From Pseudomonas sp. AB6 (lineage in GTDB: Bacteria; Pseudomonadota; Gammaproteobacteria; Pseudomonadales; Pseudomonadaceae): DNA of 64,000 bases. The number at the start of each line of letters is the position of its first letter. Positions within the stretch are counted from its first letter, which is position 1. This document shows positions 1 to 64,000 of the stretch, one piece after another. The stretch lies in NCBI RefSeq assembly GCF_034314105.1, contig NZ_JAVIWJ010000001.1:1303501-1367500 (forward strand), read 5' to 3'. Under the pieces are notes generated by a model. It was not told the DNA's origin. It searched no databases and worked only from the letters and a program-made list of their open reading frames with translations. The position numbers were made by a program, and so were the translations under genes.

Positions 1-244
1 TGGTTGCACCGGCACCGATAGAGGTGACGGCGGCCATCGGCTTGCCGGACACCCGGTAGTAACCATCCGCCAAGTGAACCGCACTCTGCTCATGAAAAAC
101 CTGAATGAATTTGAGTTTCGAGTCTTCTTCGAGGAAGGCGTCGGTGAGTGTCCAGATCCCGTGACCGGGGATGCCGGCGACATATTCAACGCCGTAGTTT
201 TTCAGGGTTTGAGCCACGATCTGGCTGCCGGTCAATTTAGTCAT
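1..244 (-). CDS. Thiamine-pyrophosphate-dependent enzyme, N-terminal part (cut by window edge)
   Basis: The 81 visible residues read as the N-terminal PYR domain of an acetolactate-synthase-like TPP enzyme: a start MTKLTGSQIV, then GVEYVAGIPGHG, and FHEQSAVHLADGYYR, which holds the conserved Glu that activates the cofactor. The rest lies outside the window, so substrate cannot be judged. Its ATG overlaps the stop of the upstream ThuA-like gene by four bases (ATGA), so the two are almost certainly translated together. The family decarboxylates or condenses 2-keto acids. Together with the neighbouring dehydrogenases it suggests catabolism of an oxidised sugar or related acid; that is inference. 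Confidence 0.8.
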   Translation of the reverse strand, partial: MTKLTGSQIVAQTLKNYGVEYVAGIPGHGIWTLTDAFLEEDSKLKFIQVFHEQSAVHLADGYYRVSGKPMAAVTSIGAGAT

Positions 245-966
245 GACAGGATTCCTTGGGTTGATGAAAGTGCGGTGGATACGGCGGACTTCCCGGTGCT
301 TGCTGCGCGCCCGCGGGTCGCCCAGTTCAAACCCTGCTTGGTCAAGCGCCGGATGTTCGGGTCGGCCAGGTTGCTGGTGTCGTGGCCGATCGAGTGATAG
401 AACACTCGTCCCTCGCCCCATTGCCGAACCCAAGCGACCGGGCTGCGATGGCCTTTGATCCACGGGAACGGGTTGCCATCGAAAGTGGTTTCGGCCAGCA
501 CATGAATGTTCGGGTCAACCTGCATGTAGTACTGCTCGGACCGAACATCGAAATCCTCGACGCCTTGAGTGACTTCATGGGTGTGATCGATAACGTTGAC
601 CTGGTAAGGATGGGGAAAGCCTTCCCCCGTTGGGTGCTCAAGAAATGAGCCGCCCAGTACCCAGTGATACTTGAGGCTGGCGCGAAACGCTGCGCCCGCA
701 CCGTGCCAACCCACCAGCCCGGTGCCGCTTTCTATGGCTTCCAGCAGGCGGTTTTCCTGTGAGGCTGTCAGCGTTTCAGTGGTGACCGCATTGTTCCAGC
801 CGATCACGATCAGGTCGTAACCGGTCAAGTCCCTGTCCAATGTGAAGATGTCGGTTGACTCTTCAACGTCGAAATCCAGTTCCTGAAAAACGGTCCGAGC
901 CCATGCAGCAATTTCATAGGGGTAATGGCCGGGCCAGCCACCGTACAGATACAAGACTTGACTCAC
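241..966 (-). CDS. ThuA-like (trehalose-utilisation type) protein
   Basis: A 241-residue protein of the ThuA fold, related to class I glutamine amidotransferases. It starts LYLYGGWPGHYPYE, has the strand-turn YDLIVIGWNNAV, the GLVGWHGAGAAFR motif typical of the family, and the closing GRVFYHSIGHD. No obvious amidotransferase Cys triad is present, as usual for ThuA. Start is GTG at 966 with AGAGGTG eight bases upstream. ThuA proteins take part in catabolism of 3-keto sugars in rhizobia; the exact reaction here is unknown. It is first gene of a leftward unit and overlaps the TPP enzyme by four bases. The divergent promoter carries two palindromic operators. Confidence 0.8.
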   Translation of the reverse strand: MSQVLYLYGGWPGHYPYEIAAWARTVFQELDFDVEESTDIFTLDRDLTGYDLIVIGWNNAVTTETLTASQENRLLEAIESGTGLVGWHGAGAAFRASLKYHWVLGGSFLEHPTGEGFPHPYQVNVIDHTHEVTQGVEDFDVRSEQYYMQVDPNIHVLAETTFDGNPFPWIKGHRSPVAWVRQWGEGRVFYHSIGHDTSNLADPNIRRLTKQGLNWATRGRAASTGKSAVSTALSSTQGILS

Positions 967-1002
967 GGTTGGTCACCTCTTTAAGTTGGGTGTGATCATT
1001 AA

Positions 1003-1016
1003 GTTATACGTATAAC
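1003..1016. promoter_or_regulatory. Operator-like 14-bp palindrome, copy 1
   Basis: GTTATACGTATAAC is a perfect inverted repeat. It lies 37 bp upstream of the ThuA-like start in the divergent intergenic region (967-1364). A second copy with a single change is at 1170-1183. Paired sites in a divergent promoter are typical of LacI or GntR family sugar regulators; the regulator gene itself is not in the window. Confidence 0.6.
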
Positions 1017-1169
1017 CGTTTATTTAAGCTATCACTCCAAACCAGAGTGTCAATGCCTATATCGTGTTTTTAATGATTACGACCAATGGTCTATGAGTGT
1101 TTGCGGGCGAGAAAGAGATTTAAAAGGTACGCGAACAGATTCGGTCGATTCAGCATTTTATAACTTAAG

Positions 1170-1183
1170 GTTATACGAATAAC
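1170..1183. promoter_or_regulatory. Operator-like 14-bp palindrome, copy 2
   Basis: GTTATACGAATAAC differs from the copy at 1003-1016 by one base. The similarity extends a few bases left (CTTAAGG here, TTAAG there). The 167-bp centre-to-centre distance is close to 16 helical turns, which would allow looping between the two divergent promoters; that is inference. Apart from these sites I see no gene in 967-1364. Confidence 0.55.
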
Positions 1184-1364
1184 ACGATTGCTCGTGCTAG
1201 AGCGGTCAGCGCTGCCGCAACTGCTTCAGCATTGCGTCTGTGCTGCGTCAGATCGCGTCATCAATAAGGAAGCTGCGAAGTTGCCTGGGGTAGGGGCGTG
1301 AGAAAAGATGGTTGCCAGTGCTGAGCGCATGCCGCGTGCACCAAGAACCGTCTGGAGCCATTTG

Positions 1365-2648
1365 ATGATCCGTTATCTGAAAAAAACTAAGCCCGTCGAA
1401 GCTCAAGCCGAGATCGCCGCCCAAGTCCGCGATACGGTTGAGCAAATCATCGCCAATGTTGCCAAGAACGGGGACGCCGCCGTTCGGGAATACTCGAAGA
1501 AATTTGATAAATGGGAACCCGCATCCTTCCGTCTGACCGACGAAGAAATTGCCGCGTGTGTCGCCAGTCTGTCGGAGCAGGAAATCGGCGATATCACTTT
1601 TGCCCAAGCGCAAGTACGCCGCTTCGCCGAAGTGCAAAAAGCCTCAATGCACGATGTCGAAGTCGAAACCCTGCCGGGGGTGATCCTGGGGCATCGCAAC
1701 ATTCCGGTGAACTCCGTGGCCTGCTACATCCCCGGTGGGAAATATCCGTTGCTGGCTTCAGCCCACATGAGCGTGCTCACCGCTAAAGTGGCCGGAGTGA
1801 AACGCGTGGTCGCGGCGGCGCCACCGTTTGATGGCAAGCCTCATCCGGCCATCGTGACCGCCATGTTCCTGGCCGGTGCTGACGAGATCTATTGCGTCGG
1901 CGGCGTACAAGCGATTGCCGCTTTCGCGCTGGGGACAGAGGAATTCAAACCGGTCGACATGATCGTCGGGCCAGGCAATGCATTTGTTGCCGAAGCCAAA
2001 CGCCAACTGTTCGGCAAGATCGGCATCGATTTGATCGCCGGGCCGACCGAAACCCTAGTGATCGCCGATGACAGCTCCGATGTGGAAATCATCGCCGCCG
2101 ACTTGCTCGGCCAAGCTGAACATGGCGTCAACTCACCTGCGGTGTTTTTGACCAACAGCGCGGAACTGGCAGAAACCTTGCCGGCGGAAATTGAGCGCCA
2201 GTTGGCCATTCTGTCGACCGCGGCAGTCGCTTCGGTCGCTTGGCGTGACTACGGCGAAATCATCCTCTGCGACACCGTGGACGAACTGGTCCAGGAAGCC
2301 GACCGGATCGCTTCCGAACACGTGCAAGTCATGACCTGTGACCCGCTCTATTTCCTTGAGCACATGACCAACTACGGTGCGCTGTTCCTCGGCGAGCGGA
2401 CCAACGTCTCCTACGGCGACAAGGTGATCGGCACCAACCATACGCTGCCGACCACTGGCACGGCGCGTTACACCGGAGGCCTCTGGGTCGGCAAGTTCAT
2501 CAAGACGTGCACCTATCAACGCATTCTTACGGATGAAGCGTCTGTGCTGGTCGGTGAGTACTGCTCACGCTTGTGCGGCATGGAAGGTTTTGCCGGGCAC
2601 AAGGAACAGGCCGATATCCGGATTCGCCGGTATAAGAAGCCAGTCTGA
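1365..2648 (+). CDS. Histidinol-dehydrogenase-family NAD-dependent dehydrogenase
   Basis: A 427-residue member of the HisD superfamily. The zinc and catalytic motifs are present in order: [37 protein letters not shown] (Gln and His zinc ligands), SEHVQVM (catalytic Glu-His), [13 protein letters not shown] (Asp ligand) and a C-terminal His in [11 protein letters not shown] chose ATG 1365 because GGAG lies eight bases upstream and the protein then starts [10 protein letters not shown]; an upstream ATG at 1308 has no such support. The context is catabolic, not the his operon, so it is probably a paralogue oxidising another vicinal hydroxy substrate. Sulfopropanediol 3-dehydrogenase-type enzymes are the closest family I can recall; the substrate is not proven. 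Confidence 0.8.
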
Positions 2649-2824
2649 TTGCTGCTGTTTATAGAGTCGGCTAGCGTCGGTGCCAAGCGTCCTCTGTCGA
2701 ACTCCGAACTAGCGGATCTCACCAGGGCCGTTGGTTAGTTGCTGCACTTGGCAAGCGAGTAGCGAGAGAAAGAGTCGTTTCTCGGTACTGCTAGTCACTC
2801 TACCGTTCAGCCAAGTGCATTCAG

Positions 2825-2851
2825 GCTCCCCATTTTGGGGAGCTTTTTTTT
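2825..2851 (+). terminator. Rho-independent terminator after the HisD-like gene
   Basis: An 8-bp perfect stem (GCTCCCCA / TGGGGAGC) with a three-base loop is followed by eight T. It lies about 180 bp after the dehydrogenase stop. Confidence 0.85.
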
Positions 2852-2878
2852 GAACGGTCGAAAAAACTTGTTGTTCCA

Positions 2879-3030
2879 GGCTTGTCCGAAGAGGTGAACC
2901 GTAACGTTTCGGCGATCAGGGATGAGACCGGTGCATTGGTCGAGCAGGCCGACCAATCCGCCCGGATCAGCCAATCCTTGAATGACCTTGCGAACAGCAA
3001 CAGCTGCTGATGAACAACTTCAAGGTCTAA
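2879..3030 (+). pseudogene. C-terminal remnant of a methyl-accepting chemotaxis protein
   Basis: The + strand encodes [18 protein letters not shown] and then [12 protein letters not shown], the extreme C-terminal helix of a Pseudomonas chemoreceptor. One base is missing after the LAN codons: shifting the frame restores [10 protein letters not shown] and a TAA at 3028-3030, a normal receptor end. Only about 50 residues survive, without start, HAMP or hairpin tip. It is a dead fragment lying between the HisD-like gene and the IS element, a sign of older rearrangement here. Confidence 0.8.
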
Positions 3031-3035
3031 CCCTT

Positions 3036-3061
3036 GTGGGAGCGAACCAGCCCACTCCCAC
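3036..3061. repeat. REP-like hairpin
   Basis: GTGGGAG and CTCCCAC arms flank a 12-base spacer. The sequence TTGTGGGAGCGAACC resembles the common Pseudomonas REP motif. It directly follows the chemoreceptor remnant, a usual place for REPs. Confidence 0.5.
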
Positions 3062-3109
3062 GGGGGACTTGAGTCGCACACGAATATTGCGCCTGGCAAA
3101 GATCCAAAC

Positions 3110-3134
3110 TGAACTGCGCCCCAAATGTTGGACA
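3110..3134. repeat. IS left terminal inverted repeat
   Basis: Exact reverse complement of 4541-4565. It starts with TG, as IS3-family ends do. Confidence 0.95.
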
Positions 3135-3147
3135 GTGATTGAATAAG

Positions 3148-3924
3148 CTACGCGGCCTGAGTTCTGTATGCCACTGGACTCAAGCCGTTGAGCTTCATTT
3201 TGATACGTTCGTGGTTGTAGTAATGGATGTATTCATCCAGTCCAGCCTCTAACTGAGCAACGCTGTCGAAGCGCTCCCGGTAGAAAAACTCTGATTTCAG
3301 TGTGCCGAAAAAGCTCTCCATCGTGGCATTGTCATGGCAGTTACCCTTGCGCGACATACTCTGTTCCAAGCTCATTTCTTCCAGACGATTTCGGTAGATG
3401 TGGTAGCGGTACTGCCAGCCCTGATCCGAGTGCACCATCGGTTTGGCGCCCTCTGGCAAGCGCTTCAACGCCTTTTCCAGCATGTTGCCCACCAAGGCGT
3501 AGCGAGGGCTGGTGTCTGTCTGGTACGCCACGATCTCTCCGTTGTACAAGTCCAGTATCGGCGACAGGTAGAGCTTTTCACCGGCTACCTTGAACTCGGT
3601 AACGTCGGTCACCCATTTCTCATTCGGCTGGTCGGCCTCGAATTGCCGAGCCAACGTGTTAGGTGCTACCTGCCCCTCAGGGCCTTTGTACGATTTATAC
3701 TTCTTGGCTCGCACCGTGCACTTGAGGTTTAGTTCGGCCATCAGCCTGCGTACCGTTTTGCTGTTCACTATCCACCCGCCCTTGAGCAGCGTGGCGGTCA
3801 TCCGGCGATAGCCATAGCGGCCCTTATGCTGGTCCTGGATAGTCTGAATAGAGGCTTTCAGCGGAGCAAATTTATCCCCGGCAGCCAGTACCTTGACCTG
3901 ATAGTAGTAAGTACTGCGTGCCAA
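3148..3924 (-). CDS. IS3-family transposase OrfB (DDE integrase domain)
   Basis: A 258-residue catalytic half. The N-terminal HTH_21 part (STYYYQ, RYGYRRMTATLL) is followed by an rve domain with the triad Asp in VTDVTEF, Asp in VHSDQGWQY and Glu in NATMESFFGTLKSE. The reading frame is open further upstream to the end of orfA, without a stop. The functional product is therefore probably an OrfAB fusion made by a -1 shift near the AAAAAG run in orfA (about 3982-3988 on the minus strand), giving AWVVTELRSDFPID before LARSTYYY. An independent TTG start is possible. Confidence 0.9.
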   Translation of the reverse strand: MARSTYYYQVKVLAAGDKFAPLKASIQTIQDQHKGRYGYRRMTATLLKGGWIVNSKTVRRLMAELNLKCTVRAKKYKSYKGPEGQVAPNTLARQFEADQPNEKWVTDVTEFKVAGEKLYLSPILDLYNGEIVAYQTDTSPRYALVGNMLEKALKRLPEGAKPMVHSDQGWQYRYHIYRNRLEEMSLEQSMSRKGNCHDNATMESFFGTLKSEFFYRERFDSVAQLEAGLDEYIHYYNHERIKMKLNGLSPVAYRTQAA

Positions 3925-3977
3925 GCCGACCAGCTTGAGCAGGGCGTCGATTGGAAAATCGCTCCTCAGCTCAGTGA

Positions 3978-4514
3978 CTACCCAGGCTTTTTCTTCGCTT
4001 CTTTGTCCCGCCTCATCGCCTCCTCGCCTAACACCTTTAACTTTTTTAGGTAGGCGTTCTCCATGCGCAGGTACTGAAGTTCGTCGAGCAACTCTTTGTG
4101 GGCGCGCTCTTCGTCGGTGAGCACTGCCGGTTTGCGGGGCTTGGCGGGGGGCTTTGGCATAACGTTACGTGGGCCTTTTTTCCCTGACGTCAGGGCTTCG
4201 ATGCCGCCACTGTAATATTGCTGCTGCCATCTGCCTATCTGCGTTGAATTGCCCAGATTGAAAATCGCAGCCGTTTGCCGAAATGACAACTTCTCACGCT
4301 CCATGTGCTGGACAACGGACAGTTTGAACTCGGGACCATGTTCCTTCATACGCCCCTGCAGGCTGGCTTCCCCGTGCAGCTCGTAGGCCGCCACCCAACG
4401 ACGGAGCAACGTAGGGTCCATCTGAAATTGAGCGGCTATGTGACGAAAACCTTGACCGCGCTCAAGGAAAGCATTGATGGCGGACCGCTTGAACTGCGTT
4501 GAATATTTACCCAT
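3978..4514 (-). CDS. IS3-family transposase OrfA (HTH protein)
   Basis: A 178-residue protein starting MGKYSTQFKRSAINAFLERG. It has two helix-turn-helix repeats (FRHIAAQFQMDPTLLRRW and FRQTAAIFNLGNSTQIGRW) and a C-terminal leucine-rich coiled coil (ELLDELQYLRMENAYLKKLK) used for multimerisation in the IS150 group. An earlier in-frame start near 4550 would lie within the right inverted repeat and is less likely. The gene ends EAKKKPG just after a run of A codons that could allow -1 frameshifting into orfB. Confidence 0.88.
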   Translation of the reverse strand: MGKYSTQFKRSAINAFLERGQGFRHIAAQFQMDPTLLRRWVAAYELHGEASLQGRMKEHGPEFKLSVVQHMEREKLSFRQTAAIFNLGNSTQIGRWQQQYYSGGIEALTSGKKGPRNVMPKPPAKPRKPAVLTDEERAHKELLDELQYLRMENAYLKKLKVLGEEAMRRDKEAKKKPG

Positions 4515-4540
4515 GAAAAACACCCCGGTAGTTGGATGGG

Positions 4541-4565
4541 TGTCCAACATTTGGGGCGCAGTTCA
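4541..4565. repeat. IS right terminal inverted repeat
   Basis: Exact reverse complement of 3110-3134. The next bases are AAC, matching the target duplication on the left side. Confidence 0.95.
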
Positions 4566-4582
4566 AACGGTGGGAGCCTGAT

Positions 4583-5467
4583 ATGAACACTCAAAACAAC
4601 ATCCTGGCCTTGCATTCCACAGTCGCGAAACATTCGACGCTGGCGATGGATATCGACATTGCGAAGTCTGTAGGTTTCGACGCACTGGAAATTTACAGCG
4701 GCAAACTTGAAGATTATTTGCGGGCCGGTTATTCCGAGCCGGACCTGAAAGCGTTATTGAAGAATGTTCATGTCACCGGGATCGGTTACTTGAGGGACAT
4801 CGAGCGCCAAGGCACTGAACGCGCTGATCTGCTGAACGAAGCGGAGCGGCTTTTTCAACTGGCCAATGTGGCAGGTGCCAAGGGTGTTCAAGTGCTCACC
4901 GGGCCGATCAACGTTCAAGCGGTAATCGATTATCAAAAGTGCGGCAAGAGTGCGCATTACTCCGGTTTGTTGGGGCTGGATGAAGCCGCGCAATATGCGC
5001 TGACCGCAAAAAACCTTGCATTGCTGGCTGACCTGGCCAAGCAATACGACATTCTTCTGTACCTGGAAGCGTTGTCATGGACACCGTTAAATACACTGGA
5101 GCACCAACTGCAGCTTATTGATCGCACCGAACGCGACAACGTGAAAATGGTAATTGACTACTGGCATTGTTTTACCTCCGGCGTTAAGCCCGAAGACATT
5201 GCGCGCATGAACAAGAACGTTATCTACGGTGTGCATGTGTGTGACTCACTGCCGTTCGAAGGCGGTATTCCCAATGAGGAAATACTCCGCGATGTACCTA
5301 CTGGGAGGGGGATATTGAACCTTGCCGAGTGGACGGCTGCGGTGAAGGCAACCGGTTACGACGGATGGTGGAGCTGTGAGTTGTTTTGTAAAAAACAGCA
5401 GCAACAAAACAGCTATGAGGTCGCGAAAGATCTGAAGACGCTTCTAAGCAGCCTCGTTGGACGTTGA
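4583..5467 (+). CDS. Sugar phosphate isomerase/epimerase-like TIM-barrel protein
   Basis: A 294-residue protein of the xylose-isomerase-like (AP endonuclease 2) barrel. Seen are LAMDIDIAKSVGFDALEIYSG at the N-terminus, YLEALSW, VKMVIDYWH (metal-ligand Asp and His), GVHVCDS, and WWSCELF near the end carrying the last acidic metal ligand. Start ATG 4583 has GGGAG seven bases before it; reading further upstream would run into the IS. Such proteins isomerise, epimerise or cleave keto sugars. It probably belonged to one transcription unit with the HisD-like gene, now interrupted by a terminator, a receptor remnant and the IS. Confidence 0.8.
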   Translation: MNTQNNILALHSTVAKHSTLAMDIDIAKSVGFDALEIYSGKLEDYLRAGYSEPDLKALLKNVHVTGIGYLRDIERQGTERADLLNEAERLFQLANVAGAKGVQVLTGPINVQAVIDYQKCGKSAHYSGLLGLDEAAQYALTAKNLALLADLAKQYDILLYLEALSWTPLNTLEHQLQLIDRTERDNVKMVIDYWHCFTSGVKPEDIARMNKNVIYGVHVCDSLPFEGGIPNEEILRDVPTGRGILNLAEWTAAVKATGYDGWWSCELFCKKQQQQNSYEVAKDLKTLLSSLVGR

Positions 5468-5534
5468 AGCGCCTTTCACCCGGATTAAGACGTCCGTTTC
5501 TACAATGCGATCTCATAAAAGGTATTAAGTCGTC

Positions 5535-7145
5535 ATGGTGGATTTCATCGTAATTGGAGGCGGCTCGACAGGCTGCACGGTCGCATCAAGGCTTAGCGAA
5601 GATACTTCTGCATCCGTTGTCCTTTTTGAAGAGGGACCGCGCGACCGCAACCCCTACATCCATATTCCCGGCGCCTACTACAAGACCGCGCAAGGCCCTC
5701 TACTCAAACGTTATGCGTGGGAGCCGACCGAGGACCAGCACAGGAAGGAAACGCCAACCATGGTTCAGGCCAGCGTTCTGGGTGGCGGCAGTTCGGTCAA
5801 TGCAATGATTTACATCCGCGGCGTACCCGCCGACTACGATGGTTGGGAGCAGCAGGGGGCAATCGGCTGGTCCTACAACGATGTATTGCCCTACTTCAAA
5901 AAAGCGGAAGACAATGAGCGCTTTTGTAACGACGTTCATGGCGTGGGCGGGCCGCTGGGAGTTTCGGATCCGATCAATGTTCATCCGCTGACCAAAGTTT
6001 GGCTGCGTGCTTGCCAGCAGTACGGCTTGCCGTACAACGAGGATTTCAACTCGGGCAAACCTGAAGGCTGTGGGCTGTATCAAATCACCGCTAAAAATGG
6101 CTTTCGAAGCAGTGCGGCAGTTGCCTATCTGGCGCCCGCCAAGTCACGCAAGAACTTGAAGGTGAAGACTGGTTGTCGCGTCCTCCGTATTTTGACCCAA
6201 GGCAACAAAGCCATTGGCGTTGAATACATCGAGAACGGCGTCCGCCGCATCATGCACGCCGAAAAAGAAATTGTTTTATCCGCTGGCGCCATCAATTCAC
6301 CCCGATTGTTGATGTTGTCGGGTATTGGTCCTGCCGCGCAGCTTGAGAAACATGGCATCAAAGTAATCAAGGATTTGCCAGGAGTGGGGCAGAATCTTCA
6401 AGACCATATTGAAGTGTCGCTGGTTTATGAGCTGACCGGGCCCTATAGCTACGACAAGTATAAAAAGTGGCATTGGAAAATTATGGCTTGCTTGCAATAC
6501 GGCCTCTTCAGACAGGGCCCGGCGGCGTCCAACTTGATTGAAGGCGGTGCTTTCTGGTGGGGAGACAAAGCTGCAACCAATCCTGATATCCAGTATTTCA
6601 TGGTCGTGGGCGCGGGCATCGAAGAGGGCGTGGATTCTGTTCCAGGGGGCAATGGTTGTACTTTGAATCTGGGCCAGATCAGTCCTAGGTCCAAGGGGTA
6701 CGTCGAACTGTATTCAGCAGATCCTATGTCGCCTCCGCGTATTGTGCCCAACTATTTTTCTGACCCTTATGACATTGAAAGCCTGGTTGATGGTTGCTTG
6801 GTGGGTGAGGAGATCATGTCCCAGGCGGCTTTCAAACCCTACCTCGCAAGGCGTCACGTGCCGGATGCAACTGTAAAGTCTAGGGAAGCCATGAAAAAAT
6901 TCTGCCGCGAAAAGGCCCACGCGGCGCTGCATCCATCCGGTACCTGCCGCATGGGTTTGGATGAGCAATCGGTTGTTGCTCCGGATCTCAAGGTGCATGG
7001 CATAGACGGGCTGCGTGTTGCCGACGCATCGATCATGCCTACCCTGATTTCAGGTAACCCTAACTCGGTGTGCATCATGATCGGAGAGAAGGCCTCCGAC
7101 ATGATCAAACGTGGTCAGACAGCGCTGGCCACCCAGATCGTATAG
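5535..7145 (+). CDS. GMC-family FAD-dependent oxidoreductase
   Basis: A 536-residue protein of usual GMC length. The N-terminal FAD-binding motif is DFIVIGGGSTGCTVASRLSE; GMC signature 1 is GGGSSVNAMIYIRG and signature 2 GAINSPRLLMLSGIG. The C-terminal active site has the catalytic His in HPSGTCRMG and Asn in SGNPNSVCIM. The family oxidises alcohols, sugars or polyols, passing electrons to oxygen, quinone or cytochrome. It follows the epimerase by 67 bp on the same strand. With ThuA and the TIM-barrel protein the set resembles known keto-sugar pathways, so sugar oxidation is a reasonable but unproven role. Confidence 0.88.
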   Translation: MVDFIVIGGGSTGCTVASRLSEDTSASVVLFEEGPRDRNPYIHIPGAYYKTAQGPLLKRYAWEPTEDQHRKETPTMVQASVLGGGSSVNAMIYIRGVPADYDGWEQQGAIGWSYNDVLPYFKKAEDNERFCNDVHGVGGPLGVSDPINVHPLTKVWLRACQQYGLPYNEDFNSGKPEGCGLYQITAKNGFRSSAAVAYLAPAKSRKNLKVKTGCRVLRILTQGNKAIGVEYIENGVRRIMHAEKEIVLSAGAINSPRLLMLSGIGPAAQLEKHGIKVIKDLPGVGQNLQDHIEVSLVYELTGPYSYDKYKKWHWKIMACLQYGLFRQGPAASNLIEGGAFWWGDKAATNPDIQYFMVVGAGIEEGVDSVPGGNGCTLNLGQISPRSKGYVELYSADPMSPPRIVPNYFSDPYDIESLVDGCLVGEEIMSQAAFKPYLARRHVPDATVKSREAMKKFCREKAHAALHPSGTCRMGLDEQSVVAPDLKVHGIDGLRVADASIMPTLISGNPNSVCIMIGEKASDMIKRGQTALATQIV

Positions 7146-7322
7146 TGGGCGTGTCTCGCATTCGCCAACGTGCCAATCTTCCGCTCACTACCGGGGTGCA
7201 GTTTGCTCCGGTGCATAAGCGATGCCCAACCCACGAGCAGCGGCGGCGGCCATGATTTCTACGTGATATCTCACCTGCAACCCGCTGAAGGTGGCAAAAA
7301 CGATGTTGGAGGTTGCTAACGT

Positions 7323-8507
7323 TCACCCAGCGCCGAAACCTTTGTGCTTGACCTGTTGGCCGACTTCAAAGTGCGTAGCGGGTGAGCGTACGGTGCTTAA
7401 ACACAAACGATCTCCCACGGCGCTGGCAGAACTCAACAACTGTTGCAGCCCGAGCATTACTTGCATGTTGGCGTCCTCCATACGCGCCGCTGCGACGAAT
7501 GCTTCATCAAGTCGACCCTTGTGATACAGCTCCACCGCCAGCGCTGCGAACTCATGCACCTGGCTGTGCGGTTCATCCAGTTCTGCATAACCAGACACCC
7601 GCGAAAAACGTTGGCGAATTTCATCCGTGGCATACCACTGACCAAGGGCGCAAGTGTGGTGATCGGGTAGCTCTGCTGCGGTCATTTTCGAGATGCCCAT
7701 CAACACTTTGTACACCTCGAGTTTGAGCGTGATCTCTTCCATATTGGCCATCTCGACGCGTCCAAGTCCGGCCGACTCAATCAGGCCAGAGTTCATATGG
7801 CCTATTGACGCCAATATAAGGTCCATCCCCTGGGTTGCTGCGACGGATCGTTCGAGGGTCAGGCTCATTAGGCGGGCGTTGGTGGATACGTTTTGCCAAG
7901 CATCGTCGGTATCTAGACGTACCTCATCCATCACTGCATTGATCTGGGCAGTGGCCGTAGAGGTACGCTCGGCCAGTTTGCGTACCTCGTCGGCTACGAC
8001 AGCAAAACCACGGCCAGCTGTGCCGGCGCGTGCGGCCTCGATGGCAGCATTTAGCGCCAGGAGATCAGTTTGCTTAGCGATAGCGCTAATTAATTGCACC
8101 ATCTGGCCAATGCGGTCGCTGTGATTGTTAAGCCGGCCAATGGCAGCACCAGTTTCGGCACTCTTGGCACTAACATCGTTCAGCGTGTCGGTCATCTGTA
8201 AAAAGTGTTCACGATAGTCGAGGGACAAGTGGGTTAGTTGCTTCGCCTCCTCGCGTTCGCTGGCGAGTATATTGGCCAGCCGACGTTGTGACTGCCCGGT
8301 GGTGCTGAGCGAATCGCCAAAGCGGGCCAGGCCGCTAAACAATCGGGGCATACGAGATAGCTGCAATTTCAGTCGGTCAATCTGCGCTTGTTGCTCCGAA
8401 AACTGCTGGTTCCGTTGATCAAGTTGAGCTTGTAACACCAGAATATGCGCATCGCGCGCTTTGGTTTCAGTCACTGCGGCAATGTAACGGCGAGTAGAAG
8501 TCAGCAT
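7323..8507 (-). CDS. Cytosolic chemoreceptor with C-terminal CZB zinc-binding domain
   Basis: A 394-residue methyl-accepting protein with no membrane segment or HAMP domain. Residues 1-50 form a coiled coil. The signalling domain runs about 60-250 with the conserved hairpin tip [34 protein letters not shown]. The C-terminus (about 265-370) is a CZB domain: HTCALGQWY carries the zinc Cys, and further His residues are in [11 protein letters not shown] receptors sense zinc or hypochlorous acid in the cytoplasm and signal to CheA or to a diguanylate cyclase. It is transcribed alone or with the small downstream membrane remnants. Confidence 0.88.
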
Positions 8508-8522
8508 GGCAGCTCTCTTGGT

Positions 8523-8822
8523 TCAGGATTTGGGCGAGCCGACCGGAATGACAAACACCGGCGGCTGCCTAACGGCGTAAAACAACCAGATAAGCGTGCG
8601 TATAAACAACCAGCCAATGAACAGGTTGGCAATCACAAACAGAGGTAACGTCAATAGCCGCGCCGGGCCAATGTTTAGTAGGCTCAGCTTGATGCTGGCC
8701 GTAGTGACCGAAGCCAAACCAAAGGTCCAACTCCACCAAGTGGGTGCAAAGCGCTCATTTAGCGACCATCTAGCAGTGCGCACGCCACGCCGAACCCAAC
8801 CCGCATAGCCCCAATACAACAC
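8523..8822 (-). pseudogene. C-terminal fragment of a TDT/SLAC1-like membrane transporter
   Basis: The reading frame encodes RFAPTWWSWTFGLASVTTAS and two or three hydrophobic segments, which resemble the last helices of the tellurite-resistance/dicarboxylate (TDT) transporters, where WW-x-FTFP-type motifs occur. An in-frame TGA lies seven codons before the first possible GTG start at 8822, so the normal 300-residue protein is not present. It may be a decayed gene or a short membrane protein of unknown role. The assignment rests on pattern memory only. Confidence 0.4.
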
Positions 8823-8883
8823 TAAAAAAGGAAGCTGAAATCAAGACGCGTTCATAGCGGCGTTTCCAGATGGACGCTCAAGC

Positions 8884-9324
8884 TTAGTGGGCTGGCATAG
8901 GCTGTTTAATAGGGTTCGCGCCATCCACAATTGCAAACACCAACAGTTTGGCGCTCTCAGTGTCGCTGGCATTTCGCGATACCGTATGATGCGTTCCAGG
9001 CGCCTCATACCAACTCTCGCCGGGGCCGTAGGTTTTGAGCGGACCGTCGCCTAGTTGCGAGGTAACACGTCCTACTAGCACATAGGCAAATATCGGCCCG
9101 ATGTGCAAATGGGCTTTTGATGTCTGACCCGGTGCGTAATTCACCGTGGCCAGTAATATATGATCACCCGCGTTTTTAGGGATATCCTGTTTCATCACCG
9201 GAGTAACCGTTTCCTCGCCTGTGTCGTGCGCATATGCAACAGGCAGGACGAACGTCAGAGTGACTGCGAATGTCGCAGCCAATAATCGACTTAGAGATAA
9301 CGTTGCGTGTTTGACATTGAGCAT
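8884..9324 (-). CDS. Exported cupin-domain protein
   Basis: A 146-residue protein with an N-terminal signal peptide (hydrophobic LLAATFAVTLTFVLPVAYA, likely cleaved at AYA-HD). A single cupin barrel follows: KAHLHIGPIFAYVLVG holds the first metal motif (His-x-His) and ESWYEAPGTHHTVSRN the second. I chose ATG 9324 because AGGAG is at good distance; ATG 9330 is too close. It follows the AhpD-like gene by 11 bp, so the two are one operon. Periplasmic cupins of this type are often linked to oxidative or small-molecule stress; exact role unknown. Confidence 0.8.
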   Translation of the reverse strand: MLNVKHATLSLSRLLAATFAVTLTFVLPVAYAHDTGEETVTPVMKQDIPKNAGDHILLATVNYAPGQTSKAHLHIGPIFAYVLVGRVTSQLGDGPLKTYGPGESWYEAPGTHHTVSRNASDTESAKLLVFAIVDGANPIKQPMPAH

Positions 9325-9335
9325 GATCATGCTCC

Positions 9336-9773
9336 TCAAGCTGGGATCTTACGGAAACCGATGGCCATGCGATTCCAACCATTGATCGCAATTACCAGCA
9401 ACGTGAGATCCACTATTTCTTCATCACTGAAGTAGGGGCGCACGGCCGTCCATACGGAGTCTGGTACATGGTCTACAGACACCAGAGTCAAGGCCTCTGT
9501 CCATTCAAGCGCAGCGCGCTCGCGGTCAGTAAAAAATGGAGTTTCACGCCAAACCACAGTGGTGGCTAGGCGGCGTTCGGTTTCGCCACCTTTGCGGGCA
9601 TCGCTAGAGTGCATATCAACGCAAAATGCGCAGCCATTGATTTGCGAAGCGCGCAGACGCACCAGCTCTACCAAGGATTTTTCCAACGCGGATTTTCCAA
9701 TGCGCTCTTCCAGGCCAAGCATGGCTTTGATGGCGTGGCCATTGGCTTTGTAGAAGTCGAGACGTTGCTCCAT
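9336..9773 (-). CDS. AhpD-like carboxymuconolactone decarboxylase family protein
   Basis: A 145-residue all-helical protein with the AhpD core: ELVRLRASQINGCAFCVDMHSSDARKGGE, containing the redox CxxC pair and the proton-relay His. The C-terminal WNRMAIGFRKIP is typical of the alkylhydroperoxidase subgroup. Members reduce peroxides or act on lactones. It is first in a two-gene unit with the exported cupin and lies next to a MocR regulator gene on the same strand. Confidence 0.88.
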   Translation of the reverse strand: MEQRLDFYKANGHAIKAMLGLEERIGKSALEKSLVELVRLRASQINGCAFCVDMHSSDARKGGETERRLATTVVWRETPFFTDRERAALEWTEALTLVSVDHVPDSVWTAVRPYFSDEEIVDLTLLVIAINGWNRMAIGFRKIPA

Positions 9774-9961
9774 GATCTTGCTCCAGTCAGGGTAAGGCGC
9801 ACTAAAACTGCGCTGACAGAAGCAAGGTTAGTCTCGGAACCAGTAGACAGAAATGGCCATTTCTACGTATTTTCAGGTAACCACTAGTGCTACTTTAAAA
9901 TGTGAACTGCGCAAAAAAAACCTCCGCAGTGGTCAGTTACCGCTCTAGGTAATGACACACC

Positions 9962-11380
9962 CTAACGCAGGGCTAGCAGCAACTTTCCTAACGCGATGTC
10001 AATTTCTTCTGCACTGATCCCGCCATAGCCAAACAGCAAACCTGGCCGAGGCGTTGTATCGGCATAAAAATTAGAAATACCGTATAGGCCCACCCCAACA
10101 TCACGGGCGGCATTCACTACATCCGCTTCATTAAAACCAGCCTTCAACAACGCAGTGAGGTGAATACCTGCAGCTGGCACAATCGGCTCAAACCACGGAG
10201 CGAGCGGTCCACGCAAATGCCGCAGCAGCGCTTCGCGCCGGGCTTCGTACTGTTTGTGGATCCGTCGCAAATGCTTGGCGAAATCGCCGTCGAGCATAAA
10301 GCGCGCCAACGCTGCCTGAGTGAGCGTTGCAGTGTGCCAGTCTACAATTTGTTTGGCCTTGAGCAGGGCCGCTACCAATGTAGAAGGCGGCACCATATAG
10401 CCTACACGCAGCTCAGGGAAAATGGTTTTTGAAAAGGTGCCGACATAGGCCACAAGCCCGGTGCGGTCCAAGCTCTTGAGTGAATCTAGCGGACGGCCTT
10501 CAAAGCGAAACTCACCGTCGTAGTCGTCTTCGACGATTACTGCGCCAGCACTTTGTGCCCATTCAAGCAAAGCAACGCGGCGATCCAGACTTAATGGCAT
10601 GCCCAGTGGAAACTGGTGCGATGGCGTTACATAAATAAGCCGAGCACCCTGTGGTAGCTCGCTTATTAGCATGCCCTCGGCATCGACCGGCACGCTTACT
10701 ACCTTAGCGCCCATAGCGGTGAAGCAAGCCCGGGCCGGGGGGTAACCTGGTTCTTCCATGGCCACAATATCGCCAGGGTTCAACAACACTCGCGCCAGTA
10801 AATCCAGAGCTTGCTGTGCCCCATGAGTAACGATTATGTCTTGCCAGTTGCTCACCACGGCGCGACTAAATGCTAAATAGCGCGAGATACCCAAGCGCAG
10901 TTCTTGTTCACCGGCCGGATCATGGTAGGCACCACGCTCGCGGGCTTGCAGTCGCATGGCGTGGTTTAGACAACGTCGCCATGGCTCAAACGGAAACCGC
11001 GTTTTGTCGGTTACCCCGCCCATGAAATCAAGCGGCTGAGTGATGCCGGGGCGGGGCATGGACAGCGCCGCGGGCAACGCTTCCCACCGAGCCGTTGGGC
11101 GCGCTTGCTGGATGATAGGGTGACTGACTGGTACGCGTTGCAAGCCGTCTGCCACAAACGTGCCATTGCCGAGCCGGGATTGCAAAAGGCCCTCCGACAG
11201 TAGTCGTTCAAATACATCCAGCGTGGTTTTGCGCGATACGCCCAGCTGCCCGGCCAAATCGCGGGTGGAGGGCAAGCGCTCGCCCGCAGCCAGGCGGCCG
11301 TCGATAACGCCAGCACGCAATTGGCGATAAATTTGGCCAGATAAATCGGTCTGGCCTTGCAAGGTAATGTGTATTTCCAT
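9962..11380 (-). CDS. MocR-type transcription regulator (GntR HTH plus aminotransferase domain)
   Basis: A 472-residue protein. The N-terminal winged helix (about 5-75) reads LSGQIYRQLRAGVIDGRLAAGERLPSTRDLAGQLGVSRKT. The rest is a fold-type I aminotransferase domain with VEDDYDGEFRFEGRP and the PLP-lysine motif in GTFSKTIFPELRVGYMV. MocR proteins use PLP or its adducts as effector and often control a neighbouring gene. ATG 11380 (MEIHITLQGQ) is the preferred start; two in-frame upstream starts (to 11410) exist. The likely target is either the AhpD-cupin pair downstream or the unassigned stretch 11411-11632. Confidence 0.9.
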   Translation of the reverse strand: MEIHITLQGQTDLSGQIYRQLRAGVIDGRLAAGERLPSTRDLAGQLGVSRKTTLDVFERLLSEGLLQSRLGNGTFVADGLQRVPVSHPIIQQARPTARWEALPAALSMPRPGITQPLDFMGGVTDKTRFPFEPWRRCLNHAMRLQARERGAYHDPAGEQELRLGISRYLAFSRAVVSNWQDIIVTHGAQQALDLLARVLLNPGDIVAMEEPGYPPARACFTAMGAKVVSVPVDAEGMLISELPQGARLIYVTPSHQFPLGMPLSLDRRVALLEWAQSAGAVIVEDDYDGEFRFEGRPLDSLKSLDRTGLVAYVGTFSKTIFPELRVGYMVPPSTLVAALLKAKQIVDWHTATLTQAALARFMLDGDFAKHLRRIHKQYEARREALLRHLRGPLAPWFEPIVPAAGIHLTALLKAGFNEADVVNAARDVGVGLYGISNFYADTTPRPGLLFGYGGISAEEIDIALGKLLLALR

Positions 11381-11632
11381 AACACGGCATTCTGCCATAA
11401 ACGGGCGCAAGTTTTGGCTTGCTCCCGTTCATATGCGTCTCAGTACTCACACCGCAGCCATCCTGCAGCTTCGGCCGCTACCAACGGTCCAACGATATTT
11501 ATCGGATTACTTTCTGGATTGCGCATAACCTTCCAAGCAAGTTCAGCACAATTCAACTACAACCGAACTACGGCGCGTTGGCTAAAAATAACCATCTCTA
11601 ATTTGAAAGGTGGCGGTTCCAGTGGATGATGC

Positions 11633-12958
11633 TCAGCCGCCAGTGACATCTCTCATCAACAACCCAAACCTCAAGTCCACATTATCCGGTATCGGCAAAT
11701 ACACCGTATGCCCGTCCCCTGGTGCGACGCTGATGTGTTCGCCTTTGATGTTCTGCAATTGGTCCAGATCAAAGTGGAAATTTCCGTCGGGGGTCATCAG
11801 TTCCATGTGATCACCTCGACCGAAGCGGTTCTTGACTTTGACTTCAGCCAACCGATCACGCCGCTCCCCGGTCAATTCACCAACGAACTGCTGACGCTCC
11901 GAAACTGAACTGCCGTTCAGGTAGTTTTGGTACTCATCATGCACATGCCGACGTAGGAAACCTTCGGTGTAGCCGCGCTGCGCAAGGGATTCCAGATTTG
12001 TCATCAAGTCGCGGTCAAACGCGCGACCGGCCACGGCATCGTCGATGGCTTGGCGGTAAACCTGAGTGGTCCGTGCGCAATAGAAGTGGGATTTGGTCCG
12101 ACCTTCGATCTTCAACGAGTGCACGCCCATGTTGGTCAGGCGCTCGACATGCTGCACAGCGCGCAAATCCTTGGCATTCATGATGTAGGTGCCGTGCTCG
12201 TCCTCGAAGGCCGGCATCAGCTCATTCGGCCGATTGGCTTCCTGTAGCAGGAACACCTGATCGATCGGCGCACCGATGCCCAAAGTGGGTTCGGGCTGGA
12301 AGGTCTGCACGATCTCGCCAAGTTGATTTTCAGTGGCTTCTTGGGCCGAGTATTTCCAGCGGCAGGCATTGGTGCAACTGCCTTGGTTGGCGTCGCGCTT
12401 ATTCATGTAGCCCGACAGCAAGCAGCGGCCGGAATAAGCCATGCATAGCGCGCCATGGACGAACACCTCCAGCTCCATGTCAGGCACGTGCTCACGGATC
12501 TGCTCAATTTCCTCCAGAGAAAGTTCCCGGGACAGGATGATCCGGCTCACGCCTTGTTGTTGCCAGAACTCGACGCTGGCCCAGTTCACTGTATTGGCCT
12601 GCACCGACAGGTGAATTGGCATCTCGGGGAAATGCCTACGTACTAGCATGATCAGGCCAGGGTCAGACATTATCAGCGCATCCGGGCCCATGACAATCAC
12701 CGGCTCCAGGTCTTTGAGGAATGTCTTGAGCTTGGCGTTGTGCGGCGCGATGTTCACTACCACATAGAACAGCTTGCCCTGAGCATGGGCCTCGGCAATC
12801 CCAACGGCCAGGTTGGCATGATCGAATTCGTTGTTGCGCACCCGCAAGCTGTAGCGCGGCTGGCCGGCGTACACCGCATCGGCGCCATAGGCGAAGGCAT
12901 ACCGCATGTTTTTTAAGGTGCCCGCGGGGGCGAGCAATTCTGGGGCAGGGAGGGTCAT
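11633..12958 (-). CDS. trhP: tRNA 5-hydroxyuridine synthesis protein TrhP (YegQ, U32 family)
   Basis: A 441-residue protein that matches E. coli YegQ along its length as I remember it: PELLAPAGTLKNMRYAFAYG, ADAVYAGQPRYSLRVRNNEF, and HGALCMAYSGRC with downstream CTNACRW, whose cysteines are likely iron-sulfur ligands. TrhP installs hydroxyuridine at wobble U34 of certain tRNAs, using prephenate-derived chemistry. Start ATG 12958 gives the family N-terminus; longer in-frame starts do not. Single gene, core metabolism, not obviously related to its neighbours. Confidence 0.93.
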   Translation of the reverse strand: MTLPAPELLAPAGTLKNMRYAFAYGADAVYAGQPRYSLRVRNNEFDHANLAVGIAEAHAQGKLFYVVVNIAPHNAKLKTFLKDLEPVIVMGPDALIMSDPGLIMLVRRHFPEMPIHLSVQANTVNWASVEFWQQQGVSRIILSRELSLEEIEQIREHVPDMELEVFVHGALCMAYSGRCLLSGYMNKRDANQGSCTNACRWKYSAQEATENQLGEIVQTFQPEPTLGIGAPIDQVFLLQEANRPNELMPAFEDEHGTYIMNAKDLRAVQHVERLTNMGVHSLKIEGRTKSHFYCARTTQVYRQAIDDAVAGRAFDRDLMTNLESLAQRGYTEGFLRRHVHDEYQNYLNGSSVSERQQFVGELTGERRDRLAEVKVKNRFGRGDHMELMTPDGNFHFDLDQLQNIKGEHISVAPGDGHTVYLPIPDNVDLRFGLLMRDVTGG

Positions 12959-13095
12959 GGCAGTGTCAGTCGCAAAACCGCCGAGGGTAGACGGCTTACT
13001 CGCAGCGTTTATTGATTTGGATCTACGCTGCATGGATGAGCGGCCGCTGAATCAAACCTTTATGATGCCGAGCACCTTTGAACTCAGGCATTTAC

Positions 13096-13995
13096 ATGAA
13101 GCTGTCTGCAACCGTTTTATTTGCGCTGGTTATAGCCGTTAGCCTGAGTGGCTGTATCGGCCCACCAATCGAAATAACCCCGCAAACGGCACAGCGCCTG
13201 CAAGCGCAAGCCCCTATCCGTTTTCTCCTGACATTTGACGATGGCCCAAGCGCTTCTAGCTTTTTTAACCCGACGCTCATGGTGCTGGATAGCCTCGCTC
13301 ATAACTCACTGGAACCTGGGATAAAAGCTGTGTTTTTCGTGCAGACTCGTGCGCCGCGCTCAGGCGGTAGCGAAATCGGCCACACGGTCATGCAGCGAGA
13401 GCATGCTGAAGGTCATGTGCTGGGCTTTCATACCGCTACGCCATGGCACACCAATCATCGCTCTTTAAACCCACAAGAACTGGAGCAATCGCTAAGCAAC
13501 GGCAGCGCGGACATCGAATTGATCACCGGCGGCCCGCCGAATTTAGTAAGGCCACCGTTTTGGAATTACGATAAGCGTACCTTCGCCGGGTATCAGCGGC
13601 ATGGCATGCACATTTTGCTGACGGACCTTAGCGCCAATGACGGCAAGATCTGGGGCTACAACCTGAGCCTGCGCAGACGCGCTCACATGCTTCGAGCCTT
13701 GTCCGAACTGCGTGAGAAAATCGCCGCTGGAGAATTGCCGACCGCCGACGGTGTAATTCCTGTGGTGGTGACCTTTCACGACATCAATCGCTACACCGCC
13801 CGACATGCAGATGAATACTTACAAATTCTCATCGACAGTGCGCGTCAAACGGGCATGAAAACTGCCGCTAAGCCGTTTTACGACAACCAAGCCGAGTTAC
13901 AGCGGGCAGCAATGGCGCGCACCATTAATACCAATACTGAACCGGTCACCTTGCCCGGTTTTTGGAACTGGTGGTGGGACAGTGACTCGCATTAA
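13096..13995 (+). CDS. Lipoprotein polysaccharide deacetylase (NodB domain)
   Basis: A 299-residue protein with a type II signal ending VSLSGC, so it is probably anchored in the envelope. The NodB homology domain starts at FLLTFDDGPSASS (two catalytic/metal Asp). The metal His pair is in GFHTATPWHTNH, followed by RPPFWNYD and the closing FHDIN. Such enzymes remove acetyl groups from GlcNAc polymers such as exopolysaccharide or peptidoglycan. I took ATG 13096 because it gives a clean lipoprotein signal. It stands alone, divergent from trhP. Confidence 0.85.
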   Translation: MKLSATVLFALVIAVSLSGCIGPPIEITPQTAQRLQAQAPIRFLLTFDDGPSASSFFNPTLMVLDSLAHNSLEPGIKAVFFVQTRAPRSGGSEIGHTVMQREHAEGHVLGFHTATPWHTNHRSLNPQELEQSLSNGSADIELITGGPPNLVRPPFWNYDKRTFAGYQRHGMHILLTDLSANDGKIWGYNLSLRRRAHMLRALSELREKIAAGELPTADGVIPVVVTFHDINRYTARHADEYLQILIDSARQTGMKTAAKPFYDNQAELQRAAMARTINTNTEPVTLPGFWNWWWDSDSH

Positions 13996-14303
13996 TCGTA
14001 GGCTGCGCATACCGCGGTTTGGGTTGACAGCAAATATGCCGGGCTTTCGTTCGGGGGCTTGGTCAAATAACCATCAGGTCATGGGAATAGATCTTCCCAA
14101 ATTAGGCTACCCGGTCACGATAGGAATTATTTGCCCCCAGTTATTGACATGCCAGCTAAACAAGTCCAGAATTGCGTCCATTCCTGATGTAGGAATGTAG
14201 AAAAACCTTTAGAATTCAACGGGTTGGCAGATAGATTAATGTCTGTTTATCAACTCAAAGTTGTATGCGTTCGGTGTCGGTAGTATTGATGCTTGACGTT
14301 TGG
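13996..14303. other. Non-coding stretch before tRNA-Cys
   Basis: I see no convincing gene in these 308 bases. The last 60 or so bases are likely to hold the promoter of the tRNA genes. Confidence 0.4.
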
Positions 14304-14377
14304 GGCCGAGTAGCAAAATGGTTATGCAGCGGATTGCAAATCCGCCTACGCCGGTTCGATTCCGACCTCGGCCTCCA
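14304..14377 (+). tRNA. tRNA-Cys (GCA)
   Basis: A full cloverleaf: acceptor GGCCGAG/CTCGGCC, anticodon stem GCGGATT..., loop TTGCAAA with anticodon GCA at 14336-14338, T-loop GGTTCGATTCC, discriminator T and encoded CCA at 14375-14377. Confidence 0.97.
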
Positions 14378-14386
14378 TCATAAATA

Positions 14387-14420
14387 AGCTCCGTAGATCC
14401 ATGATTTACGGAGCTTTTTA
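14387..14420 (+). terminator. Hairpin terminator after tRNA-Cys
   Basis: AAGCTCCGTA pairs perfectly with TACGGAGCTT across a ten-base loop, followed by a T-rich tail. It separates tRNA-Cys from tRNA-Leu. Confidence 0.8.
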
Positions 14421-14516
14421 TTAGGCTACATCAGCAAGACTTTGTCGCATCTTGCTGACCCGGTAAGCTTGCTTCACCGAGAAGGGATGTATATATTCCC
14501 TGCTCTTGGCGCTACC

Positions 14517-14603
14517 GCCCGAATGGCGAAATTGGTAGACGCAAGGGACTTAAAATCCCTCGTTCGTAAGGACGTGCCGGTTCGACCCCGGCTTCGGGCA
14601 CCA
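14517..14603 (+). tRNA. tRNA-Leu (UAA), prophage integration site
   Basis: Class II tRNA with acceptor GCCCGAA/TTCGGGC, long variable arm, anticodon TAA at 14551-14553, T-loop GGTTCGACCCC and encoded CCA at 14601-14603. Its last 58 bases are repeated at 59017-59074. Integration therefore left the tRNA intact on the integrase side. Confidence 0.97.
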
Positions 14604-14619
14604 TATAAATCAAGGGCTT
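14546..14619 (+). repeat. attL core (74-bp direct repeat)
   Basis: Identical to 59017-59090. It covers the 3' 58 bases of tRNA-Leu from the anticodon stem onward plus 16 bases beyond CCA. The flanking bases differ on both sides (G/C left, A/G right). The integrase gene lies 64 bp away. Confidence 0.97.
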
Positions 14620-14646
14620 ACGTGCGTTTTCGCAGGTAGGCCCTTG
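14611..14646 (+). terminator. Hairpin after tRNA-Leu, rebuilt by the phage arm
   Basis: CAAGGGC at the end of the att core pairs with GCCCTTG at 14640-14646, with further pairing inside (ACGTGCG / CGCAGGT, one mismatch). Half of the stem is in the core and half comes from the phage. The equivalent hairpin at attR is 59082-59119. A short T-rich tail follows. Confidence 0.6.
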
Positions 14647-14683
14647 TTGGTTTGCACCGCAATATTTTAGGCTGCACCGCAAT

Positions 14684-15718
14684 TCACTTTGTCGGCGTTA
14701 CTTTTTTACCGATCCTTTTGCGGATGTACTGCTCTGTCATCACGACAGTTGTATGTCCGAGCTGATCTCTCGCTTGCAGAATATCCCCGCTCGATTCCGC
14801 CTTGTCAGTACCGGCCTTTGCCCGAAGGTCGCGCATCTGGAAGTCTGCCTTTTCAACTCCGGCCAACTCGCGCGCCGCATCAAACCTCCCTCTGAGCATG
14901 CTGCTGGTCATCGGCTGACCGGTAGTCATCACGATGAGCCTGGTAGATCGGATGTTGTATCCCTCTTTCCTGGCGCTTATTCGGTCCATCACCAGCTTCA
15001 ACTCCCCAACAATCTCAATCCTACGTTTTGCTTTCGTCTTGTTTTGCTGGACGGTCAGCTGTCCGTCTCTAATATCGCGCTCATCCATTTTTAAAGTGTC
15101 GGTGATCCGCTGGCCCGTCAGGTAGAAGAGGTCAAGCGCATCCTTGAGCGGCTGATCTGCAAAAGAGTACACGCGGGCCAGCAGGTCATCTTCGATGTAC
15201 GTGTCGCGACCGCTTTCTTTGTGTCCCTTCACGCCCGCGCAGGGGTTGGCCAGTGCGGTATATCCGGACTGCCTGGCGAAATTCCAGATTGCGCTGAGCA
15301 ACGATTTCTCTCGATTCGCTCTTACTGGCGCTGTCTTTCCACGCTTGCGCAAATACTGAACAACATGATGCGGTTCGATTGCCTCAAGCGGCGCAGGCGG
15401 GTCGTTGAAGAAAAGCAGTAGTTGTTTAAGTTCGCGAATGTTGTCTTTCTGTGAAGCTGGCGCTTTAGTCGGTACTACTTCATCCATATATAGTTCGGCA
15501 ACGTAGGCAAACGTTAGAACAGACTGGGCAATTGCTGATGACGCACGGCTCTTTTCAAGCTTCGCGTATTCAACTATTGCCAGACCGTAGTCACCCCCAA
15601 GTGCTATTTCCTTTCTTGGACTTCCGCCTAGGTCGTAATAGTAAAAAAGTTTTCCGCTGCGTTGTTTCCGTTTTCGAAGTCTGACTACGCTGTCAGGATT
15701 CGTCGGTCGGCGCCCCAT
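14684..15718 (-). CDS. Prophage tyrosine integrase
   Basis: A 344-residue tyrosine recombinase. The N-terminus has an arm-binding region (RKRKQRSGKLFYYYDLGG); the core-binding SAM-like domain is about 70-165. The catalytic residues are Arg in LTGQRITDTLKM, Lys in the beta hairpin (NKTKAKRR), RDLRAKAG, His in LGHTTVVMTEQYI and the nucleophile Tyr in that same motif. It recombines the 74-bp att core. It abuts the excisionase-like gene directly (TAG followed by ATG). Its orientation toward attL, next to the intact tRNA, is the usual layout. Confidence 0.95.
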   Translation of the reverse strand: MGRRPTNPDSVVRLRKRKQRSGKLFYYYDLGGSPRKEIALGGDYGLAIVEYAKLEKSRASSAIAQSVLTFAYVAELYMDEVVPTKAPASQKDNIRELKQLLLFFNDPPAPLEAIEPHHVVQYLRKRGKTAPVRANREKSLLSAIWNFARQSGYTALANPCAGVKGHKESGRDTYIEDDLLARVYSFADQPLKDALDLFYLTGQRITDTLKMDERDIRDGQLTVQQNKTKAKRRIEIVGELKLVMDRISARKEGYNIRSTRLIVMTTGQPMTSSMLRGRFDAARELAGVEKADFQMRDLRAKAGTDKAESSGDILQARDQLGHTTVVMTEQYIRKRIGKKVTPTK

Positions 15719-15928
15719 CTATACTGCCTTGCGTGGTTGCCACGTTGGCTTCTGGATTGGAGAGACGGGCTCACCGGTCAAGGCGGAAGCGATTACGCAC
15801 GGCCAGCCGCTGCGCTTAATGGTGTGACGGATGCCGTTACGCTTTAGGATCATTATCTGGCCAGCCTTTGTCCCGGCCCCAGTCAGCGTCTTTACTTCTT
15901 CCATGCTTAAAAAATAAATATCGTTCAT
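15719..15928 (-). CDS. DUF4224-type small protein, likely excisionase or directionality factor
   Basis: A 69-residue protein starting MNDIYFLSMEEVKTLTG, followed by QIMILKRNGIRHTIKRSGWP, a winged-helix-like pattern seen in DUF4224 proteins next to integrases. GGAGAGG lies just upstream of ATG 15928. It ends exactly where the integrase begins, so the two are co-expressed. The excisionase role is inferred from position and fold type. Confidence 0.75.
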   Translation of the reverse strand: MNDIYFLSMEEVKTLTGAGTKAGQIMILKRNGIRHTIKRSGWPCVIASALTGEPVSPIQKPTWQPRKAV

Positions 15929-16068
15929 GGGATTCCTCTCCATATCTTTGCCAGCTCGCTTGCTACTAGATGGCTACATTGCGGGCTTGTCGATAGTGCT
16001 CGCGTACCGGGGCGTACCTGGTGAGCGTCCAGCACGTCACCCTTTCGTAGTTCCCACGTTGTGTTCAT
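15925..16068 (-). CDS. Small prophage protein, unknown (47 aa)
   Basis: A short frame MNTTWELRKGDVLDAHQVRP... that ends IWRGIP with a TGA overlapping the ATG of the DUF4224 gene (ATGA). The coupling is the same kind seen throughout this operon, which is the main reason to believe it. The ribosome site is weak. No function recognised. It would fill most of the otherwise empty gap 15929-16167. Confidence 0.4.
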   Translation of the reverse strand: MNTTWELRKGDVLDAHQVRPGTRALSTSPQCSHLVASELAKIWRGIP

Positions 16069-16167
16069 GTATCCAACTATTCAGTCGTGACTAGGTGGCG
16101 TGACATGACCCGGTTTTGGGGTATCTGTTGCCGACACGTTTTCGTTATTCGCAAAACGTGGCGCGGA

Positions 16168-16938
16168 CTAACCGATCAGGTTGCGGCAAATCTTTACGAG
16201 TTCGTCATGATCAACGCCCTCGGCAACCTCTGCATAAGCAAGAGTTCGCAATGATTCCTCGCGGCTTCGCGGTTTAATTTTGGCCAGCAAACCTTCCACG
16301 AACCACTCGCGCACAATTGCCTCATTCTGTCCGTCGCCGCATTCCCCGGTAGCGCTTCTGAGGCCTGATAACTCACGCCAGTAGGCTATTTCATGAAGGC
16401 AGTCATCGAGTGTGAGAGGCATCAGATCGGCATGCTTGCGGAAACGCTTGTGGGCGGCTTCCTTGTCACAGTCAATGTAGTTCTTGAACCCTTTACAGCG
16501 CTTTAACGCCATTTCACAGAACTGCTCTGCCGGCGTGTCATCCCAGATCGTTTCGCCACCGAAGCGCGCTTCCGCCTCGACGATCAGGCGAAGCGTCTCA
16601 ATTGATCTGGTAGCCAACCCTTCGAGATTGCCAAACCCAATAGACGCAAAGGTCGCGAAGAAGTGGCCCGGTTGTGCGGCGCGCAAATAGTCGCTATACC
16701 GCTCCTCTAGAGCCTTCATCGGTGTGGCGATCTTCTTTGCTGCCTCCAAGGCCACCGCGATAGGTCCGGGCTGGCCGGTGCTGATTACATCGCGGAGCCA
16801 AAGCACGGCGTCGACCTCTTTGTCGCCCGTGACGATCTGCTGTGACGGCAATGTTTGAACCGACGGCATTGTCTCGGTACTGATTCGGATCGGCGGAAGG
16901 GTGAACAATGCACGGTGTGCCAGGTTGTCGTTATTCAT
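16168..16938 (-). CDS. Prophage protein of unknown function (256 aa)
   Basis: A soluble mixed-charge protein starting MNNDNLAHRALFTLPPI. No domain recognised. The middle part is helical (VALEAAKKIATPMKALEERYSDYLRAA) and it contains several Cys and His scattered without a clear zinc pattern. Its ATG overlaps the stop of the preceding gene by one base (TGATG), so it is translationally coupled. Lies in the leftward operon between an 81-aa protein and the excisionase region. Confidence 0.7.
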   Translation of the reverse strand: MNNDNLAHRALFTLPPIRISTETMPSVQTLPSQQIVTGDKEVDAVLWLRDVISTGQPGPIAVALEAAKKIATPMKALEERYSDYLRAAQPGHFFATFASIGFGNLEGLATRSIETLRLIVEAEARFGGETIWDDTPAEQFCEMALKRCKGFKNYIDCDKEAAHKRFRKHADLMPLTLDDCLHEIAYWRELSGLRSATGECGDGQNEAIVREWFVEGLLAKIKPRSREESLRTLAYAEVAEGVDHDELVKICRNLIG

Positions 16939-17183
16939 CAACGACGATCCTTTGCTGGCGGGAGTTCTGGCTTCGATTCAATGAAGCCGCTCGCGCTGTT
17001 CTCGCCACCGATGTGACGGAAGTATTCGATCTCCACCTTGGCGCTCTCGATCAGCACGCGACTGATGTTCGATACCGACTGAGCCCGCTGCACTTCCTTG
17101 GGTAAATCGTCTTCACTTGCGTCGCGCACAGCTTCAAGCTGGGCAAACAAATGGTCTCGCAAATCCGAAAGTTTATTTTTCAT
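16938..17183 (-). CDS. Prophage protein of unknown function (81 aa)
   Basis: A small mostly helical protein, MKNKLSDLRDHLFAQLEAVRDASEDDLP and then VQRAQSVSNISRVLIESAKVEIEYF. The pattern is common among phage proteins placed beside HNH nucleases, but I cannot name a function. ATG 17183 has AGAAGAGAA upstream and lies inside the end of the HNH gene (11-bp overlap). Confidence 0.65.
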   Translation of the reverse strand: MKNKLSDLRDHLFAQLEAVRDASEDDLPKEVQRAQSVSNISRVLIESAKVEIEYFRHIGGENSASGFIESKPELPPAKDRR

Positions 17184-17718
17184 GTTTAGTTCTCTTCTTG
17201 ATGGTTTTCTTGATTTCGTTTTGTAAATGCAGGATGTCGACAATTTCTTCGGGAAGATGGCGGTAGTTCGGGCAGCATCGAATAACGTGCTCACTAAAAG
17301 TACGCAAGCAAAGGTTCTTTATATCTGCGTTCTTTCGATTTCCATCCTTGGCGACTACGATAAAGCCTTCGGGAATAGGGCCGTTCGCTTGTTCCCATAT
17401 GTAGGTGTGTAACGGCTTCCAAACATCCGGGCGTCCAACTTTTATAAGTGTTCTCGATCCGGTGTTGCGAGTTGATCCTATCGGCTTTTCCCAGTGCTCC
17501 TGTCCGAAACGGTTAAAACCAATCTCCATATTGGCGCAGCCTAAATCGTGCATGTACTGCTTACTTTTTTTAACGCCAAGTAGAAACGCACGGGTAGCGA
17601 TTGAGTTATAAGATCGGTCAGGTAGAAGTTCCGCCATACGGCTTGGGGCGCTTTCCGCGTAGAGCTGCTGGATCAAGACATCCTCAGCGGCAGTCCAACG
17701 CCTGTTGCGCCTGGCCAT
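17173..17718 (-). CDS. HNH endonuclease
   Basis: A 181-residue protein. The N-terminus (RRWTAAEDVLIQQLYAE ... YNSIATRAFLLGV) is a Myb/SANT-like DNA-binding helix set. The C-terminal half carries an HNH motif: LHTYIWEQANGPIPEGFIVV, then DGNRKNADIKNLCL. This is the fold of free-standing phage homing-type nucleases. It could nick DNA at a specific site and spread itself; a packaging role is less likely because it sits in the lysogeny-side operon, not beside terminase. Starts TAATG, overlapping the previous stop. Confidence 0.85.
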   Translation of the reverse strand: MARRNRRWTAAEDVLIQQLYAESAPSRMAELLPDRSYNSIATRAFLLGVKKSKQYMHDLGCANMEIGFNRFGQEHWEKPIGSTRNTGSRTLIKVGRPDVWKPLHTYIWEQANGPIPEGFIVVAKDGNRKNADIKNLCLRTFSEHVIRCCPNYRHLPEEIVDILHLQNEIKKTIKKRTKHEK

Positions 17719-18305
17719 TAGGTTTTGGCCTCATGGATGACCACAGACAGAGCGTAATCAATCAAGTCACCCGGCACGCCTGGCAGAAGCTCCCTCATCC
17801 GCCATCGGGCAGCCTCCTTGTCGATTACTGTGCGCGCACGCAATCCTTCGCACTCAGCTTTAAGTGCCGAAAAATCATCAACCACCGTCTTTACACATGG
17901 CGGCAGGTCGTGAAAGCTGTGGCTCGAAAGTTGTTTAGCTGGTCCTTTGACGGCCAATGCAACACCGCGCAGTAACGCAGCCAGCCGGTCGCAAAGATCA
18001 GTAGCCTCCTGCTCATCGATCTTCAGCCGTTCAATCTCGGCGGTCAGCATCAACACTGCCTTCGGATTTGCTCCAGCGATGAACGCGGCATTGGCCTGGC
18101 ACTGCTCATCAGTCTTGACCAGGCAATTAGCGAAGGTGTTGGCGATGCGACCGCCAGTCTTGCGCCCGCTGGCGATATAGCTGTACAGCACGTAGCCGTG
18201 CTCATTGACGTAATCACCATCGATGACCCATGGGCCGGGCGTTGCGGCCTTGGCCAAACTTGCGAGTTCGGCGGCGAGCTTCTGTGCTGCGCTTTGCTTG
18301 CTCAT
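17718..18305 (-). CDS. Ead/Ea22-like prophage protein
   Basis: A 195-residue protein with the Ea22 pattern: an N-terminal LASLAKAATPGPWVIDGD, then CQANAAFIAGANPKAVLMLTAEIERLK leading into a coiled coil. The C-terminus (EAARWRMRELLPGVPGDLIDYAL) is variable in this family. Ea22 genes lie near lambda int/xis; their function is not settled. Overlaps both neighbours by a few bases. Confidence 0.75.
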   Translation of the reverse strand: MSKQSAAQKLAAELASLAKAATPGPWVIDGDYVNEHGYVLYSYIASGRKTGGRIANTFANCLVKTDEQCQANAAFIAGANPKAVLMLTAEIERLKIDEQEATDLCDRLAALLRGVALAVKGPAKQLSSHSFHDLPPCVKTVVDDFSALKAECEGLRARTVIDKEAARWRMRELLPGVPGDLIDYALSVVIHEAKT

Positions 18306-18460
18306 GACCGCGCTCCAAAGTGATCAGCCAGCAACCGGCGCGGATCGATCCCGCACGCCGAGGCCATTTCCTCGATCCGGACGAATGTGGTCTCCCTGAT
18401 CTGCAGGGCGTTGAACAACTCAATTAGGCGCTGGCCAACCGGTCCGTTACGGAATTTCAT
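18302..18460 (-). CDS. Small prophage protein, unknown (52 aa)
   Basis: A short frame MKFRNGPVGQRLIELFNALQ... ending RLLADHFGARS. Both ends overlap their neighbours with ATGA (18457-18460 and 18302-18305), exactly filling the gap between them. That fit, and a helical HTH-like middle (RIEEMASACGIDPRRLLADHF), support a real gene. No function known. Confidence 0.65.
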   Translation of the reverse strand: MKFRNGPVGQRLIELFNALQIRETTFVRIEEMASACGIDPRRLLADHFGARS

Positions 18461-18774
18461 AGCTGAAACCTCGTTTCGAGGGTGGTGGGTAATTGCCCTT
18501 TTTTGCGCACCAAACTGGATGGAGAAGCCCGCGCCGCCTCGCTTGAGGGGGTGGCGGTGGTGGTGTGCTTGAGCGAATTATCTGGCAAGCAACTAATCGC
18601 CCGGTAGTTGAGAATCCAGCAAGTCGCCCCGTGGACGCTGTCGTGCTGAATGTCGATGATCTGCTGGGGCTGATCGGCATAGGCGAGGCTGTCCAAGGCG
18701 AGCAATGCAAGGGTCACAACAAGGGTTGGCGCAATCTTCACGGCCTTTGCGAGTAGAGAAACTGCCTTGCTCAT
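18457..18774 (-). CDS. Exported small prophage protein, unknown (105 aa)
   Basis: The N-terminus is a signal peptide (KIAPTLVVTLALLALDSLAYA, cleavage probable before DQPQ). The mature part has QIIDIQHDSVHGATCWILNY and AISCLPD, two Cys that could form a disulfide, then a low-complexity Ser/Thr tail. Start ATG 18774 overlaps the stop of the phosphatase gene. A periplasmic prophage protein expressed from the leftward operon could alter the lysogen surface; that is inference. Confidence 0.65.
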   Translation of the reverse strand: MSKAVSLLAKAVKIAPTLVVTLALLALDSLAYADQPQQIIDIQHDSVHGATCWILNYRAISCLPDNSLKHTTTATPSSEAARASPSSLVRKKGQLPTTLETRFQL

Positions 18775-19511
18775 GGCCGATCCTCCCAGTCCCAACTTAG
18801 CTTCGGATTGATCGGCGGGAAGCATTGCAACGTGGCCAAGTCGATCAGCGTGAAGTGCCTGCCCATCCATCCACCGGTATCGATGTGATAGACGTTGCCC
18901 AGCACTGCCGGCTGTTGCACGACTGAGTGCCCAACTATCACAGCGCGAATATCGCTAACACCTGCTTGGTTTTCGGATGAAATGCGGTTTCGGGACCACT
19001 GACATGCGGCCTCAACATTGCGGAAGCCGATACCTATGTCGGTCAGCGCTTCTCGCAAGTTGTCCCAGCTTGAGAATGGACAGTCCGCGTGGACGATTCC
19101 GACAAGGCCGGCCAATGTCATCACTTCAATAGCCATGGGCAGGCTGGCCAGCAGGTCAACTAGGTGATTGATTTCAGTCGTTAACCGTCCGTAGAGCCAC
19201 GAGCCGCCGTTCTCCATGTGCAGCATCTGGATATTACCGTTGCTCTTCAGATCCGATCCGTGAGCCTCAATCGCCATCTGCTCATGGTTACCACGAACGG
19301 AGTGAAACCAAGGCTTGGCCAGCCACGTATCGACATGATCAGACTCAGGCCCGCGGTCAATTAGATCGCCAACACTGAACAGGCGGTCGACGGCAGGATC
19401 GAAATTAACTGCGTCCAGCGCGGCTTGCAGTTTGGTGAAGTGTCCATGGATATCGCCGACGGCAAAGTCTCGACCGGTAGTGTTAATTTCAAAGCGCTTG
19501 AGCTGGTTCAT
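18771..19511 (-). CDS. Phage serine/threonine-type metallophosphatase (lambda NinI-like)
   Basis: A 246-residue calcineurin-fold phosphoesterase with all metal motifs in order: GDIHGHF, GDLIDRGPES, RGNHEQM, IVHADCPF and VIVGHSVV, ending HIDTGGW. Lambda phosphatase is the archetype. Start ATG 19511 (MNQLKRFEINTTGRDFAVGD) overlaps the previous stop (ATGA). It probably acts on host phosphoproteins or nucleotides in the cytoplasm. Confidence 0.92.
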   Translation of the reverse strand: MNQLKRFEINTTGRDFAVGDIHGHFTKLQAALDAVNFDPAVDRLFSVGDLIDRGPESDHVDTWLAKPWFHSVRGNHEQMAIEAHGSDLKSNGNIQMLHMENGGSWLYGRLTTEINHLVDLLASLPMAIEVMTLAGLVGIVHADCPFSSWDNLREALTDIGIGFRNVEAACQWSRNRISSENQAGVSDIRAVIVGHSVVQQPAVLGNVYHIDTGGWMGRHFTLIDLATLQCFPPINPKLSWDWEDRP

Positions 19512-20224
19512 GCCTGGCTCCCGAGCGTAGCCAATGCGGCTATGAGCTCGTCTGTGCGTCCGTAAAAACGGCCGGTGTCTTCGTTCACGAACCGCTCCAG
19601 TACTTCGGCCAAGGCCACGCTTGAGGCGAGCCCTGACAGGTCCAGCGCGGGCGGCGCATCTGAATACGGCTGGTGAATGAATGTGGCTTCCTTGATGACC
19701 AGCGTCTTGACTGGGCGAACTGTTTTGATGTCCTTCCCCCAGTTCGTGCGTGGTGTGCACCACGGATGCATGGTTAGGTTCCAAGCAGATCCGCAGTTAT
19801 TCGCGGTGCTGGACCAGAAACCGTGCGTATCGGCGAAAGATTGTTCCGCCTGGCTCCGATGGCGGCTGTCCCATGCATCCAGCTGCAGAAGGGTGGAGCG
19901 CATCGCCTCGAGCTGGCGAATAGATGGGATGTGCCAGCACCCGGTACCACGAATCACCATCCGGAGAACCTTTTGCGCGATTGCGCTACCCGCCTCAGCC
20001 ATTGCGTGCGTGTTCATCAGGCCATCTTCAAATGACATCGCAGCCTTGATGCTTGGGCGCGGGCCTAAGCGGTCCCACCACTGGGCATCACACTGAAATT
20101 CGCGGCCAGCATCAATTAGGGCGTGCTCGCGACCATCAAAGAAAACACGACCAGCGTAGAAGCCACCGTCGAGCGGGTGTCCAATGGCGGGAAGGGCGGC
20201 AGCGGAAATTGAGCGGCGCTTCAT
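19508..20224 (-). CDS. DUF1566-like prophage protein
   Basis: A 238-residue protein. The central part WHIPSIRQLEAMRSTL ... FWSSTANNCGSAWNLTMH resembles the DUF1566 (Lcl C-terminal-like) fold, a C-type-lectin-like pattern in which WxxPx-L and FWSST recur. Function in phages unknown. Coupled to both neighbours by ATGA overlaps. Confidence 0.65.
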   Translation of the reverse strand: MKRRSISAAALPAIGHPLDGGFYAGRVFFDGREHALIDAGREFQCDAQWWDRLGPRPSIKAAMSFEDGLMNTHAMAEAGSAIAQKVLRMVIRGTGCWHIPSIRQLEAMRSTLLQLDAWDSRHRSQAEQSFADTHGFWSSTANNCGSAWNLTMHPWCTPRTNWGKDIKTVRPVKTLVIKEATFIHQPYSDAPPALDLSGLASSVALAEVLERFVNEDTGRFYGRTDELIAALATLGSQA

Positions 20225-20922
20225 ACTGGCTCACCGTTAATTTCCAGCAGGCGAGCCAGACGTAAACCATTGTCGACTTCTGCATCCAGCTCGGTGCCGA
20301 AGTAACATTGCTCTTCGCGTGCTACGCAAAGGTCGGTGTCCATGTCATCGATGCGGCCTTTATCGCGCAGCCACTCATAGCGCTGGGCGTTCTTCAATGT
20401 CTTGAGCCATTCGTCAATGTTGGTGACGCGCACCTGGGCGTATGGCGTTTCAGCAACTATGGGATTTTCCGTAATTAAACTACCCGGGTTTTGGGTAGCT
20501 AACAGATCGGGCTCCAGCAGCTTTTCCAGCTTTTGCTTAAAGATAACCAACGCTCGCAGCGCCTGGCCGGCTTTGTCTTCGGCTTCCGACTCGTCGTCAC
20601 CTTCGTTTAGTGCCTGCTGCTTAATCTCGTCAGCGACTTGAAGGTACAGCGTCGGAACGTGTTCGATGACCCGGCGAAGGGCGGGGTGGTGGTCGTCACC
20701 GGTAGGGGTGGTTGCTCGCTTCAGCGCTGCTTCGGCCAGCACTAGCTGACAGCGCAACAAATCAGCTTGCTCGATCTGATCGCCAGCATAGTGAGCGGTA
20801 ACCAGTGCGCCGAAGCGGCCCACCTGAACCGTTGCGCCAATTGAAAGGAATGGCGCCAAGCCGGCCAAGCTCTCGCCTTTGCGAGCTTTCAGCGCAATGG
20901 TGATGTGATTAGCCGTGTACAT
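20221..20922 (-). CDS. Prophage protein of unknown function (233 aa)
   Basis: Starts MYTANHITIALKARKGESLA. The middle is a long acidic helix (VADEIKQQALNEGDDESEAEDKAGQAL). The tail WLKTLKNAQRYEWLRDKGRIDD resembles short conserved segments in many phage early proteins. No function recognised. It overlaps csrA by 14 bases. Confidence 0.65.
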   Translation of the reverse strand: MYTANHITIALKARKGESLAGLAPFLSIGATVQVGRFGALVTAHYAGDQIEQADLLRCQLVLAEAALKRATTPTGDDHHPALRRVIEHVPTLYLQVADEIKQQALNEGDDESEAEDKAGQALRALVIFKQKLEKLLEPDLLATQNPGSLITENPIVAETPYAQVRVTNIDEWLKTLKNAQRYEWLRDKGRIDDMDTDLCVAREEQCYFGTELDAEVDNGLRLARLLEINGEPV

Positions 20923-21103
20923 GCATCACCTCGGCGCGCGGGTTGGAGATCTTGCGTTCGCGGATCTCGGAGCGGTCAACGGCGACATTGGCTGGCGCTT
21001 CGATGCCGAGCCGGACCTGCCCATCACGGGCACTGATAACCGTGACTTTGATGCCGTCACCGATAACAATCGATTCGCCGAAGCGGCGGGATAAACAAAG
21101 CAT
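20909..21103 (-). CDS. csrA: Phage-encoded CsrA/RsmA homologue
   Basis: A 64-residue protein with the full CsrA fold: MLCLSRRFGESIVIGDGIKV, VRLGIEAPANVAVDRSEI. The RNA-contact residues Leu4, Arg6 and Arg44 of the family are kept, so it should bind GGA motifs in mRNA leaders. Host Pseudomonas cells have their own RsmA/RsmE under Gac control; a phage copy could override that or regulate phage mRNAs. It is in the leftward operon downstream of the antirepressor. Confidence 0.92.
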   Translation of the reverse strand: MLCLSRRFGESIVIGDGIKVTVISARDGQVRLGIEAPANVAVDRSEIRERKISNPRAEVMHVHG

Positions 21104-21188
21104 GGACGTACTCCTTGTTGAATTTCAGGCAAACCATTGGCGTGCTGATTAACTTGGCAATCTTTAAAATGGGCTAGTTGTTTGTTGC

Positions 21189-21974
21189 TTAATTCAGCTC
21201 TGGCATATTCAGAACTTCAAGCAGCGCATCGAGCTTGCTCTCGTAAATGTGCGGCTGAACTTCCAACTGATTCGCTGGATTAGTTGCGTTCTTGCCATAG
21301 GTTTTGCCGGTGTCTGTCAGCGCCCAATACTCTTTGACGCCCCTGCTCTTGCTGGGCCGCTGCTTGCGCTCAACCAGTCCAGCAGCTTGCATCGCCAAGT
21401 AAACTTTGCGGGACGTTGTCGGCAGTTTAAACTTCGTGATGAGCGTACCAATAGCAGCAGTCGTGTGGCTGCTGTCGTCACCGTCCGGTGCATCAATTGC
21501 GTAAACCGGTAGCAAGTCAGCTTGGCCGATCTTCGCTGCATATTTTTGATACATTCCCAAAGTTGCGGACGGCGGTAAATTCAGGGTGCGGGACATTGAC
21601 TCAATCAGGATAGTTGCATCGTTAGCGCTGGGTGTTGGCGCTTGAATAACGGTGTAAGTCCCGGTGCGACGAAGCGTCGGCAGCAGATCGTCGAACACCC
21701 ACGATTCAAACTCTTGCGCGGCAGGCAGGGTGCTGTTAATGATCAGCCTCAGCGTGTCGCCCTCCGAAAGAACTCGTGCCTCTTGGCTGCGACCTATGCT
21801 GTCGAGGATGGGGTAGCGTTTCGCGACCCCACGACAATGACGACCCATCGCGTCACTTTGGTTTGCATAACCAAGAACATCGCAAACATCTTTACCAACA
21901 AACCATGGCGTGCCGTCGTCTTCAGTGACGACGCGCACCTGGGCCTTACGAAAATTGAAAAGCGATACGTTCAT
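21189..21974 (-). CDS. BRO-family antirepressor protein
   Basis: A 261-residue protein with an N-terminal BRO domain: VRVVTEDDGTPWFVGKDVCDVLGYANQSDA, RVLSEGDTLRLIINSTLPAAQEFESWVFDDLLPTLRRTG. The C-terminal part (GTLITKFKLPTTSRKVYLAMQAAGLVERK) is a second, winged-helix-like DNA-binding segment. Such proteins inactivate or compete with phage repressors. It follows the LuxR-type gene and a small coupled frame. Confidence 0.88.
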   Translation of the reverse strand: MNVSLFNFRKAQVRVVTEDDGTPWFVGKDVCDVLGYANQSDAMGRHCRGVAKRYPILDSIGRSQEARVLSEGDTLRLIINSTLPAAQEFESWVFDDLLPTLRRTGTYTVIQAPTPSANDATILIESMSRTLNLPPSATLGMYQKYAAKIGQADLLPVYAIDAPDGDDSSHTTAAIGTLITKFKLPTTSRKVYLAMQAAGLVERKQRPSKSRGVKEYWALTDTGKTYGKNATNPANQLEVQPHIYESKLDALLEVLNMPELN

Positions 21975-21978
21975 TCAT

Positions 21979-22077
21979 TTACTCCGCTGATGGAATCGTG
22001 ATGTTCGCGACTCCATGTCGCTTGCTGGGCGTAAGCACCGGACAGTCCAACCACCGAATGGACTCGCCGCTGATCAC
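21979..22077 (-). CDS. Small prophage protein, unknown (32 aa)
   Basis: A frame starting GTG inside the stop of the LuxR-type gene (GTGA) and ending four bases before the BRO ATG. It reads VISGESIRWLDCPVLTPS and ends ITIPSAE. The exact fit in the gap and coupling suggest it is translated. Length makes it uncertain. Confidence 0.4.
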   Translation of the reverse strand: MISGESIRWLDCPVLTPSKRHGVANITIPSAE

Positions 22078-22385
22078 GCAACGAAAACACCGTCGTGTTG
22101 ATCTTGCTGGTGTTGCGGGTCTGGAGATGCTGGGTTGGCGAACTGGATCAGGCCGAGCGCGAATGCTTTGGCAACGAGTGCCGCACGGCGAGTGACGCCG
22201 AGTTTTGTGCTTAGGCAAAACAGGCGCTTTTTCACGGAGTCTTCGGTGATACCAAGTGAACGAGCGGCCTCTTTGCCGGTCGCGCCATTAGCCACAGCCA
22301 GCAAACATTCCAATTCGCGAGCAGCTGCGCCGCGACCTAGGACGCCGACAAGTCCGTGAGCCGTAATTGAGGTGGTCATGTTCAT
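22074..22385 (-). CDS. LuxR-type helix-turn-helix protein
   Basis: A 103-residue protein consisting mainly of a GerE/LuxR C-terminal HTH: ARELECLLAVANGATGKEAA, RSLGITEDSVKKRLFCLSTKL, GVTRRAALVAKA. No sensory domain. First gene of the leftward operon; a GGAG is eight bases upstream. An operator-like site (22441-22459) lies 56 bp before its start, so it is probably repressed by CI in the lysogen. Confidence 0.85.
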   Translation of the reverse strand: MNMTTSITAHGLVGVLGRGAAARELECLLAVANGATGKEAARSLGITEDSVKKRLFCLSTKLGVTRRAALVAKAFALGLIQFANPASPDPQHQQDQHDGVFVA

Positions 22386-22440
22386 CAGAGAAGCTCCGTA
22401 GTGATTTCGATGAGCCCAAATTACAGTCTGAAAACTTCAA

Positions 22441-22459
22441 TTGCAAATATAATTTGTAA
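22441..22459. promoter_or_regulatory. CI/Cro operator-like site, left (OL)
   Basis: TTGCA-N9-TGTAA, between the cI end and the leftward operon. The same arrangement occurs at 23259-23277 and 23284-23302 on the other side of cI. Confidence 0.65.
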
Positions 22460-22508
22460 TTATGTGCAAAAAAAAGACCGGCCACCCGATCAAGATCACC
22501 AGAGGAGA

Positions 22509-23255
22509 TCACCAGAACAATGATGACCAGAACACCTTTCCTAAAATTTTGATCTTCTGCTCGCTGACCTCTCCCTGATCAAATTCCTCATCCAAAAAAT
22601 CTTCACGATTGAAGCACCTTAGGCGTAAACCACCTCCAGGGAGACGGAAAACAATCCGGAGACGTAGCTGCCCTGCGTGATCTAAGGCATAAACCAGCCC
22701 ATCCGCTACCGCTACATCCTTCGTATCTATACAAGCAACGCTACCATCCTGCAGCAGTGGTTTCATGCTATTGCCTTTAACGTCGATGCATCGAGCATAA
22801 CGCGGTAGAACCCCGGCTTTATCGAGGGCTGCCCTGCTGAAGGTGAAGGTTCTCCAATCAATATCTTCTACCGATGTTTCTCCTGTGGTCTCGTTTTTGA
22901 CTACTTCTTGGAGATACCTCAATGCCACAGCGTCACGATCAAAAGTCTGCTTTCCGATGGTTTCATTGTACCTGTCGAGTTCTGCAAGTTCATCGACCGG
23001 GACGTTGCTAGACGGCGTCAGAAAACCTGTGTCCCCGAACGGTTCAAGCAAAACTGAATCTATAAGGAAGCGAGAGTCAATCTGAAGAACTTCCGCTATT
23101 TTCTGGAAGATCTTCGGCCTGGGCTTAGCGCGCCCCGATTCCCAAGCCTGAACCGATTGAGGTGTGATGCCCAGCTGGCGCGCCAACTCCGATTGGTTGA
23201 ATCCAGCAGCTCGCCTGCTTTGCGAAATTATTTCAGCGATAGTTTTCATAGCCAT
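22509..23255 (-). CDS. CI-type prophage repressor (XRE HTH plus S24 domain)
   Basis: A 248-residue protein. The N-terminal HTH (about 5-60) reads SQSRRAAGFNQSELARQLGI, TPQSVQAWESGRAKP. The S24/LexA-like domain has the nucleophile Ser163 in VKGNSMKPLLQDG. At the place of the usual catalytic Lys (VKRL-type motif) it has Arg200 in GQLRLRIVFRL. Self-cleavage may thus be impaired, making induction dependent on an antirepressor. It is divergent from the Cro-like gene, and operator-like sites flank it. Confidence 0.92.
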   Translation of the reverse strand: MAMKTIAEIISQSRRAAGFNQSELARQLGITPQSVQAWESGRAKPRPKIFQKIAEVLQIDSRFLIDSVLLEPFGDTGFLTPSSNVPVDELAELDRYNETIGKQTFDRDAVALRYLQEVVKNETTGETSVEDIDWRTFTFSRAALDKAGVLPRYARCIDVKGNSMKPLLQDGSVACIDTKDVAVADGLVYALDHAGQLRLRIVFRLPGGGLRLRCFNREDFLDEEFDQGEVSEQKIKILGKVFWSSLFW

Positions 23256-23258
23256 AGA

Positions 23259-23277
23259 TTACAGCCTCTTATTGTAA
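23259..23277. promoter_or_regulatory. CI/Cro operator-like site, right 1 (OR)
   Basis: TTACA-N9-TGTAA; with the neighbouring bases the arms are a perfect GATTACA / TGTAATC palindrome (23257-23279). It is just upstream of cI. Confidence 0.7.
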
Positions 23278-23283
23278 TCAACA

Positions 23284-23302
23284 TTGCAAAATACATTTGT
23301 AA
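23284..23302. promoter_or_regulatory. CI/Cro operator-like site, right 2 (OR)
   Basis: TTGCA-N9-TGTAA, seven bases from the previous site and 57 bp before the Cro-like start. It has the same arms as the left operator at 22441-22459. Confidence 0.7.
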
Positions 23303-23359
23303 AATGAAGTCTTCGACTGTAGCCTAGCTTTCAATGTCATCAATCCGCAGGTTTCCACC

Positions 23360-23656
23360 ATGAGCACTGAAGCTATGGCGTCGGTCGTTAAAGTAATGGG
23401 TAGTCAGACTGCTATATCTAAGGTTTTGGGTTGCACACCTCAAAATGTTCAGAAAATGTGCGCTACGGGCCACGTCCCAGCTAAGCACGTATTACGGATT
23501 GAGGCGGCTTCCGGAGTTTCTAGAACTGAAATTAGGCCAGACCTATACCCGGCAGCTCCGCCGACCTTGAACACAAATCTACGCTCAATCTCAACCACTC
23601 ATCAGTCCACTGATGGTGCTGGTTTTTTGTCCAGTACCGCTCAGGCGTCTCAATGA
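23360..23656 (+). CDS. Cro/YdaS-like HTH regulator
   Basis: A 98-residue protein. The HTH region reads VVKVMGSQTAISKVLGCTPQ, NVQKMCATGHVPAKHVLRIE and then TEIRPDLYP, the usual end of YdaS/Cro-like phage proteins. The Ser/Thr-rich tail is probably unstructured. Divergent from cI; expected to switch off cI transcription and favour lytic growth. Confidence 0.85.
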   Translation: MSTEAMASVVKVMGSQTAISKVLGCTPQNVQKMCATGHVPAKHVLRIEAASGVSRTEIRPDLYPAAPPTLNTNLRSISTTHQSTDGAGFLSSTAQASQ

Positions 23657-23787
23657 AGTCGGTAGTAATTACATCTACTTCGGGTGCGCCTAGTCGTCTA
23701 GTTCCCCATCGTCTTCAAAAGCAGGGCCTGAGCCTGGCCTTCCGAACGTTGGCGTTTGCCGATTTGATGAGCATCGAAAATGAATAA
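23653..23787 (+). CDS. Small prophage protein, unknown (44 aa)
   Basis: ATG 23653 overlaps the Cro-like stop (ATGA). The frame reads MKSVVITSTSGAPSRLVPHR and ends LMSIENE. It would be the second gene of the rightward early transcript, before the hairpin at 23833. Support is the coupling only. Confidence 0.35.
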   Translation: MKSVVITSTSGAPSRLVPHRLQKQGLSLAFRTLAFADLMSIENE

Positions 23788-23832
23788 GCGCCAATCCCAG
23801 TTTTTGTTGTCCGGCTAAACCGCAGGCAACAA

Positions 23833-23859
23833 AAAGGCCCGCAGTCGCGAGCCTTCTTT
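23833..23859 (+). terminator. Early rightward terminator (tR1-like)
   Basis: AAGGCCCGC / GCGAGCCTT with a four-base loop and one mismatch, then CTTT. It lies between the Cro region and the next early genes, the place of lambda tR1. It may require antitermination or act as an attenuator. Confidence 0.65.
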
Positions 23860-23917
23860 AACCACTCCCTTGCAGGGGAGCTTTTTAAAACTTCTTCGTT
23901 CTGTGGAGGACGAATCA

Positions 23918-24214
23918 ATGCACCCGAAAAATACCACCGGACATAACCGGATGCAACATTTAAGCGAAACGCAACCCATAAACTTCAATGATGCATTTAT
24001 GGACTGTAAGCCACCGTGTGTATCTCGAGCGCTTACTGAGTCGAGCACTTTGCTCTCATCCGGCATTGCGCTGATCACCCAGCTTAGTGCCGTGGGACCA
24101 GTTGATGAAGACGCGGCGTTCGGCATTATCTTCATAATAACTGGAGCCAAAGCCCTGCTTGATTCCACCGAAGTTGCTATCCGGCAGGCCAGCGAGCAAG
24201 GCGGTGCCCAATGA
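23918..24214 (+). CDS. Early prophage protein, unknown (98 aa)
   Basis: Start ATG 23918 has GGAGG eight bases before it. The protein is two helices around a hydrophobic part (IALITQLSAVGPVDEDAAFGIIFIITGAKALL). No domain recognised. Overlaps the next gene by ATGA. The following two small proteins show a similar helix-loop-helix layout with DE in the loop, perhaps distant paralogues. Confidence 0.65.
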   Translation: MHPKNTTGHNRMQHLSETQPINFNDAFMDCKPPCVSRALTESSTLLSSGIALITQLSAVGPVDEDAAFGIIFIITGAKALLDSTEVAIRQASEQGGAQ

Positions 24215-24510
24215 CTCGCGCAACTAGTACTAATGCCTGCTTGGGCAATGCTGCCGCAACGATGGAAGCGACGGGGCAGTTTGTGTGGGCTGTCGGCAGC
24301 TTGCTTCAGCGTTTGGCCGACTCCGGCGACGAGGAGGGAATCATGTCCCAGTCTGTAATCGCTGGCTTGGGGCATGGCCTCAGACTCGTTAGCGTTCGCC
24401 TTCAGGAAGATGCAGAGCATTACCTTGAGCGCGCTCAAAGCGCCGCCAAACCCGCGACACAAAACGCTGAATCCGAAAACGTGTCGGCAAACGCGGCGGT
24501 GGCGAAATGA
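24211..24510 (+). CDS. Early prophage protein, unknown (99 aa)
   Basis: A helical protein (FVWAVGSLLQRLADSGDEEG, VIAGLGHGLRLVSVRLQEDAEHYLERAQ) with an Ala/Asn-rich tail. Position and coupling (ATGA both ends) support it. Function unknown. Confidence 0.6.
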   Translation: MTRATSTNACLGNAAATMEATGQFVWAVGSLLQRLADSGDEEGIMSQSVIAGLGHGLRLVSVRLQEDAEHYLERAQSAAKPATQNAESENVSANAAVAK

Positions 24511-24740
24511 ATCGTGCCCGAGAACTGTGCAATAAAATTGAAGCACGTCTTCGTGTAATTCGCGGACTCGCTGACATCCTGATGGAAAACGATGTTTTCA
24601 AAACTGGCGCCGCTGGTGATGGCCCTGCTCAGCTTGAGGCTGATCATGAGCTGATCGTCCACGGAGCGGTTCACCTCTTATCGGATCAAGCGCAAGACGA
24701 GATGATCGAGCTGATGGACGCGATGGAGGTGCCGGTATGA
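24507..24740 (+). CDS. Early prophage protein, unknown (77 aa)
   Basis: A small acidic helical protein: ELCNKIEARLRVIRGLADIL, then HLLSDQAQDEMIELMDAMEV. Coupled to both neighbours through ATGA overlaps. No function recognised. Confidence 0.6.
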   Translation: MNRARELCNKIEARLRVIRGLADILMENDVFKTGAAGDGPAQLEADHELIVHGAVHLLSDQAQDEMIELMDAMEVPV

Positions 24741-25057
24741 AGGCTTCAATCCCCAAATCGAAGCGTCCGGTTCCAAGCTCACCTTTGCGCCTGTATGGCT
24801 CGTTTAACACGGGCGCGCAGAATAAATACGGGCTTGATGTGGTTGAAGAATTTCTGCGGCGTGCAGAGCTAACTGTCGACCCTCAGCAGAAACTAATGCA
24901 GGCGCAGCGGGTAATTGGTGCGCTGATGGCGCTGCATGCATTCGACGCCCCCAAAATCAGCGACACGGAACTTCACCGCGCAGTGTTTGCTCGTCTTTCG
25001 GTCCTTACCGGCGAGACGCCTGACGCGCTCGTCATCATGGCAGGGGTGGCGATATGA
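24737..25057 (+). CDS. Early prophage protein, unknown (106 aa)
   Basis: Begins with a basic, Pro/Ser-rich stretch (KASIPKSKRPVPSSPLRLYG), then helices (LDVVEEFLRRAELTVDPQQK, AQRVIGALMALHAF). It overlaps the Rha gene by four bases. Function unknown. Confidence 0.6.
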   Translation: MKASIPKSKRPVPSSPLRLYGSFNTGAQNKYGLDVVEEFLRRAELTVDPQQKLMQAQRVIGALMALHAFDAPKISDTELHRAVFARLSVLTGETPDALVIMAGVAI

Positions 25058-25788
25058 ACCTGATCACCTCCAACGCCTTGACCATGTCGTCGCAGGAAAT
25101 CGCCGACCTTGTCGAGGCTCGCCACGACAGCGTGAAGCGAACTATCGAGCGGCTGGCAGAGAAGGGCACTATTCAACTCCCACCATTGGTGGAAGTTAAG
25201 AATCACCTCGGGCAGACCGTTGAGCAATACGTGTTTTCTGATGAGAAGGGGAAGCGCGACTCAATTGTGGTCGTCGCCCAGCTCTCTCCGGAGTTCACGG
25301 CAGCACTCGTTGATCGTTGGCAGGCACTCGAAGACAAAGCGTCTCGGCCAATGACCCAAGCCGAAATCACTGCCGCCAACGCAAACCACCTGGTGTCCGT
25401 CGAACGGCAACAGTTGCAGCAGCAGGCGGCAATCGAGCGCATCGAGCGCAGGGTTGAAATCATCGCAGAGCAGCGAGTTTGGGATCACTGTCCGCAAAAC
25501 TGCGCCCCTCTTGGCCGCATCAAACAATCCATGAGCAAGCGTTTCGGCCTTTCCGGGCCGACGGTAGCGTTCGTACTGCAACAGTGGCCACACCTCCCGA
25601 AACAGGCGGGCATGGTCCGCAATGGACATGAAGAGGCGAAGGGAAGTCAATACGTCGTGTGGCACAAAACCGACGTGCTGGCAGCGTTCAATCGCTTTGT
25701 AAGCGAGTCGCAAATGGTTACGGCCACCCAGGCAACCAACCCCTATTTCGAGGGCCGGTTTCGTCTGGTCCAGCAGGCACAGTCATGA
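25054..25788 (+). CDS. Rha-family phage regulatory protein
   Basis: A 244-residue protein. The N-terminal Rha domain reads TMSSQEIADLVEARHDSVKR, TIERLAEKGTIQLPPLVEVK and KRDSIVVVAQLSPEFTAALVDRWQALE. A coiled coil follows, then a C-terminal helical DNA-binding-like part (RIKQSMSKRFGLSGPTVAFV). Rha proteins interfere with lysogeny or development in IHF-poor hosts. It leads the replication genes. Confidence 0.85.
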   Translation: MNLITSNALTMSSQEIADLVEARHDSVKRTIERLAEKGTIQLPPLVEVKNHLGQTVEQYVFSDEKGKRDSIVVVAQLSPEFTAALVDRWQALEDKASRPMTQAEITAANANHLVSVERQQLQQQAAIERIERRVEIIAEQRVWDHCPQNCAPLGRIKQSMSKRFGLSGPTVAFVLQQWPHLPKQAGMVRNGHEEAKGSQYVVWHKTDVLAAFNRFVSESQMVTATQATNPYFEGRFRLVQQAQS

Positions 25789-26186
25789 AGCGTAAATACA
25801 CAAAGAACGAACTCAAGGCACTGATCGTCGAGCTGTCGATTGACCATCACCGCGCACAACTCGCCGTGAGTCGCCGCCGCGTTGAGCTGAACGACCAGTA
25901 CCGGCACTACTTCCATGTCTATGGCGATCCAGAGCCAAACCATAGAGGAATTCGTTGGGATGATCCGCGTTACGACGGCGTTATCAAATACACCAACGAC
26001 GCTTACGACGTCTTGCGGAAAGCCAAGCAGAGTCGGTACAGCGCCAAGCGTCGTCTGGACATCGCTATTCGCCGTTTAATGCTGCTTACGAATGTGTCGT
26101 TCGCTGTGCCGGCTGGCGTGCCGGTTAAGCGTCAGGCGTTGACGCTGGTGCGACGCGCGACCCTTTCAGGGGAGTCAGTCCATTGA
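25785..26186 (+). CDS. Early prophage protein, unknown (133 aa)
   Basis: A very basic protein starting MKRKYTKNELKALIVELSID, rich in Arg and His with many Tyr (YRHYFHVYGDPEPNHRGIRW). The charge suggests nucleic-acid binding; no domain recognised. ATGA overlap with the Rha stop. Confidence 0.6.
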   Translation: MKRKYTKNELKALIVELSIDHHRAQLAVSRRRVELNDQYRHYFHVYGDPEPNHRGIRWDDPRYDGVIKYTNDAYDVLRKAKQSRYSAKRRLDIAIRRLMLLTNVSFAVPAGVPVKRQALTLVRRATLSGESVH

Positions 26187-26506
26187 GCATTCGAAGAAGT
26201 GCATCTGTTCAACGGGCATCCGGCCTCGGTAGTGCTGTCCTTGACGCTGGTCTGAGCTTTCGAGCTATTGGCCTGCTGGCATACATCCTTTCTAAACCGG
26301 TCGACTGGGAATGCTCTGTCGTTGATTTGGTTGATTTCTCTGCGAAGAGCGCCCGCCCAGAAGGCCGCGACAGCGTGTATGCGACGATCAAGGAGCTCAC
26401 CAAAGCTGGATATATCGTTCGTCGTCAGCTGCGTGATGAGGAGGGGCAAATGGACGGCGTCGAACACGAAGTCTACGCATTGCCTCAACGCGGGGTGCAG
26501 GTATGA
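26183..26506 (+). CDS. Helix-turn-helix protein of the replication module (107 aa)
   Basis: TTG start at 26183 inside the previous stop, with CAGGGGAG upstream. The sequence (LSFRAIGLLAYILSKPVDWE, DSVYATIKELTKAGYIVRRQ) is the winged-helix type seen at the N-terminus of phage replication initiators. It may help the following O-like protein. Overlaps the next gene by four bases. Confidence 0.7.
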   Translation: MSIRRSASVQRASGLGSAVLDAGLSFRAIGLLAYILSKPVDWECSVVDLVDFSAKSARPEGRDSVYATIKELTKAGYIVRRQLRDEEGQMDGVEHEVYALPQRGVQV

Positions 26507-27276
26507 GCCTCCTATTCAACTTCCGTCCCTTGGTGATCAACCCTCAGCTCGCCGAGCGTATCGGCTTGAACGAGGCGATCGTTCTTCAGCAGCTCAAGTA
26601 TTGGCTGAACGAAACAGAGTCTGGCGTCGAGCATGACGGCCGTCGCTGGGTTTATAACACCGTCGAGCAGTGGCAGAAACAGTTCCCATTCTGGTCACCG
26701 GACACTGTAAAGCGAGCGCTCAAGTCGTTGCAAAGTCAGGGTTTGGTATCGGCTGAGCAGTTGGCCAAGGCCAAGCACGATCACACCAATCATTACTCCA
26801 TCAATTACCGTTCGGGTGCCCTGATCGATCAGGGCAATTTGCCCCAATCAGAAGAGGGCAATTTGCCCCAATCGAACGGTTCAGATTGCCCCGATCTTCT
26901 TACAGAGATTACAACAAAGACTACTACAGAGAATTCTTCGTCCAATTTGACTGACCCAATGGAAGGGTTTGATCAGTTCTACAAGTTGTACCCGAAGAAA
27001 GTCGGACACAAAGCCGCTAGAACTGCATGGCTGAAATTGAGCCCCGGCGCGGACCTGCGTGCAACCTTGATGACCTCTCTTGGCAAGCAATGCGTCTCGG
27101 AAGAATGGATCAAGGAGAAGGCTCGCTACGCGCCAAACCCTGCTACTTGGCTGAATGGGGAGCGCTGGACCGACGTCCTTCCCGCAGCCATCAAATCCGC
27201 GTCCAACTACCGCGACCTTCCAGACCACACCGACGCTATGTATTCGGGGGTTGCCAATGGCAAACCAGCATTCTAA
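26503..27276 (+). CDS. Phage replication initiator (O-like / DnaT-like)
   Basis: A 257-residue protein. The N-terminal winged helix (about 15-105) reads GLNEAIVLQQLKYWLNETES, TVEQWQKQFPFWSPDTVKRA, LKSLQSQGLVSAEQLAK. A linker with the repeated peptide GNLPQS follows, then a C-terminal DnaT-like part (FDQFYKLYPKKVGHKAARTA, YAPNPATWLNGERW). The linker DNA holds two exact 19-bp repeats and a third weaker one, resembling a phage origin within its initiator gene. Confidence 0.85.
   Translation: MSLLFNFRPLVINPQLAERIGLNEAIVLQQLKYWLNETESGVEHDGRRWVYNTVEQWQKQFPFWSPDTVKRALKSLQSQGLVSAEQLAKAKHDHTNHYSINYRSGALIDQGNLPQSEEGNLPQSNGSDCPDLLTEITTKTTTENSSSNLTDPMEGFDQFYKLYPKKVGHKAARTAWLKLSPGADLRATLMTSLGKQCVSEEWIKEKARYAPNPATWLNGERWTDVLPAAIKSASNYRDLPDHTDAMYSGVANGKPAF
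26831..26896 (+). repeat. Iteron-like repeats inside the initiator gene, candidate origin
   Basis: The 19-mer AGGGCAATTTGCCCCAATC occurs at 26831-26849 and 26855-26873, 24 bp apart. A weaker third copy (AGATTGCCCCGATC) is at 26883-26896. Each contains an inverted GGGCAAnTTGCCC-like core. An A/T-richer stretch follows to about 26955. The layout resembles lambda ori inside gene O. Confidence 0.55.
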
Positions 27277-28060
27277 TTTCCGCCGTCAACCAGCCTCTCG
27301 CCCTATCATCGGTCATTGCCATCTGCACGACGGCTTTGAAAGTGCCGAGGTTGAGCAGTTCGATGGCCCCGCTCTGGTACGCACCTGCCAGTTCTGCCGC
27401 TGGGAAGCGCTGAACAAGGCGCCACTCGACAGCAAGGAGCGAAACACGGCATTGGCTCAGGTCAGAGCTGAACGCCTCAACAGCGCGCTCGTAGGGTCTG
27501 GTATCACGCCACGTTTCGTTGACAGTTCATTCGATAACTATCGCGTCGATGACAACTCAATGGCTGCCAAAGCTCTGGAGACCTGCCAGTCCTACGTCAA
27601 CCAGTTCGAAGAAAACTACCGACTGGGGCGCTCACTGATTCTGGCGGGCAAAGTCGGCTGCGGGAAATCCCACTTGGCCAGCAGCATCGTTCAGGGCGTG
27701 ATTCGATCCCATTGTGCACAGGCGCTTATCGTCTCGGTTGCCGAGATCATCCGCATTTCAAAAGGCGTCATGGTCAAAGGCGCGGACTACACCGACATCG
27801 ATGTGATTCGGGAACTGGCTGAAGTCGACTTGCTGGTCATCGATGAGCTTGGCGCGCAAAAGGGTTCGGATTACGAGCTGGGTGTTCTGCATGAAGTCCT
27901 CGACCGGCGCTATCAACTGGTCCGGCCCACGGTGGTGGTCAGTAATTTGCTCATTGCCGACCTACCAACTTTCCTCGGCCACCGGGCATTGGATCGCCTG
28001 CGGCAGAACGGCGGACTCATTGCTGGCTTCACTTGGGAATCGGCGAGGGCAACCGTATGA
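27257..28060 (+). CDS. DnaC-like helicase loader (AAA+ ATPase)
   Basis: A 267-residue protein. An N-terminal Cys/His set (CHLH ... CQFCRW) may bind zinc. The AAA+ domain has Walker A GKVGCGKSHLASS and Walker B VDLLVIDELGAQ. Related to DnaC and IstB. Start ATG 27257 (MANQHSNFRRQP) lies 20 bp inside the end of the initiator gene. It should load the phage or host DnaB helicase. Confidence 0.88.
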   Translation: MANQHSNFRRQPASRPIIGHCHLHDGFESAEVEQFDGPALVRTCQFCRWEALNKAPLDSKERNTALAQVRAERLNSALVGSGITPRFVDSSFDNYRVDDNSMAAKALETCQSYVNQFEENYRLGRSLILAGKVGCGKSHLASSIVQGVIRSHCAQALIVSVAEIIRISKGVMVKGADYTDIDVIRELAEVDLLVIDELGAQKGSDYELGVLHEVLDRRYQLVRPTVVVSNLLIADLPTFLGHRALDRLRQNGGLIAGFTWESARATV

Positions 28061-29424
28061 GCCGCGATCTATTCAGCATTCCGTCCGAACACGGCCTATT
28101 GGGCGCCATCTTTGTTGATCCAACGTTGCTTGATGAGATCAGCGGTAAGGTCAATATCGCCGACTTCCACGAACTGGAGAACGCTGCGCTGTATCGGGCC
28201 ATTCTTGACTGTCATGCCGCTGGCGATCCCGTGGACATCATCACGGTCAGCAATCACCACCCAACACTGCCATGCGGATCAAGCATGCTGGCCCATGCCG
28301 CCGAGGTCCATTCGAAGGCGCAGGGCACGTCGAGCTGGAAGACCTACGCACGGGTAATCAGAGAGCGGTCGGTGTTGCGCCAAGTGGTTTTGGTGGCCGA
28401 GTCCATTACCGAGTCAGCCAGCGAAGACAAGTCGGTTGCCGAAATCATTGCCCTTGGCCAGCAGGCGCTCGTAGACCTGCGCGACCTTGATGACGGCGAG
28501 CAGGATTACTACCGGGCGAACGAGATTCTGCCGGGAGTGATCGATACGATCGATGCCAAGTACAACAAGACCGCCCCCAAGGGCCTGACGACCGGGTTGC
28601 CGGACCTCGACAAGCTCATCAGAGGATTGCGAGCGGGGAACCTGATTACCATTGGCGGGCTCACGGGTTCAGGGAAAACAATCCTTGGCGTGCAGATCGC
28701 TCAGCACGTTACTTGCTCACTTGGCCATTCCGGTCTCATTTTCAGCATGGAAATGACTCGGGAGGAACTGATCACTCGGGGCATCGCCTCAATGGGGGGC
28801 GTTAGCCTGACGCGCCTAGATGAAGGTGAAAGTCTTGATGATGACGATTGGCCGCGCATCACTGGAGCGGTCAGAAAGCTCGACGAGGCGCGACTTTACG
28901 TCAACGATCAGGCTGGAATGACTGTGGCGCGCATCCGCTCCATTGCTCGCCAATGTCAAAGACGGGAAGGGCTGGACGTGCTCGTCGTCGACTACATCCA
29001 ACTGATCGCCACGGCGGGCAACGGGCAAAACCGCACGCTTGAAATCGGCAAGATATCCATAGCGCTGAAGAACCTGGCCAAGGAACTGAAGGTGCCCGTC
29101 ATTGTGCTGGCACAGCTCAACCGCGGCCCAACCAATCGTCCTGACAAACGACCGCGACCAAGCGACATACGCGACTCAGGGCAGATTGAGCAAGACTCCG
29201 ATGTTGTGATCCTGGTTCACAAGGACATGGAAACCGAAGCCGGCCGTAACGGCATCACCGAGTTAATCGTGGGCAAGTGCCGCCATGCTCAGGTTGGTTC
29301 ATGCAATGTTCAGCAGGAAGGCAAGTTCGTTCGATTCGTCAGCTTTGGGGGTAAGCCTCCGAGTAACGAAGAGGTTGAAATGGGCCGCTCGTATGCCAGC
29401 AGATCTAAGGGGAGAAATTCATGA
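28057..29424 (+). CDS. DnaB-type replicative helicase
   Basis: A 455-residue protein of usual DnaB length. N-terminal domain EHGLLGAIFVDPTLLDEISG; RecA-like domain with Walker A GLTGSGKTILGVQ, SMEMTREEL, Walker B LDVLVVDYIQL and the motif QLNRGPTNRPDKRPRPSDIR, DSGQIEQDSD. The phage thus brings its own helicase and loader. Start ATG 28057 overlaps the loader stop. Confidence 0.95.
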   Translation: MSRDLFSIPSEHGLLGAIFVDPTLLDEISGKVNIADFHELENAALYRAILDCHAAGDPVDIITVSNHHPTLPCGSSMLAHAAEVHSKAQGTSSWKTYARVIRERSVLRQVVLVAESITESASEDKSVAEIIALGQQALVDLRDLDDGEQDYYRANEILPGVIDTIDAKYNKTAPKGLTTGLPDLDKLIRGLRAGNLITIGGLTGSGKTILGVQIAQHVTCSLGHSGLIFSMEMTREELITRGIASMGGVSLTRLDEGESLDDDDWPRITGAVRKLDEARLYVNDQAGMTVARIRSIARQCQRREGLDVLVVDYIQLIATAGNGQNRTLEIGKISIALKNLAKELKVPVIVLAQLNRGPTNRPDKRPRPSDIRDSGQIEQDSDVVILVHKDMETEAGRNGITELIVGKCRHAQVGSCNVQQEGKFVRFVSFGGKPPSNEEVEMGRSYASRSKGRNS

Positions 29425-29720
29425 GCAGGGTATCTGCGGCACTGCCGCGCAAAAGCATGAATGAACTTGAGCGAAAGTTCCTCAAGATCGCTGGCGAAGA
29501 GTTGGCCAAGGTAAAAATCGGCGGACCAACTGCCTTGGCTTACCTGCTTGACATGATCGCCAGTTGGCATGGGCTACGGCTGGAAATCGGCTTTCACGAT
29601 TACGGACAACGCTGGCTGATTGAAGGTAACGCGCGTCAGAAGGCTGCGGACCAGTTACTGCGGTCACTGTTCGGCATCGACGATGAGCCAGCACCACGTC
29701 GCATTCGGAGGGCAGCCTAA
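29421..29720 (+). CDS. Prophage protein, unknown (99 aa)
   Basis: A small protein (MSRVSAALPRKSMNELERKF, MIASWHGLRLEIGFHDYGQRW). Basic C-terminus. ATGA overlap with dnaB, and its stop overlaps the next ATG (TAATG). No function recognised. Confidence 0.6.
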   Translation: MSRVSAALPRKSMNELERKFLKIAGEELAKVKIGGPTALAYLLDMIASWHGLRLEIGFHDYGQRWLIEGNARQKAADQLLRSLFGIDDEPAPRRIRRAA

Positions 29721-30268
29721 TGAGTGTCTATCGTGATGCTGAGCACGCCATTACGCGGGCAATGAACGTCGACTCGATATCCCTTCACAAGGGTGCTGGC
29801 TGGCAGAACAAGTACCAACCCGAAGGGTGGGTAGCGCCGAAGGCAGATAACCCTTGTCCGCTGGATAAGTTCGATCAACTGACGCAGGACAGCATGACTC
29901 GGGCGATCCTGCATCGGGTTTTATCGCCTCTTCACTGGGCGGTGCTGGTAGCGCATTTTATGGTCGACCTTGACGGCTCGACTGAGCAGCAACGCACCCT
30001 CGCAATATCGCACCTGACACGGACGGCACCGGGAAAGGCTCACTACCTCTTCCGACTCAGATGTGCGACGGCCTGGGCTTCTCCTCGCGTTACCGAAGCT
30101 TTCATGGTGCTGCACACATGGGATAACGCGGAGCCAAAAACGCCAGAGAAAACACTGTATCGGTGGCGCGCAGATATGCGCAAGTGGATGGAGAAGGAAC
30201 GTGACGAAGCAGTGGCGTCAGCGTGGGTTGTTCTCGACGAGGCGAGGCTGATAGCAGAAGCTGCTTGA
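29720..30268 (+). CDS. Last early-operon protein, unknown (182 aa)
   Basis: Contains PLDKFDQLTQDSMTRAILHR, VLSPLHWAVLVAHFMVD and a tryptophan-rich end (YRWRADMRKWMEKERDEAVA). At the end of the early operon just before the late region it stands where antiterminator or late-regulator genes often lie. I see no signature proving that role. Confidence 0.6.
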   Translation: MSVYRDAEHAITRAMNVDSISLHKGAGWQNKYQPEGWVAPKADNPCPLDKFDQLTQDSMTRAILHRVLSPLHWAVLVAHFMVDLDGSTEQQRTLAISHLTRTAPGKAHYLFRLRCATAWASPRVTEAFMVLHTWDNAEPKTPEKTLYRWRADMRKWMEKERDEAVASAWVVLDEARLIAEAA

Positions 30269-30687
30269 TGCTTTGAGAAAATGAGAATATAGTTTTCCAC
30301 ATTGCGGTTCTGCGTTTTTAAGATGCGCCGCACAGAGACAAATTTAAGCTCGGCCGCAGAGATGCGATGTCCGGGCTTTTTTGTGGGCGCCATATGTCTG
30401 GTGTTGAAGCAGGCAACGATATTGGGTCATGTCTCGCGCCATTCGACGTTAGTGATGCCTAAAGCCTCTGCCTGTGGCTTAGAAAGCTTAGGTCCTCTAG
30501 ATCCCTTACATTTAGGGATAATTTGATGGAAAAAAATTCAGTTTTTGGCGGATTTCAGCAACAGTTAGTGAAAAATGCAGTCAAAGGCTACTTTCTTTCG
30601 TCCACCGGTCAAGTTCTCGGCACTCATCGCGCATTGTTGTCTCTCAGGTTGTGCATGGATAACCCGTGCGTGAAGAGGAGATCCGTC
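30269..30687. other. Gene-poor region between early and late genes
   Basis: No convincing gene in 419 bases. It holds a hairpin terminator at about 30346-30382. A late-type promoter could be here, but I cannot identify one. Confidence 0.45.
30346..30382 (+). terminator. Terminator of the early rightward operon
   Basis: AAGCTCGG pairs with CCGGGCTT (one wobble) across a 17-base loop and runs into six T. Confidence 0.65.
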
Positions 30688-30933
30688 ATGGACATCAATG
30701 AGAAAGCGCCTGGGAATGTATCCCAAGGTGGCGTATCGAGTGGAACAGACAACGAAACTGGCTTTGATCTGCGGGATAAAGCCCAACGGGCGCTGGACGA
30801 CGAAGACACCGCTGACGATGATGTCGGCGAAGGACTGACGGATGATGAAAGGGTCAGCCGAGAAGACGATGACGCAGAAGGTGGCGCACGTGTAACGCCA
30901 GGCCCGGCAGATGAAGAGCGGCTGCCTAAGTGA
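30688..30933 (+). CDS. Very acidic small protein (81 aa), moron candidate
   Basis: Start ATG 30688 with AAGAGGAG upstream. About 25 of 81 residues are Asp or Glu (ALDDEDTADDDVGEGLTDDE), with few basic ones. Predicted disordered. No domain known. It is followed by a second acidic gene; both stand alone between early and late operons, as morons often do. Confidence 0.6.
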   Translation: MDINEKAPGNVSQGGVSSGTDNETGFDLRDKAQRALDDEDTADDDVGEGLTDDERVSREDDDAEGGARVTPGPADEERLPK

Positions 30934-31068
30934 CTTCGGAAATATCACTGCGCGCCGTCAAGTTCGACTTGTCCCATGCCCGCTCATCAGCTTATTGGCA
31001 CTTCAGAATACTGCCGTCTATCTCAACTCCATGTGCAGGTGTTCTGCACCACAGACCGGAGACAGAAC

Positions 31069-31251
31069 ATGGTAATCGACGACAACGGGCCGGAAAGCGC
31101 TTATCCCGGGCCAGCTGAACCCGGTAGCGGGGAGGATGTTTACCCCGAAGACGAACAGGATCAGGAAGGCAATCAAAGTGATGTTCCTGATATATCGGAG
31201 AGTCTTCCGGTTGACGAAGCTGAAGAGCCGTCGGCAGTTAATAGCATCTGA
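31069..31251 (+). CDS. Very acidic small protein (60 aa), moron candidate
   Basis: MVIDDNGPESAYPGPAEPGS begins a protein with 18 acidic residues and no Lys, Arg or His. CGGAGA lies before the ATG. A strong terminator follows 17 bp after its stop, so it is a small independent unit. DNA-mimic or anti-restriction roles are possible but only inferred from charge. Confidence 0.6.
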   Translation: MVIDDNGPESAYPGPAEPGSGEDVYPEDEQDQEGNQSDVPDISESLPVDEAEEPSAVNSI

Positions 31252-31268
31252 TTGTAGAGGATAAATAT

Positions 31269-31292
31269 ACCCCGCCACGTGCGGGGTTTTTT
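31269..31292 (+). terminator. Terminator after the acidic genes
   Basis: ACCCCGC / GCGGGGT perfect 7-bp stem, five-base loop, six T. Confidence 0.85.
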
Positions 31293-31474
31293 GCGTCTCC
31301 GTTTTCCCCAATCCCTCGGAACCTCTGATCGTCACGTTCAGCGAGGGCCCTATTCAAAACTCATGCCTCAAGGCAAGAGTTTGAAGCTCTGGAGCGCGCA
31401 TGGACAATTTCATCATGGAGGCGGGCGGGCACGAACTTGACGAGTCGTTTCGCCCCCTGATTGAGATCATGCAG

Positions 31475-31663
31475 TCACTTAAAGAGCTTCCCGAATTCCC
31501 GTTTGATGTCTTCTACAGCCTTATCACCGACGGCCTTGATGACCTTGCCATAAGTCTCGACAGCACCGCACTTTCTACAGGTGATCTTCGAGCTGTCGTT
31601 AGGCCTGGCCGGCGCATCGAACTGATCACTACCGCACTTCTTGCACTTAAGCTTTACCTGCAT
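31475..31663 (-). CDS. Zinc-ribbon protein (62 aa)
   Basis: Two CxxC pairs (CKKCGSDQF and CRKCGAVETYG) make a typical zinc ribbon, followed by a basic helix (VEDIKREFGKLFK). GTGGAGC lies upstream of ATG 31663. Probably a nucleic-acid or protein-binding small regulator. A frame on the opposite strand (31400-31669) overlaps it fully but lacks such support. Confidence 0.7.
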   Translation of the reverse strand: MQVKLKCKKCGSDQFDAPARPNDSSKITCRKCGAVETYGKVIKAVGDKAVEDIKREFGKLFK

Positions 31664-31701
31664 CGTTGATGCTCCACGGTTAAATTATGCAAAACGGCGA
31701 G

Positions 31702-32127
31702 TTACGCCGCTTCGACCGATACAGCCAGGCGCTTGCCAAGCAAAGCTAATGCCGCCTCGACCTGTTCCATCTTCGAGGTGTGCAGGAAATCGACAAGTCG
31801 ATCACCTTGCACCTGGTGCACGCCAAGAAGACGGCACAGATCAGCTTTACGCATATCTCGCTCCATCATGGTGTTCCACAGAACAATCTTCGCCACGGTC
31901 ACGGCCGGCAGGCGAACAACGTACTGTCCCGGATCTGGCTTCGACGCCTGAGGAATTGGTCGGCGCTGATCAACGTAGATGGATAGGGCAGTTTCGATAC
32001 CGTCCACAGACTCACGCATTGCATCGGCAATGTCATCGCCAGCACTGTTGAACTCAGGCAGGTCCGGCGCCATAACCGCGACCCCAGGGTTTTCGTCTTC
32101 GAGAATGATCACAGGGTAATCGTACAT
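31702..32127 (-). CDS. hicB: HicB-type antitoxin
   Basis: A 141-residue protein: N-terminal HicB fold (VAVMAPDLPEFNSAGDDIAD, AMRESVDGIETALSIYVDQR) and C-terminal DNA-binding HTH (MRKADLCRLLGVHQVQGDRL). It neutralises HicA and represses the operon. It follows hicA by 49 bp. Confidence 0.88.
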   Translation of the reverse strand: MYDYPVIILEDENPGVAVMAPDLPEFNSAGDDIADAMRESVDGIETALSIYVDQRRPIPQASKPDPGQYVVRLPAVTVAKIVLWNTMMERDMRKADLCRLLGVHQVQGDRLVDFLHTSKMEQVEAALALLGKRLAVSVEAA

Positions 32128-32176
32128 TTTGCAGCCCTCTATTTCGGGAAGGTGATGGAAGCGAGTGAGCTGGGGC

Positions 32177-32362
32177 TCAGTCCTTGAGCCCCAGCTGTTT
32201 GATGATTGCTTTGCTGGTCGGCTCTTTCATTTCCTTGGAGCCGTGGTCCGCAAAGACCGTTTGCTTATCCTCGTAGTAGACCTTGAAGTGGCTTGTTCCT
32301 TTGCCCGCTTCGAACCTGACTCCTTTGGACTTAAGCCATCGTCTGAACTCGCTGTACTTCAT
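32177..32362 (-). CDS. hicA: HicA-type mRNA interferase toxin
   Basis: A 61-residue protein with the double-stranded RNA-binding-like fold: FRRWLKSKGVRFEAGKGTSH, with the catalytic His in GTSHFKVYY, ending TSKAIIKQLGLKD. HicA cleaves mRNA when HicB is lost. The pair lies between early and late prophage modules, on the strand opposite the late genes. Confidence 0.9.
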   Translation of the reverse strand: MKYSEFRRWLKSKGVRFEAGKGTSHFKVYYEDKQTVFADHGSKEMKEPTSKAIIKQLGLKD

Positions 32363-32397
32363 CACCTCCCCTCGTTGTGTTGATGAGCCTATTCTAC

Positions 32398-32411
32398 AAC
32401 ACTTTTGTGTT
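32398..32411. promoter_or_regulatory. Palindrome upstream of hicAB, likely operator
   Basis: AACAC-TTTT-GTGTT, with a related ACAACA half site nearby at 32416-32421. It is in the divergent gap between hicA and the holin candidate, where HicB could bind. Confidence 0.45.
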
Positions 32412-32445
32412 ATTACAACATATTTGTTTTATATGGAGTTGACCG

Positions 32446-32763
32446 ATGGCCGAGCCCGCAAGCACCGCCGTAGCGGGGGTTCTTCTGGTGAAGTACGGCG
32501 TTGCAATCGCTGGGTTCGCCGGTGCAATCCTCTCGTTGACATTCCTGCGCGGACTGACTCGCGGCCAAGCGGCCTCGGCATTCTTCACCGGATTTGCTTC
32601 TGCAATCTTCACTACTCCACTTGCCGTCAGTTTTTTCCACATCACTCCAGATGGCGGACCGCAATACGGGGTGGCGTTTCTGATCGGCCTACTGGCAATG
32701 AACATTATCCCCGGCCTAAAAGCCTTGGCGGCTAAGTTCGGCGCCCAAGGAAGTATCGGATGA
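32446..32763 (+). CDS. Small membrane protein, holin candidate 1 (105 aa)
   Basis: Three hydrophobic segments (VLLVKYGVAIAGFAGAILSL, SAFFTGFASAIFTTPLAVSF, GVAFLIGLLAMNIIPGLKAL) and a charged end, which fits a class I holin. First gene of the late rightward series. The endolysin and spanins are far downstream, so the lysis genes would be split; that layout is common in phages of this kind. Function inferred from topology. Confidence 0.65.
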   Translation: MAEPASTAVAGVLLVKYGVAIAGFAGAILSLTFLRGLTRGQAASAFFTGFASAIFTTPLAVSFFHITPDGGPQYGVAFLIGLLAMNIIPGLKALAAKFGAQGSIG

Positions 32764-33020
32764 ATATCTTTCTTCGACCCCTCGACGTCGCGCTGTGCGT
32801 GCTTGTCATGTTCGCCGCTGCCGAGTATCTGCGACGCGTAAGGCCGATTGAGCAACCGCTGCTGAGCGCTTCCTTCTACTTGGTCGCCATCGCTGCGTTC
32901 GGCGGGTTCGTGATGGAATTGCAGGGCGATCCCGTGAGCCCGTTCACCGTAGCGTTGCACCTGGGTGTCGTGTTGTATGCCTGGGCTCGACGCGGGTACT
33001 TATTCGAGATGGCGCACTAA
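32760..33020 (+). CDS. Small membrane protein, holin/antiholin candidate 2 (86 aa)
   Basis: Two or three hydrophobic segments (LDVALCVLVMFAAAEYL, SASFYLVAIAAFGGFVMEL, TVALHLGVVLYAWARRG). Overlaps the previous gene by four bases and the next by one. Paired small membrane proteins at this place suggest holin and antiholin. Confidence 0.6.
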   Translation: MNIFLRPLDVALCVLVMFAAAEYLRRVRPIEQPLLSASFYLVAIAAFGGFVMELQGDPVSPFTVALHLGVVLYAWARRGYLFEMAH

Positions 33021-33382
33021 TGGGCCTCTTCAAATCCTTCATCGCATGGATTGCGAAACCCCTATCTGCCGAGGCAAAGAACATGACTGACGTGATCATT
33101 CAATCCGGTGCATCTGATACTTCTGCTCTTGCGTCTTTAGTAGACGCCTCGACCGTACAGCCATTACCGGCTGACACTATGGATCAGGGCAAGACAGCCG
33201 GTGCTGTAACGCTGCTGACCGGTAATGTAATGGCTGGCATGGCTTATAGCGGTGACCCGTTGGAATCCGCGATTCATAGCGTTGCGCACTTGATTAGCGA
33301 TCTCCCTGCCTTGGCTGATCGCCTAACCGATCACCTGGAAAAGCTGCTCGCCGGCCAATTGGCCAAACTCGGCGTTGCCTGA
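33020..33382 (+). CDS. Prophage protein, unknown (120 aa)
   Basis: Starts MGLFKSFIAWIAKPLSAEAK, an amphipathic helix, then a helical C-terminus (LADRLTDHLEKLLAGQLAKL). TAATG overlap with the membrane protein before it. Possibly lysis-associated; not recognised. Confidence 0.55.
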   Translation: MGLFKSFIAWIAKPLSAEAKNMTDVIIQSGASDTSALASLVDASTVQPLPADTMDQGKTAGAVTLLTGNVMAGMAYSGDPLESAIHSVAHLISDLPALADRLTDHLEKLLAGQLAKLGVA

Positions 33383-33460
33383 TTGCCACTCCGCCTTTCG
33401 ATACGTCAGAGATCGCCATGCTCTCTGTTACAGCAGCAGTCGCAGAATAGGATGTAAGAG

Positions 33461-33667
33461 ATGACAGCGCCCACCTCGCTTGCCTCGGAAATCAGTCGTG
33501 CCGTGGCAGCTCTTCCAGCAAATGTGTGCGACGGTGGTGAAGTTCTGACGGTTGGTGTTGATATCGCGCAAAACCGTGTTGAGTTTGAGATTTTCGCATG
33601 GGGTCTTGAAAGCCGATTGGCGTTCAAGTCTCCATCTGTTCGAGTGGCCTGTGGCGATAAGTCGTAA
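33461..33667 (+). CDS. Prophage protein, unknown (68 aa)
   Basis: MTAPTSLASEISRAVAALPA... with a beta-rich middle (VEFEIFAWGLESRLAFKSPS). Its stop overlaps the next ATG (TAATG). No function recognised. Confidence 0.55.
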   Translation: MTAPTSLASEISRAVAALPANVCDGGEVLTVGVDIAQNRVEFEIFAWGLESRLAFKSPSVRVACGDKS

Positions 33668-34332
33668 TGGCGAGCCCAATGGATATTTCCGTTCGCGCCA
33701 ATGTGAAGGATCTTCAGAAGACGCTCACGGCGCTGGCAAATAAACAGATCAAGTTCGCAACAGCACTGGCACTGACCACTATTGCCAAGGAAGTCCAGGC
33801 GGATGAGATCCACAACATCTCTCTGGTGTTCAAAAAGCCTAAGCCGTTCACGCAGAAGTCTGTAGGTGTGAAGGGCGCCCGCAAAGACAACCTCACAGCT
33901 ATCGTATTCGTTCGGCCCATTGCAGCGAAGTACTTGGAGCCATACGAAGTCGGTGGACTGCACGTGCTGTCCGGTCGAGCACTGCTCAACCCCAAAGACA
34001 TCAAGCTCAACGCTTACGGTCAGTTGCCACGCAATGTGCTGGAACGACTCAAGGCTCGCAAAGACATCTTCATTGGCCCAGTTAAAACCAAGTCTGGATC
34101 GGTGAATGGAGTCTGGCAACGGATACCACCGAAGGAAGGACAGAAGGCAAGGCGTGGACGAGCAGCATCAGTCGCACAGCCAGGCCATTTGAAACTAATC
34201 ATTCGCTTCGGTGACCCGATCATTGTGAACAAGCGGTTGAACTACCGAAGTCGCGCTCAGGCTATCGTCAATCGTCGCTTCAATGCGGTGTTCGGTGACG
34301 CCATGGCCAAGGCTCTGGCGACCGCGAAATGA
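33667..34332 (+). CDS. Putative phage structural protein (221 aa)
   Basis: A basic protein: LQKTLTALANKQIKFATALALTTIAKEVQ, NISLVFKKPKPFTQKSVGVK, ending IIVNKRLNYRSRAQAIVNRR. The early part (all-alpha then FKKPKPFT) resembles phage tail or morphogenesis proteins that begin with an ALTRTAK-type helix. Its place before terminase is unusual. Not firmly identified. Confidence 0.55.
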   Translation: MASPMDISVRANVKDLQKTLTALANKQIKFATALALTTIAKEVQADEIHNISLVFKKPKPFTQKSVGVKGARKDNLTAIVFVRPIAAKYLEPYEVGGLHVLSGRALLNPKDIKLNAYGQLPRNVLERLKARKDIFIGPVKTKSGSVNGVWQRIPPKEGQKARRGRAASVAQPGHLKLIIRFGDPIIVNKRLNYRSRAQAIVNRRFNAVFGDAMAKALATAK

Positions 34333-34462
34333 CAGGGTTTCGCACTAAGATGGTGCCGGCGGGAGGAGGGTACCCCCCCCATACCTGGGTCCTTCCTCGC
34401 CCTTCTGACATCAAGGGCATTGCGCGCCTCGGTGCACAACGAGCTACGAATTTTTTCAATTT

Positions 34463-34716
34463 GGGTAACAGGTAACAAAATATCCCATGAATCAAAGCGA
34501 ATTTGCGGCACTCCACGGCGTCAGTCGAAAGACCGTGACTAAGTGGAAGGACCGTGGCTGGCTTGTGTTTGAGGGCAAAGAGCTTAACGTTGATGCTTCA
34601 AATTTGCTGATTGCAAAGTATCGTCGCGACGGCATTGAAGTTGTTACCCAAGCTGATTTGGGTAACAACTCAAACACCGGTCCGGCGCCTGTTACCCGCG
34701 CATCCGCCAGGGTAAC
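34463..34716. repeat. Cluster of GGTAAC sites, candidate terminase recognition region
   Basis: GGTAAC occurs six times within 254 bases: + strand at 34463 (GGGTAAC), 34471, 34660 and 34710; minus strand (GTTACCC) at 34643 and 34691. It starts just upstream of the Nu1-like terminase gene and continues inside it. Lambda cosB also has repeated terminase-binding sites next to Nu1. Confidence 0.5.
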
Positions 34717-35065
34717 AGTCAAGGAAGGCGAAACGGTCGAGCAGGCTACGACGCGCATCTTGATTGCGATTGGCGCGGATATGAATGTCGACGAGGCAAA
34801 GCGGGTTAAGGAAAACTATCTAGCTCTGCGTGAGCAACTGGAATATGACCGCGAAGCTCGCTTAGTTGTCGCTGTCGAGGACGTGATCCGGGCGGTGGGT
34901 GTGGAATACGCCAGGGTGCGCAGTCGCCTGTTGTCTATTCCATCGGAGCACGCTCCTCGTATCCACCGCCTGAAGACCGTATTGGAGATACAAGACGCGC
35001 TGCACGGAATTATTGTCGAAGCGCTTGAGGAGTTGACCCGTGATCGAGATGGGATCAGCACCTGA
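34487..35065 (+). CDS. Terminase small subunit (Nu1-like)
   Basis: A 192-residue protein. The N-terminal winged HTH reads NQSEFAALHGVSRKTVTKWK, DRGWLVFEGKELNVDASNLL, like lambda Nu1. The C-terminus (ENYLALREQLEYDREARLVV and IVEALEELTRDRD) is the coiled region that contacts the large subunit. It should bind the packaging site; the GGTAAC cluster overlaps its 5' part. It overlaps the large-subunit gene by 26 bp. Confidence 0.85.
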   Translation: MNQSEFAALHGVSRKTVTKWKDRGWLVFEGKELNVDASNLLIAKYRRDGIEVVTQADLGNNSNTGPAPVTRASARVTVKEGETVEQATTRILIAIGADMNVDEAKRVKENYLALREQLEYDREARLVVAVEDVIRAVGVEYARVRSRLLSIPSEHAPRIHRLKTVLEIQDALHGIIVEALEELTRDRDGIST

Positions 35066-37034
35066 AGGACGTCGGTACGCCGAGGGCTACACTGCTCTGC
35101 AAGCTGGTTTGTTTGATGCGCGTCGTCGAAATATTCAGCCGCCGCCTAAGTTAAGCCTCAGTCAGTGGGCTGATCGCCACGCGATGCTTTCCCCGGAAAC
35201 AAGCGCGCAGACCGGACGTTTCCATGCGTTCCCTTATCAAAACGGGATCATGGATGCAATCACAGACCCAACCGTAGAAATGGTTTCTGTTCAGAAGTCG
35301 GCACGGGTTGGATACACCAAAATCATGGACCACGTCGCCGGGTTTCACATTCACCAGGATCCGGCCCCTATCCTTGTGGTTCAGCCACGGGTAGAGGATG
35401 CCGAGGACTATAGCGTTACCGAAATTGAGCCGATGTTGCGCGACACGCCTGTGCTTGCCGAAATCACAGGCGACCTGAAACGGAAGGACTCGCGGCAAAA
35501 GATCGCCAAGCGAATCTTCCGTAACGGCGCCTCGATTTCATTCGTGGGCGCAAACAGCCCAGGCGGGTTTCGTCGGATAACTGCTCGCGTGGTGCTGTTC
35601 GATGAAGTCGACGGCTATCCGATAATGGGCGCCGGTAAGGAAGGCGACCAAATCAAGCTGGGCATCAAGCGCACCGAGTCGTTCTGGAATCGAAAGATCA
35701 TCTTGGGCAGTACGCCCACGGTGAAGGGCGAGAGCCGAATTGAAAAAAGCTACGCCAACAGTGACCAGCGAAGATATTACGTGCCCTGCCCACATTGCGG
35801 CGAGTACCAGGTTCTTGAGTGGGGCGGTCCTGACACGCCTTACGGGATGAAGTGGGATAAAGACGAAAACGGGATTGGCATTCCGGAAAGCGTGTTCTAC
35901 GTGTGCCGGGCTACCGCCTGCATGATCTTCGAAACCGATAAAGAAGAAATGATTGGTCGCGGAGAGTGGCGAGCCGCCAAGCCGTTCAAGGGGCATGCGG
36001 GATTTCACATTTGGGCGGCTTATAGCCTGTTTGTGAACGCTGCCTGGCGAAACCTGGTTGCCGAGTGGCTAGAGGTCAAAGACGACCCACTCATGCGCCA
36101 GACCTTCGTCAACCTGGTGCTTGGCGAAACCTATGAGGATCGGGGTGATCGCGCCTTACAGGAAAGCAAGCTCACCGAGCGATGCGAGGTGTGGGGCTCA
36201 GAGGTACCCGACGGAGTCGCAGTGATAACGGTGGGAGTAGATACCCAGGATGATCGCTTTGAATGCGAAGTGGTCGGCTGGGGCACCAACGAGGAAAGCT
36301 GGTCCATAGATTTCGAGGTTATCCATGGCGACATGGAAACCCCTGATATCTGGAATCGGCTGGATGCTTACCTGAAAAGAATCTGGTACCGGGCAGATGG
36401 TCGCGGCTTTGAAATCATGGCGGTGTGTCATGACTCTGGCGGCCACCACTCGCAAAAAGTCTATGACTTTTCCAAAGCGCGAATCGGTCGTCGGATATGG
36501 GCGATCAGGGGTGAGTCGGCGGTGGGCGGTAAGCGCTCACCGGTATGGCCAACCAAGACACCCAGCCGCCGTAATAAATCAGCGTTCAGGCCCGTGATAA
36601 TTGGCGTGAACGCCGCGAAAGATTCGGTTAGGTCGCGGCTCCACCAGGTCGAACACGGTCCGGGCTATATGCACTTCCCGACCGAAAGAGACATTAACTA
36701 TTTCGCGCAACTTACCTCTGAGCGGTCCGTACGCAAGACGTCTGGCGGACAGACCTACCGAGTGTGGGAATTGCCACCGGGCCGGGCAAACGAGGCGCTC
36801 GACTGTCGCGTTTATGCCTATGCAGCGCTTTGCGGTCTTTTGCACGCGGGCCTGAAGCTGAACAAGCGTGCCGAAGAAGTTAACGCCTCGATTGGTATCC
36901 CCGTCTTCCGGCCGCCACTGACTGATGAGGTCGATGCGCAACCTGTTGCGGCTCAAAAACCCGAAAAGACCGGACCATCGATCACACAGCCCGACGCGCC
37001 TGTACGCAACAAGCCTAAACGCCGCCTGGCTTAA
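35040..37034 (+). CDS. Terminase large subunit (lambda GpA family)
   Basis: A 664-residue protein close to GpA length. N-terminal SLSQWADRHAMLSPETSAQTGRF; ATPase with the Walker-A-like VQKSARVGYTKI and Walker B VVLFDEVDGYP; CPHCGEYQVLEWGG (zinc-like pair); nuclease part with the acidic residue in VGVDTQDDRFE. It cuts and translocates concatemeric DNA. GTG 35040 is preferred because GAGGAG lies eight bases upstream; ATG 35049 is an alternative. Confidence 0.95.
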   Translation: MIEMGSAPEGRRYAEGYTALQAGLFDARRRNIQPPPKLSLSQWADRHAMLSPETSAQTGRFHAFPYQNGIMDAITDPTVEMVSVQKSARVGYTKIMDHVAGFHIHQDPAPILVVQPRVEDAEDYSVTEIEPMLRDTPVLAEITGDLKRKDSRQKIAKRIFRNGASISFVGANSPGGFRRITARVVLFDEVDGYPIMGAGKEGDQIKLGIKRTESFWNRKIILGSTPTVKGESRIEKSYANSDQRRYYVPCPHCGEYQVLEWGGPDTPYGMKWDKDENGIGIPESVFYVCRATACMIFETDKEEMIGRGEWRAAKPFKGHAGFHIWAAYSLFVNAAWRNLVAEWLEVKDDPLMRQTFVNLVLGETYEDRGDRALQESKLTERCEVWGSEVPDGVAVITVGVDTQDDRFECEVVGWGTNEESWSIDFEVIHGDMETPDIWNRLDAYLKRIWYRADGRGFEIMAVCHDSGGHHSQKVYDFSKARIGRRIWAIRGESAVGGKRSPVWPTKTPSRRNKSAFRPVIIGVNAAKDSVRSRLHQVEHGPGYMHFPTERDINYFAQLTSERSVRKTSGGQTYRVWELPPGRANEALDCRVYAYAALCGLLHAGLKLNKRAEEVNASIGIPVFRPPLTDEVDAQPVAAQKPEKTGPSITQPDAPVRNKPKRRLA

Positions 37035-37054
37035 CCCATTCACGGAGTACGACC

Positions 37055-37324
37055 ATGGCCCGATTCAATCCATCCAGTAGTTTGCTGGCGGGCATGCCTC
37101 GCAACCAATTGCAGGTATCGCTGCAAAACGCTCAACAGGCCTATCTACAACTCTCATCTGGCGGGAAGGTTGAAAGCGCGTCTTACACGCAAGGCGATGG
37201 CGCTAAAAGTGTGACCTACCGCCAGTCCAACATTGCCGAACTTGCCAATGTTATTCAGATGCTCCAACAACAGTTGGGTCTTGTCGCTCGGCCGCGTCGT
37301 CCAATCACGTTCAGGTTCCAATAA
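37055..37324 (+). CDS. gpW-like head-tail joining protein
   Basis: An 89-residue protein. LQNAQQAYLQLSSGGKVESA, SYTQGDGAKSVTYRQSNIAE, LANVIQMLQQQLG matches the gpW pattern. It lies between terminase and portal, as in lambda, and plugs the portal after packaging. Confidence 0.88.
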   Translation: MARFNPSSSLLAGMPRNQLQVSLQNAQQAYLQLSSGGKVESASYTQGDGAKSVTYRQSNIAELANVIQMLQQQLGLVARPRRPITFRFQ

Positions 37325-38976
37325 TGAATAAGCCCGTATCGATTGTTGGGCTGGACGGTTTACCAATACAGCCGTTACGCGCAGGCCGGTCGAAAATGCT
37401 GGCGCCGGGCGGTAATGCGCCCTATGACGCCGCCGATATCCACGGTGAGCACGTCGTAGGATGGCGCCCGTACCTGGGTTCGCCAGATGGCGAAATCAAC
37501 ATGTACCGGGACCGCATCGTGTCCCGCGTCCGGGATCTGGTCCGCAACGATGGCTGGGCCTCGGGCGCAGTTACACGAATTCTCGACAATGCAATTGGTG
37601 GCCACTTCCGTCCACTGATCAAGCCGGACTGGCGCGCACTTGCGGCGTACACCGGTAAAAAAGCATTCGACGCGACCTGGGCGCATGAGTTTGCCCAGGT
37701 CGCCAGCGCAAACTATCGCTCTTGGTCACTTGATCAAGGCCGCTACTGCGATGCTCAGCGTGCGCTGACGATCACCCAGATGATGCGCCTGGCCTTTCGG
37801 CACAAGCTGATCGATGGCGACTCGTTGATGCAGGTCTGTTACATCCCCGAGCGCATTGGTCACGGGCGCGCCAGGTATGCAACAGCTATTCAGCTGATTG
37901 ATCCGGACCGATTGAGCAACCCACAGCAACAGTTCGATTCGAACTCGTCACGCGGTGGCGTAGTTGTTGATGAGTTTGGGGCGGCCCAGGCGTACTGGAT
38001 TCGCAAGGCCCACCAAGGGGATTGGTGGGCGGCTGCCGACAGCCTTACTTGGGAGAAAATCCCACGGGAAACGGAGTGGGGGCGGCCGATGATCATTCAC
38101 GACTACGACCATGATCGCGCCTCTCAGCACCGCGGCGGTACCGGTATTTTCGCGCCGATTCTGCAGCGAATGAAGATGCTGGCCAAATACGACGCGGTTG
38201 AGTTGGATGCCGCAGTAATCAACTCGATATTCGGTGCTTATATCGAAAGCCCGTTTGACCACGGATTGGTATCTGAAGCGCTTGGCGATAGTGCCGATTT
38301 TTCTGGGTATCAGGATCAGCGAGCGGATTTTCACGATGAGCGCAAAACTATGCTCGGCGAATCTCGGTTGCCGATTCTGTTCCCTGGCGAAAAGATCAAT
38401 GCCGTAACCGCGACTCGCCCTAACGCGAACTTCGCCGGTTTCGAGAAATCGTTTTTGCGCAACTTTGCCGCCCAGACCGGTCTGTCCGCGCAGCAGATGT
38501 CGCACGACTGGTCGGATACAAACTACAGCTCTGCACGTGGTGCCTTGCTTGAGGCTTTCAAAACCCTGAACCGTCGGCGCGGAGATTTCTCCGCGAACAC
38601 TGCCCAGCCGGTGCTTGGCTGTTTCATGGAGGAATCCATGGAGGTCGACGATTACCCGATGCCGCTTGGTGCGCCTCCTTTCATGGAGTGCCGGGCGATG
38701 TATTCCCGCGCCGAATGGATGGGACCGGCGCGCGGCTGGATTGATCCGGTGGCAGAAAAGCAAGGCGCGGTTCTCGGTATGGATGCCGGGCTCTCCACTT
38801 TGCAGATGGAATGCATGGAGCAGGGGCTCGACTACGAAGAAGTGCTCGAGCAGCGCAAGCGCGAAATCGACAAGTTCGCGGAGCTGGGCATCCCGGCGCC
38901 GACGTGGGCCGGCATGCAAATACCTGGCGGATACACAACGGCAGATGAGTCCATTCAAAAACCGAGGCCTGAATAA
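37324..38976 (+). CDS. Portal protein (lambda gpB family)
   Basis: A 550-residue protein: MYRDRIVSRVRDLVRNDGWA, SGAVTRILDNAIGG, HKLIDGDSLMQVCYIP, GAYIESPFDH, FAAQTGLSAQQMSHDWSDTN, YSSARGALLEAFKTLNRRR. These are typical of the lambda portal family. The dodecameric ring is the DNA channel and head-tail vertex. Start is ATG overlapping the gpW-like stop by one base. Confidence 0.95.
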   Translation: MNKPVSIVGLDGLPIQPLRAGRSKMLAPGGNAPYDAADIHGEHVVGWRPYLGSPDGEINMYRDRIVSRVRDLVRNDGWASGAVTRILDNAIGGHFRPLIKPDWRALAAYTGKKAFDATWAHEFAQVASANYRSWSLDQGRYCDAQRALTITQMMRLAFRHKLIDGDSLMQVCYIPERIGHGRARYATAIQLIDPDRLSNPQQQFDSNSSRGGVVVDEFGAAQAYWIRKAHQGDWWAAADSLTWEKIPRETEWGRPMIIHDYDHDRASQHRGGTGIFAPILQRMKMLAKYDAVELDAAVINSIFGAYIESPFDHGLVSEALGDSADFSGYQDQRADFHDERKTMLGESRLPILFPGEKINAVTATRPNANFAGFEKSFLRNFAAQTGLSAQQMSHDWSDTNYSSARGALLEAFKTLNRRRGDFSANTAQPVLGCFMEESMEVDDYPMPLGAPPFMECRAMYSRAEWMGPARGWIDPVAEKQGAVLGMDAGLSTLQMECMEQGLDYEEVLEQRKREIDKFAELGIPAPTWAGMQIPGGYTTADESIQKPRPE

Positions 38977-39854
38977 TGCATTTTGGACATCTTGCTCAGC
39001 GGCTCTTTAATGTGCCCGTGGCCATCCGCCCTGAAAAGGCCGAAGTCATCATGGCCGCGCTTGCCGAGCGCATGGGCATCGGTCGAATGATGAGGGTCGG
39101 CGGTGACGCCATCGATATGACCCCGATGGCCATGGAAGGCGAGGGCTACAGCTACGCGGATCGCGAGTCCCGAGACACTGGTTACGACCTGGTGGGAAAT
39201 ATCGCAATTATTCCGATCCACGGCACGCTAGTGCAGAAAACCGGATGTCTTCGCCCGTGGAGCGGGATGACCGGTTACGACGGTATCCGCCAGGCATTCT
39301 TGACCGCGATGTACGACCCAAACGTCGCCGCCGTCGTGCTGGATGTTGATTCGCCTGGTGGCGAGGTCTCCGGCTGCTTCGACCTGGTTGACATGATTTA
39401 CGAAGCTCGAGGCAGTAAGCCGATCTGGTCAATTCTCAACGAGTCAGCCTATTCAGCCGCTTACGCAATCGCCAGTGCTGCGGATCGCATCTACGTACCT
39501 CGCACGGGCGGTACAGGCTCTATTGGTGTTATCTGCATGCATGTGGATTTCTCCAAAGCGCTGACCGAGGCGGGTATCCAGGTGACGTTTATCACCTATG
39601 GCGACCGCAAGGCTGATGGTCACTCAGAGATTGCGTTGAGCTCTGAGGCGCTGGGTCGCTTCCAGACCGACATCAACACCATGGGTGAGCTGTTCGTTGA
39701 AACAGTTGCCCGCAACCGAAACATCGCAACCAGCAAGGTGCGCGATACGCAAGCCGGTACTTATCTCGGCGCCGCCGGGGTGTCCGCCGGTCTTGCCGAT
39801 GCTGTCGCGGCGCCTGATGCCGCTTTCCGGGCGCTGCTTTCTAAGCTGGCCTAG
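38976..39854 (+). CDS. S49-family prohead protease (gpC-like)
   Basis: A 292-residue ClpP/S49-type serine protease: VVLDVDSPGGEVSGCFDLVD, nucleophile Ser in NESAYSAAYAIAS, RTGGTGSIGVI, and catalytic Lys in YGDRKADGHSE. It processes scaffold and capsid during head maturation. It starts at TAATG from the portal gene. Unlike lambda gpC, the scaffold here is a separate gene downstream. Confidence 0.92.
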   Translation: MHFGHLAQRLFNVPVAIRPEKAEVIMAALAERMGIGRMMRVGGDAIDMTPMAMEGEGYSYADRESRDTGYDLVGNIAIIPIHGTLVQKTGCLRPWSGMTGYDGIRQAFLTAMYDPNVAAVVLDVDSPGGEVSGCFDLVDMIYEARGSKPIWSILNESAYSAAYAIASAADRIYVPRTGGTGSIGVICMHVDFSKALTEAGIQVTFITYGDRKADGHSEIALSSEALGRFQTDINTMGELFVETVARNRNIATSKVRDTQAGTYLGAAGVSAGLADAVAAPDAAFRALLSKLA

Positions 39855-39878
39855 CACCTACCTTTCGAGGAAACACCG

Positions 39879-40487
39879 ATGAACATGCGTACCAAATTGA
39901 GTGCGGCGATGCCGTTTGCCCATTTTTTCGGACTGACGTCGAGCGCCGAAGAAAAGGACGATGATGAGGACAAAAAAGCCAAACGCGCCAAGCGCGCCGA
40001 TGCAGATGAAAAGGACGATGAGAAGGACAAGGAAGGCAATGCGCGAGGGGCTAAGGCCGAAGACGACGATGACGACGAACTTGAGGACGATGACGACGAT
40101 AAAAAGGCTCGCAAAGCCAAGCGCCGTGGCGCTGACGGCGATGACGACATGGAGGACGGCGATGACGACGACAAGCCGAAGGGCAATCGCGCCACCGTTG
40201 CGGGCGAACGTGCTCGCTGTGCCCAGATCGTTGCTCATGGCATCAAGTCCGGCAATGTCGAGCAAGCATGCGTGTTCGCTTTCGACACAAGCATGTCCGC
40301 CGCTTCTGCAGTTAATGCGTTAACTGCCGCCGGCGCCTTGAGCGGTCAACGTGGCGGGTTGCGTGATCGCATGGCTACGGTCACCACGACTCATGTGGGC
40401 GCCGAAGGCGGTGGTCAGGCTCCAGCTGGCATGTCGCCAATGGCACAAAAAATCATTGCGGCGGCTGAGCGAGCTCAGGCCCGCTAA
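39879..40487 (+). CDS. Capsid assembly scaffold-like protein, highly charged
   Basis: A 202-residue protein. Residues about 24-115 are an alternating Asp/Glu and Lys/Arg low-complexity stretch (EDDDDDELEDDDDDKKARKA). The conserved end (ERARCAQIVAHGIKSGNVEQ) is like C-terminal parts of gpC/Nu3-type scaffolds. The position between protease and decoration gene supports scaffolding. Confidence 0.75.
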   Translation: MNMRTKLSAAMPFAHFFGLTSSAEEKDDDEDKKAKRAKRADADEKDDEKDKEGNARGAKAEDDDDDELEDDDDDKKARKAKRRGADGDDDMEDGDDDDKPKGNRATVAGERARCAQIVAHGIKSGNVEQACVFAFDTSMSAASAVNALTAAGALSGQRGGLRDRMATVTTTHVGAEGGGQAPAGMSPMAQKIIAAAERAQAR

Positions 40488-40523
40488 TTCCCGTCAGTCG
40501 ATCAAATTACGGAGATTTCCGGC

Positions 40524-41219
40524 ATGTCGCTCACCCCCAGCTCTATTCGTGACAACCCTCAACAGCCCGGCGTTCAGGCTCAGGTGTATATCCCTGATCA
40601 ACTGATCGCCGATGCTCGAAACCTGGTAACTCAGCCGATCTTGCTCGGCGCCGGCGTCTTGCAGCGCGGTACCGTGCTGGGCCAGCAGACCGTTAACCCC
40701 TTCCAAGCTACCGCGTCCTCGAGCAACACTGGCAACGGTACGCTGGGTGGTATCAGCGTCGGTACGGCTGTAGAGATCGGCGGCTACGTGTTGCTAGCCA
40801 CCAGTGCAACGACCTTCAGTGTCACGGACCCTGAAGGCGTATTGGTCGGAAACGCAACAGTTGGTACCGCGTTCACCAATATTGAAATCAACTTCACGCT
40901 GACGGCGGGTGGCACCGCATTCGCGGTGGGCGATACCTTCACCATCAACGTGTTTGATGTCGTCGGTACCTACATCCAGTGTGTCCGCACTGCATCTGAT
41001 GGCAGCCAGCTACCGGTGGCTGTGTTGGTCGACTATGCCGATGCATCTGCTGGCGCGGTCACTACCGGCGCTTACCTGGCTGGCGAACTTAATGTCGCTG
41101 CGCTGATTTACGACGCAAGTTGGAGTCTGCCTGGACTGGTTTCAGCAATGCGTCCATACGGCCTGTTCGCCAAGACTTCGGTCTCGGCAGCACCGCCGTC
41201 GAACAACCCGGCGCCGTAA
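40524..41219 (+). CDS. Head decoration protein (gpD-like)
   Basis: A 231-residue beta-rich protein starting SLTPSSIRDNPQQPGVQAQVY. The repeated Gly/Thr/Val stretches and the internal ILLGAGVLQRGTVLGQQT fit lambda-D-type decoration proteins. The position directly before the capsid gene supports it. Larger than lambda gpD (about 110 aa), with an inserted beta domain. Confidence 0.75.
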   Translation: MSLTPSSIRDNPQQPGVQAQVYIPDQLIADARNLVTQPILLGAGVLQRGTVLGQQTVNPFQATASSSNTGNGTLGGISVGTAVEIGGYVLLATSATTFSVTDPEGVLVGNATVGTAFTNIEINFTLTAGGTAFAVGDTFTINVFDVVGTYIQCVRTASDGSQLPVAVLVDYADASAGAVTTGAYLAGELNVAALIYDASWSLPGLVSAMRPYGLFAKTSVSAAPPSNNPAP

Positions 41220-41244
41220 TCGGGCCAATCCCAGATATCCCATA

Positions 41245-41268
41245 GCCCGCTAATCGCGGGTTTTTTTA
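41245..41268 (+). terminator. Hairpin terminator before the capsid gene
   Basis: CCCGC-TAATC-GCGGG followed by seven T, within the late operon. Confidence 0.8.
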
Positions 41269-41302
41269 TGGTTGAATTTGTAATTCCTTTTTGGAGAGGC
41301 TA

Positions 41303-42379
41303 ATGACCGCCGCCAGTTCTTTTCCCTATAGCACTACCGACCTGATCCAGGTCGTGCCCACGCTCAAGCGTTCGCAAAAATTTCTGCTCGATAAGTTTTT
41401 CCCGAACATTCAGGCTTCAGAAACCGAGTTCGTGGCGATTGATATCGACGTCGGCCTACGCCGCATGGCTCCGTTCGTCAGCCCGCTGGTACAAGGCAAG
41501 CTGGTTGAGCAACGTCGCTACCAAACCAACACGTACAAACCGGCCTACATCAAGGACAAGCGTGCGCCAGATCTGCGCAAGCCGATCATGCGCCAAATTG
41601 GTGAGCGCATCGGTGGCGGCGAGATGTCCGGCGCTGACCGTGAAATGGCAAACATCGCTTTCGAAATGGCCGACCAGATCGACATGCTCGACCGTCGCCT
41701 GGAATGGATGGCCGCATCTGCACTGCGCACCGGCAAAGTGATCATTGCAGGTGAAGGCTTCCCCACCGAGGTCGTAGACTTCGGGCGTGATGGGAAATTG
41801 ACTGTCGCCCTGACCGGCAACAATCAGTGGGGCATCAAAGGGAACTTCAACGCTGCTGGCCGCGATACTGTGCCAGCTGACACGATCGAAACCTGGCAAA
41901 CCCTGGTCCTGCAGTTGTCCGGGGCTCAGGTGACCGACATTGTGTTCACCACTTCGGCCTGGAAGGCTTTTTCCAACGACGAAAAAGTGTTCGGTGCTGT
42001 GTTCTTTCCGAAAGAATCAAGCGCTGGCGAAGTCAAAATTGCCCCAGAAATCGCACCGGGTGCGGTATCGAAAGGTCGCTGGGGTCAGTACAGCTTATGG
42101 CTGTACAACGATTGGTACATCGATGACAACGGCGTTGAGCAGCCGATGTTGCCCGACGGCACCATCTTGATGTCCGGCCCTGCGCTGATGGGCACCCGCG
42201 CATTCGGTTCGATTCTGGACCCGGCGTTTAATTACAAGGCCATGCCCTACGCGCCGAAGACTTGGGTCGAGAACGATCCTGCTCAGCGAATCATGCTGAT
42301 GCAGAGCTCGCCAATTGTTATCCCGAGCCGCGTTAACGCCTCCTTTTGCGCGACCGTCTGCGCTCCGGCGGCCAGCTAA
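41303..42379 (+). CDS. Major capsid protein (lambda gpE family)
   Basis: A 358-residue protein: VVPTLKRSQKFLLDKFFPNI, EFVAIDIDVGLRRMAPFVSP, YKPAYIKDKRAPDLRKPI, YNDWYIDDNGVEQPMLPDG, MPYAPKTWVENDP. It is the major capsid protein E pattern. Start ATG 41303 with GGAGAGG upstream. A terminator just before it suggests separate transcript level control. Confidence 0.95.
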   Translation: MTAASSFPYSTTDLIQVVPTLKRSQKFLLDKFFPNIQASETEFVAIDIDVGLRRMAPFVSPLVQGKLVEQRRYQTNTYKPAYIKDKRAPDLRKPIMRQIGERIGGGEMSGADREMANIAFEMADQIDMLDRRLEWMAASALRTGKVIIAGEGFPTEVVDFGRDGKLTVALTGNNQWGIKGNFNAAGRDTVPADTIETWQTLVLQLSGAQVTDIVFTTSAWKAFSNDEKVFGAVFFPKESSAGEVKIAPEIAPGAVSKGRWGQYSLWLYNDWYIDDNGVEQPMLPDGTILMSGPALMGTRAFGSILDPAFNYKAMPYAPKTWVENDPAQRIMLMQSSPIVIPSRVNASFCATVCAPAAS

Positions 42380-42615
42380 TGGCCGCGCCACAGGCGGGAC
42401 AGGGTGGAACGGTCGACGCTGTGGTGGCGCACGGACGGACCGTCGTCGATGTGACAGGGAAGCACATCGCGGCGGGCGAGACCGCGAAGGTGCTTAGCAA
42501 GGATGTCGAACGCCTTAAAGAGCTCGGCTTTCTTAGCGACGGCGTAGTCCAGGATGTGCGCCGCGAAGGTCCGCACATCTCGGTTACGGAAGGCCCGACC
42601 GTGAGGCTGGCGTGA
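42379..42615 (+). CDS. Small head protein (78 aa), gpFI-position
   Basis: MAAPQAGQGGTVDAVVAHGR ... with AKVLSKDVERLKELGFLSDG. ATG overlaps the capsid stop (TAATG). The position matches lambda FI, a packaging accessory, but the sequence is not clearly FI. Identity by location only. Confidence 0.55.
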   Translation: MAAPQAGQGGTVDAVVAHGRTVVDVTGKHIAAGETAKVLSKDVERLKELGFLSDGVVQDVRREGPHISVTEGPTVRLA

Positions 42616-42947
42616 TTGATTGGGATTCGCTGGTGCTGGCGCCATTGGCGGATATCTTCGGCGAGGGCAACCTGCCTGATAGCCAAATCATGTTCTACCC
42701 CGACGGCGGTACGGCTTACGCAATCGATGGCGTCTTTGATGCTGCTTATCGGGACATCCATCTGATTGACACCATGGTCGATGCGAACACCGTCCAGCCC
42801 GTGCTGGGCGTCCGTCTCGCCATCTTCGCCGCTCCGCCAATTCCCGATGATCAGGTATTTATCCCGAGTACCGGGAACACGTACCTGATCAAAGAGGTGC
42901 GGCCCGATAGTCATGGCTGGGCAAAACTGATGCTGGGGAAAATGTAA
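42612..42947 (+). CDS. Head-tail joining protein (FII-like)
   Basis: A 111-residue beta protein: GTG start inside the previous stop (GTGA), ADIFGEGNLPDSQIMFYPDG, VLGVRLAIFAAPPIPDDQVF, TYLIKEVRPDSHGWAKLML. It resembles lambda FII-type connectors. It forms the platform for tail attachment. Confidence 0.7.
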   Translation: MIDWDSLVLAPLADIFGEGNLPDSQIMFYPDGGTAYAIDGVFDAAYRDIHLIDTMVDANTVQPVLGVRLAIFAAPPIPDDQVFIPSTGNTYLIKEVRPDSHGWAKLMLGKM

Positions 42948-43633
42948 TGACGACTACCTCAGATTTGCGGCTGTTGTCTGCGGAGGGGCTTAAGGGCAAG
43001 ACCCTCGCCGGAAACAATGTGTTTTTGGCAAGGACTTGGGCCACCTGGGACGGTAGCTACCCGATTCTGTACCTGCATTCGCCCGGCGAGGATATGCAAT
43101 CACTCGGGGACGTCAGCGCGCCACAGTTCACCGTCACGGCAACCATTCGGGTCAGCGCTCGCGTCGAGGTGAGGAATTTGCCGAGGAATGGCGGTGCGGC
43201 AGCAGCACTGGCGGAGCTGGAAGTGATCCAGCAGCAAATAAAAATGGCACTGATCAACTTTCCGCCACTGATGAAAAGGCTGCAACAGTACCCGTTCGTT
43301 CGATCTGAAATCCGTGAGAGCGGCGAAGGTGATTCCGAACTGGCGGAACTGGTGATGGATATCGGTATGGAGTTCTACCAAGGCCCTGAAGATTTCTACC
43401 CCTTGGCAGCGGAGATTCCCGGACCGCCTCTTGATCCAGCAGCAGAAGTGGCCGCAATAAAGCCGATCATGCCGCTGGAACAGGTTTACATCACCAACGA
43501 CCTCACCAACGTCGTCGATATGTTGGGCACCTACGACAACCCGCCATTTCCACTCGCTGTCAATCCAGCGCCCCGTTCAGTCGGCCCAGACGGTCGCTCT
43601 GAGGGCACGCTAGATATCCACCTCACGCAATAG
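42947..43633 (+). CDS. Tail completion/terminator-like protein (228 aa)
   Basis: LDIHLTQ end and a core AELEVIQQQIKMALINFPPL, YPFVRSEIRESGEGDSELAE, LVMDIGMEFYQGPEDFYPL. This is the place of tail terminator or Mu gp37-type proteins before the sheath. It begins the contractile-tail module. Overlaps the connector gene by one base. Confidence 0.7.
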   Translation: MTTTSDLRLLSAEGLKGKTLAGNNVFLARTWATWDGSYPILYLHSPGEDMQSLGDVSAPQFTVTATIRVSARVEVRNLPRNGGAAAALAELEVIQQQIKMALINFPPLMKRLQQYPFVRSEIRESGEGDSELAELVMDIGMEFYQGPEDFYPLAAEIPGPPLDPAAEVAAIKPIMPLEQVYITNDLTNVVDMLGTYDNPPFPLAVNPAPRSVGPDGRSEGTLDIHLTQ

Positions 43634-43641
43634 GAGCACCC

Positions 43642-43863
43642 ATGTACGTTTATGCCTCTCAAGGGTTGCTAGTTCGCGACCCTGTGAAACAAGATTTTTT
43701 GCCCGTCGAAGGCCGCGAGGTTCCCGACAGCGCTTTTTACTGGATTCGGCGCCTGGGTTGCGGTGATGTAACGCTGACCCCGCCCGCAACCTCGGCACCC
43801 GCCGCGATTGTGCTCGATTCGCGCGTCACGAAAACCACCCCAACTGATGGGAGCGATAGCTAA
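43642..43863 (+). CDS. DUF2635 small tail protein (Mu gp38-like)
   Basis: A 73-residue protein: YVYASQGLLVRDPVKQDFLP, VEGREVPDSAFYWIRRLGCGDV, the DUF2635 signature that precedes the Mu sheath gene. TAATG overlap with the sheath. Confidence 0.85.
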   Translation: MYVYASQGLLVRDPVKQDFLPVEGREVPDSAFYWIRRLGCGDVTLTPPATSAPAAIVLDSRVTKTTPTDGSDS

Positions 43864-45341
43864 TGCCCGTTCCATTCAATAACATCCCGACGAACAACCG
43901 GGTTCCGCTTTTTTATGCGGAGGTCGATAACTCCCAGGCCAACAGCGGGGCGCAGACTCAGAAAACGTTGATCATTGGTCAGATAACCGCAGCCGGTAAC
44001 GGCATAGTCAACGTTCCAGTGCTTGGGCAGGGCGTTACTGACGCCCAAGCTAAAGGTGGACAGGGTTCCATGCTTGCGCTGATGACTGCGACCTACGTTG
44101 CCAATGACAGTTTCGGCGAGATCTGGTTTTTGCCTCTGGCAGACGCAGCGGGTGGGGTCGCAGCTACCGGCACGCTGCTTGTTGCCGGACTGCCCACTGC
44201 CACAGGCGTTATTTCGCTGTACATCGCCGGGCAACTCGTCAGCCTGGTCGTAACGGCAGCCGAAGCCCCGAGTGCTATCGCCACAGCTTTGGCGGCACTC
44301 GTCAATGCGACTCCAGATTTGCCGGTTACTGCGACTGCGACCACGGCAACAGTGACGTTCACCGCCAAGAACAAGGGTATGACGGGTAACGACATCGATA
44401 TCCGGTTGAATTATCTCGGAACGGTGAATGGGCAGGCGATCCCTGTTGGCTTGACGCTGACAATTACCGCAATGACGGCTGGCGCAACCAACCCCGTGCT
44501 GGACACGGCGCTCAGCAACCTGGCCGACCAGGCATTTGACTTCATCGTTAGCCCCTACACCGATACAGCTTCGCTGGATTCGCTCAAAGCGTTGCTCAAC
44601 GACAAAACGGGGCGGTGGGGTTATATCTCGCAGATCTATGGCCACGTGTTCTCGTCGTTGCGCGGCACGCTATCAACGTTGGCGACTGCGGGCAACGCCC
44701 GTAACAACCAGCATGAAACTGTACTGGGTGTTTATGATTCCCCGTCTCCACCCTGGTCATGGGCGGCAGGTTCGGCTGGCGCAGCGGCAGTTGCATTGCG
44801 TGCCGATCCGGGCCGCCCGCTGCAAACTTTGGTCGTGAGCGGCGTACTCGCACCACCGCTTATTTCGCAATTTGACGTGGGCGAGCGCAATACCTTGCTT
44901 TGGGATGGTATTTCCACGTTCACCGTTGCGAATGACGGCACGGTCGCGATTGAAAACATGATTACGACTTACCAAAAGAACAGTTTTGGTTCCCCCGATG
45001 ACAGTTATCTGCAAGTCGAAACGCTGTTTCTGCTGATGTTCGTGCTGCGCGCTCAGCGGGCCTTGGTAACTTCGAAGTACGCACGGGTCAAGTTAGCGGC
45101 TAACGGCACTCGCTTCGCGCCTGGCAGTGCAATCGTTACTCCGAACATCATTCGGGCCGATCTAATTGCTCAGTACCTGACGATGGAATTCAACGGGTAC
45201 GTCCAGGATTCGGCTGCCTTTGCCAAAGCCTTGATTGTCGAAAAGAACAGCCTAAATCCGAACCGGGTCGATGTTCTCTCGCCAGCCACGCTGATCAACC
45301 AGTTGCGCATTTTTGCGCTGCTCGAACAATTCCGCCTGTAG
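43863..45341 (+). CDS. Contractile tail sheath protein (Mu gpL-like)
   Basis: A 492-residue protein: MPVPFNNIPTNNRVPLFYAE, VDNSQANSGAQTQKTLIIGQ at the N-terminus, FIVSPYTDTASLDSLKALL, VLGVYDSPSPPWSWAAGSAG, and a C-terminal IEKNSLNP-like VEKNSLNPNRVDVLSP, typical of Mu-type sheaths. It shows the tail is contractile, so the phage is a myovirus. Confidence 0.94.
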   Translation: MPVPFNNIPTNNRVPLFYAEVDNSQANSGAQTQKTLIIGQITAAGNGIVNVPVLGQGVTDAQAKGGQGSMLALMTATYVANDSFGEIWFLPLADAAGGVAATGTLLVAGLPTATGVISLYIAGQLVSLVVTAAEAPSAIATALAALVNATPDLPVTATATTATVTFTAKNKGMTGNDIDIRLNYLGTVNGQAIPVGLTLTITAMTAGATNPVLDTALSNLADQAFDFIVSPYTDTASLDSLKALLNDKTGRWGYISQIYGHVFSSLRGTLSTLATAGNARNNQHETVLGVYDSPSPPWSWAAGSAGAAAVALRADPGRPLQTLVVSGVLAPPLISQFDVGERNTLLWDGISTFTVANDGTVAIENMITTYQKNSFGSPDDSYLQVETLFLLMFVLRAQRALVTSKYARVKLAANGTRFAPGSAIVTPNIIRADLIAQYLTMEFNGYVQDSAAFAKALIVEKNSLNPNRVDVLSPATLINQLRIFALLEQFRL

Positions 45342-45361
45342 TCCAGGCACCACGTCAACGG

Positions 45362-45382
45362 CCGCCATTGAGCGGTTTTTTT
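45362..45382 (+). terminator. Weak hairpin terminator between sheath and tube genes
   Basis: CCGC-CATTGA-GCGG followed by seven T. Short stem but a clear T run. Confidence 0.55.
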
Positions 45383-45398
45383 ATGCCTGGAGAAACAT

Positions 45399-45764
45399 AT
45401 GGCTAATCCCAACCGCCTCGCCGGGGTCTGCTACCTGTCCGTCGATGGCGTCAGTTACATGATGTCCGGGGATTTCTCTTACAAGGTTTCTGGGGTATCC
45501 CGTGAAACCTTGAAGGGCCCCGACGGCGTTCATGGCTACGCCGAAAAGATCGAACAAGGCTATATCGGCGCCACACTCCGTGACTCCGCGAGCCTGAGCC
45601 TGTCCGACCTCAACGCCATGAGCAATGTCACGGTTGTGGCCGAGCTCGCCAATGGCAAAACCGTAATCGGTAGCGCCATGTGGACTACCGATTTGCCCGA
45701 ATCCAAAGCAGCTGACGCCACTATCGAAATGAAGTGGGAAAGCGCATCCGTCACGGAGAGTTGA
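45399..45764 (+). CDS. Tail tube protein (Mu gpM-like)
   Basis: A 121-residue protein: NRLAGVCYLSVDGVSYMMSG, SRETLKGPDGVHGYAEKIEQ, GYIGATLRDSASLSLSDLNA. This is the Mu tube family. CTGGAGAAA lies before the ATG. Confidence 0.92.
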   Translation: MANPNRLAGVCYLSVDGVSYMMSGDFSYKVSGVSRETLKGPDGVHGYAEKIEQGYIGATLRDSASLSLSDLNAMSNVTVVAELANGKTVIGSAMWTTDLPESKAADATIEMKWESASVTES

Positions 45765-45767
45765 TCC

Positions 45768-46055
45768 ATGTTTGAAGAAGAAACCACCATTGAGCTTTCA
45801 AAACCGGTAGTCATCGGCACTGGCGACACTGCGCAGACCTACACCGAACTCAAGCTTCGAGAGCCCACCGCTGGCGAAATCGAGAAAGCTTCACGGGCAG
45901 ATACGGGCCCCGGCTCGGCCATCACCCTGATCAGTTTGATTACTAAAATCCCACGCGGGGCAATCGAAAAAATCAGCAAGCGTGACCTGATGGCTGCGGA
46001 CAAGTACCTCCAGGGTTTTTCGGACGCTGGGCCCTCGGCGGCTGGCCAGAGCTGA
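45768..46055 (+). CDS. Tail assembly chaperone, short form (Mu gp41-like)
   Basis: A 95-residue protein: VVIGTGDTAQTYTELKLREP, TAGEIEKASRADTGPG, ISKRDLMAADKYLQGF. The gp41-type chaperone lies before the tape measure. A slippery site near its end allows a longer product. Confidence 0.85.
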   Translation: MFEEETTIELSKPVVIGTGDTAQTYTELKLREPTAGEIEKASRADTGPGSAITLISLITKIPRGAIEKISKRDLMAADKYLQGFSDAGPSAAGQS

Positions 46056-46162
46056 TTGCTCAGCTGACGAAGTTCTACAGTTGGGGGCCGCATGACGCGC
46101 GATCACTGACTTTGGGCGAGCTGATCCAGTGGAACGAGCAAGCCATTAAAATGAAGGAGTAG
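45768..46162 (+). CDS. Tail assembly chaperone, frameshifted long form
   Basis: The heptamer GGGTTTT at 46013-46019 is in the right phase (G GGT TTT) for a -1 shift. After it the -1 frame reads FGRWALGGWPELIAQLTKFY, SWGPHDARSLTLGELIQWNE and stops at 46160-46162. That peptide is the second-domain type seen in such fusions. The conserved two-product chaperone is needed to assemble the tape measure. Confidence 0.75.
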
Positions 46163-46167
46163 TCACT

Positions 46168-48201
46168 GTGGCCAACAGCTTCACGATCACGATCAACGCC
46201 GTGGATAAAGCTACGGCGACCGTGCGCAAGGTCAACGACGCTATCGGCCGCATGACCCGCCCATTCGAAAACGTGGGCAACTCCTTTAAGAGTCTGGGTC
46301 GCGAACTGGGTTTTGAGAAGATCGGCAAGAACCTGGGCAACATTGGTATGCAAGCGGGCAGTGCCGCTCGCAGCATCGGCAACATCGTTGCTCCCATGGC
46401 CGCCATTACGGGCCTAGGGTCGGTGGCGGGCGTTGCTGCACTTGCCGACAGCTGGGCCCACCTCGGCCGATCCATCGACAACAGCTCTCGCGGTATCGGC
46501 GTCTCGGCGGGACAGCTTCAGGGTTTCCAGGGGGCGGCAAAGCTTCTTGGCATAGATGCCTCGACGACGACCTCGAGCCTCGACGGTTTGGCGACCACGA
46601 TGCAGGATGCTCAGTGGGGCCGAAATCAAGGCGCGATGGTTATGTTTAGCCAGCTCGGCATAGGTTTAAAGAAAACCAAGGATGGTGCAAAAGACGTGAT
46701 TGGCGAATTCAAGGCGATTGCTGACGCCATTTCCAAGAAAACCGACCCCCAAGTGCAGGCGCTTATTGCGAACACTTTAGGATTAGGTGCGATGTTGCCG
46801 TTTCTGCGGGAGGGATCGGCAGGGATCGAACGCTACGAAGGCATGGTTAAAAGTCTTGGCTATGTGATGGGCGATGACGCGGTAAAGCGCGGCAAAGAAT
46901 TCTCAATGAGTCTTGCGGGGCTGGGCATCGCTGTCGACGGGGTTAAAAATTCCATCGGCGATGCGTTGATTCCCGCGATGAAGCCGCTGATCGACCAGTT
47001 CAGCGTTTGGCTGGCGACCAATCGCGAGTTGATCGCGACCGACGTTGGTGAGTGGGCGAAAGGATTTGCGACTTGGATCAACAGTATCAACTGGACGAAG
47101 GTCGGCGAGGGCATCGTTAAGTTTGGCGAAGGCATCGGCAAGGTCGTTGACTGGATGGGTGGGTGGCAGAACGCCGCTCTCCTGGTAGCTGGCGTAATGA
47201 ACGCTGGACTGATTGTCAGCGTAGCTTCACTCGGTGGAAGCTTGTTGACGGCGGGCATCGGAATTGTGGCTTTCACCGGTCTTTTGAGCGGCTGGAAGGT
47301 CGCCGCTCTTGAGGCGGGCGCCGCTACCGACGCTGCCGCAGTATCAGGCGGCGGCCTGCTGGGCGCCATCGGTGCGGGTATTTCTACTATCGCAGCCGGA
47401 CTCTTATCGCTGCTTTACTCCCCCTCGCTGAACACGGGGGAGGATAAAGAAATTGCGCGTATTCGACAGGCTCAAGGTTTGCCGCCAGCGGTCCCACAAA
47501 CAGCTGACCAAGCTTCCCACGAAACAGCTGTATCCGGTGCTTGGAAAAAGCTGCAGGGCACTGACAAAGATCAATCGACCCTTGCGATGGATTATTTCAA
47601 GTCTGTAGGGTGGACGCCGCAACAAGCGGCGGGAATCGTCGGCAACGGCATAGCCGAAAGCAACCTTGATCCAAAAGCAACGGGTGATTGGAAAGTAACC
47701 GGGCCAGAGGCCAGAGGCATCTTTCAGTTGCACGCCGATCGGCAAAAGGATTTTAAGGACTGGGCCGGTTTCAAAATCACTGATGATCGAGCAGATAGTC
47801 TGAAGCAGTATGAGTTTGCCAACTACGAGTTAACCAAAGGTAAGGAAGCTAAGGCGGGGAGGGCCCTGAGAAGAACTGCCGACGCAGAATCGGCAGGCGA
47901 AGTAGGTTCGCGAAAATGGTTGAGGCCGGGGCTTTTAGAAGAAGATAAGGCCCGCGAGGCTATTTCACGCGGGGCGCTGGCCAATCAGTTAGATTTACCG
48001 CCGCTCTCGGCCGCGCCAGCCGGGCCATATACCAAGCCTGCCGATGCTGGTGAGCAAGGTAGCGGCGGCAGCAACGGCACCGTGAAAGTCGAAATTGAAC
48101 ACAAGAACATGCCGGAAGGAACAAAGGTCAACGTTAAAACTGAAGGCAACGTTCAGGCGTCTAGCCGTATTGCATATTCTGGAGTGGGGTCTATCGCATG
48201 A
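46168..48201 (+). CDS. Tail tape measure protein with tail lysozyme domain
   Basis: A 677-residue protein. N-terminal tape-measure pattern (TITINAVDKATATVRKVNDA, IGRMTRPFENVG); hydrophobic middle (VAGVMNAGLIVSVASLGGSL). About 460-590 is a phage tail lysozyme-type domain: FKSVGWTPQQAAGIVGNGIA, ESNLDPKATGD, ARGIFQLHADRQKDFKDWAG, with a likely catalytic Glu in AESNL. It determines tail length and may locally cut peptidoglycan during entry. GTG start with AAGGAG upstream. Confidence 0.92.
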   Translation: MANSFTITINAVDKATATVRKVNDAIGRMTRPFENVGNSFKSLGRELGFEKIGKNLGNIGMQAGSAARSIGNIVAPMAAITGLGSVAGVAALADSWAHLGRSIDNSSRGIGVSAGQLQGFQGAAKLLGIDASTTTSSLDGLATTMQDAQWGRNQGAMVMFSQLGIGLKKTKDGAKDVIGEFKAIADAISKKTDPQVQALIANTLGLGAMLPFLREGSAGIERYEGMVKSLGYVMGDDAVKRGKEFSMSLAGLGIAVDGVKNSIGDALIPAMKPLIDQFSVWLATNRELIATDVGEWAKGFATWINSINWTKVGEGIVKFGEGIGKVVDWMGGWQNAALLVAGVMNAGLIVSVASLGGSLLTAGIGIVAFTGLLSGWKVAALEAGAATDAAAVSGGGLLGAIGAGISTIAAGLLSLLYSPSLNTGEDKEIARIRQAQGLPPAVPQTADQASHETAVSGAWKKLQGTDKDQSTLAMDYFKSVGWTPQQAAGIVGNGIAESNLDPKATGDWKVTGPEARGIFQLHADRQKDFKDWAGFKITDDRADSLKQYEFANYELTKGKEAKAGRALRRTADAESAGEVGSRKWLRPGLLEEDKAREAISRGALANQLDLPPLSAAPAGPYTKPADAGEQGSGGSNGTVKVEIEHKNMPEGTKVNVKTEGNVQASSRIAYSGVGSIA

Positions 48202-49628
48202 GTTTGTTATCGGATCTTATTCAAATTGCCGGTGACTCCAATCGCACTTGGGCCCAATCACTAAATCAGGCGTCGTTCCGTGGTGTTCCATTTGCGGTGT
48301 ATGGCGGCGAGGCCCGATTCGGGCGCCGCCAGGCCGTGCATGAATACCCTGGAGCGGACAAGCCCTATATAGAAGACATGGGCCGCTCGACGCGCCGCAT
48401 TCGTATGACCGGGTTTCTGGTAACAGACAGTGCTATCTACGGGGGCGGCAATGTGCTGGCGCAACGTGACGCATTAGTTGCGGCAGCGGAAAAACAGGGG
48501 CCTGGCGCTTTAATGCACCCGACGCTTGGCGCACTTAAAGTCAGCCTCATGGACCAGGGGCTGTCAGTAATCGAGCGCTGGGACATGGGGCGCTACTTCG
48601 AAATCAGTTTCATATTCATTGAATCGGGCAATCGTTATTTCCCCAGCATCAAAACGTCTACCGGCAGCCTGCTAGATAAGTTGGCTGCTGCCCTGGGCCT
48701 GTCCTCGGTATTGGACTTCGCACGCAAGGTGATTGGAGGCGTAACGGCCGTACTGAATGTTGTCGAGGGCGTCATAAAGTTCGGCAAAGCTATTGTTAGC
48801 ATGGTGTTTGGCGTGATTGGTGCTTTCAAAGCGCTGGTTGGCCGTATCACCCGCGACGTACGCAGCATCACCAGCTTGGGCGGTCTTTTAACTGGGAATT
48901 ACGGTCGATATGCGAATGGAAACGTAAGCAGCGCGCTAATAGCGAGTAAAACAGCACGGAACAGCAGCGCAACTATGGCTGACTTGATCGCGAAGAACAC
49001 AGCTAATCGCGCCGCCGTCGATAGCGCGATGAGCACTCTGGTTAATGCCGCATCAAATCTCGATGTGAGTAGCGCGGCGACTTTTACCAGTGCGGTCCAA
49101 GCGGTTATGAGTGCACTCGCTGCGGGTATCGCTGACCCTGGTGACGCCATTGTTTTACTCGGCCCCTTGGCGACTTTTTCTCCGGCAGCATTTACCGGGG
49201 GCGGGGCTATTGGCGCAGCGTCAGCAATCGCTCAAAACGCAACGGCAGCATTACTGCGCAGAACAGCATTAGCGGAAATTGGAAAAGTAGTGGCTGCCTA
49301 TGTACCCACCTCATACGACCAAGCTATCAGCACAATGACGGCCGTTACGGCTTTCATTGATGCCGAGATATTGGTTGCGGGCGATGCCGGTGATGACGAT
49401 AGCTACAGTGCGTTGATTGCATTGCGACAAGGCATTGTAAGCGCCCTGACCACAACCGGCGCCACGCTGCCAAATCTTGAAACGTTCACCTTCAATGCGC
49501 CGATATCGGCGCTGGTGATGGCGAACAGGCTTTACCAAGACCCAAGTCGAGCAGATGAGTTAATTCAGCAGGCAAACCCGGTTCATCCAGCATTTATGCC
49601 GACTTCGTTGAAGGCCTTGGCAACTTAA
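48198..49628 (+). CDS. DNA circularisation / baseplate protein (Mu gpN-like)
   Basis: A 476-residue protein: WAQSLNQASFRGVPFAVYGG, EARFGRRQAVHEYPGADKPY, IEDMGRSTRRIRMTGFLVTD, the DNA_circ_N signature. C-terminal Ala-rich helices. In Mu-type tails it belongs to the tail tip or baseplate region. Confidence 0.92.
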   Translation: MSLLSDLIQIAGDSNRTWAQSLNQASFRGVPFAVYGGEARFGRRQAVHEYPGADKPYIEDMGRSTRRIRMTGFLVTDSAIYGGGNVLAQRDALVAAAEKQGPGALMHPTLGALKVSLMDQGLSVIERWDMGRYFEISFIFIESGNRYFPSIKTSTGSLLDKLAAALGLSSVLDFARKVIGGVTAVLNVVEGVIKFGKAIVSMVFGVIGAFKALVGRITRDVRSITSLGGLLTGNYGRYANGNVSSALIASKTARNSSATMADLIAKNTANRAAVDSAMSTLVNAASNLDVSSAATFTSAVQAVMSALAAGIADPGDAIVLLGPLATFSPAAFTGGGAIGAASAIAQNATAALLRRTALAEIGKVVAAYVPTSYDQAISTMTAVTAFIDAEILVAGDAGDDDSYSALIALRQGIVSALTTTGATLPNLETFTFNAPISALVMANRLYQDPSRADELIQQANPVHPAFMPTSLKALAT

Positions 49629-49640
49629 TACTCGCCAAGG

Positions 49641-50024
49641 TCATTTGGCCGGCACAACGTCTGACTGCATCATCCATTCAATATCGTGAGGCATGGACGG
49701 GTTGTTGATCATCGGGATTGACACCTGAACAAGTTGTTGGGGACCTGCTGGAATTTGCCAAGTGTACCGCTTGATAACATCAAACTTCACGGTCGGAGAA
49801 ATTGGCGAGCAACCACCCTGAGTCATGATTTTTAACAGATTGGGGTTGGCGGGGTCGTGGAGTATGTAGTCGGACGCTTCGGGCACTGCCGCCATATCTG
49901 AACAAGCAAGCGCCTCGCTACTTTTGGAATGATACAGCCCCGTTTCTTGCCCGCTATTGGCGTGGGCGCTCACAGCTACGGCAAATAAAATCCCTGCACA
50001 GCTAAAAGATATTAATAATTTCAT
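49641..50024 (-). CDS. Exported moron protein, unknown (127 aa)
   Basis: It lies on the opposite strand inside the tail operon, convergent with gpN and divergent from gpP. A signal peptide (MKLLISFSCAGILFAVAVSAHA) is followed by a beta-like mature part with two Cys (LACSDM, GGCSPI). GAGGATAAAG precedes ATG 50024. A periplasmic lysogen-expressed protein is likely; superinfection exclusion or fitness function is possible, not shown. Confidence 0.65.
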   Translation of the reverse strand: MKLLISFSCAGILFAVAVSAHANSGQETGLYHSKSSEALACSDMAAVPEASDYILHDPANPNLLKIMTQGGCSPISPTVKFDVIKRYTWQIPAGPQQLVQVSIPMINNPSMPHDIEWMMQSDVVPAK

Positions 50025-50047
50025 CTTTATCCTCGGTGGTGTGGTGT

Positions 50048-51142
50048 ATGTCTGAAGATCTAACCGTAACTATTGGAACAACGGCGATTACGGGCTGGAC
50101 AGATATTCGTGTCACTCGCGGAATTGAGCGAGTGCCAAGTGATTTTAGTATTGGCATGACAGAATTACATCCTGGTGAGCTAGCAGAAATCGGTATCGAG
50201 CCAGGATCTGCGTGCGCAGTTAAGCTCGGGGATAATCTGGTTGTCACGGGTTATATAGATCACTTCATCCCAAGCTTTGGTCCCAGCGATCATTCCATTC
50301 GGTTGTCGGGTCGCTCAAAGTGTGCAGATCTGGTGGATTGTGCTGCGGAGTGGCCGGGCGGCCAGATCAGCAACTCCAATGTTCTCGGAATCGCCCAGAA
50401 ACTAGCCTCGGTTTATGGCCCTCTTGTCGATGGAAAGGCAGACGGGATTCAAGTCACTGCCAGCTTGAGCTACGACAAGTTGCCGATACTCCCGCAGATC
50501 AACGTCATGCTCGGAGAATCTGCTTTCGAGATTATTGACCGCGTAGCCAGGAGCTCAGCCGTCTTAGCGTATGACTTGCCAGATGGCGGTCTATTTTTAT
50601 CTGAGGTGGGCGTCGAAACCGCAGCCAGTGGCTTCGCCGAGGGCGTGAACGTTCAAAGTGCTTATATTGATTACTCGGCAAATCTTAGATATTCGGAATA
50701 CGACGCCTATATTCAATCCGTACAAGCTTTTATGGATTTGGGCGACGGCGGCAATCTTATTGCTTCGGTATCCGACCCTAACTGTAAGCGGCACCGGAAA
50801 ATGGTGATTATTTCCGAGGGCGGAGGCATGGGGAACGAAACCGCTGCTCTGCGCGCACACTGGGAAGCCGCCCGCAGAGCGGGAAGATCGTTGGTAGTGC
50901 GGCTCGTTACAGACGGTTGGCGAGATCAGTCGGACGCCTTATGGGAGCCCAACACATTGGTTCCGGTCTCATTGCCGAGACTTAACCTGAATAGTGTGCA
51001 CTTGCTGATCACGGAAGTTACATTTTTGCGGTCTCCGGGAAGGGGTACTACAGCGGAAATAACACTGATGCCGCCCGAGGCGTTCAAACCACAACCTATA
51101 AATTTGACGCCGTTTTTTGGCGACGTCCAAGGGCATCCATGA
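50048..51142 (+). CDS. Baseplate hub protein (Mu gpP / gp44-like)
   Basis: A 364-residue protein: [76 protein letters not shown]. This is the Mu gpP/late-control-D type hub. Start ATG 50048. Its upstream region overlaps the moron's start. Confidence 0.92.
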
Positions 51143-51711
51143 ATGACGCTCAAGGAATTATGGAACGGCTATGGCGACGTGTTCAGTTAATGTCTAGCTG
51201 GGGTCGAGTGACATTTAGTGACGACTCTAAGTCGGCACAAATACTCCAGATAAAACTAAATAATTCTGAAACCCGCGACGACACGCCGCGCATCGCTGAG
51301 TTCGGCCTTACTTCGGTGCCGCCGAACGGCTCCGATGTACTAGTGGCATTTCTCGGTGGCGATCGATCAAAAGGTGTCGTGATCGCAACCGGGCATCAGG
51401 CAAGCCGTCCGCTGGGATTAGCCGCTGGCGAAACCATGCTGTATGACCTTCAAGGTAAAAGCGTCTACCTCACCGCAGCTCATGGCATTGTCATTGAGGC
51501 GAGGGGCGCACCGGTCACGGTCAACAATGCGACCACTGTAACCATCAATGCTGCTAATTCGGTGGTGATGAATACCCCGCTGCTTCATGTCACCGGCGAC
51601 ATCCATGCCGATGGCAATGTCAGCGACAACGTTCGCAGCATGGCTGGCGACCGAACGATTTATAACGGCCATATCCACGGGAGCGGCCCAGTGCCGACAC
51701 AACAACAATGA
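51139..51711 (+). CDS. Baseplate spike protein (Mu gp45-like)
   Basis: A 190-residue protein: [20 protein letters not shown], then an OB-fold and repeated beta strands ([20 protein letters not shown]). It ends [10 protein letters not shown], where an HxH metal-binding tip is typical of membrane-piercing spikes. Overlaps both neighbours (ATGA). Confidence 0.9.
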
Positions 51712-52145
51712 GCGATATCAGTACCGTTTGGAACGTCGATACCGGGATGGGCGACTGGTCCGTTAGCGGTGGCGCGCTTGCAAGCGGCGATGATCTGGAG
51801 ACGGCCGTGTTGATCAGCGTATTTTCTGATCGATTAGCCGGTGACGATGATGTCCTGCCAGACGGCAGCACAGATCGACGCGGTTTCTGGGGCGATGACG
51901 ATGTTCCGCTCGGGTCGAAGCTCTGGTTGCTTGATCGCTCTCGCCTCACTACAGATGTCGCCAACACTGCCAAAATTTATATTGAAGAATCTTTGAAGTG
52001 GATTATTGACGACGGAGTTGCCAGCAGCGTGAAAGTAACCATGTCCATAGCGCCGCCCAGGACTTTGGGGGCGCTGGTCGTCATTACGCGCGGTGATGGA
52101 ACTGTAGTCAGTCTCAGCTTTAGCAGGCTATGGCAGCAAAGTTAA
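51708..52145 (+). CDS. Baseplate protein (Mu gp46-like)
   Basis: A 145-residue protein: [66 protein letters not shown], the GP46/gp25-type lysozyme-like wedge. Normally gp47 follows at once; here a reversed gene intervenes. Confidence 0.92.
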
Positions 52146-53152
52146 CTTGCTTTATAGCTTGTCAAGTCGGTCTCCATAATGTGGAAGTATCCAGAAAGTA
52201 TATAATCTGACCCATCTTCTGCCTTTACGTGTATTTCTAATAAGGCTTCTTGTTGCTGCCCGGCAGGGACGACAAATGATTCATGGCCAACGACTACTAT
52301 GCTACTCGCCTGTTTTTTATCTAAAATGTCAATGCATTCATTCTCTAGTGATAATTTAAAGGCGTAATCTGGGTAATGCCTGATGGAATCATTTATTTCC
52401 GCTGTTACAAGCCTGTCCGTGCATGCCCACTTTCCTGATAGTGCGCGCTTTTCAATGTCGCTTTTTGTAGAGGTCGATTTTATTTTAGTAGATGGGTCGG
52501 TTATTAAATTGCTCTGATCAAATGCATCAGAGTCGCTAGAAGCCACCGGGGAGTACATTGCTGCAACTGGTGGGCTTTTACTATTAGGCTCATACATTTG
52601 AGAGAGATGTATTCCATAGGTTGGGCCATAGAGAGACCCATACTTGGATACGCTGCCCTCTTGATACAGTGGGCCGCCTAAGCCCTTTAATATTTTTGAA
52701 AACTCGCCGCTAAAATAAACCGGATCACCTTCCTTGAAATTCGCCACCTCTTTAAAAATTACAGAGGTCGAAGGGATGTTATCTTGCTTGTAAGTAACGC
52801 CTTTAGTTGATTCTAATTCGATACTTACGAAGTCGCCACTTGATGAGGCCATGATACGCACGACTTTCCCGTGCCAGCCATCAATCTTGAAACCGAATGA
52901 TTTCCAAAATGAACTCTGCTGCTCGTTAGCATCGTTGAATATCTTGTTTTGAATTAATTCATTCTTTGCGTTTTTGTATTCATCTGATTTACCAGATCGA
53001 ATTGATTCGAATTGGTATTGATTTGCTGGCTCGTCGATTACTACCTGATCCGCTTCTGATCCGTGATGGAAAAAAGCATAAATGGTTAATGCTACGACAA
53101 TTGCTATTAGCCCCTGAACAGAACCTTTTCCTGTTTGCGTATCGCGCTTCAT
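52142..53152 (-). CDS. Membrane-anchored moron protein, unknown (336 aa)
   Basis: Opposite-strand gene between gp46 and gp47; its stop overlaps the gp46 stop in a shared TTAA. The N-terminus has one membrane segment (SVQGLIAIVVALTIYAFFHH), the rest would be outside the cytoplasm: GFKIDGWHGKVVRIMASSSG, FKEGDPVYFSGEF, and a C-terminal ISLENECIDI-like part (KLSLENECIDILDKKQAS). Codon use is visibly more A/T-rich than the tail genes, a sign of separate origin. GGAAGAAG precedes ATG 53152. No family recognised. Confidence 0.75.
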   Translation of the reverse strand: MKRDTQTGKGSVQGLIAIVVALTIYAFFHHGSEADQVVIDEPANQYQFESIRSGKSDEYKNAKNELIQNKIFNDANEQQSSFWKSFGFKIDGWHGKVVRIMASSSGDFVSIELESTKGVTYKQDNIPSTSVIFKEVANFKEGDPVYFSGEFSKILKGLGGPLYQEGSVSKYGSLYGPTYGIHLSQMYEPNSKSPPVAAMYSPVASSDSDAFDQSNLITDPSTKIKSTSTKSDIEKRALSGKWACTDRLVTAEINDSIRHYPDYAFKLSLENECIDILDKKQASSIVVVGHESFVVPAGQQQEALLEIHVKAEDGSDYILSGYFHIMETDLTSYKAS

Positions 53153-53294
53153 TTCTTCTTCCTGAAAAAACCGCCAGTGTAGATGAGCTGGTGGTTTGAG
53201 TGCTAAAGCTATTTCACTGCTTGCGTCTCGATTGGACAGGGCGGCTATTTAGATCAGGTCCGCTACATAGATGCGCCGCTAAAAACTCAACCAG

Positions 53295-53317
53295 ACCTCG
53301 CGTTTGCGGGGTTTTTT
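53295..53317 (+). terminator. Hairpin terminator before the baseplate J-like gene
   Basis: ACCTCGC-GTTT-GCGGGGT (one wobble pair) followed by six T on the + strand, 22 bp before the gp47 ATG. It came perhaps with the moron, or limits transcription into gp47. Confidence 0.7.
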
Positions 53318-53338
53318 ATTGTTCGGAGTTTACCCACC

Positions 53339-54466
53339 ATGCCATTTCCAAGGCCCAAGCTCTCGGACCTGCGGGCACAGGTCGCCGCTGATATCACCTC
53401 GGGGCTGCCATCTGCCGACGGGCTCCTTCGGTTTTCCAACCTGCAAATCACGGGTAAAGCTGTGGCCGGAATGGCCCACCTAAATTTCGGATATCTAGAC
53501 TGGATCGCGAAACAAGGGGTGCCATTCACGTCGTCCGGTGAGTTTTTGTTTGCGTGGGCAGCGATGAAAAAGATTTTTCAAAATCCCGCTCAGGCTGCGG
53601 TCTTGACGGTGTCTCTCCCTGGCACCCCAGGCACCCCGCTCAATATCAACACCTCGCTTTCACGTAGCGATTCGACCACTTACACCGTTCTTGCAACAGT
53701 GACGGTTGGCGTAAGCGGATTCGCAGTCGTCCAGGCGCGAGCAGATGTGCCGGGTACTGCGGGAAATGCGGCCCCAGGTACGTTGATGAGCTTGGGAATA
53801 TCAATTCCAGGCATTCAATCGAGCGGTACTGTAACCGGAACTGTCACCACCGGTGATGATCAGGAGACCGAGAAATCTGTTTTCAACCGAATGATGGCGG
53901 CTTATCAAAGCACGCCGAACGGCGGATCGTTCAACGACTATGTGAACTGGGCGCTTGCGGTTCCGGGCGTTACGCGGGCGTGGTGCACACCCAATGGATT
54001 CGGCACGGGCACGGTCGTGGTGTTCGTGATGCTCGACAATGCCAATGCGCCCTATCAGGGATTTCCGCAAGGGACGAACGGAATTTCAGTAAGCGACAAC
54101 CGCGCCACATCCGGAAATCTCGCGACCGGTGATCAGCTTGTAGTGGCCAACAGTATTTTTCCACTGCAGCCCGTGACCGCTATGGTCTATATCTGCGCAG
54201 CACTGCCTAATCCGACTAATTTCACCATTACCGGGCTCACTAACGCATCTACGATAACGCGGGCAGCCATCGCCGCTGCAATCACCGAGATTTTTGTAGA
54301 GCAGGGCGTGCCGAAATCGGACGGCTCGATTTCCGCGCTATCCGATATAGATTCCGCAATTGCAGCAATCGCGTCGACTAGCGGATTTGTAATCACCTCC
54401 CCGGTGGCAAACATCCCCAACATAGCTGGCTACTTACCCACACTGGGCGTGATTACTTTCCCGTGA
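53339..54466 (+). CDS. Baseplate J-like protein (Mu gp47)
   Basis: A 375-residue protein: PFPRPKLSDLRAQVAADITS, VPGTAGNAAPGTLMSLGIS, TGDDQETEKSVFNRMMAAYQ, STPNGGSFNDYVNWALAVPG VTRAW. This is the Baseplate_J family, the wedge that triggers contraction. Confidence 0.94.
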   Translation: MPFPRPKLSDLRAQVAADITSGLPSADGLLRFSNLQITGKAVAGMAHLNFGYLDWIAKQGVPFTSSGEFLFAWAAMKKIFQNPAQAAVLTVSLPGTPGTPLNINTSLSRSDSTTYTVLATVTVGVSGFAVVQARADVPGTAGNAAPGTLMSLGISIPGIQSSGTVTGTVTTGDDQETEKSVFNRMMAAYQSTPNGGSFNDYVNWALAVPGVTRAWCTPNGFGTGTVVVFVMLDNANAPYQGFPQGTNGISVSDNRATSGNLATGDQLVVANSIFPLQPVTAMVYICAALPNPTNFTITGLTNASTITRAAIAAAITEIFVEQGVPKSDGSISALSDIDSAIAAIASTSGFVITSPVANIPNIAGYLPTLGVITFP

Positions 54467-54473
54467 GGTTGCA

Positions 54474-55070
54474 ATGTCGAAATATGCATTTTCTAGTGCT
54501 GACTTTGCCTCGGCGCTGCTGGGCTTGTTGCCTCGCGGCCGCGCATGGTCAAAAGAACTAACGAGCGTTCAAGCTCAAGCTGTTTCCTGCTACGCGCCAA
54601 CGTTTCAAAGGCTTAGCACGGCCGCAGTAAGTCTGCTCACGGATATGTTTCCCTTAACTACCGTTAACTTTCTGACTGAGTGGGAAACGACACTTGGTTT
54701 GCCAGATCCCTGCGCAGGGGTCGCCCCCACATTTCAGGGTCGACGCAACCAGGTAGTAGCGCGATTCACTAACTCGGGAGGGCAGTCTATTGCCTTCTTC
54801 TTGGCCTACGCGCTTGGCCTGGGCTACGCCGTGACTGTCACGCAGTACGCGCCTTTCCGGTGCGGGCAAAGTGCTTGCGGCCAACAGCTGGGCAATGTCG
54901 ACTGGTTTTTCACCTGGGCAATTAACTGCCGACTTAACACCGTTAATTATTTTCGCGCCGGGCAATCGGCCGCCGGCGAGCCTCTGTCGTCGTGGGGGAA
55001 CAAGGTGCTCGAGTGCGAATTATCTGAAGCCAAACCGGCACACACCATTTTGCAGTTCCATTATTCGTGA
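54474..55070 (+). CDS. DUF2313 tail protein (Mu gp48 / YmfQ-like)
   Basis: A 198-residue protein: FASALLGLLPRGRAWSKELT, FPLTTVNFLTEWETTLGLPD, GRRNQVVARFTNSGGQSIAF, FLAYALGLGYAVTVTQYAPF, RCGQSACGQQL. It links the baseplate to tail fibres. Confidence 0.9.
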   Translation: MSKYAFSSADFASALLGLLPRGRAWSKELTSVQAQAVSCYAPTFQRLSTAAVSLLTDMFPLTTVNFLTEWETTLGLPDPCAGVAPTFQGRRNQVVARFTNSGGQSIAFFLAYALGLGYAVTVTQYAPFRCGQSACGQQLGNVDWFFTWAINCRLNTVNYFRAGQSAAGEPLSSWGNKVLECELSEAKPAHTILQFHYS

Positions 55071-55079
55071 GGCTTTTAG

Positions 55080-56429
55080 ATGTATCAAATTGATAATACG
55101 TCGGCTATACCGACAATCCCTGCGAGTACTGCGGCGGGCACTGCCGGATTCTTCACGGACGGTAATCCGGCCACGGGAATTCTTGCGACCATTGTTCCTG
55201 CCGAATACATGAACATGCTGATGCTCGAAATGCTCGGCGTGCTCAGTGCGGCTGGCATGACCCCGTCGAAAACGAACTTCACTCAGCTTGCTACTGCAAT
55301 TCGCGCTGTAAACAAGCAGGCAACAATCCTGACTGATACTGGCACGGCCGGCGCGTATTCGGCGATCAACACGCCCGCACTTACCGCTCCTCCATCAACT
55401 GGCTATGTCCAGTGGATAAACATTGCCCACCTCAATCCCGGCGCCTCGACGTATTCGCCGGACGGCTTGGCCCCGAAGCCTATTTATGGCGTCGGACTTC
55501 AAGCGCTTCAAGGTAACGAGTTGCCCGTAGGCTTGGCCTGTCTTCGCTATCTGGTGCAGGCAAGCGTCAATGGCGGCAACGGCGCCTGGATTGTGACCGA
55601 GGCGTTCGGTGGCGGTCTTCAAATCGCACCGGGTGTCAATTCGGCGCATGCGGCGACCGTGGCCCAGCTGCAAGCGGGCTATGGCTCGTTTGCACTGGAT
55701 ACCGGTGTGGCAAATGCCTATGTCTGCAATTTTTTGCCGGCGCTGACGGCACGCCTCGAAGGTGTTCCGCTGCGCTTCAAGGCCAAGACCACTAACACCA
55801 CGGCCTGTACCGTCAATGACGGTATTGGTGTGACGCCGCTGGTAGGAGGCGCTCACGTCGGGCTTCAAGGCGGAGAAATTGTTGCCAATGGCGACGGCTG
55901 GATGGCGTGGAATTCATCGGTTGGGGGCGGCTCCTACGTTCTCCTGCTTTGCACTGGCGCTCCGGAGCAAGTAGCAAATGGGACAAAAAGCCAGCAGGCC
56001 GTCGCTGTTGGCCAGGTTCCTACGGAAACAATCGGCGGTGCCGCGCTGATCGCAACGCAGGCACTGACCAATGCTGGCGTTGATGATGCAACCGTGGTTA
56101 CCCCGAAAAAGCTTCGTGCCGGGTTTTCTATGTTGCTCGCCGTAAATGGCTACATCGCACTTCCAAGCTGGATGGGCGGTGTTATTTTCCAATGGGGACT
56201 TTCCGCCGCTATCGGAGAAACAAGCCTCGCGATCACATTGCCCCTAACGTTTCCGAACGCCCACCTCGCTGCGATCTGCTCAATCAACAGCACGACCGTT
56301 ACTGCTCAGGGCAGCTATTCGGCTTACTGCCAGCCAACCTCGACTTCGGTTATTACCGTAGCAAACGACATAAACGTGACATCTGGCGCAGTCAGTCAAA
56401 CGATTCGCTGGTTCTCTGTGGGATATTGA
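55080..56429 (+). CDS. Tail fibre protein
   Basis: A 449-residue protein. The N-terminus (YQIDNTSAIPTIPASTAAGT, AGFFTDGNPATGILATIVPA, EYMNMLMLEMLGVLSAAGMT) attaches to the baseplate. The C-terminus (GYIALPSWMGGVIFQWGLSA, ITLPLTFPNAHLAAICSINS) is the gp53-like receptor-binding end. It determines host range. Confidence 0.88.
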   Translation: MYQIDNTSAIPTIPASTAAGTAGFFTDGNPATGILATIVPAEYMNMLMLEMLGVLSAAGMTPSKTNFTQLATAIRAVNKQATILTDTGTAGAYSAINTPALTAPPSTGYVQWINIAHLNPGASTYSPDGLAPKPIYGVGLQALQGNELPVGLACLRYLVQASVNGGNGAWIVTEAFGGGLQIAPGVNSAHAATVAQLQAGYGSFALDTGVANAYVCNFLPALTARLEGVPLRFKAKTTNTTACTVNDGIGVTPLVGGAHVGLQGGEIVANGDGWMAWNSSVGGGSYVLLLCTGAPEQVANGTKSQQAVAVGQVPTETIGGAALIATQALTNAGVDDATVVTPKKLRAGFSMLLAVNGYIALPSWMGGVIFQWGLSAAIGETSLAITLPLTFPNAHLAAICSINSTTVTAQGSYSAYCQPTSTSVITVANDINVTSGAVSQTIRWFSVGY

Positions 56430-56439
56430 AGGGAAAAAT

Positions 56440-56964
56440 ATGAGCATCAAATATTTATTGTTCGGGTCGGACGGTCAGATCGCTCAGCGCCTGGTCGACT
56501 CAATCAACGAAATCCCGAAAGGCGCCATCAAGGTTACGGATGACGTGTGGCTGGCAACGGCAAATGAAACAGATGGCATTTGGATGCTTGGTGCTGATGG
56601 CACGATCTCGAAGTCTCCTCGCCCGGTGGACGCTCCCGACTATCCAGCGCTGTTCGCCTCCGAGCGATTTACGCACGAAACAGCAGGTATAACCGTCAAC
56701 GGCATGGCGGTCTACACCGACCGCACTACTCAAAACAAGCTGACAGGCGCTGCGGTGCGTGCGGGCCGGGAGGCAAACTACACTGTTAACTGGAAGCTTT
56801 CGGACAATACCTTCGTGAACCTGACGTCCACCCAGTTGATTGCGATTGCTAATGCTGTCGGTGATCACGTTCAAGCCTGTTACGACCGTGAGGCTGCTTT
56901 GCTCGCCGCCGTGGCCGACAAGTCGTACACCGAAGCGATGCTTCAAGAAGGCTGGCCGACATGA
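56440..56964 (+). CDS. Tail fibre assembly / DUF4376-like protein
   Basis: A 174-residue protein. The end (VNWKLSDNTFVNLTSTQLIA, IANAVGDHVQACYDREAALL) has the DUF4376 pattern (xVxLTAxQLxAIxxAVxxHVQAC). It lies directly after the fibre and is probably a fibre assembly chaperone or a fibre accessory. Confidence 0.78.
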   Translation: MSIKYLLFGSDGQIAQRLVDSINEIPKGAIKVTDDVWLATANETDGIWMLGADGTISKSPRPVDAPDYPALFASERFTHETAGITVNGMAVYTDRTTQNKLTGAAVRAGREANYTVNWKLSDNTFVNLTSTQLIAIANAVGDHVQACYDREAALLAAVADKSYTEAMLQEGWPT

Positions 56965-57332
56965 GCAAGTTCCTTACTACGCTCAAGACTGAGCAGGTGG
57001 GCAAGTGGAATCACACTCTGCTCGCCGATTTAACGCTGATGGACGACGTGGAAGGACCAATTCTCGCGGAGACCGGCTTCTCGACAAACTTCGCCAGTAT
57101 CGCTGTTCTGCACAACGTCTTCCTGTTCGTGTTCTTCGCGCTAGTCGCGGGATACGGCAACTACTCGGCAACGATTCACGACAAGCTCTACACGGATGCA
57201 AAGCTGTCCCGCAAGCGTTGCGATGACGTGCTGTACCGGGCACTGCGTGCTGAAGGCGTAGCGAAGTGGCGGGCATGGTTGTTCTGGGCTGGCGTACGTC
57301 TTGGCGGTGCCAGCCATTACGGAGTCAAATAG
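56961..57332 (+). CDS. DUF1353 phage protein
   Basis: A 123-residue protein: GPILAETGFSTNFASIAVLH, YSATIHDKLYTDAKLSRKRC, DDVLYRALRAEGVAKWRAWL. The conserved GFxTDxAS and ATxHDxLY motifs are DUF1353. Commonly next to lysis genes; a membrane or peptidase role is not proven. Confidence 0.85.
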   Translation: MSKFLTTLKTEQVGKWNHTLLADLTLMDDVEGPILAETGFSTNFASIAVLHNVFLFVFFALVAGYGNYSATIHDKLYTDAKLSRKRCDDVLYRALRAEGVAKWRAWLFWAGVRLGGASHYGVK

Positions 57333-57944
57333 ATGCCGATTACACAGCAGCAGTTGCTGCATATCCTCCCGAACGCCGGCCCAGTTGCCGGCGTTTTTGT
57401 ATCTGCATTAAACACGGCGATGGGTAAGTACCAGATCATCACGCCGTTACGGATCGCGGCGTTTCTCGCGCAGGCCGGGCATGAGTCGGGACAGCTTCTC
57501 CATCTAGTGGAAAACCTGAACTACGGGGCGCCGGGGTTGGTTGCGACGTGGCCAACGCGGTTCACCCCTTCGCTTGCTGCTCAAGTCGAGCGTCAGCCGG
57601 AGCAGATCGCGAACATCGTGTATGCGTCGCGCATGGGTAATGGCCCGACCGCAAGCGGTGATGGTTGGCGATTTAAGGGTCGAGGGCTGTTCCAGGTAAC
57701 CGGCTGGACGAATTACCAATCGTGCGGCTCGGCGCTGGCGCTGGACCTGCTTACTCACCCCGAGTTGCTTGAACAGCCAATCTATGCGGCGCTATCGGCG
57801 GCGTGGTACTGGGCGAGCAATGGCCTGAACACGCTGGCAGATGCCGAACAGTTCACGCAGATTACGCAAAAAATCAACGGCGGCCAGGTCGGTGCCGCTG
57901 ACCGGGTTGCTCTCTATAACACTGCGATGGGGGTTCTTGCATGA
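57333..57944 (+). CDS. Endolysin, glycoside hydrolase family 19
   Basis: A 203-residue chitinase-like lysozyme: LRIAAFLAQAGHESGQLLHL with the catalytic Glu, ASRMGNGPTASGDGWRFKGR, GLFQVTGWTNYQ, WYWASNGLNTLAD. It cleaves peptidoglycan in lysis. No signal peptide, so it needs a holin. A terminator-like hairpin lies within its codons 14-22. Confidence 0.93.
   Translation: MPITQQQLLHILPNAGPVAGVFVSALNTAMGKYQIITPLRIAAFLAQAGHESGQLLHLVENLNYGAPGLVATWPTRFTPSLAAQVERQPEQIANIVYASRMGNGPTASGDGWRFKGRGLFQVTGWTNYQSCGSALALDLLTHPELLEQPIYAALSAAWYWASNGLNTLADAEQFTQITQKINGGQVGAADRVALYNTAMGVLA
57374..57398 (+). terminator. Terminator-like hairpin inside the endolysin gene
   Basis: CGCCGGC-N6-GCCGGCG is a perfect 7-bp GC stem followed by five T. 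It lies about 40 bases into the coding region. Confidence 0.5.
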
Positions 57945-58480
57945 CATCAATCTACGCAAAGATTGGCGGCTACGTGCTGGCCATCATTTTGGTGTTTGGT
58001 GCGCTGTATGGCGCCTATCGCCACGGCGAAACCCTCGCAAACTCTGAATGGCAGGCTAAGTGGGATGCCGAGGTCGCCACGCAGGCGCTGGCCAAGGCGA
58101 AAGCCGAAGAAGACGCTCGCGCTATCGAGCTCAGTCGAATCAACAATAACCAGCAGGTGCAAGCTCATGCGATTCAATCAAACGTTGCTGAAAAAACTGA
58201 TCATGCTGCCAATGTTAGCGTTGTTGGCAGCGTGCAGCTCGCAACCACAAAACTGGCAGCCGACCCAAGTAGCTGCACCGGCCATCCCGCCGCTGCCGCT
58301 AGAAGCCCGACAACCAATCATGCCGCAATGGTGCTCTCCGACCTGCTCACGCGCGCTGACAAGCGAGCAGCAGAGTTGGCTTCCTTTGCTGACCGTTCCC
58401 GAATAGCGGGTCTGGCTTGCGAGGCGTCTTATGAAGGGCTGACGGTGAATCAGGGCTCACCTCAAAAAGCACAAAATTGA
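57941..58480 (+). CDS. Rz-like i-spanin
   Basis: A 179-residue protein with one N-terminal membrane segment (IGGYVLAIILVFGALYGAYR), then a charged coiled coil (AKWDAEVATQALAKAKAEED) into the periplasm. It completes lysis by joining inner and outer membranes with Rz1. It overlaps the endolysin stop by four bases. Confidence 0.88.
   Translation: MTSIYAKIGGYVLAIILVFGALYGAYRHGETLANSEWQAKWDAEVATQALAKAKAEEDARAIELSRINNNQQVQAHAIQSNVAEKTDHAANVSVVGSVQLATTKLAADPSSCTGHPAAAARSPTTNHAAMVLSDLLTRADKRAAELASFADRSRIAGLACEASYEGLTVNQGSPQKAQN
58167..58406 (+). CDS. Rz1-like o-spanin lipoprotein, nested in Rz
   Basis: In the +1 frame inside Rz: MRFNQTLLKKLIMLPMLALL, lipobox LLAACSS, then a Pro-rich part (QVAAPAIPPLPLEARQP), the hallmark of Rz1. 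79 residues, wholly embedded in the Rz gene. Confidence 0.85.
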   Translation: MRFNQTLLKKLIMLPMLALLAACSSQPQNWQPTQVAAPAIPPLPLEARQPIMPQWCSPTCSRALTSEQQSWLPLLTVPE

Positions 58481-58652
58481 GGTGAAAATCCGTTTAACGA
58501 ATAATGGCGCCGACAGCGCCTACATTCGTGGTCGTAAAAATTAACATGCCCTCGTTTTATGTAGAAAAAACAGAATAGGCACGCTACTCGGAGCGTTCTC
58601 CGCAATCTGGATTTCGCGGCGAATCTCTCCGTTATTGCTGATTCGGGTTGCC

Positions 58653-58785
58653 GGTTGACAAATCTGGTGAAAATAGGAATTTGGTTGACATGACCTTTGT
58701 CAACCAGTTGCTGCTAATCCAAGGATTTGTCAACCAAAGGTCGCTGCTGATTCGCCGATCTGTCAACCTGCCAAAACTGTCAACC
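58653..58785. repeat. Six copies of TGTCAACC/GGTTGACA
   Basis: Exact 8-mers at 58653 and 58683 (minus orientation, GGTTGACA) and at 58698, 58728, 58761 and 58778 (plus). Several are 30-33 bp apart. The density suggests protein-binding sites, such as integrase arm sites of attP. Confidence 0.65.
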
Positions 58786-58827
58786 TGCGCAAAATCGCAG
58801 GTTTGTGGTCTGACGACAAAATCGGCG

Positions 58828-58852
58828 CGGAATATTCCGGAAATTATTCCGG
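58828..58852. repeat. Two overlapping palindromes
   Basis: CGGAATATTCCG (58828-58839) and CCGGAA-ATTA-TTCCGG (58837-58852) share CCG. They lie between the 8-mer repeats and attR; possible binding sites. Confidence 0.4.
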
Positions 58853-59016
58853 GCGCTACTGAGGGATTATGTTCGTTCGGCAGACGCTGGGAAGGGCTTT
58901 TTCTGCACCGCAATCGATCTGGACCCCTTATAAACAAAGGGCTGCAAGCTAGGTGGATTTAATCGATTGGGTTGCAGAAAAAAGCATAAGCTATTGATAC
59001 GCAAGATAAAGTTAAC

Positions 59017-59090
59017 GGACTTAAAATCCCTCGTTCGTAAGGACGTGCCGGTTCGACCCCGGCTTCGGGCACCATATAAATCAAGGGCTT
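59017..59090 (+). repeat. attR core (74-bp direct repeat)
   Basis: Identical to 14546-14619. It keeps 58 bases of the tRNA-Leu 3' end, but the 5' part of the tRNA is absent, so it is not a functional tRNA. Confidence 0.97.
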
Positions 59091-59119
59091 GCATGAATAA
59101 TCTCATGCAGGCCCTTGTT
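59082..59119 (+). terminator. Hairpin after attR
   Basis: CAAGGGC (in the core) and TGCATGA pair with TCATGCA and GCCCTTG, followed by a T-rich tract (TTGTTTTTG). It is the counterpart of the hairpin at 14611-14646. Confidence 0.65.
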
Positions 59120-59156
59120 GTTTTTGTTCCGCAATTATTGAAAGTGCCGCAATCGT

Positions 59157-59199
59157 TCATTTCGTCGGAGCGACTTTCGGTCCTCTTGCGCGAATGCCT
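59157..59199 (-). pseudogene. 3'-end remnant of a second, related integrase
   Basis: The minus strand reads GIRARGPKVAPTK and a TGA, matching the prophage integrase end YIRKRIGKKVTPTK. The distance from att core to stop is 66 bp here and 64 bp at attL. Two CCGCAAT motifs lie between core and stop at both ends. Upstream of this short stretch the frame is closed by TAA. Confidence 0.7.
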
Positions 59200-59452
59200 A
59201 GTTGCCTGCGGCTTTATAGCGAGCCAGCAAAAGTCTGATTTGAGCATGGATATTCTTTGCCATGTTCGAAGAGGAGTTGGTCACAGGCCGATACTAACTC
59301 CAGCACCCATTACCAATGGTTAGGCGGGTAAAAGAATGTTGGCTAGCGCATAACACCCCTGATTAAATTGAACCCGCTTATCAACCAAACACCCGCGGAA
59401 AACGCATGGTGATGTTAGCTGTTGAGGGAAAGCATTGCTAATAGACTGCAAG

Positions 59453-59665
59453 TCATGGCACATAGCGGAACACATCAGGACGCAAGGATGCGATGTGCAG
59501 CAAAGACCTGGCAGCACCAGAAGGGGAGCGACGGCCTTGTTCCCATTCCTGAAGTGTCCGCACAGAGACGCCCAAAAGCTCAGCAAACCTAGGCTGTGAA
59601 AGCCCTGTCTTGCTACGAGTTTCAGCAGCCTCGGTAACCGTCACCCAGTGAACCTGTTGATTCAT
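59453..59665 (-). CDS. HTH antitoxin-like regulator (HigA/NadS type)
   Basis: A 70-residue protein: VTEAAETRSKTGLSQPRFAE, LLGVSVRTLQEWEQGRRSPS, GAARSLLHIASLRPDVF. This is the HigA2/NadS pattern. No RelE/HigB-type toxin is seen beside it, so it may be an orphan antitoxin. A longer in-frame start (59743) is possible. Confidence 0.75.
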   Translation of the reverse strand: MNQQVHWVTVTEAAETRSKTGLSQPRFAELLGVSVRTLQEWEQGRRSPSGAARSLLHIASLRPDVFRYVP

Positions 59666-59865
59666 TTTTTTCACGATTTTGCGCAGGATACGCGCTGGGA
59701 TGTTTTCGGTAGCACGCTCTCTTCGGGTAAATAGGCAGGGCACAGCTTCTTAAAAATGGTGACTCAATAATCGTATGCATGTGCCCGGATGTACGTCTTT
59801 AAGGTATCGCCTACAAAGCTAGTACGTAGAAGATAAAGCTCGCAGCCTTTATCATTCCGACCCAT

Positions 59866-60450
59866 TCAGCGCTCCGGCTTCCAATATTTTTGCATCTCCA
59901 GAAACAAAAATGACGCTGTCCAAGTAATCAACATGAGCCCCGTCAAAGCTTCCAGCCCGGTGAGAAATTTCATATGACCCACGGGATGAATGTCGCCGAA
60001 GCCAATGGTGGTGAACGTGGTGAAAGAAAAGTATGCACAATCGAGTAGGCTGCCGTCGAATTGACCCTGCAGACCACCCCAATCGCCAAATTGAATGATC
60101 AGATAATAAGTTAGTGCAAAGCACCAAACTTCCAGGGCATGGGCCATCATAGCGCCGAGAACACCCAATACGATTCGAAAACGATGGCGTCCGGTGAGCG
60201 TCGATAACAGTAAGTTCATCCGCAACAGGCATTCATAATGGATCATCACAGCCGTGATGATTACAACCAAATTGACCAGGGTTACCGCAATCATACAGTG
60301 CACATCCTCAGCTAACTGCGCGCTGGCCCCCAGCCACATAGGGCTCACACGCTTTCTATAAATAAACGCTCGGTGTTGCCAATAATTGAACAGCTGCAGC
60401 AAAAACTGAGGCAATGGATACGAACAACGAGCCAGTGTAGGTGTAATCAT
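59866..60450 (-). CDS. Two-TM-type ion channel protein
   Basis: A 194-residue membrane protein with two or three helices before a pore loop: YFSFTTFTTIGFGDIHPVGH carries the TxGFGD selectivity filter of K+-channel-type Ion_trans_2 proteins, then LTGLMLITWTASFLFLEMQ. No cytosolic RCK or nucleotide-binding domain. It stands alone. Confidence 0.85.
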   Translation of the reverse strand: MITPTLARCSYPLPQFLLQLFNYWQHRAFIYRKRVSPMWLGASAQLAEDVHCMIAVTLVNLVVIITAVMIHYECLLRMNLLLSTLTGRHRFRIVLGVLGAMMAHALEVWCFALTYYLIIQFGDWGGLQGQFDGSLLDCAYFSFTTFTTIGFGDIHPVGHMKFLTGLEALTGLMLITWTASFLFLEMQKYWKPER

Positions 60451-60805
60451 ACTTTATGCATGGGGGCCCGCCCACTAAGGGTCGATGTATAAGCTACCGC
60501 GGCCAACCCAATGAAATGCTGCTAAAAAGCCTAATCCCAAGATGCCGGGAATACCAAGGGTGATGAATTTGCAAGATTCGGCGGCAGAGAGGGTATCGGG
60601 CTTTTTCCTTGATCAGCACCCCGCATATAGGCACCTCGCCAAGAGTCAGCATAGTTCGAACCGTCTTCTGTTCAAGTCAAACCAACGCCAATTTGTCTGA
60701 CTCAGCTGATACAAACCTGCGTTGCGTTTGCCTGGTAATCAATCAGTACCCAAGCAAGTGTCGGTTCCTTTCTTGGCGGAGCCTGTCAGGCGAACTAATA
60801 GGTAA
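60451..60805. other. Gap without convincing gene
   Basis: 355 bases between the channel and the XRE regulator. A + strand frame (60609-60875) lacks domain features and runs into the regulator's 3' end. Nothing else seen. Confidence 0.35.
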
Positions 60806-61177
60806 TCACTCCCTCACACTCGGTTGTGATTTAGGAGATGATGTCAAAAATCCCGCGATGGTGGTTGTTAAATGACTGAGAGCGTCTTGATCTTGGCGCT
60901 GAAGCAATCTAAAACCAATGAGTACTGACTCTTCTTCCTGGCTCAGATCATAGGAGCAGGGCGGGGTGACTTTGCCCGTTAGAACGAACAGTATGTCGAC
61001 ACCCGTCCCGGCAACCGCTACGAAATACTCGGATTTTGGATAGCGAGTCTCGTTTTCGTAGTTACTTTGTGCGTTAGTCGCGACGCCTCCGAGCTTCCCG
61101 AATACTTTTTGTGAAAACCCTAAACGCACACGCTCATTTCTAAGCCGCAGGCCAATCCCCCTTTTCTCGCTATTCAT
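60806..61177 (-). CDS. XRE-family transcription regulator
   Basis: A 123-residue protein: GLRLRNERVRLGFSQKVFGK, LGGVATNAQSNYENETRYPK, SEYFVAVAGTGVDILFVLTG, a classic phage-type XRE HTH. ATG 61177 (MNSEKRGIG) is preferred over 61213. Possibly the regulator of a decayed element. Confidence 0.82.
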   Translation of the reverse strand: MNSEKRGIGLRLRNERVRLGFSQKVFGKLGGVATNAQSNYENETRYPKSEYFVAVAGTGVDILFVLTGKVTPPCSYDLSQEEESVLIGFRLLQRQDQDALSHLTTTIAGFLTSSPKSQPSVRE

Positions 61178-61945
61178 TAGGCATCCCCGGCTCTTTCTGT
61201 TCCCGAAGCACATTTTTCTTCTGGGGTGGGTGGGCAGTCCATATTTCTATGTGTCTATTAACTGTAGTCATCCCAAGCAAGCCTGTTATCAGATATTACG
61301 CATATCCTCTACATGGATCTGGTTCATGTACAGCTTTTTATTGTTTATGTATAAGTTTTAAATATGTGCATCCGTATGGGTGTTTTATCTTAATAAAATC
61401 ATCTGTATGGATATTGTTCCGCCTCGAAAATTGTTGCCGGTACATGATCTAAAGCAATACGCTCACCGAGATTCAAGGCATCGCAACTCATCAAAAGAAA
61501 GAAAACTGCAATAAAATATATAGATGAATATCGAATCAAATAGGAGTCGTTGCAAACGAATTCGTCTGAGTAGAAATGGCATGTGATTACATTGTTTGGG
61601 AAGGCTATAGTATCAACGGACCTCTGGATCACGTGTGTAGTTTTAAGGGTAGCGATCAATTATTTGTTGACGATTTAAAATCGGAACGCGTACCTCAAAT
61701 ATGGTCGCATTCACGGAATATCGCTCAGGAAGACGGTGTCATAAATTGAGTTATAGGCGCCGAGGAGTACTGGGATTTCGAGCCCACTGCAGCGGATGCA
61801 GTAGAGCTCCAGTGGCAGGTTGCAATATTTATGTTTGCCTAAGCGCGGAATCGCCCGGTAAGCGTTGCGCGCTGAATCGAACCAACAGATCATTAGCCCT
61901 CTAAGTTCCAGGATATTTACTTCAATAATCCTTTGTGAGGTGTAT
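61178..61945. other. AT-rich stretch, mostly non-coding
   Basis: About 770 bases, visibly richer in A/T than the flanks, especially 61300-61560. Only one possible short gene (61576-61749). It may be the residue of an old mobile element. Confidence 0.4.
61576..61749 (+). CDS. Possible small protein, unknown (57 aa)
   Basis: MACDYIVWEGYSINGPLDHV, CSFKGSDQLFVDDLKSERVP, ending IAQEDGVIN. The composition looks like a real soluble protein, but the ribosome site is poor and no homologue is recognised. Confidence 0.3.
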   Translation: MACDYIVWEGYSINGPLDHVCSFKGSDQLFVDDLKSERVPQIWSHSRNIAQEDGVIN

Positions 61946-62161
61946 ATGGATATCGGTCCGAAATCCAAAGATAAGGCTCCGTCTCACGCGCCGTCAGTTT
62001 CGGCGCCAGACCCGGATGTAGTTGATGCGATTATCGATAAACCAGATCGGGCGATCGATACTTTTATTGATGATGAAACTCCTCCCCCGCAGGACTGGAA
62101 ACATCCCGATGATGGCAAAAGCCTTTCTGATCAGGATGTCGAGTGGCCACTTAAGCCCTGA
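61946..62161 (+). CDS. Small acidic protein, unknown (71 aa)
   Basis: GTGAGG precedes ATG 61946. MDIGPKSKDKAPSHAPSVSA, then AIIDKPDRAIDTFIDDETPP and a Trp-containing end (DVEWPLKP). Acidic and Pro-rich, similar in character to the acidic prophage genes at 30688 and 31069. Function unknown. Confidence 0.55.
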   Translation: MDIGPKSKDKAPSHAPSVSAPDPDVVDAIIDKPDRAIDTFIDDETPPPQDWKHPDDGKSLSDQDVEWPLKP

Positions 62162-62186
62162 GGCAAGCCCTGAGGCGTAGTTCCTG

Positions 62187-62426
62187 CTATTTCTTCCGGG
62201 CGGCGGCTTCTGCGGCCAAACATTCCAAGGCGAATTGCTCGGGGTAAGTCATCTCGATTGGAGTAGTCACGCCTTTCACAGTGCGCGAGCCGTCAAGGAT
62301 ATAGCGAATTCGACGATCGGTAACGCCGATGCGTTTTGCGATCCAGCCGGGTGTCTGACCGATGCGCGTGACGAGCTTGTCGGCGTAGTCGGTTGAAGGG
62401 TTATAAAGCTCTGCGTTAGGGGTCAT
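62187..62426 (-). CDS. Small HTH-like protein (79 aa)
   Basis: YADKLVTRIGQTPGWIAKRI, GVTDRRIRYILDGSRTVKGV is a helix-turn-helix-like segment, followed by MTYPEQFALECLAAEAAARK. Resembles phage-type small DNA-binding proteins. Function unknown. Confidence 0.65.
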   Translation of the reverse strand: MTPNAELYNPSTDYADKLVTRIGQTPGWIAKRIGVTDRRIRYILDGSRTVKGVTTPIEMTYPEQFALECLAAEAAARKK

Positions 62427-62469
62427 AGGACTACCAGATAAAAGTTAAGCTGAGTTGCAGTGAAGAACG

Positions 62470-62513
62470 GGCGACACAGTGCGGGAATCATCGAACAGTG
62501 TCGCCTAATTTTT
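62470..62513 (+). terminator. Hairpin with T run
   Basis: GGCGACAC pairs with GTGTCGCC across a 20-base loop; TAATTTTTT follows on the + strand. It is 10 bp beyond the UvrA-like stop, but the T run is in the orientation for rightward transcripts. Confidence 0.5.
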
Positions 62514-62523
62514 TAAAGCAGCA

Positions 62524-64000
62524 TTACTGCCCCGACAATACCTTGGCTAAAAACGGTGCGGTGCGGCTGGCTTTGACGTCTGCAACTGTTTCTGGTGTAC
62601 CACAGGCAACCAATTTGCCACCTTGATCGCCCGCTCCGGGGCCGATGTCGATGACCCAGTCGCTTTGCGCAACGACCCGCATCTCATGCTCGACAACAAT
62701 GACCGTATGGCCCAAATCAACCAGACTGTTGAGTTGGCTGAGCAAGCGGTCAACGTCGCACGGGTGCAGGCCAGTGGTCGGTTCATCGAGAACATAAAGC
62801 GTGGCCCCACGTGGAACTCGTTGCAGTTCGGTCGCCAGTTTAATCCGTTGCGCTTCGCCGCCGGAAAGTTCTGTGGCCGGTTGGCCGAGCCTCAAATAGC
62901 CCAGGCCAATGTCACGCAGTGCCGTCAGCGAACGCAGTACGCTCTGGTGTTTGGCAAAAACCGTCACCGCTTCCTCCACGGTTAACTGCAGCACTTGCGC
63001 GATATTCAATCCCTGCCATGTAATTTGCAGGGTGTCCTGGTTGTAGCGGGCGCCATGACAGGTCGGGCAGGGCGCATAGACGCTTGCCATAAACAACAAT
63101 TCCACACTGACAAGCCCTTCCCCCTCGCACGCTGGGCAGCGCCCTTTGGCGACGTTAAAAGAAAACTGTCCCGCGTCGTAGTGTTTGTCTTTTGCTTCGG
63201 GTGTTGCCGCGTACAGCTTGCGGACACTATCAAACAGCCCGGTATAGGTCGCCAGGTTCGAGCGTGGGGTGCGGCCGATTGGTTTTTGATCGACCTGAAC
63301 CAGTCGCCGGATGTTTTGCGCCCCGGCCGTCACCTGGCCGCTGCAGATTTGCGCAGTGTCGTCTTCCAGGCTGGGTTCCTCCTGTTCTACATCGGCTATG
63401 GTGCGGCCCAGATGAGTGCCCATCAATTCAAGCAATGCGAGACTGACCAAACTCGATTTGCCAGAACCGGAAATCCCGGTGACGGCGGTGAAGCAACCCA
63501 AGGGAAACGCTGCCGAGAGATGGCTCAAGTTATTTCGAGTTATGCCCTCAAGTCGAAGCCAGCCTTTGGCTTGGCGGCGGAGCTGATGCAGGGGCGCATG
63601 TTTTGCAAACACGTGTGGACGCGTCTGCGATGCTTGGACATGGGCCAGCCCGGCGGGCGGTCCACTGTAGAGTACTTGGCCTCCGTGTTCTCCTGCTGCG
63701 GGGCCGACGTCCACCAGCCAGTCGGCGCGGCGCATGGTCTCGATGTCATGTTCGACCACAAACAACGAGTTGCCGGCTGCTTTTAGCCGCTGTAACGCGC
63801 CGAATAAAGCTTCACCGTCAGCCGGGTGCAAACCGGCTGAGGGTTCATCCAGCACGTAGATGACCCCAAACAGCTGAGAGCTTAGCTGTGTCGCCAAGCG
63901 TAAACGTTGAAGCTCGCCGGACGAAAGGGTTGGGGTACTACGCTCCAGCGCCAGATAGCCAAGGCCCAGGTCGGTCAGGGTGCCAACCCTTATGAGTAAG
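62524..64000 (-). CDS. UvrA-like ATPase (excinuclease ABC subunit A paralogue), cut by window end
   Basis: 491 residues are visible; the N-terminus is outside. The first ABC cassette ends with signature LSSGELQRLRLATQLSSQLF and Walker B VIYVLDEPSAGLHP. The second has Walker A GISGSGKSSLVSL, zinc-finger pairs CPACEGEG and CPTCHGARY, signature ELSGGEAQRIKLATELQ and Walker B LYVLDEPTTGLHP. The family binds damaged DNA; short UvrA2-type paralogues are also linked to drug or DNA-adduct tolerance. Which form this is cannot be decided from the part seen. Confidence 0.9.
   Translation of the reverse strand, partial: LLIRVGTLTDLGLGYLALERSTPTLSSGELQRLRLATQLSSQLFGVIYVLDEPSAGLHPADGEALFGALQRLKAAGNSLFVVEHDIETMRRADWLVDVGPAAGEHGGQVLYSGPPAGLAHVQASQTRPHVFAKHAPLHQLRRQAKGWLRLEGITRNNLSHLSAAFPLGCFTAVTGISGSGKSSLVSLALLELMGTHLGRTIADVEQEEPSLEDDTAQICSGQVTAGAQNIRRLVQVDQKPIGRTPRSNLATYTGLFDSVRKLYAATPEAKDKHYDAGQFSFNVAKGRCPACEGEGLVSVELLFMASVYAPCPTCHGARYNQDTLQITWQGLNIAQVLQLTVEEAVTVFAKHQSVLRSLTALRDIGLGYLRLGQPATELSGGEAQRIKLATELQRVPRGATLYVLDEPTTGLHPCDVDRLLSQLNSLVDLGHTVIVVEHEMRVVAQSDWVIDIGPGAGDQGGKLVACGTPETVADVKASRTAPFLAKVLSGQ

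What the first reader, a model, noticed from the sequence alone, without database searches (positions are those of the whole stretch)
52142..53152. Reversed, AT-rich membrane-anchored gene inside the baseplate operon
Mu-type gp46 and gp47 are normally adjacent. Here a 336-residue opposite-strand gene of different base composition sits between them, its stop overlapping the gp46 stop exactly. It has one N-terminal membrane helix and a large extracytoplasmic domain with no family I recognise. Lysogen-expressed morons placed in tail operons often encode superinfection exclusion or defence, so this is the best candidate here for an undescribed system.
Basis: partly seen in the sequence, partly recalled or inferred. 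Interest (0 to 1): 0.6.

Follow-up and report, generated by a model that had tools for sequence, protein, structure and literature searches.

The report
Reverse-strand accessory gene in prophage tail
A dormant virus in a bacterial chromosome carries, backwards inside its tail-building genes, an extra gene for a protein probably anchored in the cell's inner membrane; such extra genes often protect the cell from other viruses, but what this one does is untested.

Summary
An intact 336-codon, 41.6% GC gene lies on the minus strand (52142-53152) between gp46 and gp47 of a Mu-like baseplate operon (52-57% GC). Ten relatives of the same phage group lack it: seven have 58-70 nt between gp46 and gp47, and three share a different 545-nt filler holding another minus-strand ORF. 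The gene is therefore an insertion ('moron') in a variable slot.

It has no relatives in any collection searched. It encodes an N-terminal signal anchor and a C-terminal domain that holds its only two cysteines. That domain probably matches a second minus-strand exported protein in the same operon (49641-50024).

Interference with another phage's DNA entry (superinfection exclusion) is the best single guess, on location and topology alone. No defence family matches, and no sigma-70 promoter was found in the 53153-53290 leader. The finding is a new, orphan member of a known kind (phage morons). Calling it an undescribed defence system is not supported beyond its context. Both structure models were too poor to assign a fold.

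The parts
52142..53152 (-). The moron gene: 336 aa, signal anchor at about residues 10-28, middle region of unknown fold (about 80-190), linker, C-terminal two-cysteine domain (about 240-330)
   Evidence: no family hit
52145..52435 (-). 3' part of the moron gene (residues 240-336): Cys-pair domain (C244, C273) that probably matches the product of 49641-50024
53153..53284 (-). 5' leader of the moron: hairpin AAACCACCAG..CTGGCGGTTTTTT directly before AGGAAGAAGAA-ATG; no sigma-70 consensus promoter found
53293..53314 (+). Terminator-like hairpin and T run just upstream of gp47; a hairpin with different stem sequence is kept at this place in most relatives, with or without an insert, so the insert lies between the gp46 stop and this element
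51708..52145 (+). gp46 baseplate wedge gene, intact upstream neighbour; its stop overlaps the moron stop by 2 nt
53339..54466 (+). gp47 / Baseplate_J gene, downstream neighbour
49641..50024 (-). Second reverse-strand accessory gene (127 aa, Sec-type signal ending AHA, two cysteines in the mature part), between the DNA_circ_N gene and gp44; likely homologue of the moron's C-terminal domain

Best explanation
The gene is a prophage accessory gene (moron) carried in a variable slot between gp46 and gp47. It is written against the late genes, so it can be made in the lysogen while the tail operon is silent. Its product is held in the inner membrane by an N-terminal signal anchor, with about 300 residues in the periplasm ending in a small disulfide-bonded domain. 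The most likely job is superinfection exclusion: in the periplasm it would meet the tail tip or DNA conduit of an incoming phage and stop DNA entry. Shown here: the insertion, the orientation, the intact reading frame, the single hydrophobic segment, and empty or differently filled sites in relatives. Inferred: export, disulfide, lysogenic expression. Guessed from analogy: the exclusion function.
For: Insertion: relatives have empty 58-70 nt sites (L004/L037, L005, L008, L009, L028, L030, L031) or an unrelated 545-nt filler with its own minus-strand ORF (L003/L036, L006, L007). Foreign composition. Topology: one N-terminal hydrophobic segment, and both cysteines lie in the C-terminal domain. 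Second slot: five different protein families, all minus-strand and with N-terminal signal-like segments, occupy the gap between the DNA_circ_N gene and gp44. The moron's C-terminal domain matches the window's own second-slot protein: Smith-Waterman z 6.3, 0 of 3000 shuffles; it is the best non-self match of the moron domain among 2922 ORFs, and the moron is the best non-self match of the second-slot profile among the window's 649 ORFs. Literature: accessory loci antisense to lytic genes are typical morons (PMC7067206). Single membrane proteins such as SieA and HK97 gp15 block DNA injection (PMC10883804).
Against: No homologue, no defence-library match, no usable structure (pLDDT 32.5), and no sigma-70 promoter found upstream. 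Nothing tests expression or phage resistance. At 336 aa it is much larger than HK97 gp15 (small, from general knowledge). The link to the second-slot protein is only suggestive: hhalign P 0.033, HMM E 0.11 over 649 ORFs.
Confidence: 0.42

Rival explanations
1. A moron with an envelope role unrelated to phage exclusion: a periplasmic membrane-anchored protein that alters stress tolerance, surface properties or fitness of the lysogen, like the general class of lysogenic-conversion genes.
For: Same insertion, orientation and export evidence. The exported proteins of the second slot differ widely between relatives, which fits niche-specific functions as well as it fits exclusion.
Against: No family match that would point to such a function.
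Confidence: 0.3
2. The minus-strand transcript, not the protein, matters: it runs on into gp46 and gp45 as antisense RNA and blocks tail synthesis by an incoming related phage, as STnc6030 is proposed to act in Salmonella prophage BTP1.
For: The genes converge with overlapping stops, and no minus-strand terminator was found in the region. Precedent in PMC7067206.
Against: A 336-codon open frame with a plausible RBS and a signal anchor is far beyond chance, so a protein is very probably made.
Confidence: 0.06
3. A late-expressed structural, chaperone or lysis component of this phage that happens to be reversed.
For: It lies inside the tail operon.
Against: Absent from ten relatives with the same baseplate operon; reverse strand and different composition; no PHROG match.
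Confidence: 0.05
4. A passenger gene without present function, recently acquired and drifting towards loss.
For: Found in one genome only; no recognised promoter.
Against: The frame is fully intact with a plausible RBS, and there is no frameshift or internal stop.
Confidence: 0.15

Closest known systems
Phage morons in general (accessory genes; e.g. Pseudomonas JBD26 Tab in the late operon, PMC10884400)
   Same: Extra gene between late structural genes, absent from close relatives, different GC, plausible lysogen expression
   Different: Protein family unrelated to any described one; own promoter not demonstrated; Tab is an 83-residue assembly inhibitor encoded between the small and large terminase genes
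HK97 gp15 superinfection exclusion protein
   Same: Moron-encoded, predicted inner-membrane protein (PMC10883804)
   Different: gp15 is small, from general knowledge; here about 300 residues follow the anchor; sequence relation not tested directly; exclusion untested
P22 SieA
   Same: Prophage inner-membrane protein, proposed to meet the injection machinery from the membrane (PMC10883804)
   Different: A different protein in a short-tailed phage; no PADLOC or PHROG match here; target untested
Accessory loci and antisense RNAs of Salmonella prophages (STMMW_20121, STnc6030; PMC7067206)
   Same: Encoded antisense to lytic genes
   Different: STnc6030 is non-coding; the present gene has a long intact frame

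Membership tests
Phage moron (accessory gene) | Gene added between two genes that are adjacent in relatives | tested here: met
   Empty 58-70 nt sites, or a different filler, in ten relatives
Phage moron (accessory gene) | Base composition unlike the surrounding phage genes | tested here: met
   41.6% against 52.1-56.5% GC
Phage moron (accessory gene) | Own promoter and terminator | tested here: inconclusive
   Simple consensus scan finds no minus-strand promoter at 53153-53290 and no minus-strand terminator after the stop; the organism's promoters may differ
Phage moron (accessory gene) | Expressed from the silent prophage | not testable with these tools
   Needs RNA-seq of the lysogen
Membrane-type superinfection exclusion protein (HK97 gp15 / SieA type, functional class) | Inner-membrane anchored protein encoded by a prophage | tested here: inconclusive
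   One strong N-terminal hydrophobic segment; localisation not shown
Membrane-type superinfection exclusion protein (HK97 gp15 / SieA type, functional class) | Blocks DNA entry of other phages | not testable with these tools
   Needs a phage challenge
Known anti-phage defence families (PADLOC-DB 2.0.0) | Match to a described defence protein model | tested here: not met
   No match up to E 5

The most novel reading that the evidence does not exclude
The two reverse-strand genes of this operon form one envelope system: a soluble periplasmic protein (49641-50024) and a membrane-anchored protein (52142-53152) that carry the same two-cysteine domain. Expressed together in the lysogen, they would block entry of related contractile-tailed phages. 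The two slots would be a fast-turnover site for exported exclusion proteins in this phage group.
Probability: 0.13. Interest if true: 0.55.

Novelty: new member of a known kind. Interest (0 to 1): 0.33.

Why it matters
If the exclusion reading is right, this gene and the second-slot genes point to fixed places in one group of Mu-tailed prophages where exported, rapidly exchanged proteins are kept. Comparing those slots would be a direct way to collect candidate entry-blocking proteins that defence catalogues do not contain. If it is an ordinary fitness moron, it adds one orphan protein to a large known class.

Tried and rejected
Profile and sequence searches of the whole protein and of its two parts against Pfam, PHROGs, NCBIfam, PADLOC, PDB sequences, phage and plasmid records, viral contigs, GTDB contigs, and genus- and class-wide genome sets gave no relative. 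The fn3_5 hit (E 0.033 for the whole protein, 0.0055 for the C-terminal part, both below the curated cut-off) and the PDB L23 hit (E 1.8) are treated as chance. Phage hit H81 (E 3) and the weak genus hits inspected (L014-L019, L043, L045, L048) look like unrelated frames or housekeeping genes.

An idea from memory that residues 85-190 form an OB-like domain (WxGxVxxI...GDPVxFSGxF) could not be backed by any search and is left as a lead.

AlphaFold2 of the whole protein failed (pLDDT 32.5). The C-terminal domain from a four-row alignment reached only 55.8. Its structure searches gave no match above background (best VIA Z 4.7 to a Nudix enzyme; no Foldseek E below 0.001) and carry no weight.

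A transposon origin was looked for: no long repeats frame the insert.

Full report
Setting. The window is part of a 5.06-Mb, 2-contig genome (window at G000:C1:1303501-1367500). The genus is not named by the tools; I take it to be Pseudomonas-like, by inference. The prophage has a CI-like repressor (22509-23255 -), an anti-repressor (21189-21974 -), a DnaB-like helicase, terminase (35040-37034 +), portal, a contractile tail with sheath (43863-45341 +), and an Rz-like spanin (57941-58480 +). The tail and baseplate operon runs on the plus strand: DNA_circ_N gene (48198-49628), gp44 (50036-51142), gp45, gp46 (51708-52145), gp47 (53339-54466), gp48.

The 336-codon frame at 52142-53152 (-) has an ATG start and a purine-rich leader AGGAAGAAGAA. 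In 1000 Markov shuffles of the spacer the longest stop-free stretch was 249 codons, against 367 observed. Its GC is 41.6%; the neighbouring tail genes have 52.1-56.5%. The stops of gp46 and the moron overlap by two bases in GTTAAC, offset by one base. gp46 itself is intact (145 aa, similar in length to relatives).

The gene is an insertion in a variable slot. In published phages with this operon (Mu, BZS1, phiNP and others) gp46 and gp47 lie within about 7-40 nt (hit coordinates). In the closest group (roughly 58-80% protein identity in the baseplate genes) the spacing is 58-70 nt in L004/L037, L005, L008, L009, L028, L030 and L031. In L003/L036, L006 and L007 a shared 545-nt filler occupies it. 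That filler holds a different 86-aa minus-strand ORF with a good RBS, matching phrog_23950 of unknown function (E 9e-28). So this place has accepted reverse-strand genes at least twice. In most of these genomes, with or without an insert, a terminator-like hairpin with a T run stands just upstream of the gp47 RBS. Its stem sequence varies between relatives but pairing is kept in most (ACCCGC/GCGGGT, TCCCGC/GCGGGA, ATCGCC../..GGCGAT; window ACCTCGC/GCGGGGT), with a weak version in L028. The insert sits between the gp46 stop and this element.

A second slot. Between the DNA_circ_N gene and gp44 the window has another minus-strand gene, 49641-50024, of 127 aa with a Sec-type signal (..AVSAHA). 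L007 carries a 51%-identical version. Other relatives carry unrelated minus-strand proteins with signal-like N-termini in the same gap: L005 (130 aa), L008/L036 (called 207 aa; probable true start at residue 43; phrog_19473, unknown function), L009 (175 aa), L031 (137 aa; a weak resemblance to the window's protein). L028 and L037 are empty.

The two genes of the window are probably related. The C-terminal 107 residues of the moron align to the second-slot protein around ACTD...C...VPAGQQQ / ACSD...C...IPAGPQQ. The score has z 6.3 (0 of 3000 shuffles) for the window protein and z 5.5 (2 of 3000) for L007; an earlier test with the full-length protein and other gap costs gave 3 and 8 of 2000. With the moron domain as query, these two are the best non-self matches among 2922 ORFs, E 0.36 and 0.82. 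A profile of the two, used as query, ranks the moron first among the other 648 ORFs of the window, E 0.11. In the larger set it ranks below two ORFs from loci that had been fetched for resembling the second-slot protein. hhalign gives P 0.033 only. The moron has only two cysteines, C244 and C273, and both fall in aligned positions. I first noticed the resemblance by eye, so these numbers are not a blind test. I put homology at about 0.75.

Topology. One hydrophobic segment (residues 10-28, mean 1.98; next best window 0.71) follows a K/R-rich start, with no evident signal-peptidase or lipobox motif after it. This reads as a signal anchor with the bulk in the periplasm, and the paired cysteines fit an oxidising compartment. 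It is inferred, not shown.

What could not be found. No relative turned up in Pfam, PHROGs, NCBIfam, PADLOC, PDB sequences, phages, plasmids, viral contigs, GTDB contigs, 198 further genus genomes or 368 class genomes. The AlphaFold2 models are too poor for fold claims. The promoter scan finds no minus-strand sigma-70 site in the leader. The leader does contain a terminator-like hairpin just before the RBS.

How it most likely works. A reverse-strand accessory gene in a late operon is typical of lysogen-expressed loci (PMC7067206). Known prophage membrane proteins such as SieA and HK97 gp15 stop DNA injection (PMC10883804). By analogy I propose that the membrane-anchored periplasmic protein blocks DNA entry of an incoming phage (0.42 for the full statement). 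An unrelated envelope or fitness role is the main rival (0.30). A functionless passenger (0.15), antisense RNA (0.06) and a virion component (0.05) are less likely.

Verdict. The interpretation as a moron is well supported; as a defence gene it rests on context alone. It is a new orphan member of a known kind, with modest interest raised by the two-slot pattern.

Noticed in passing
window 49641-50024 (-); L005:3861-4253, L007:641-1033, L008:3657-4280, L009:3768-4295, L031:1870-2283 (all -): A second slot for reverse-strand exported proteins between the DNA_circ_N tail gene and gp44, filled by five protein families across relatives and empty in L028 and L037.
   Followed up: yes
window 53293-53314 (+); L005, L008, L009, L030, L031, L036, L037 upstream of gp47: A terminator-like hairpin with a T run just before the gp47 ribosome-binding site; pairing is kept in most relatives although stem bases change (weak in L028), which is odd for a mid-operon position and may mean antitermination or mRNA processing.
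   Followed up: partly
L036:8367-8627 (L003), L006:612-872, L007:3264-3524 (-): An 86-aa minus-strand ORF (phrog_23950, unknown function) fills the gp46-gp47 slot in three relatives.
   Followed up: partly
window 53153-53215 (-): The moron leader holds a hairpin with a run of T directly before the RBS, a terminator-plus-RBS arrangement like the one before gp47 on the other strand.
   Followed up: partly
window 14304-14603 (+): tRNA-Cys and tRNA-Leu genes upstream of the prophage, a possible integration target.
   Followed up: no
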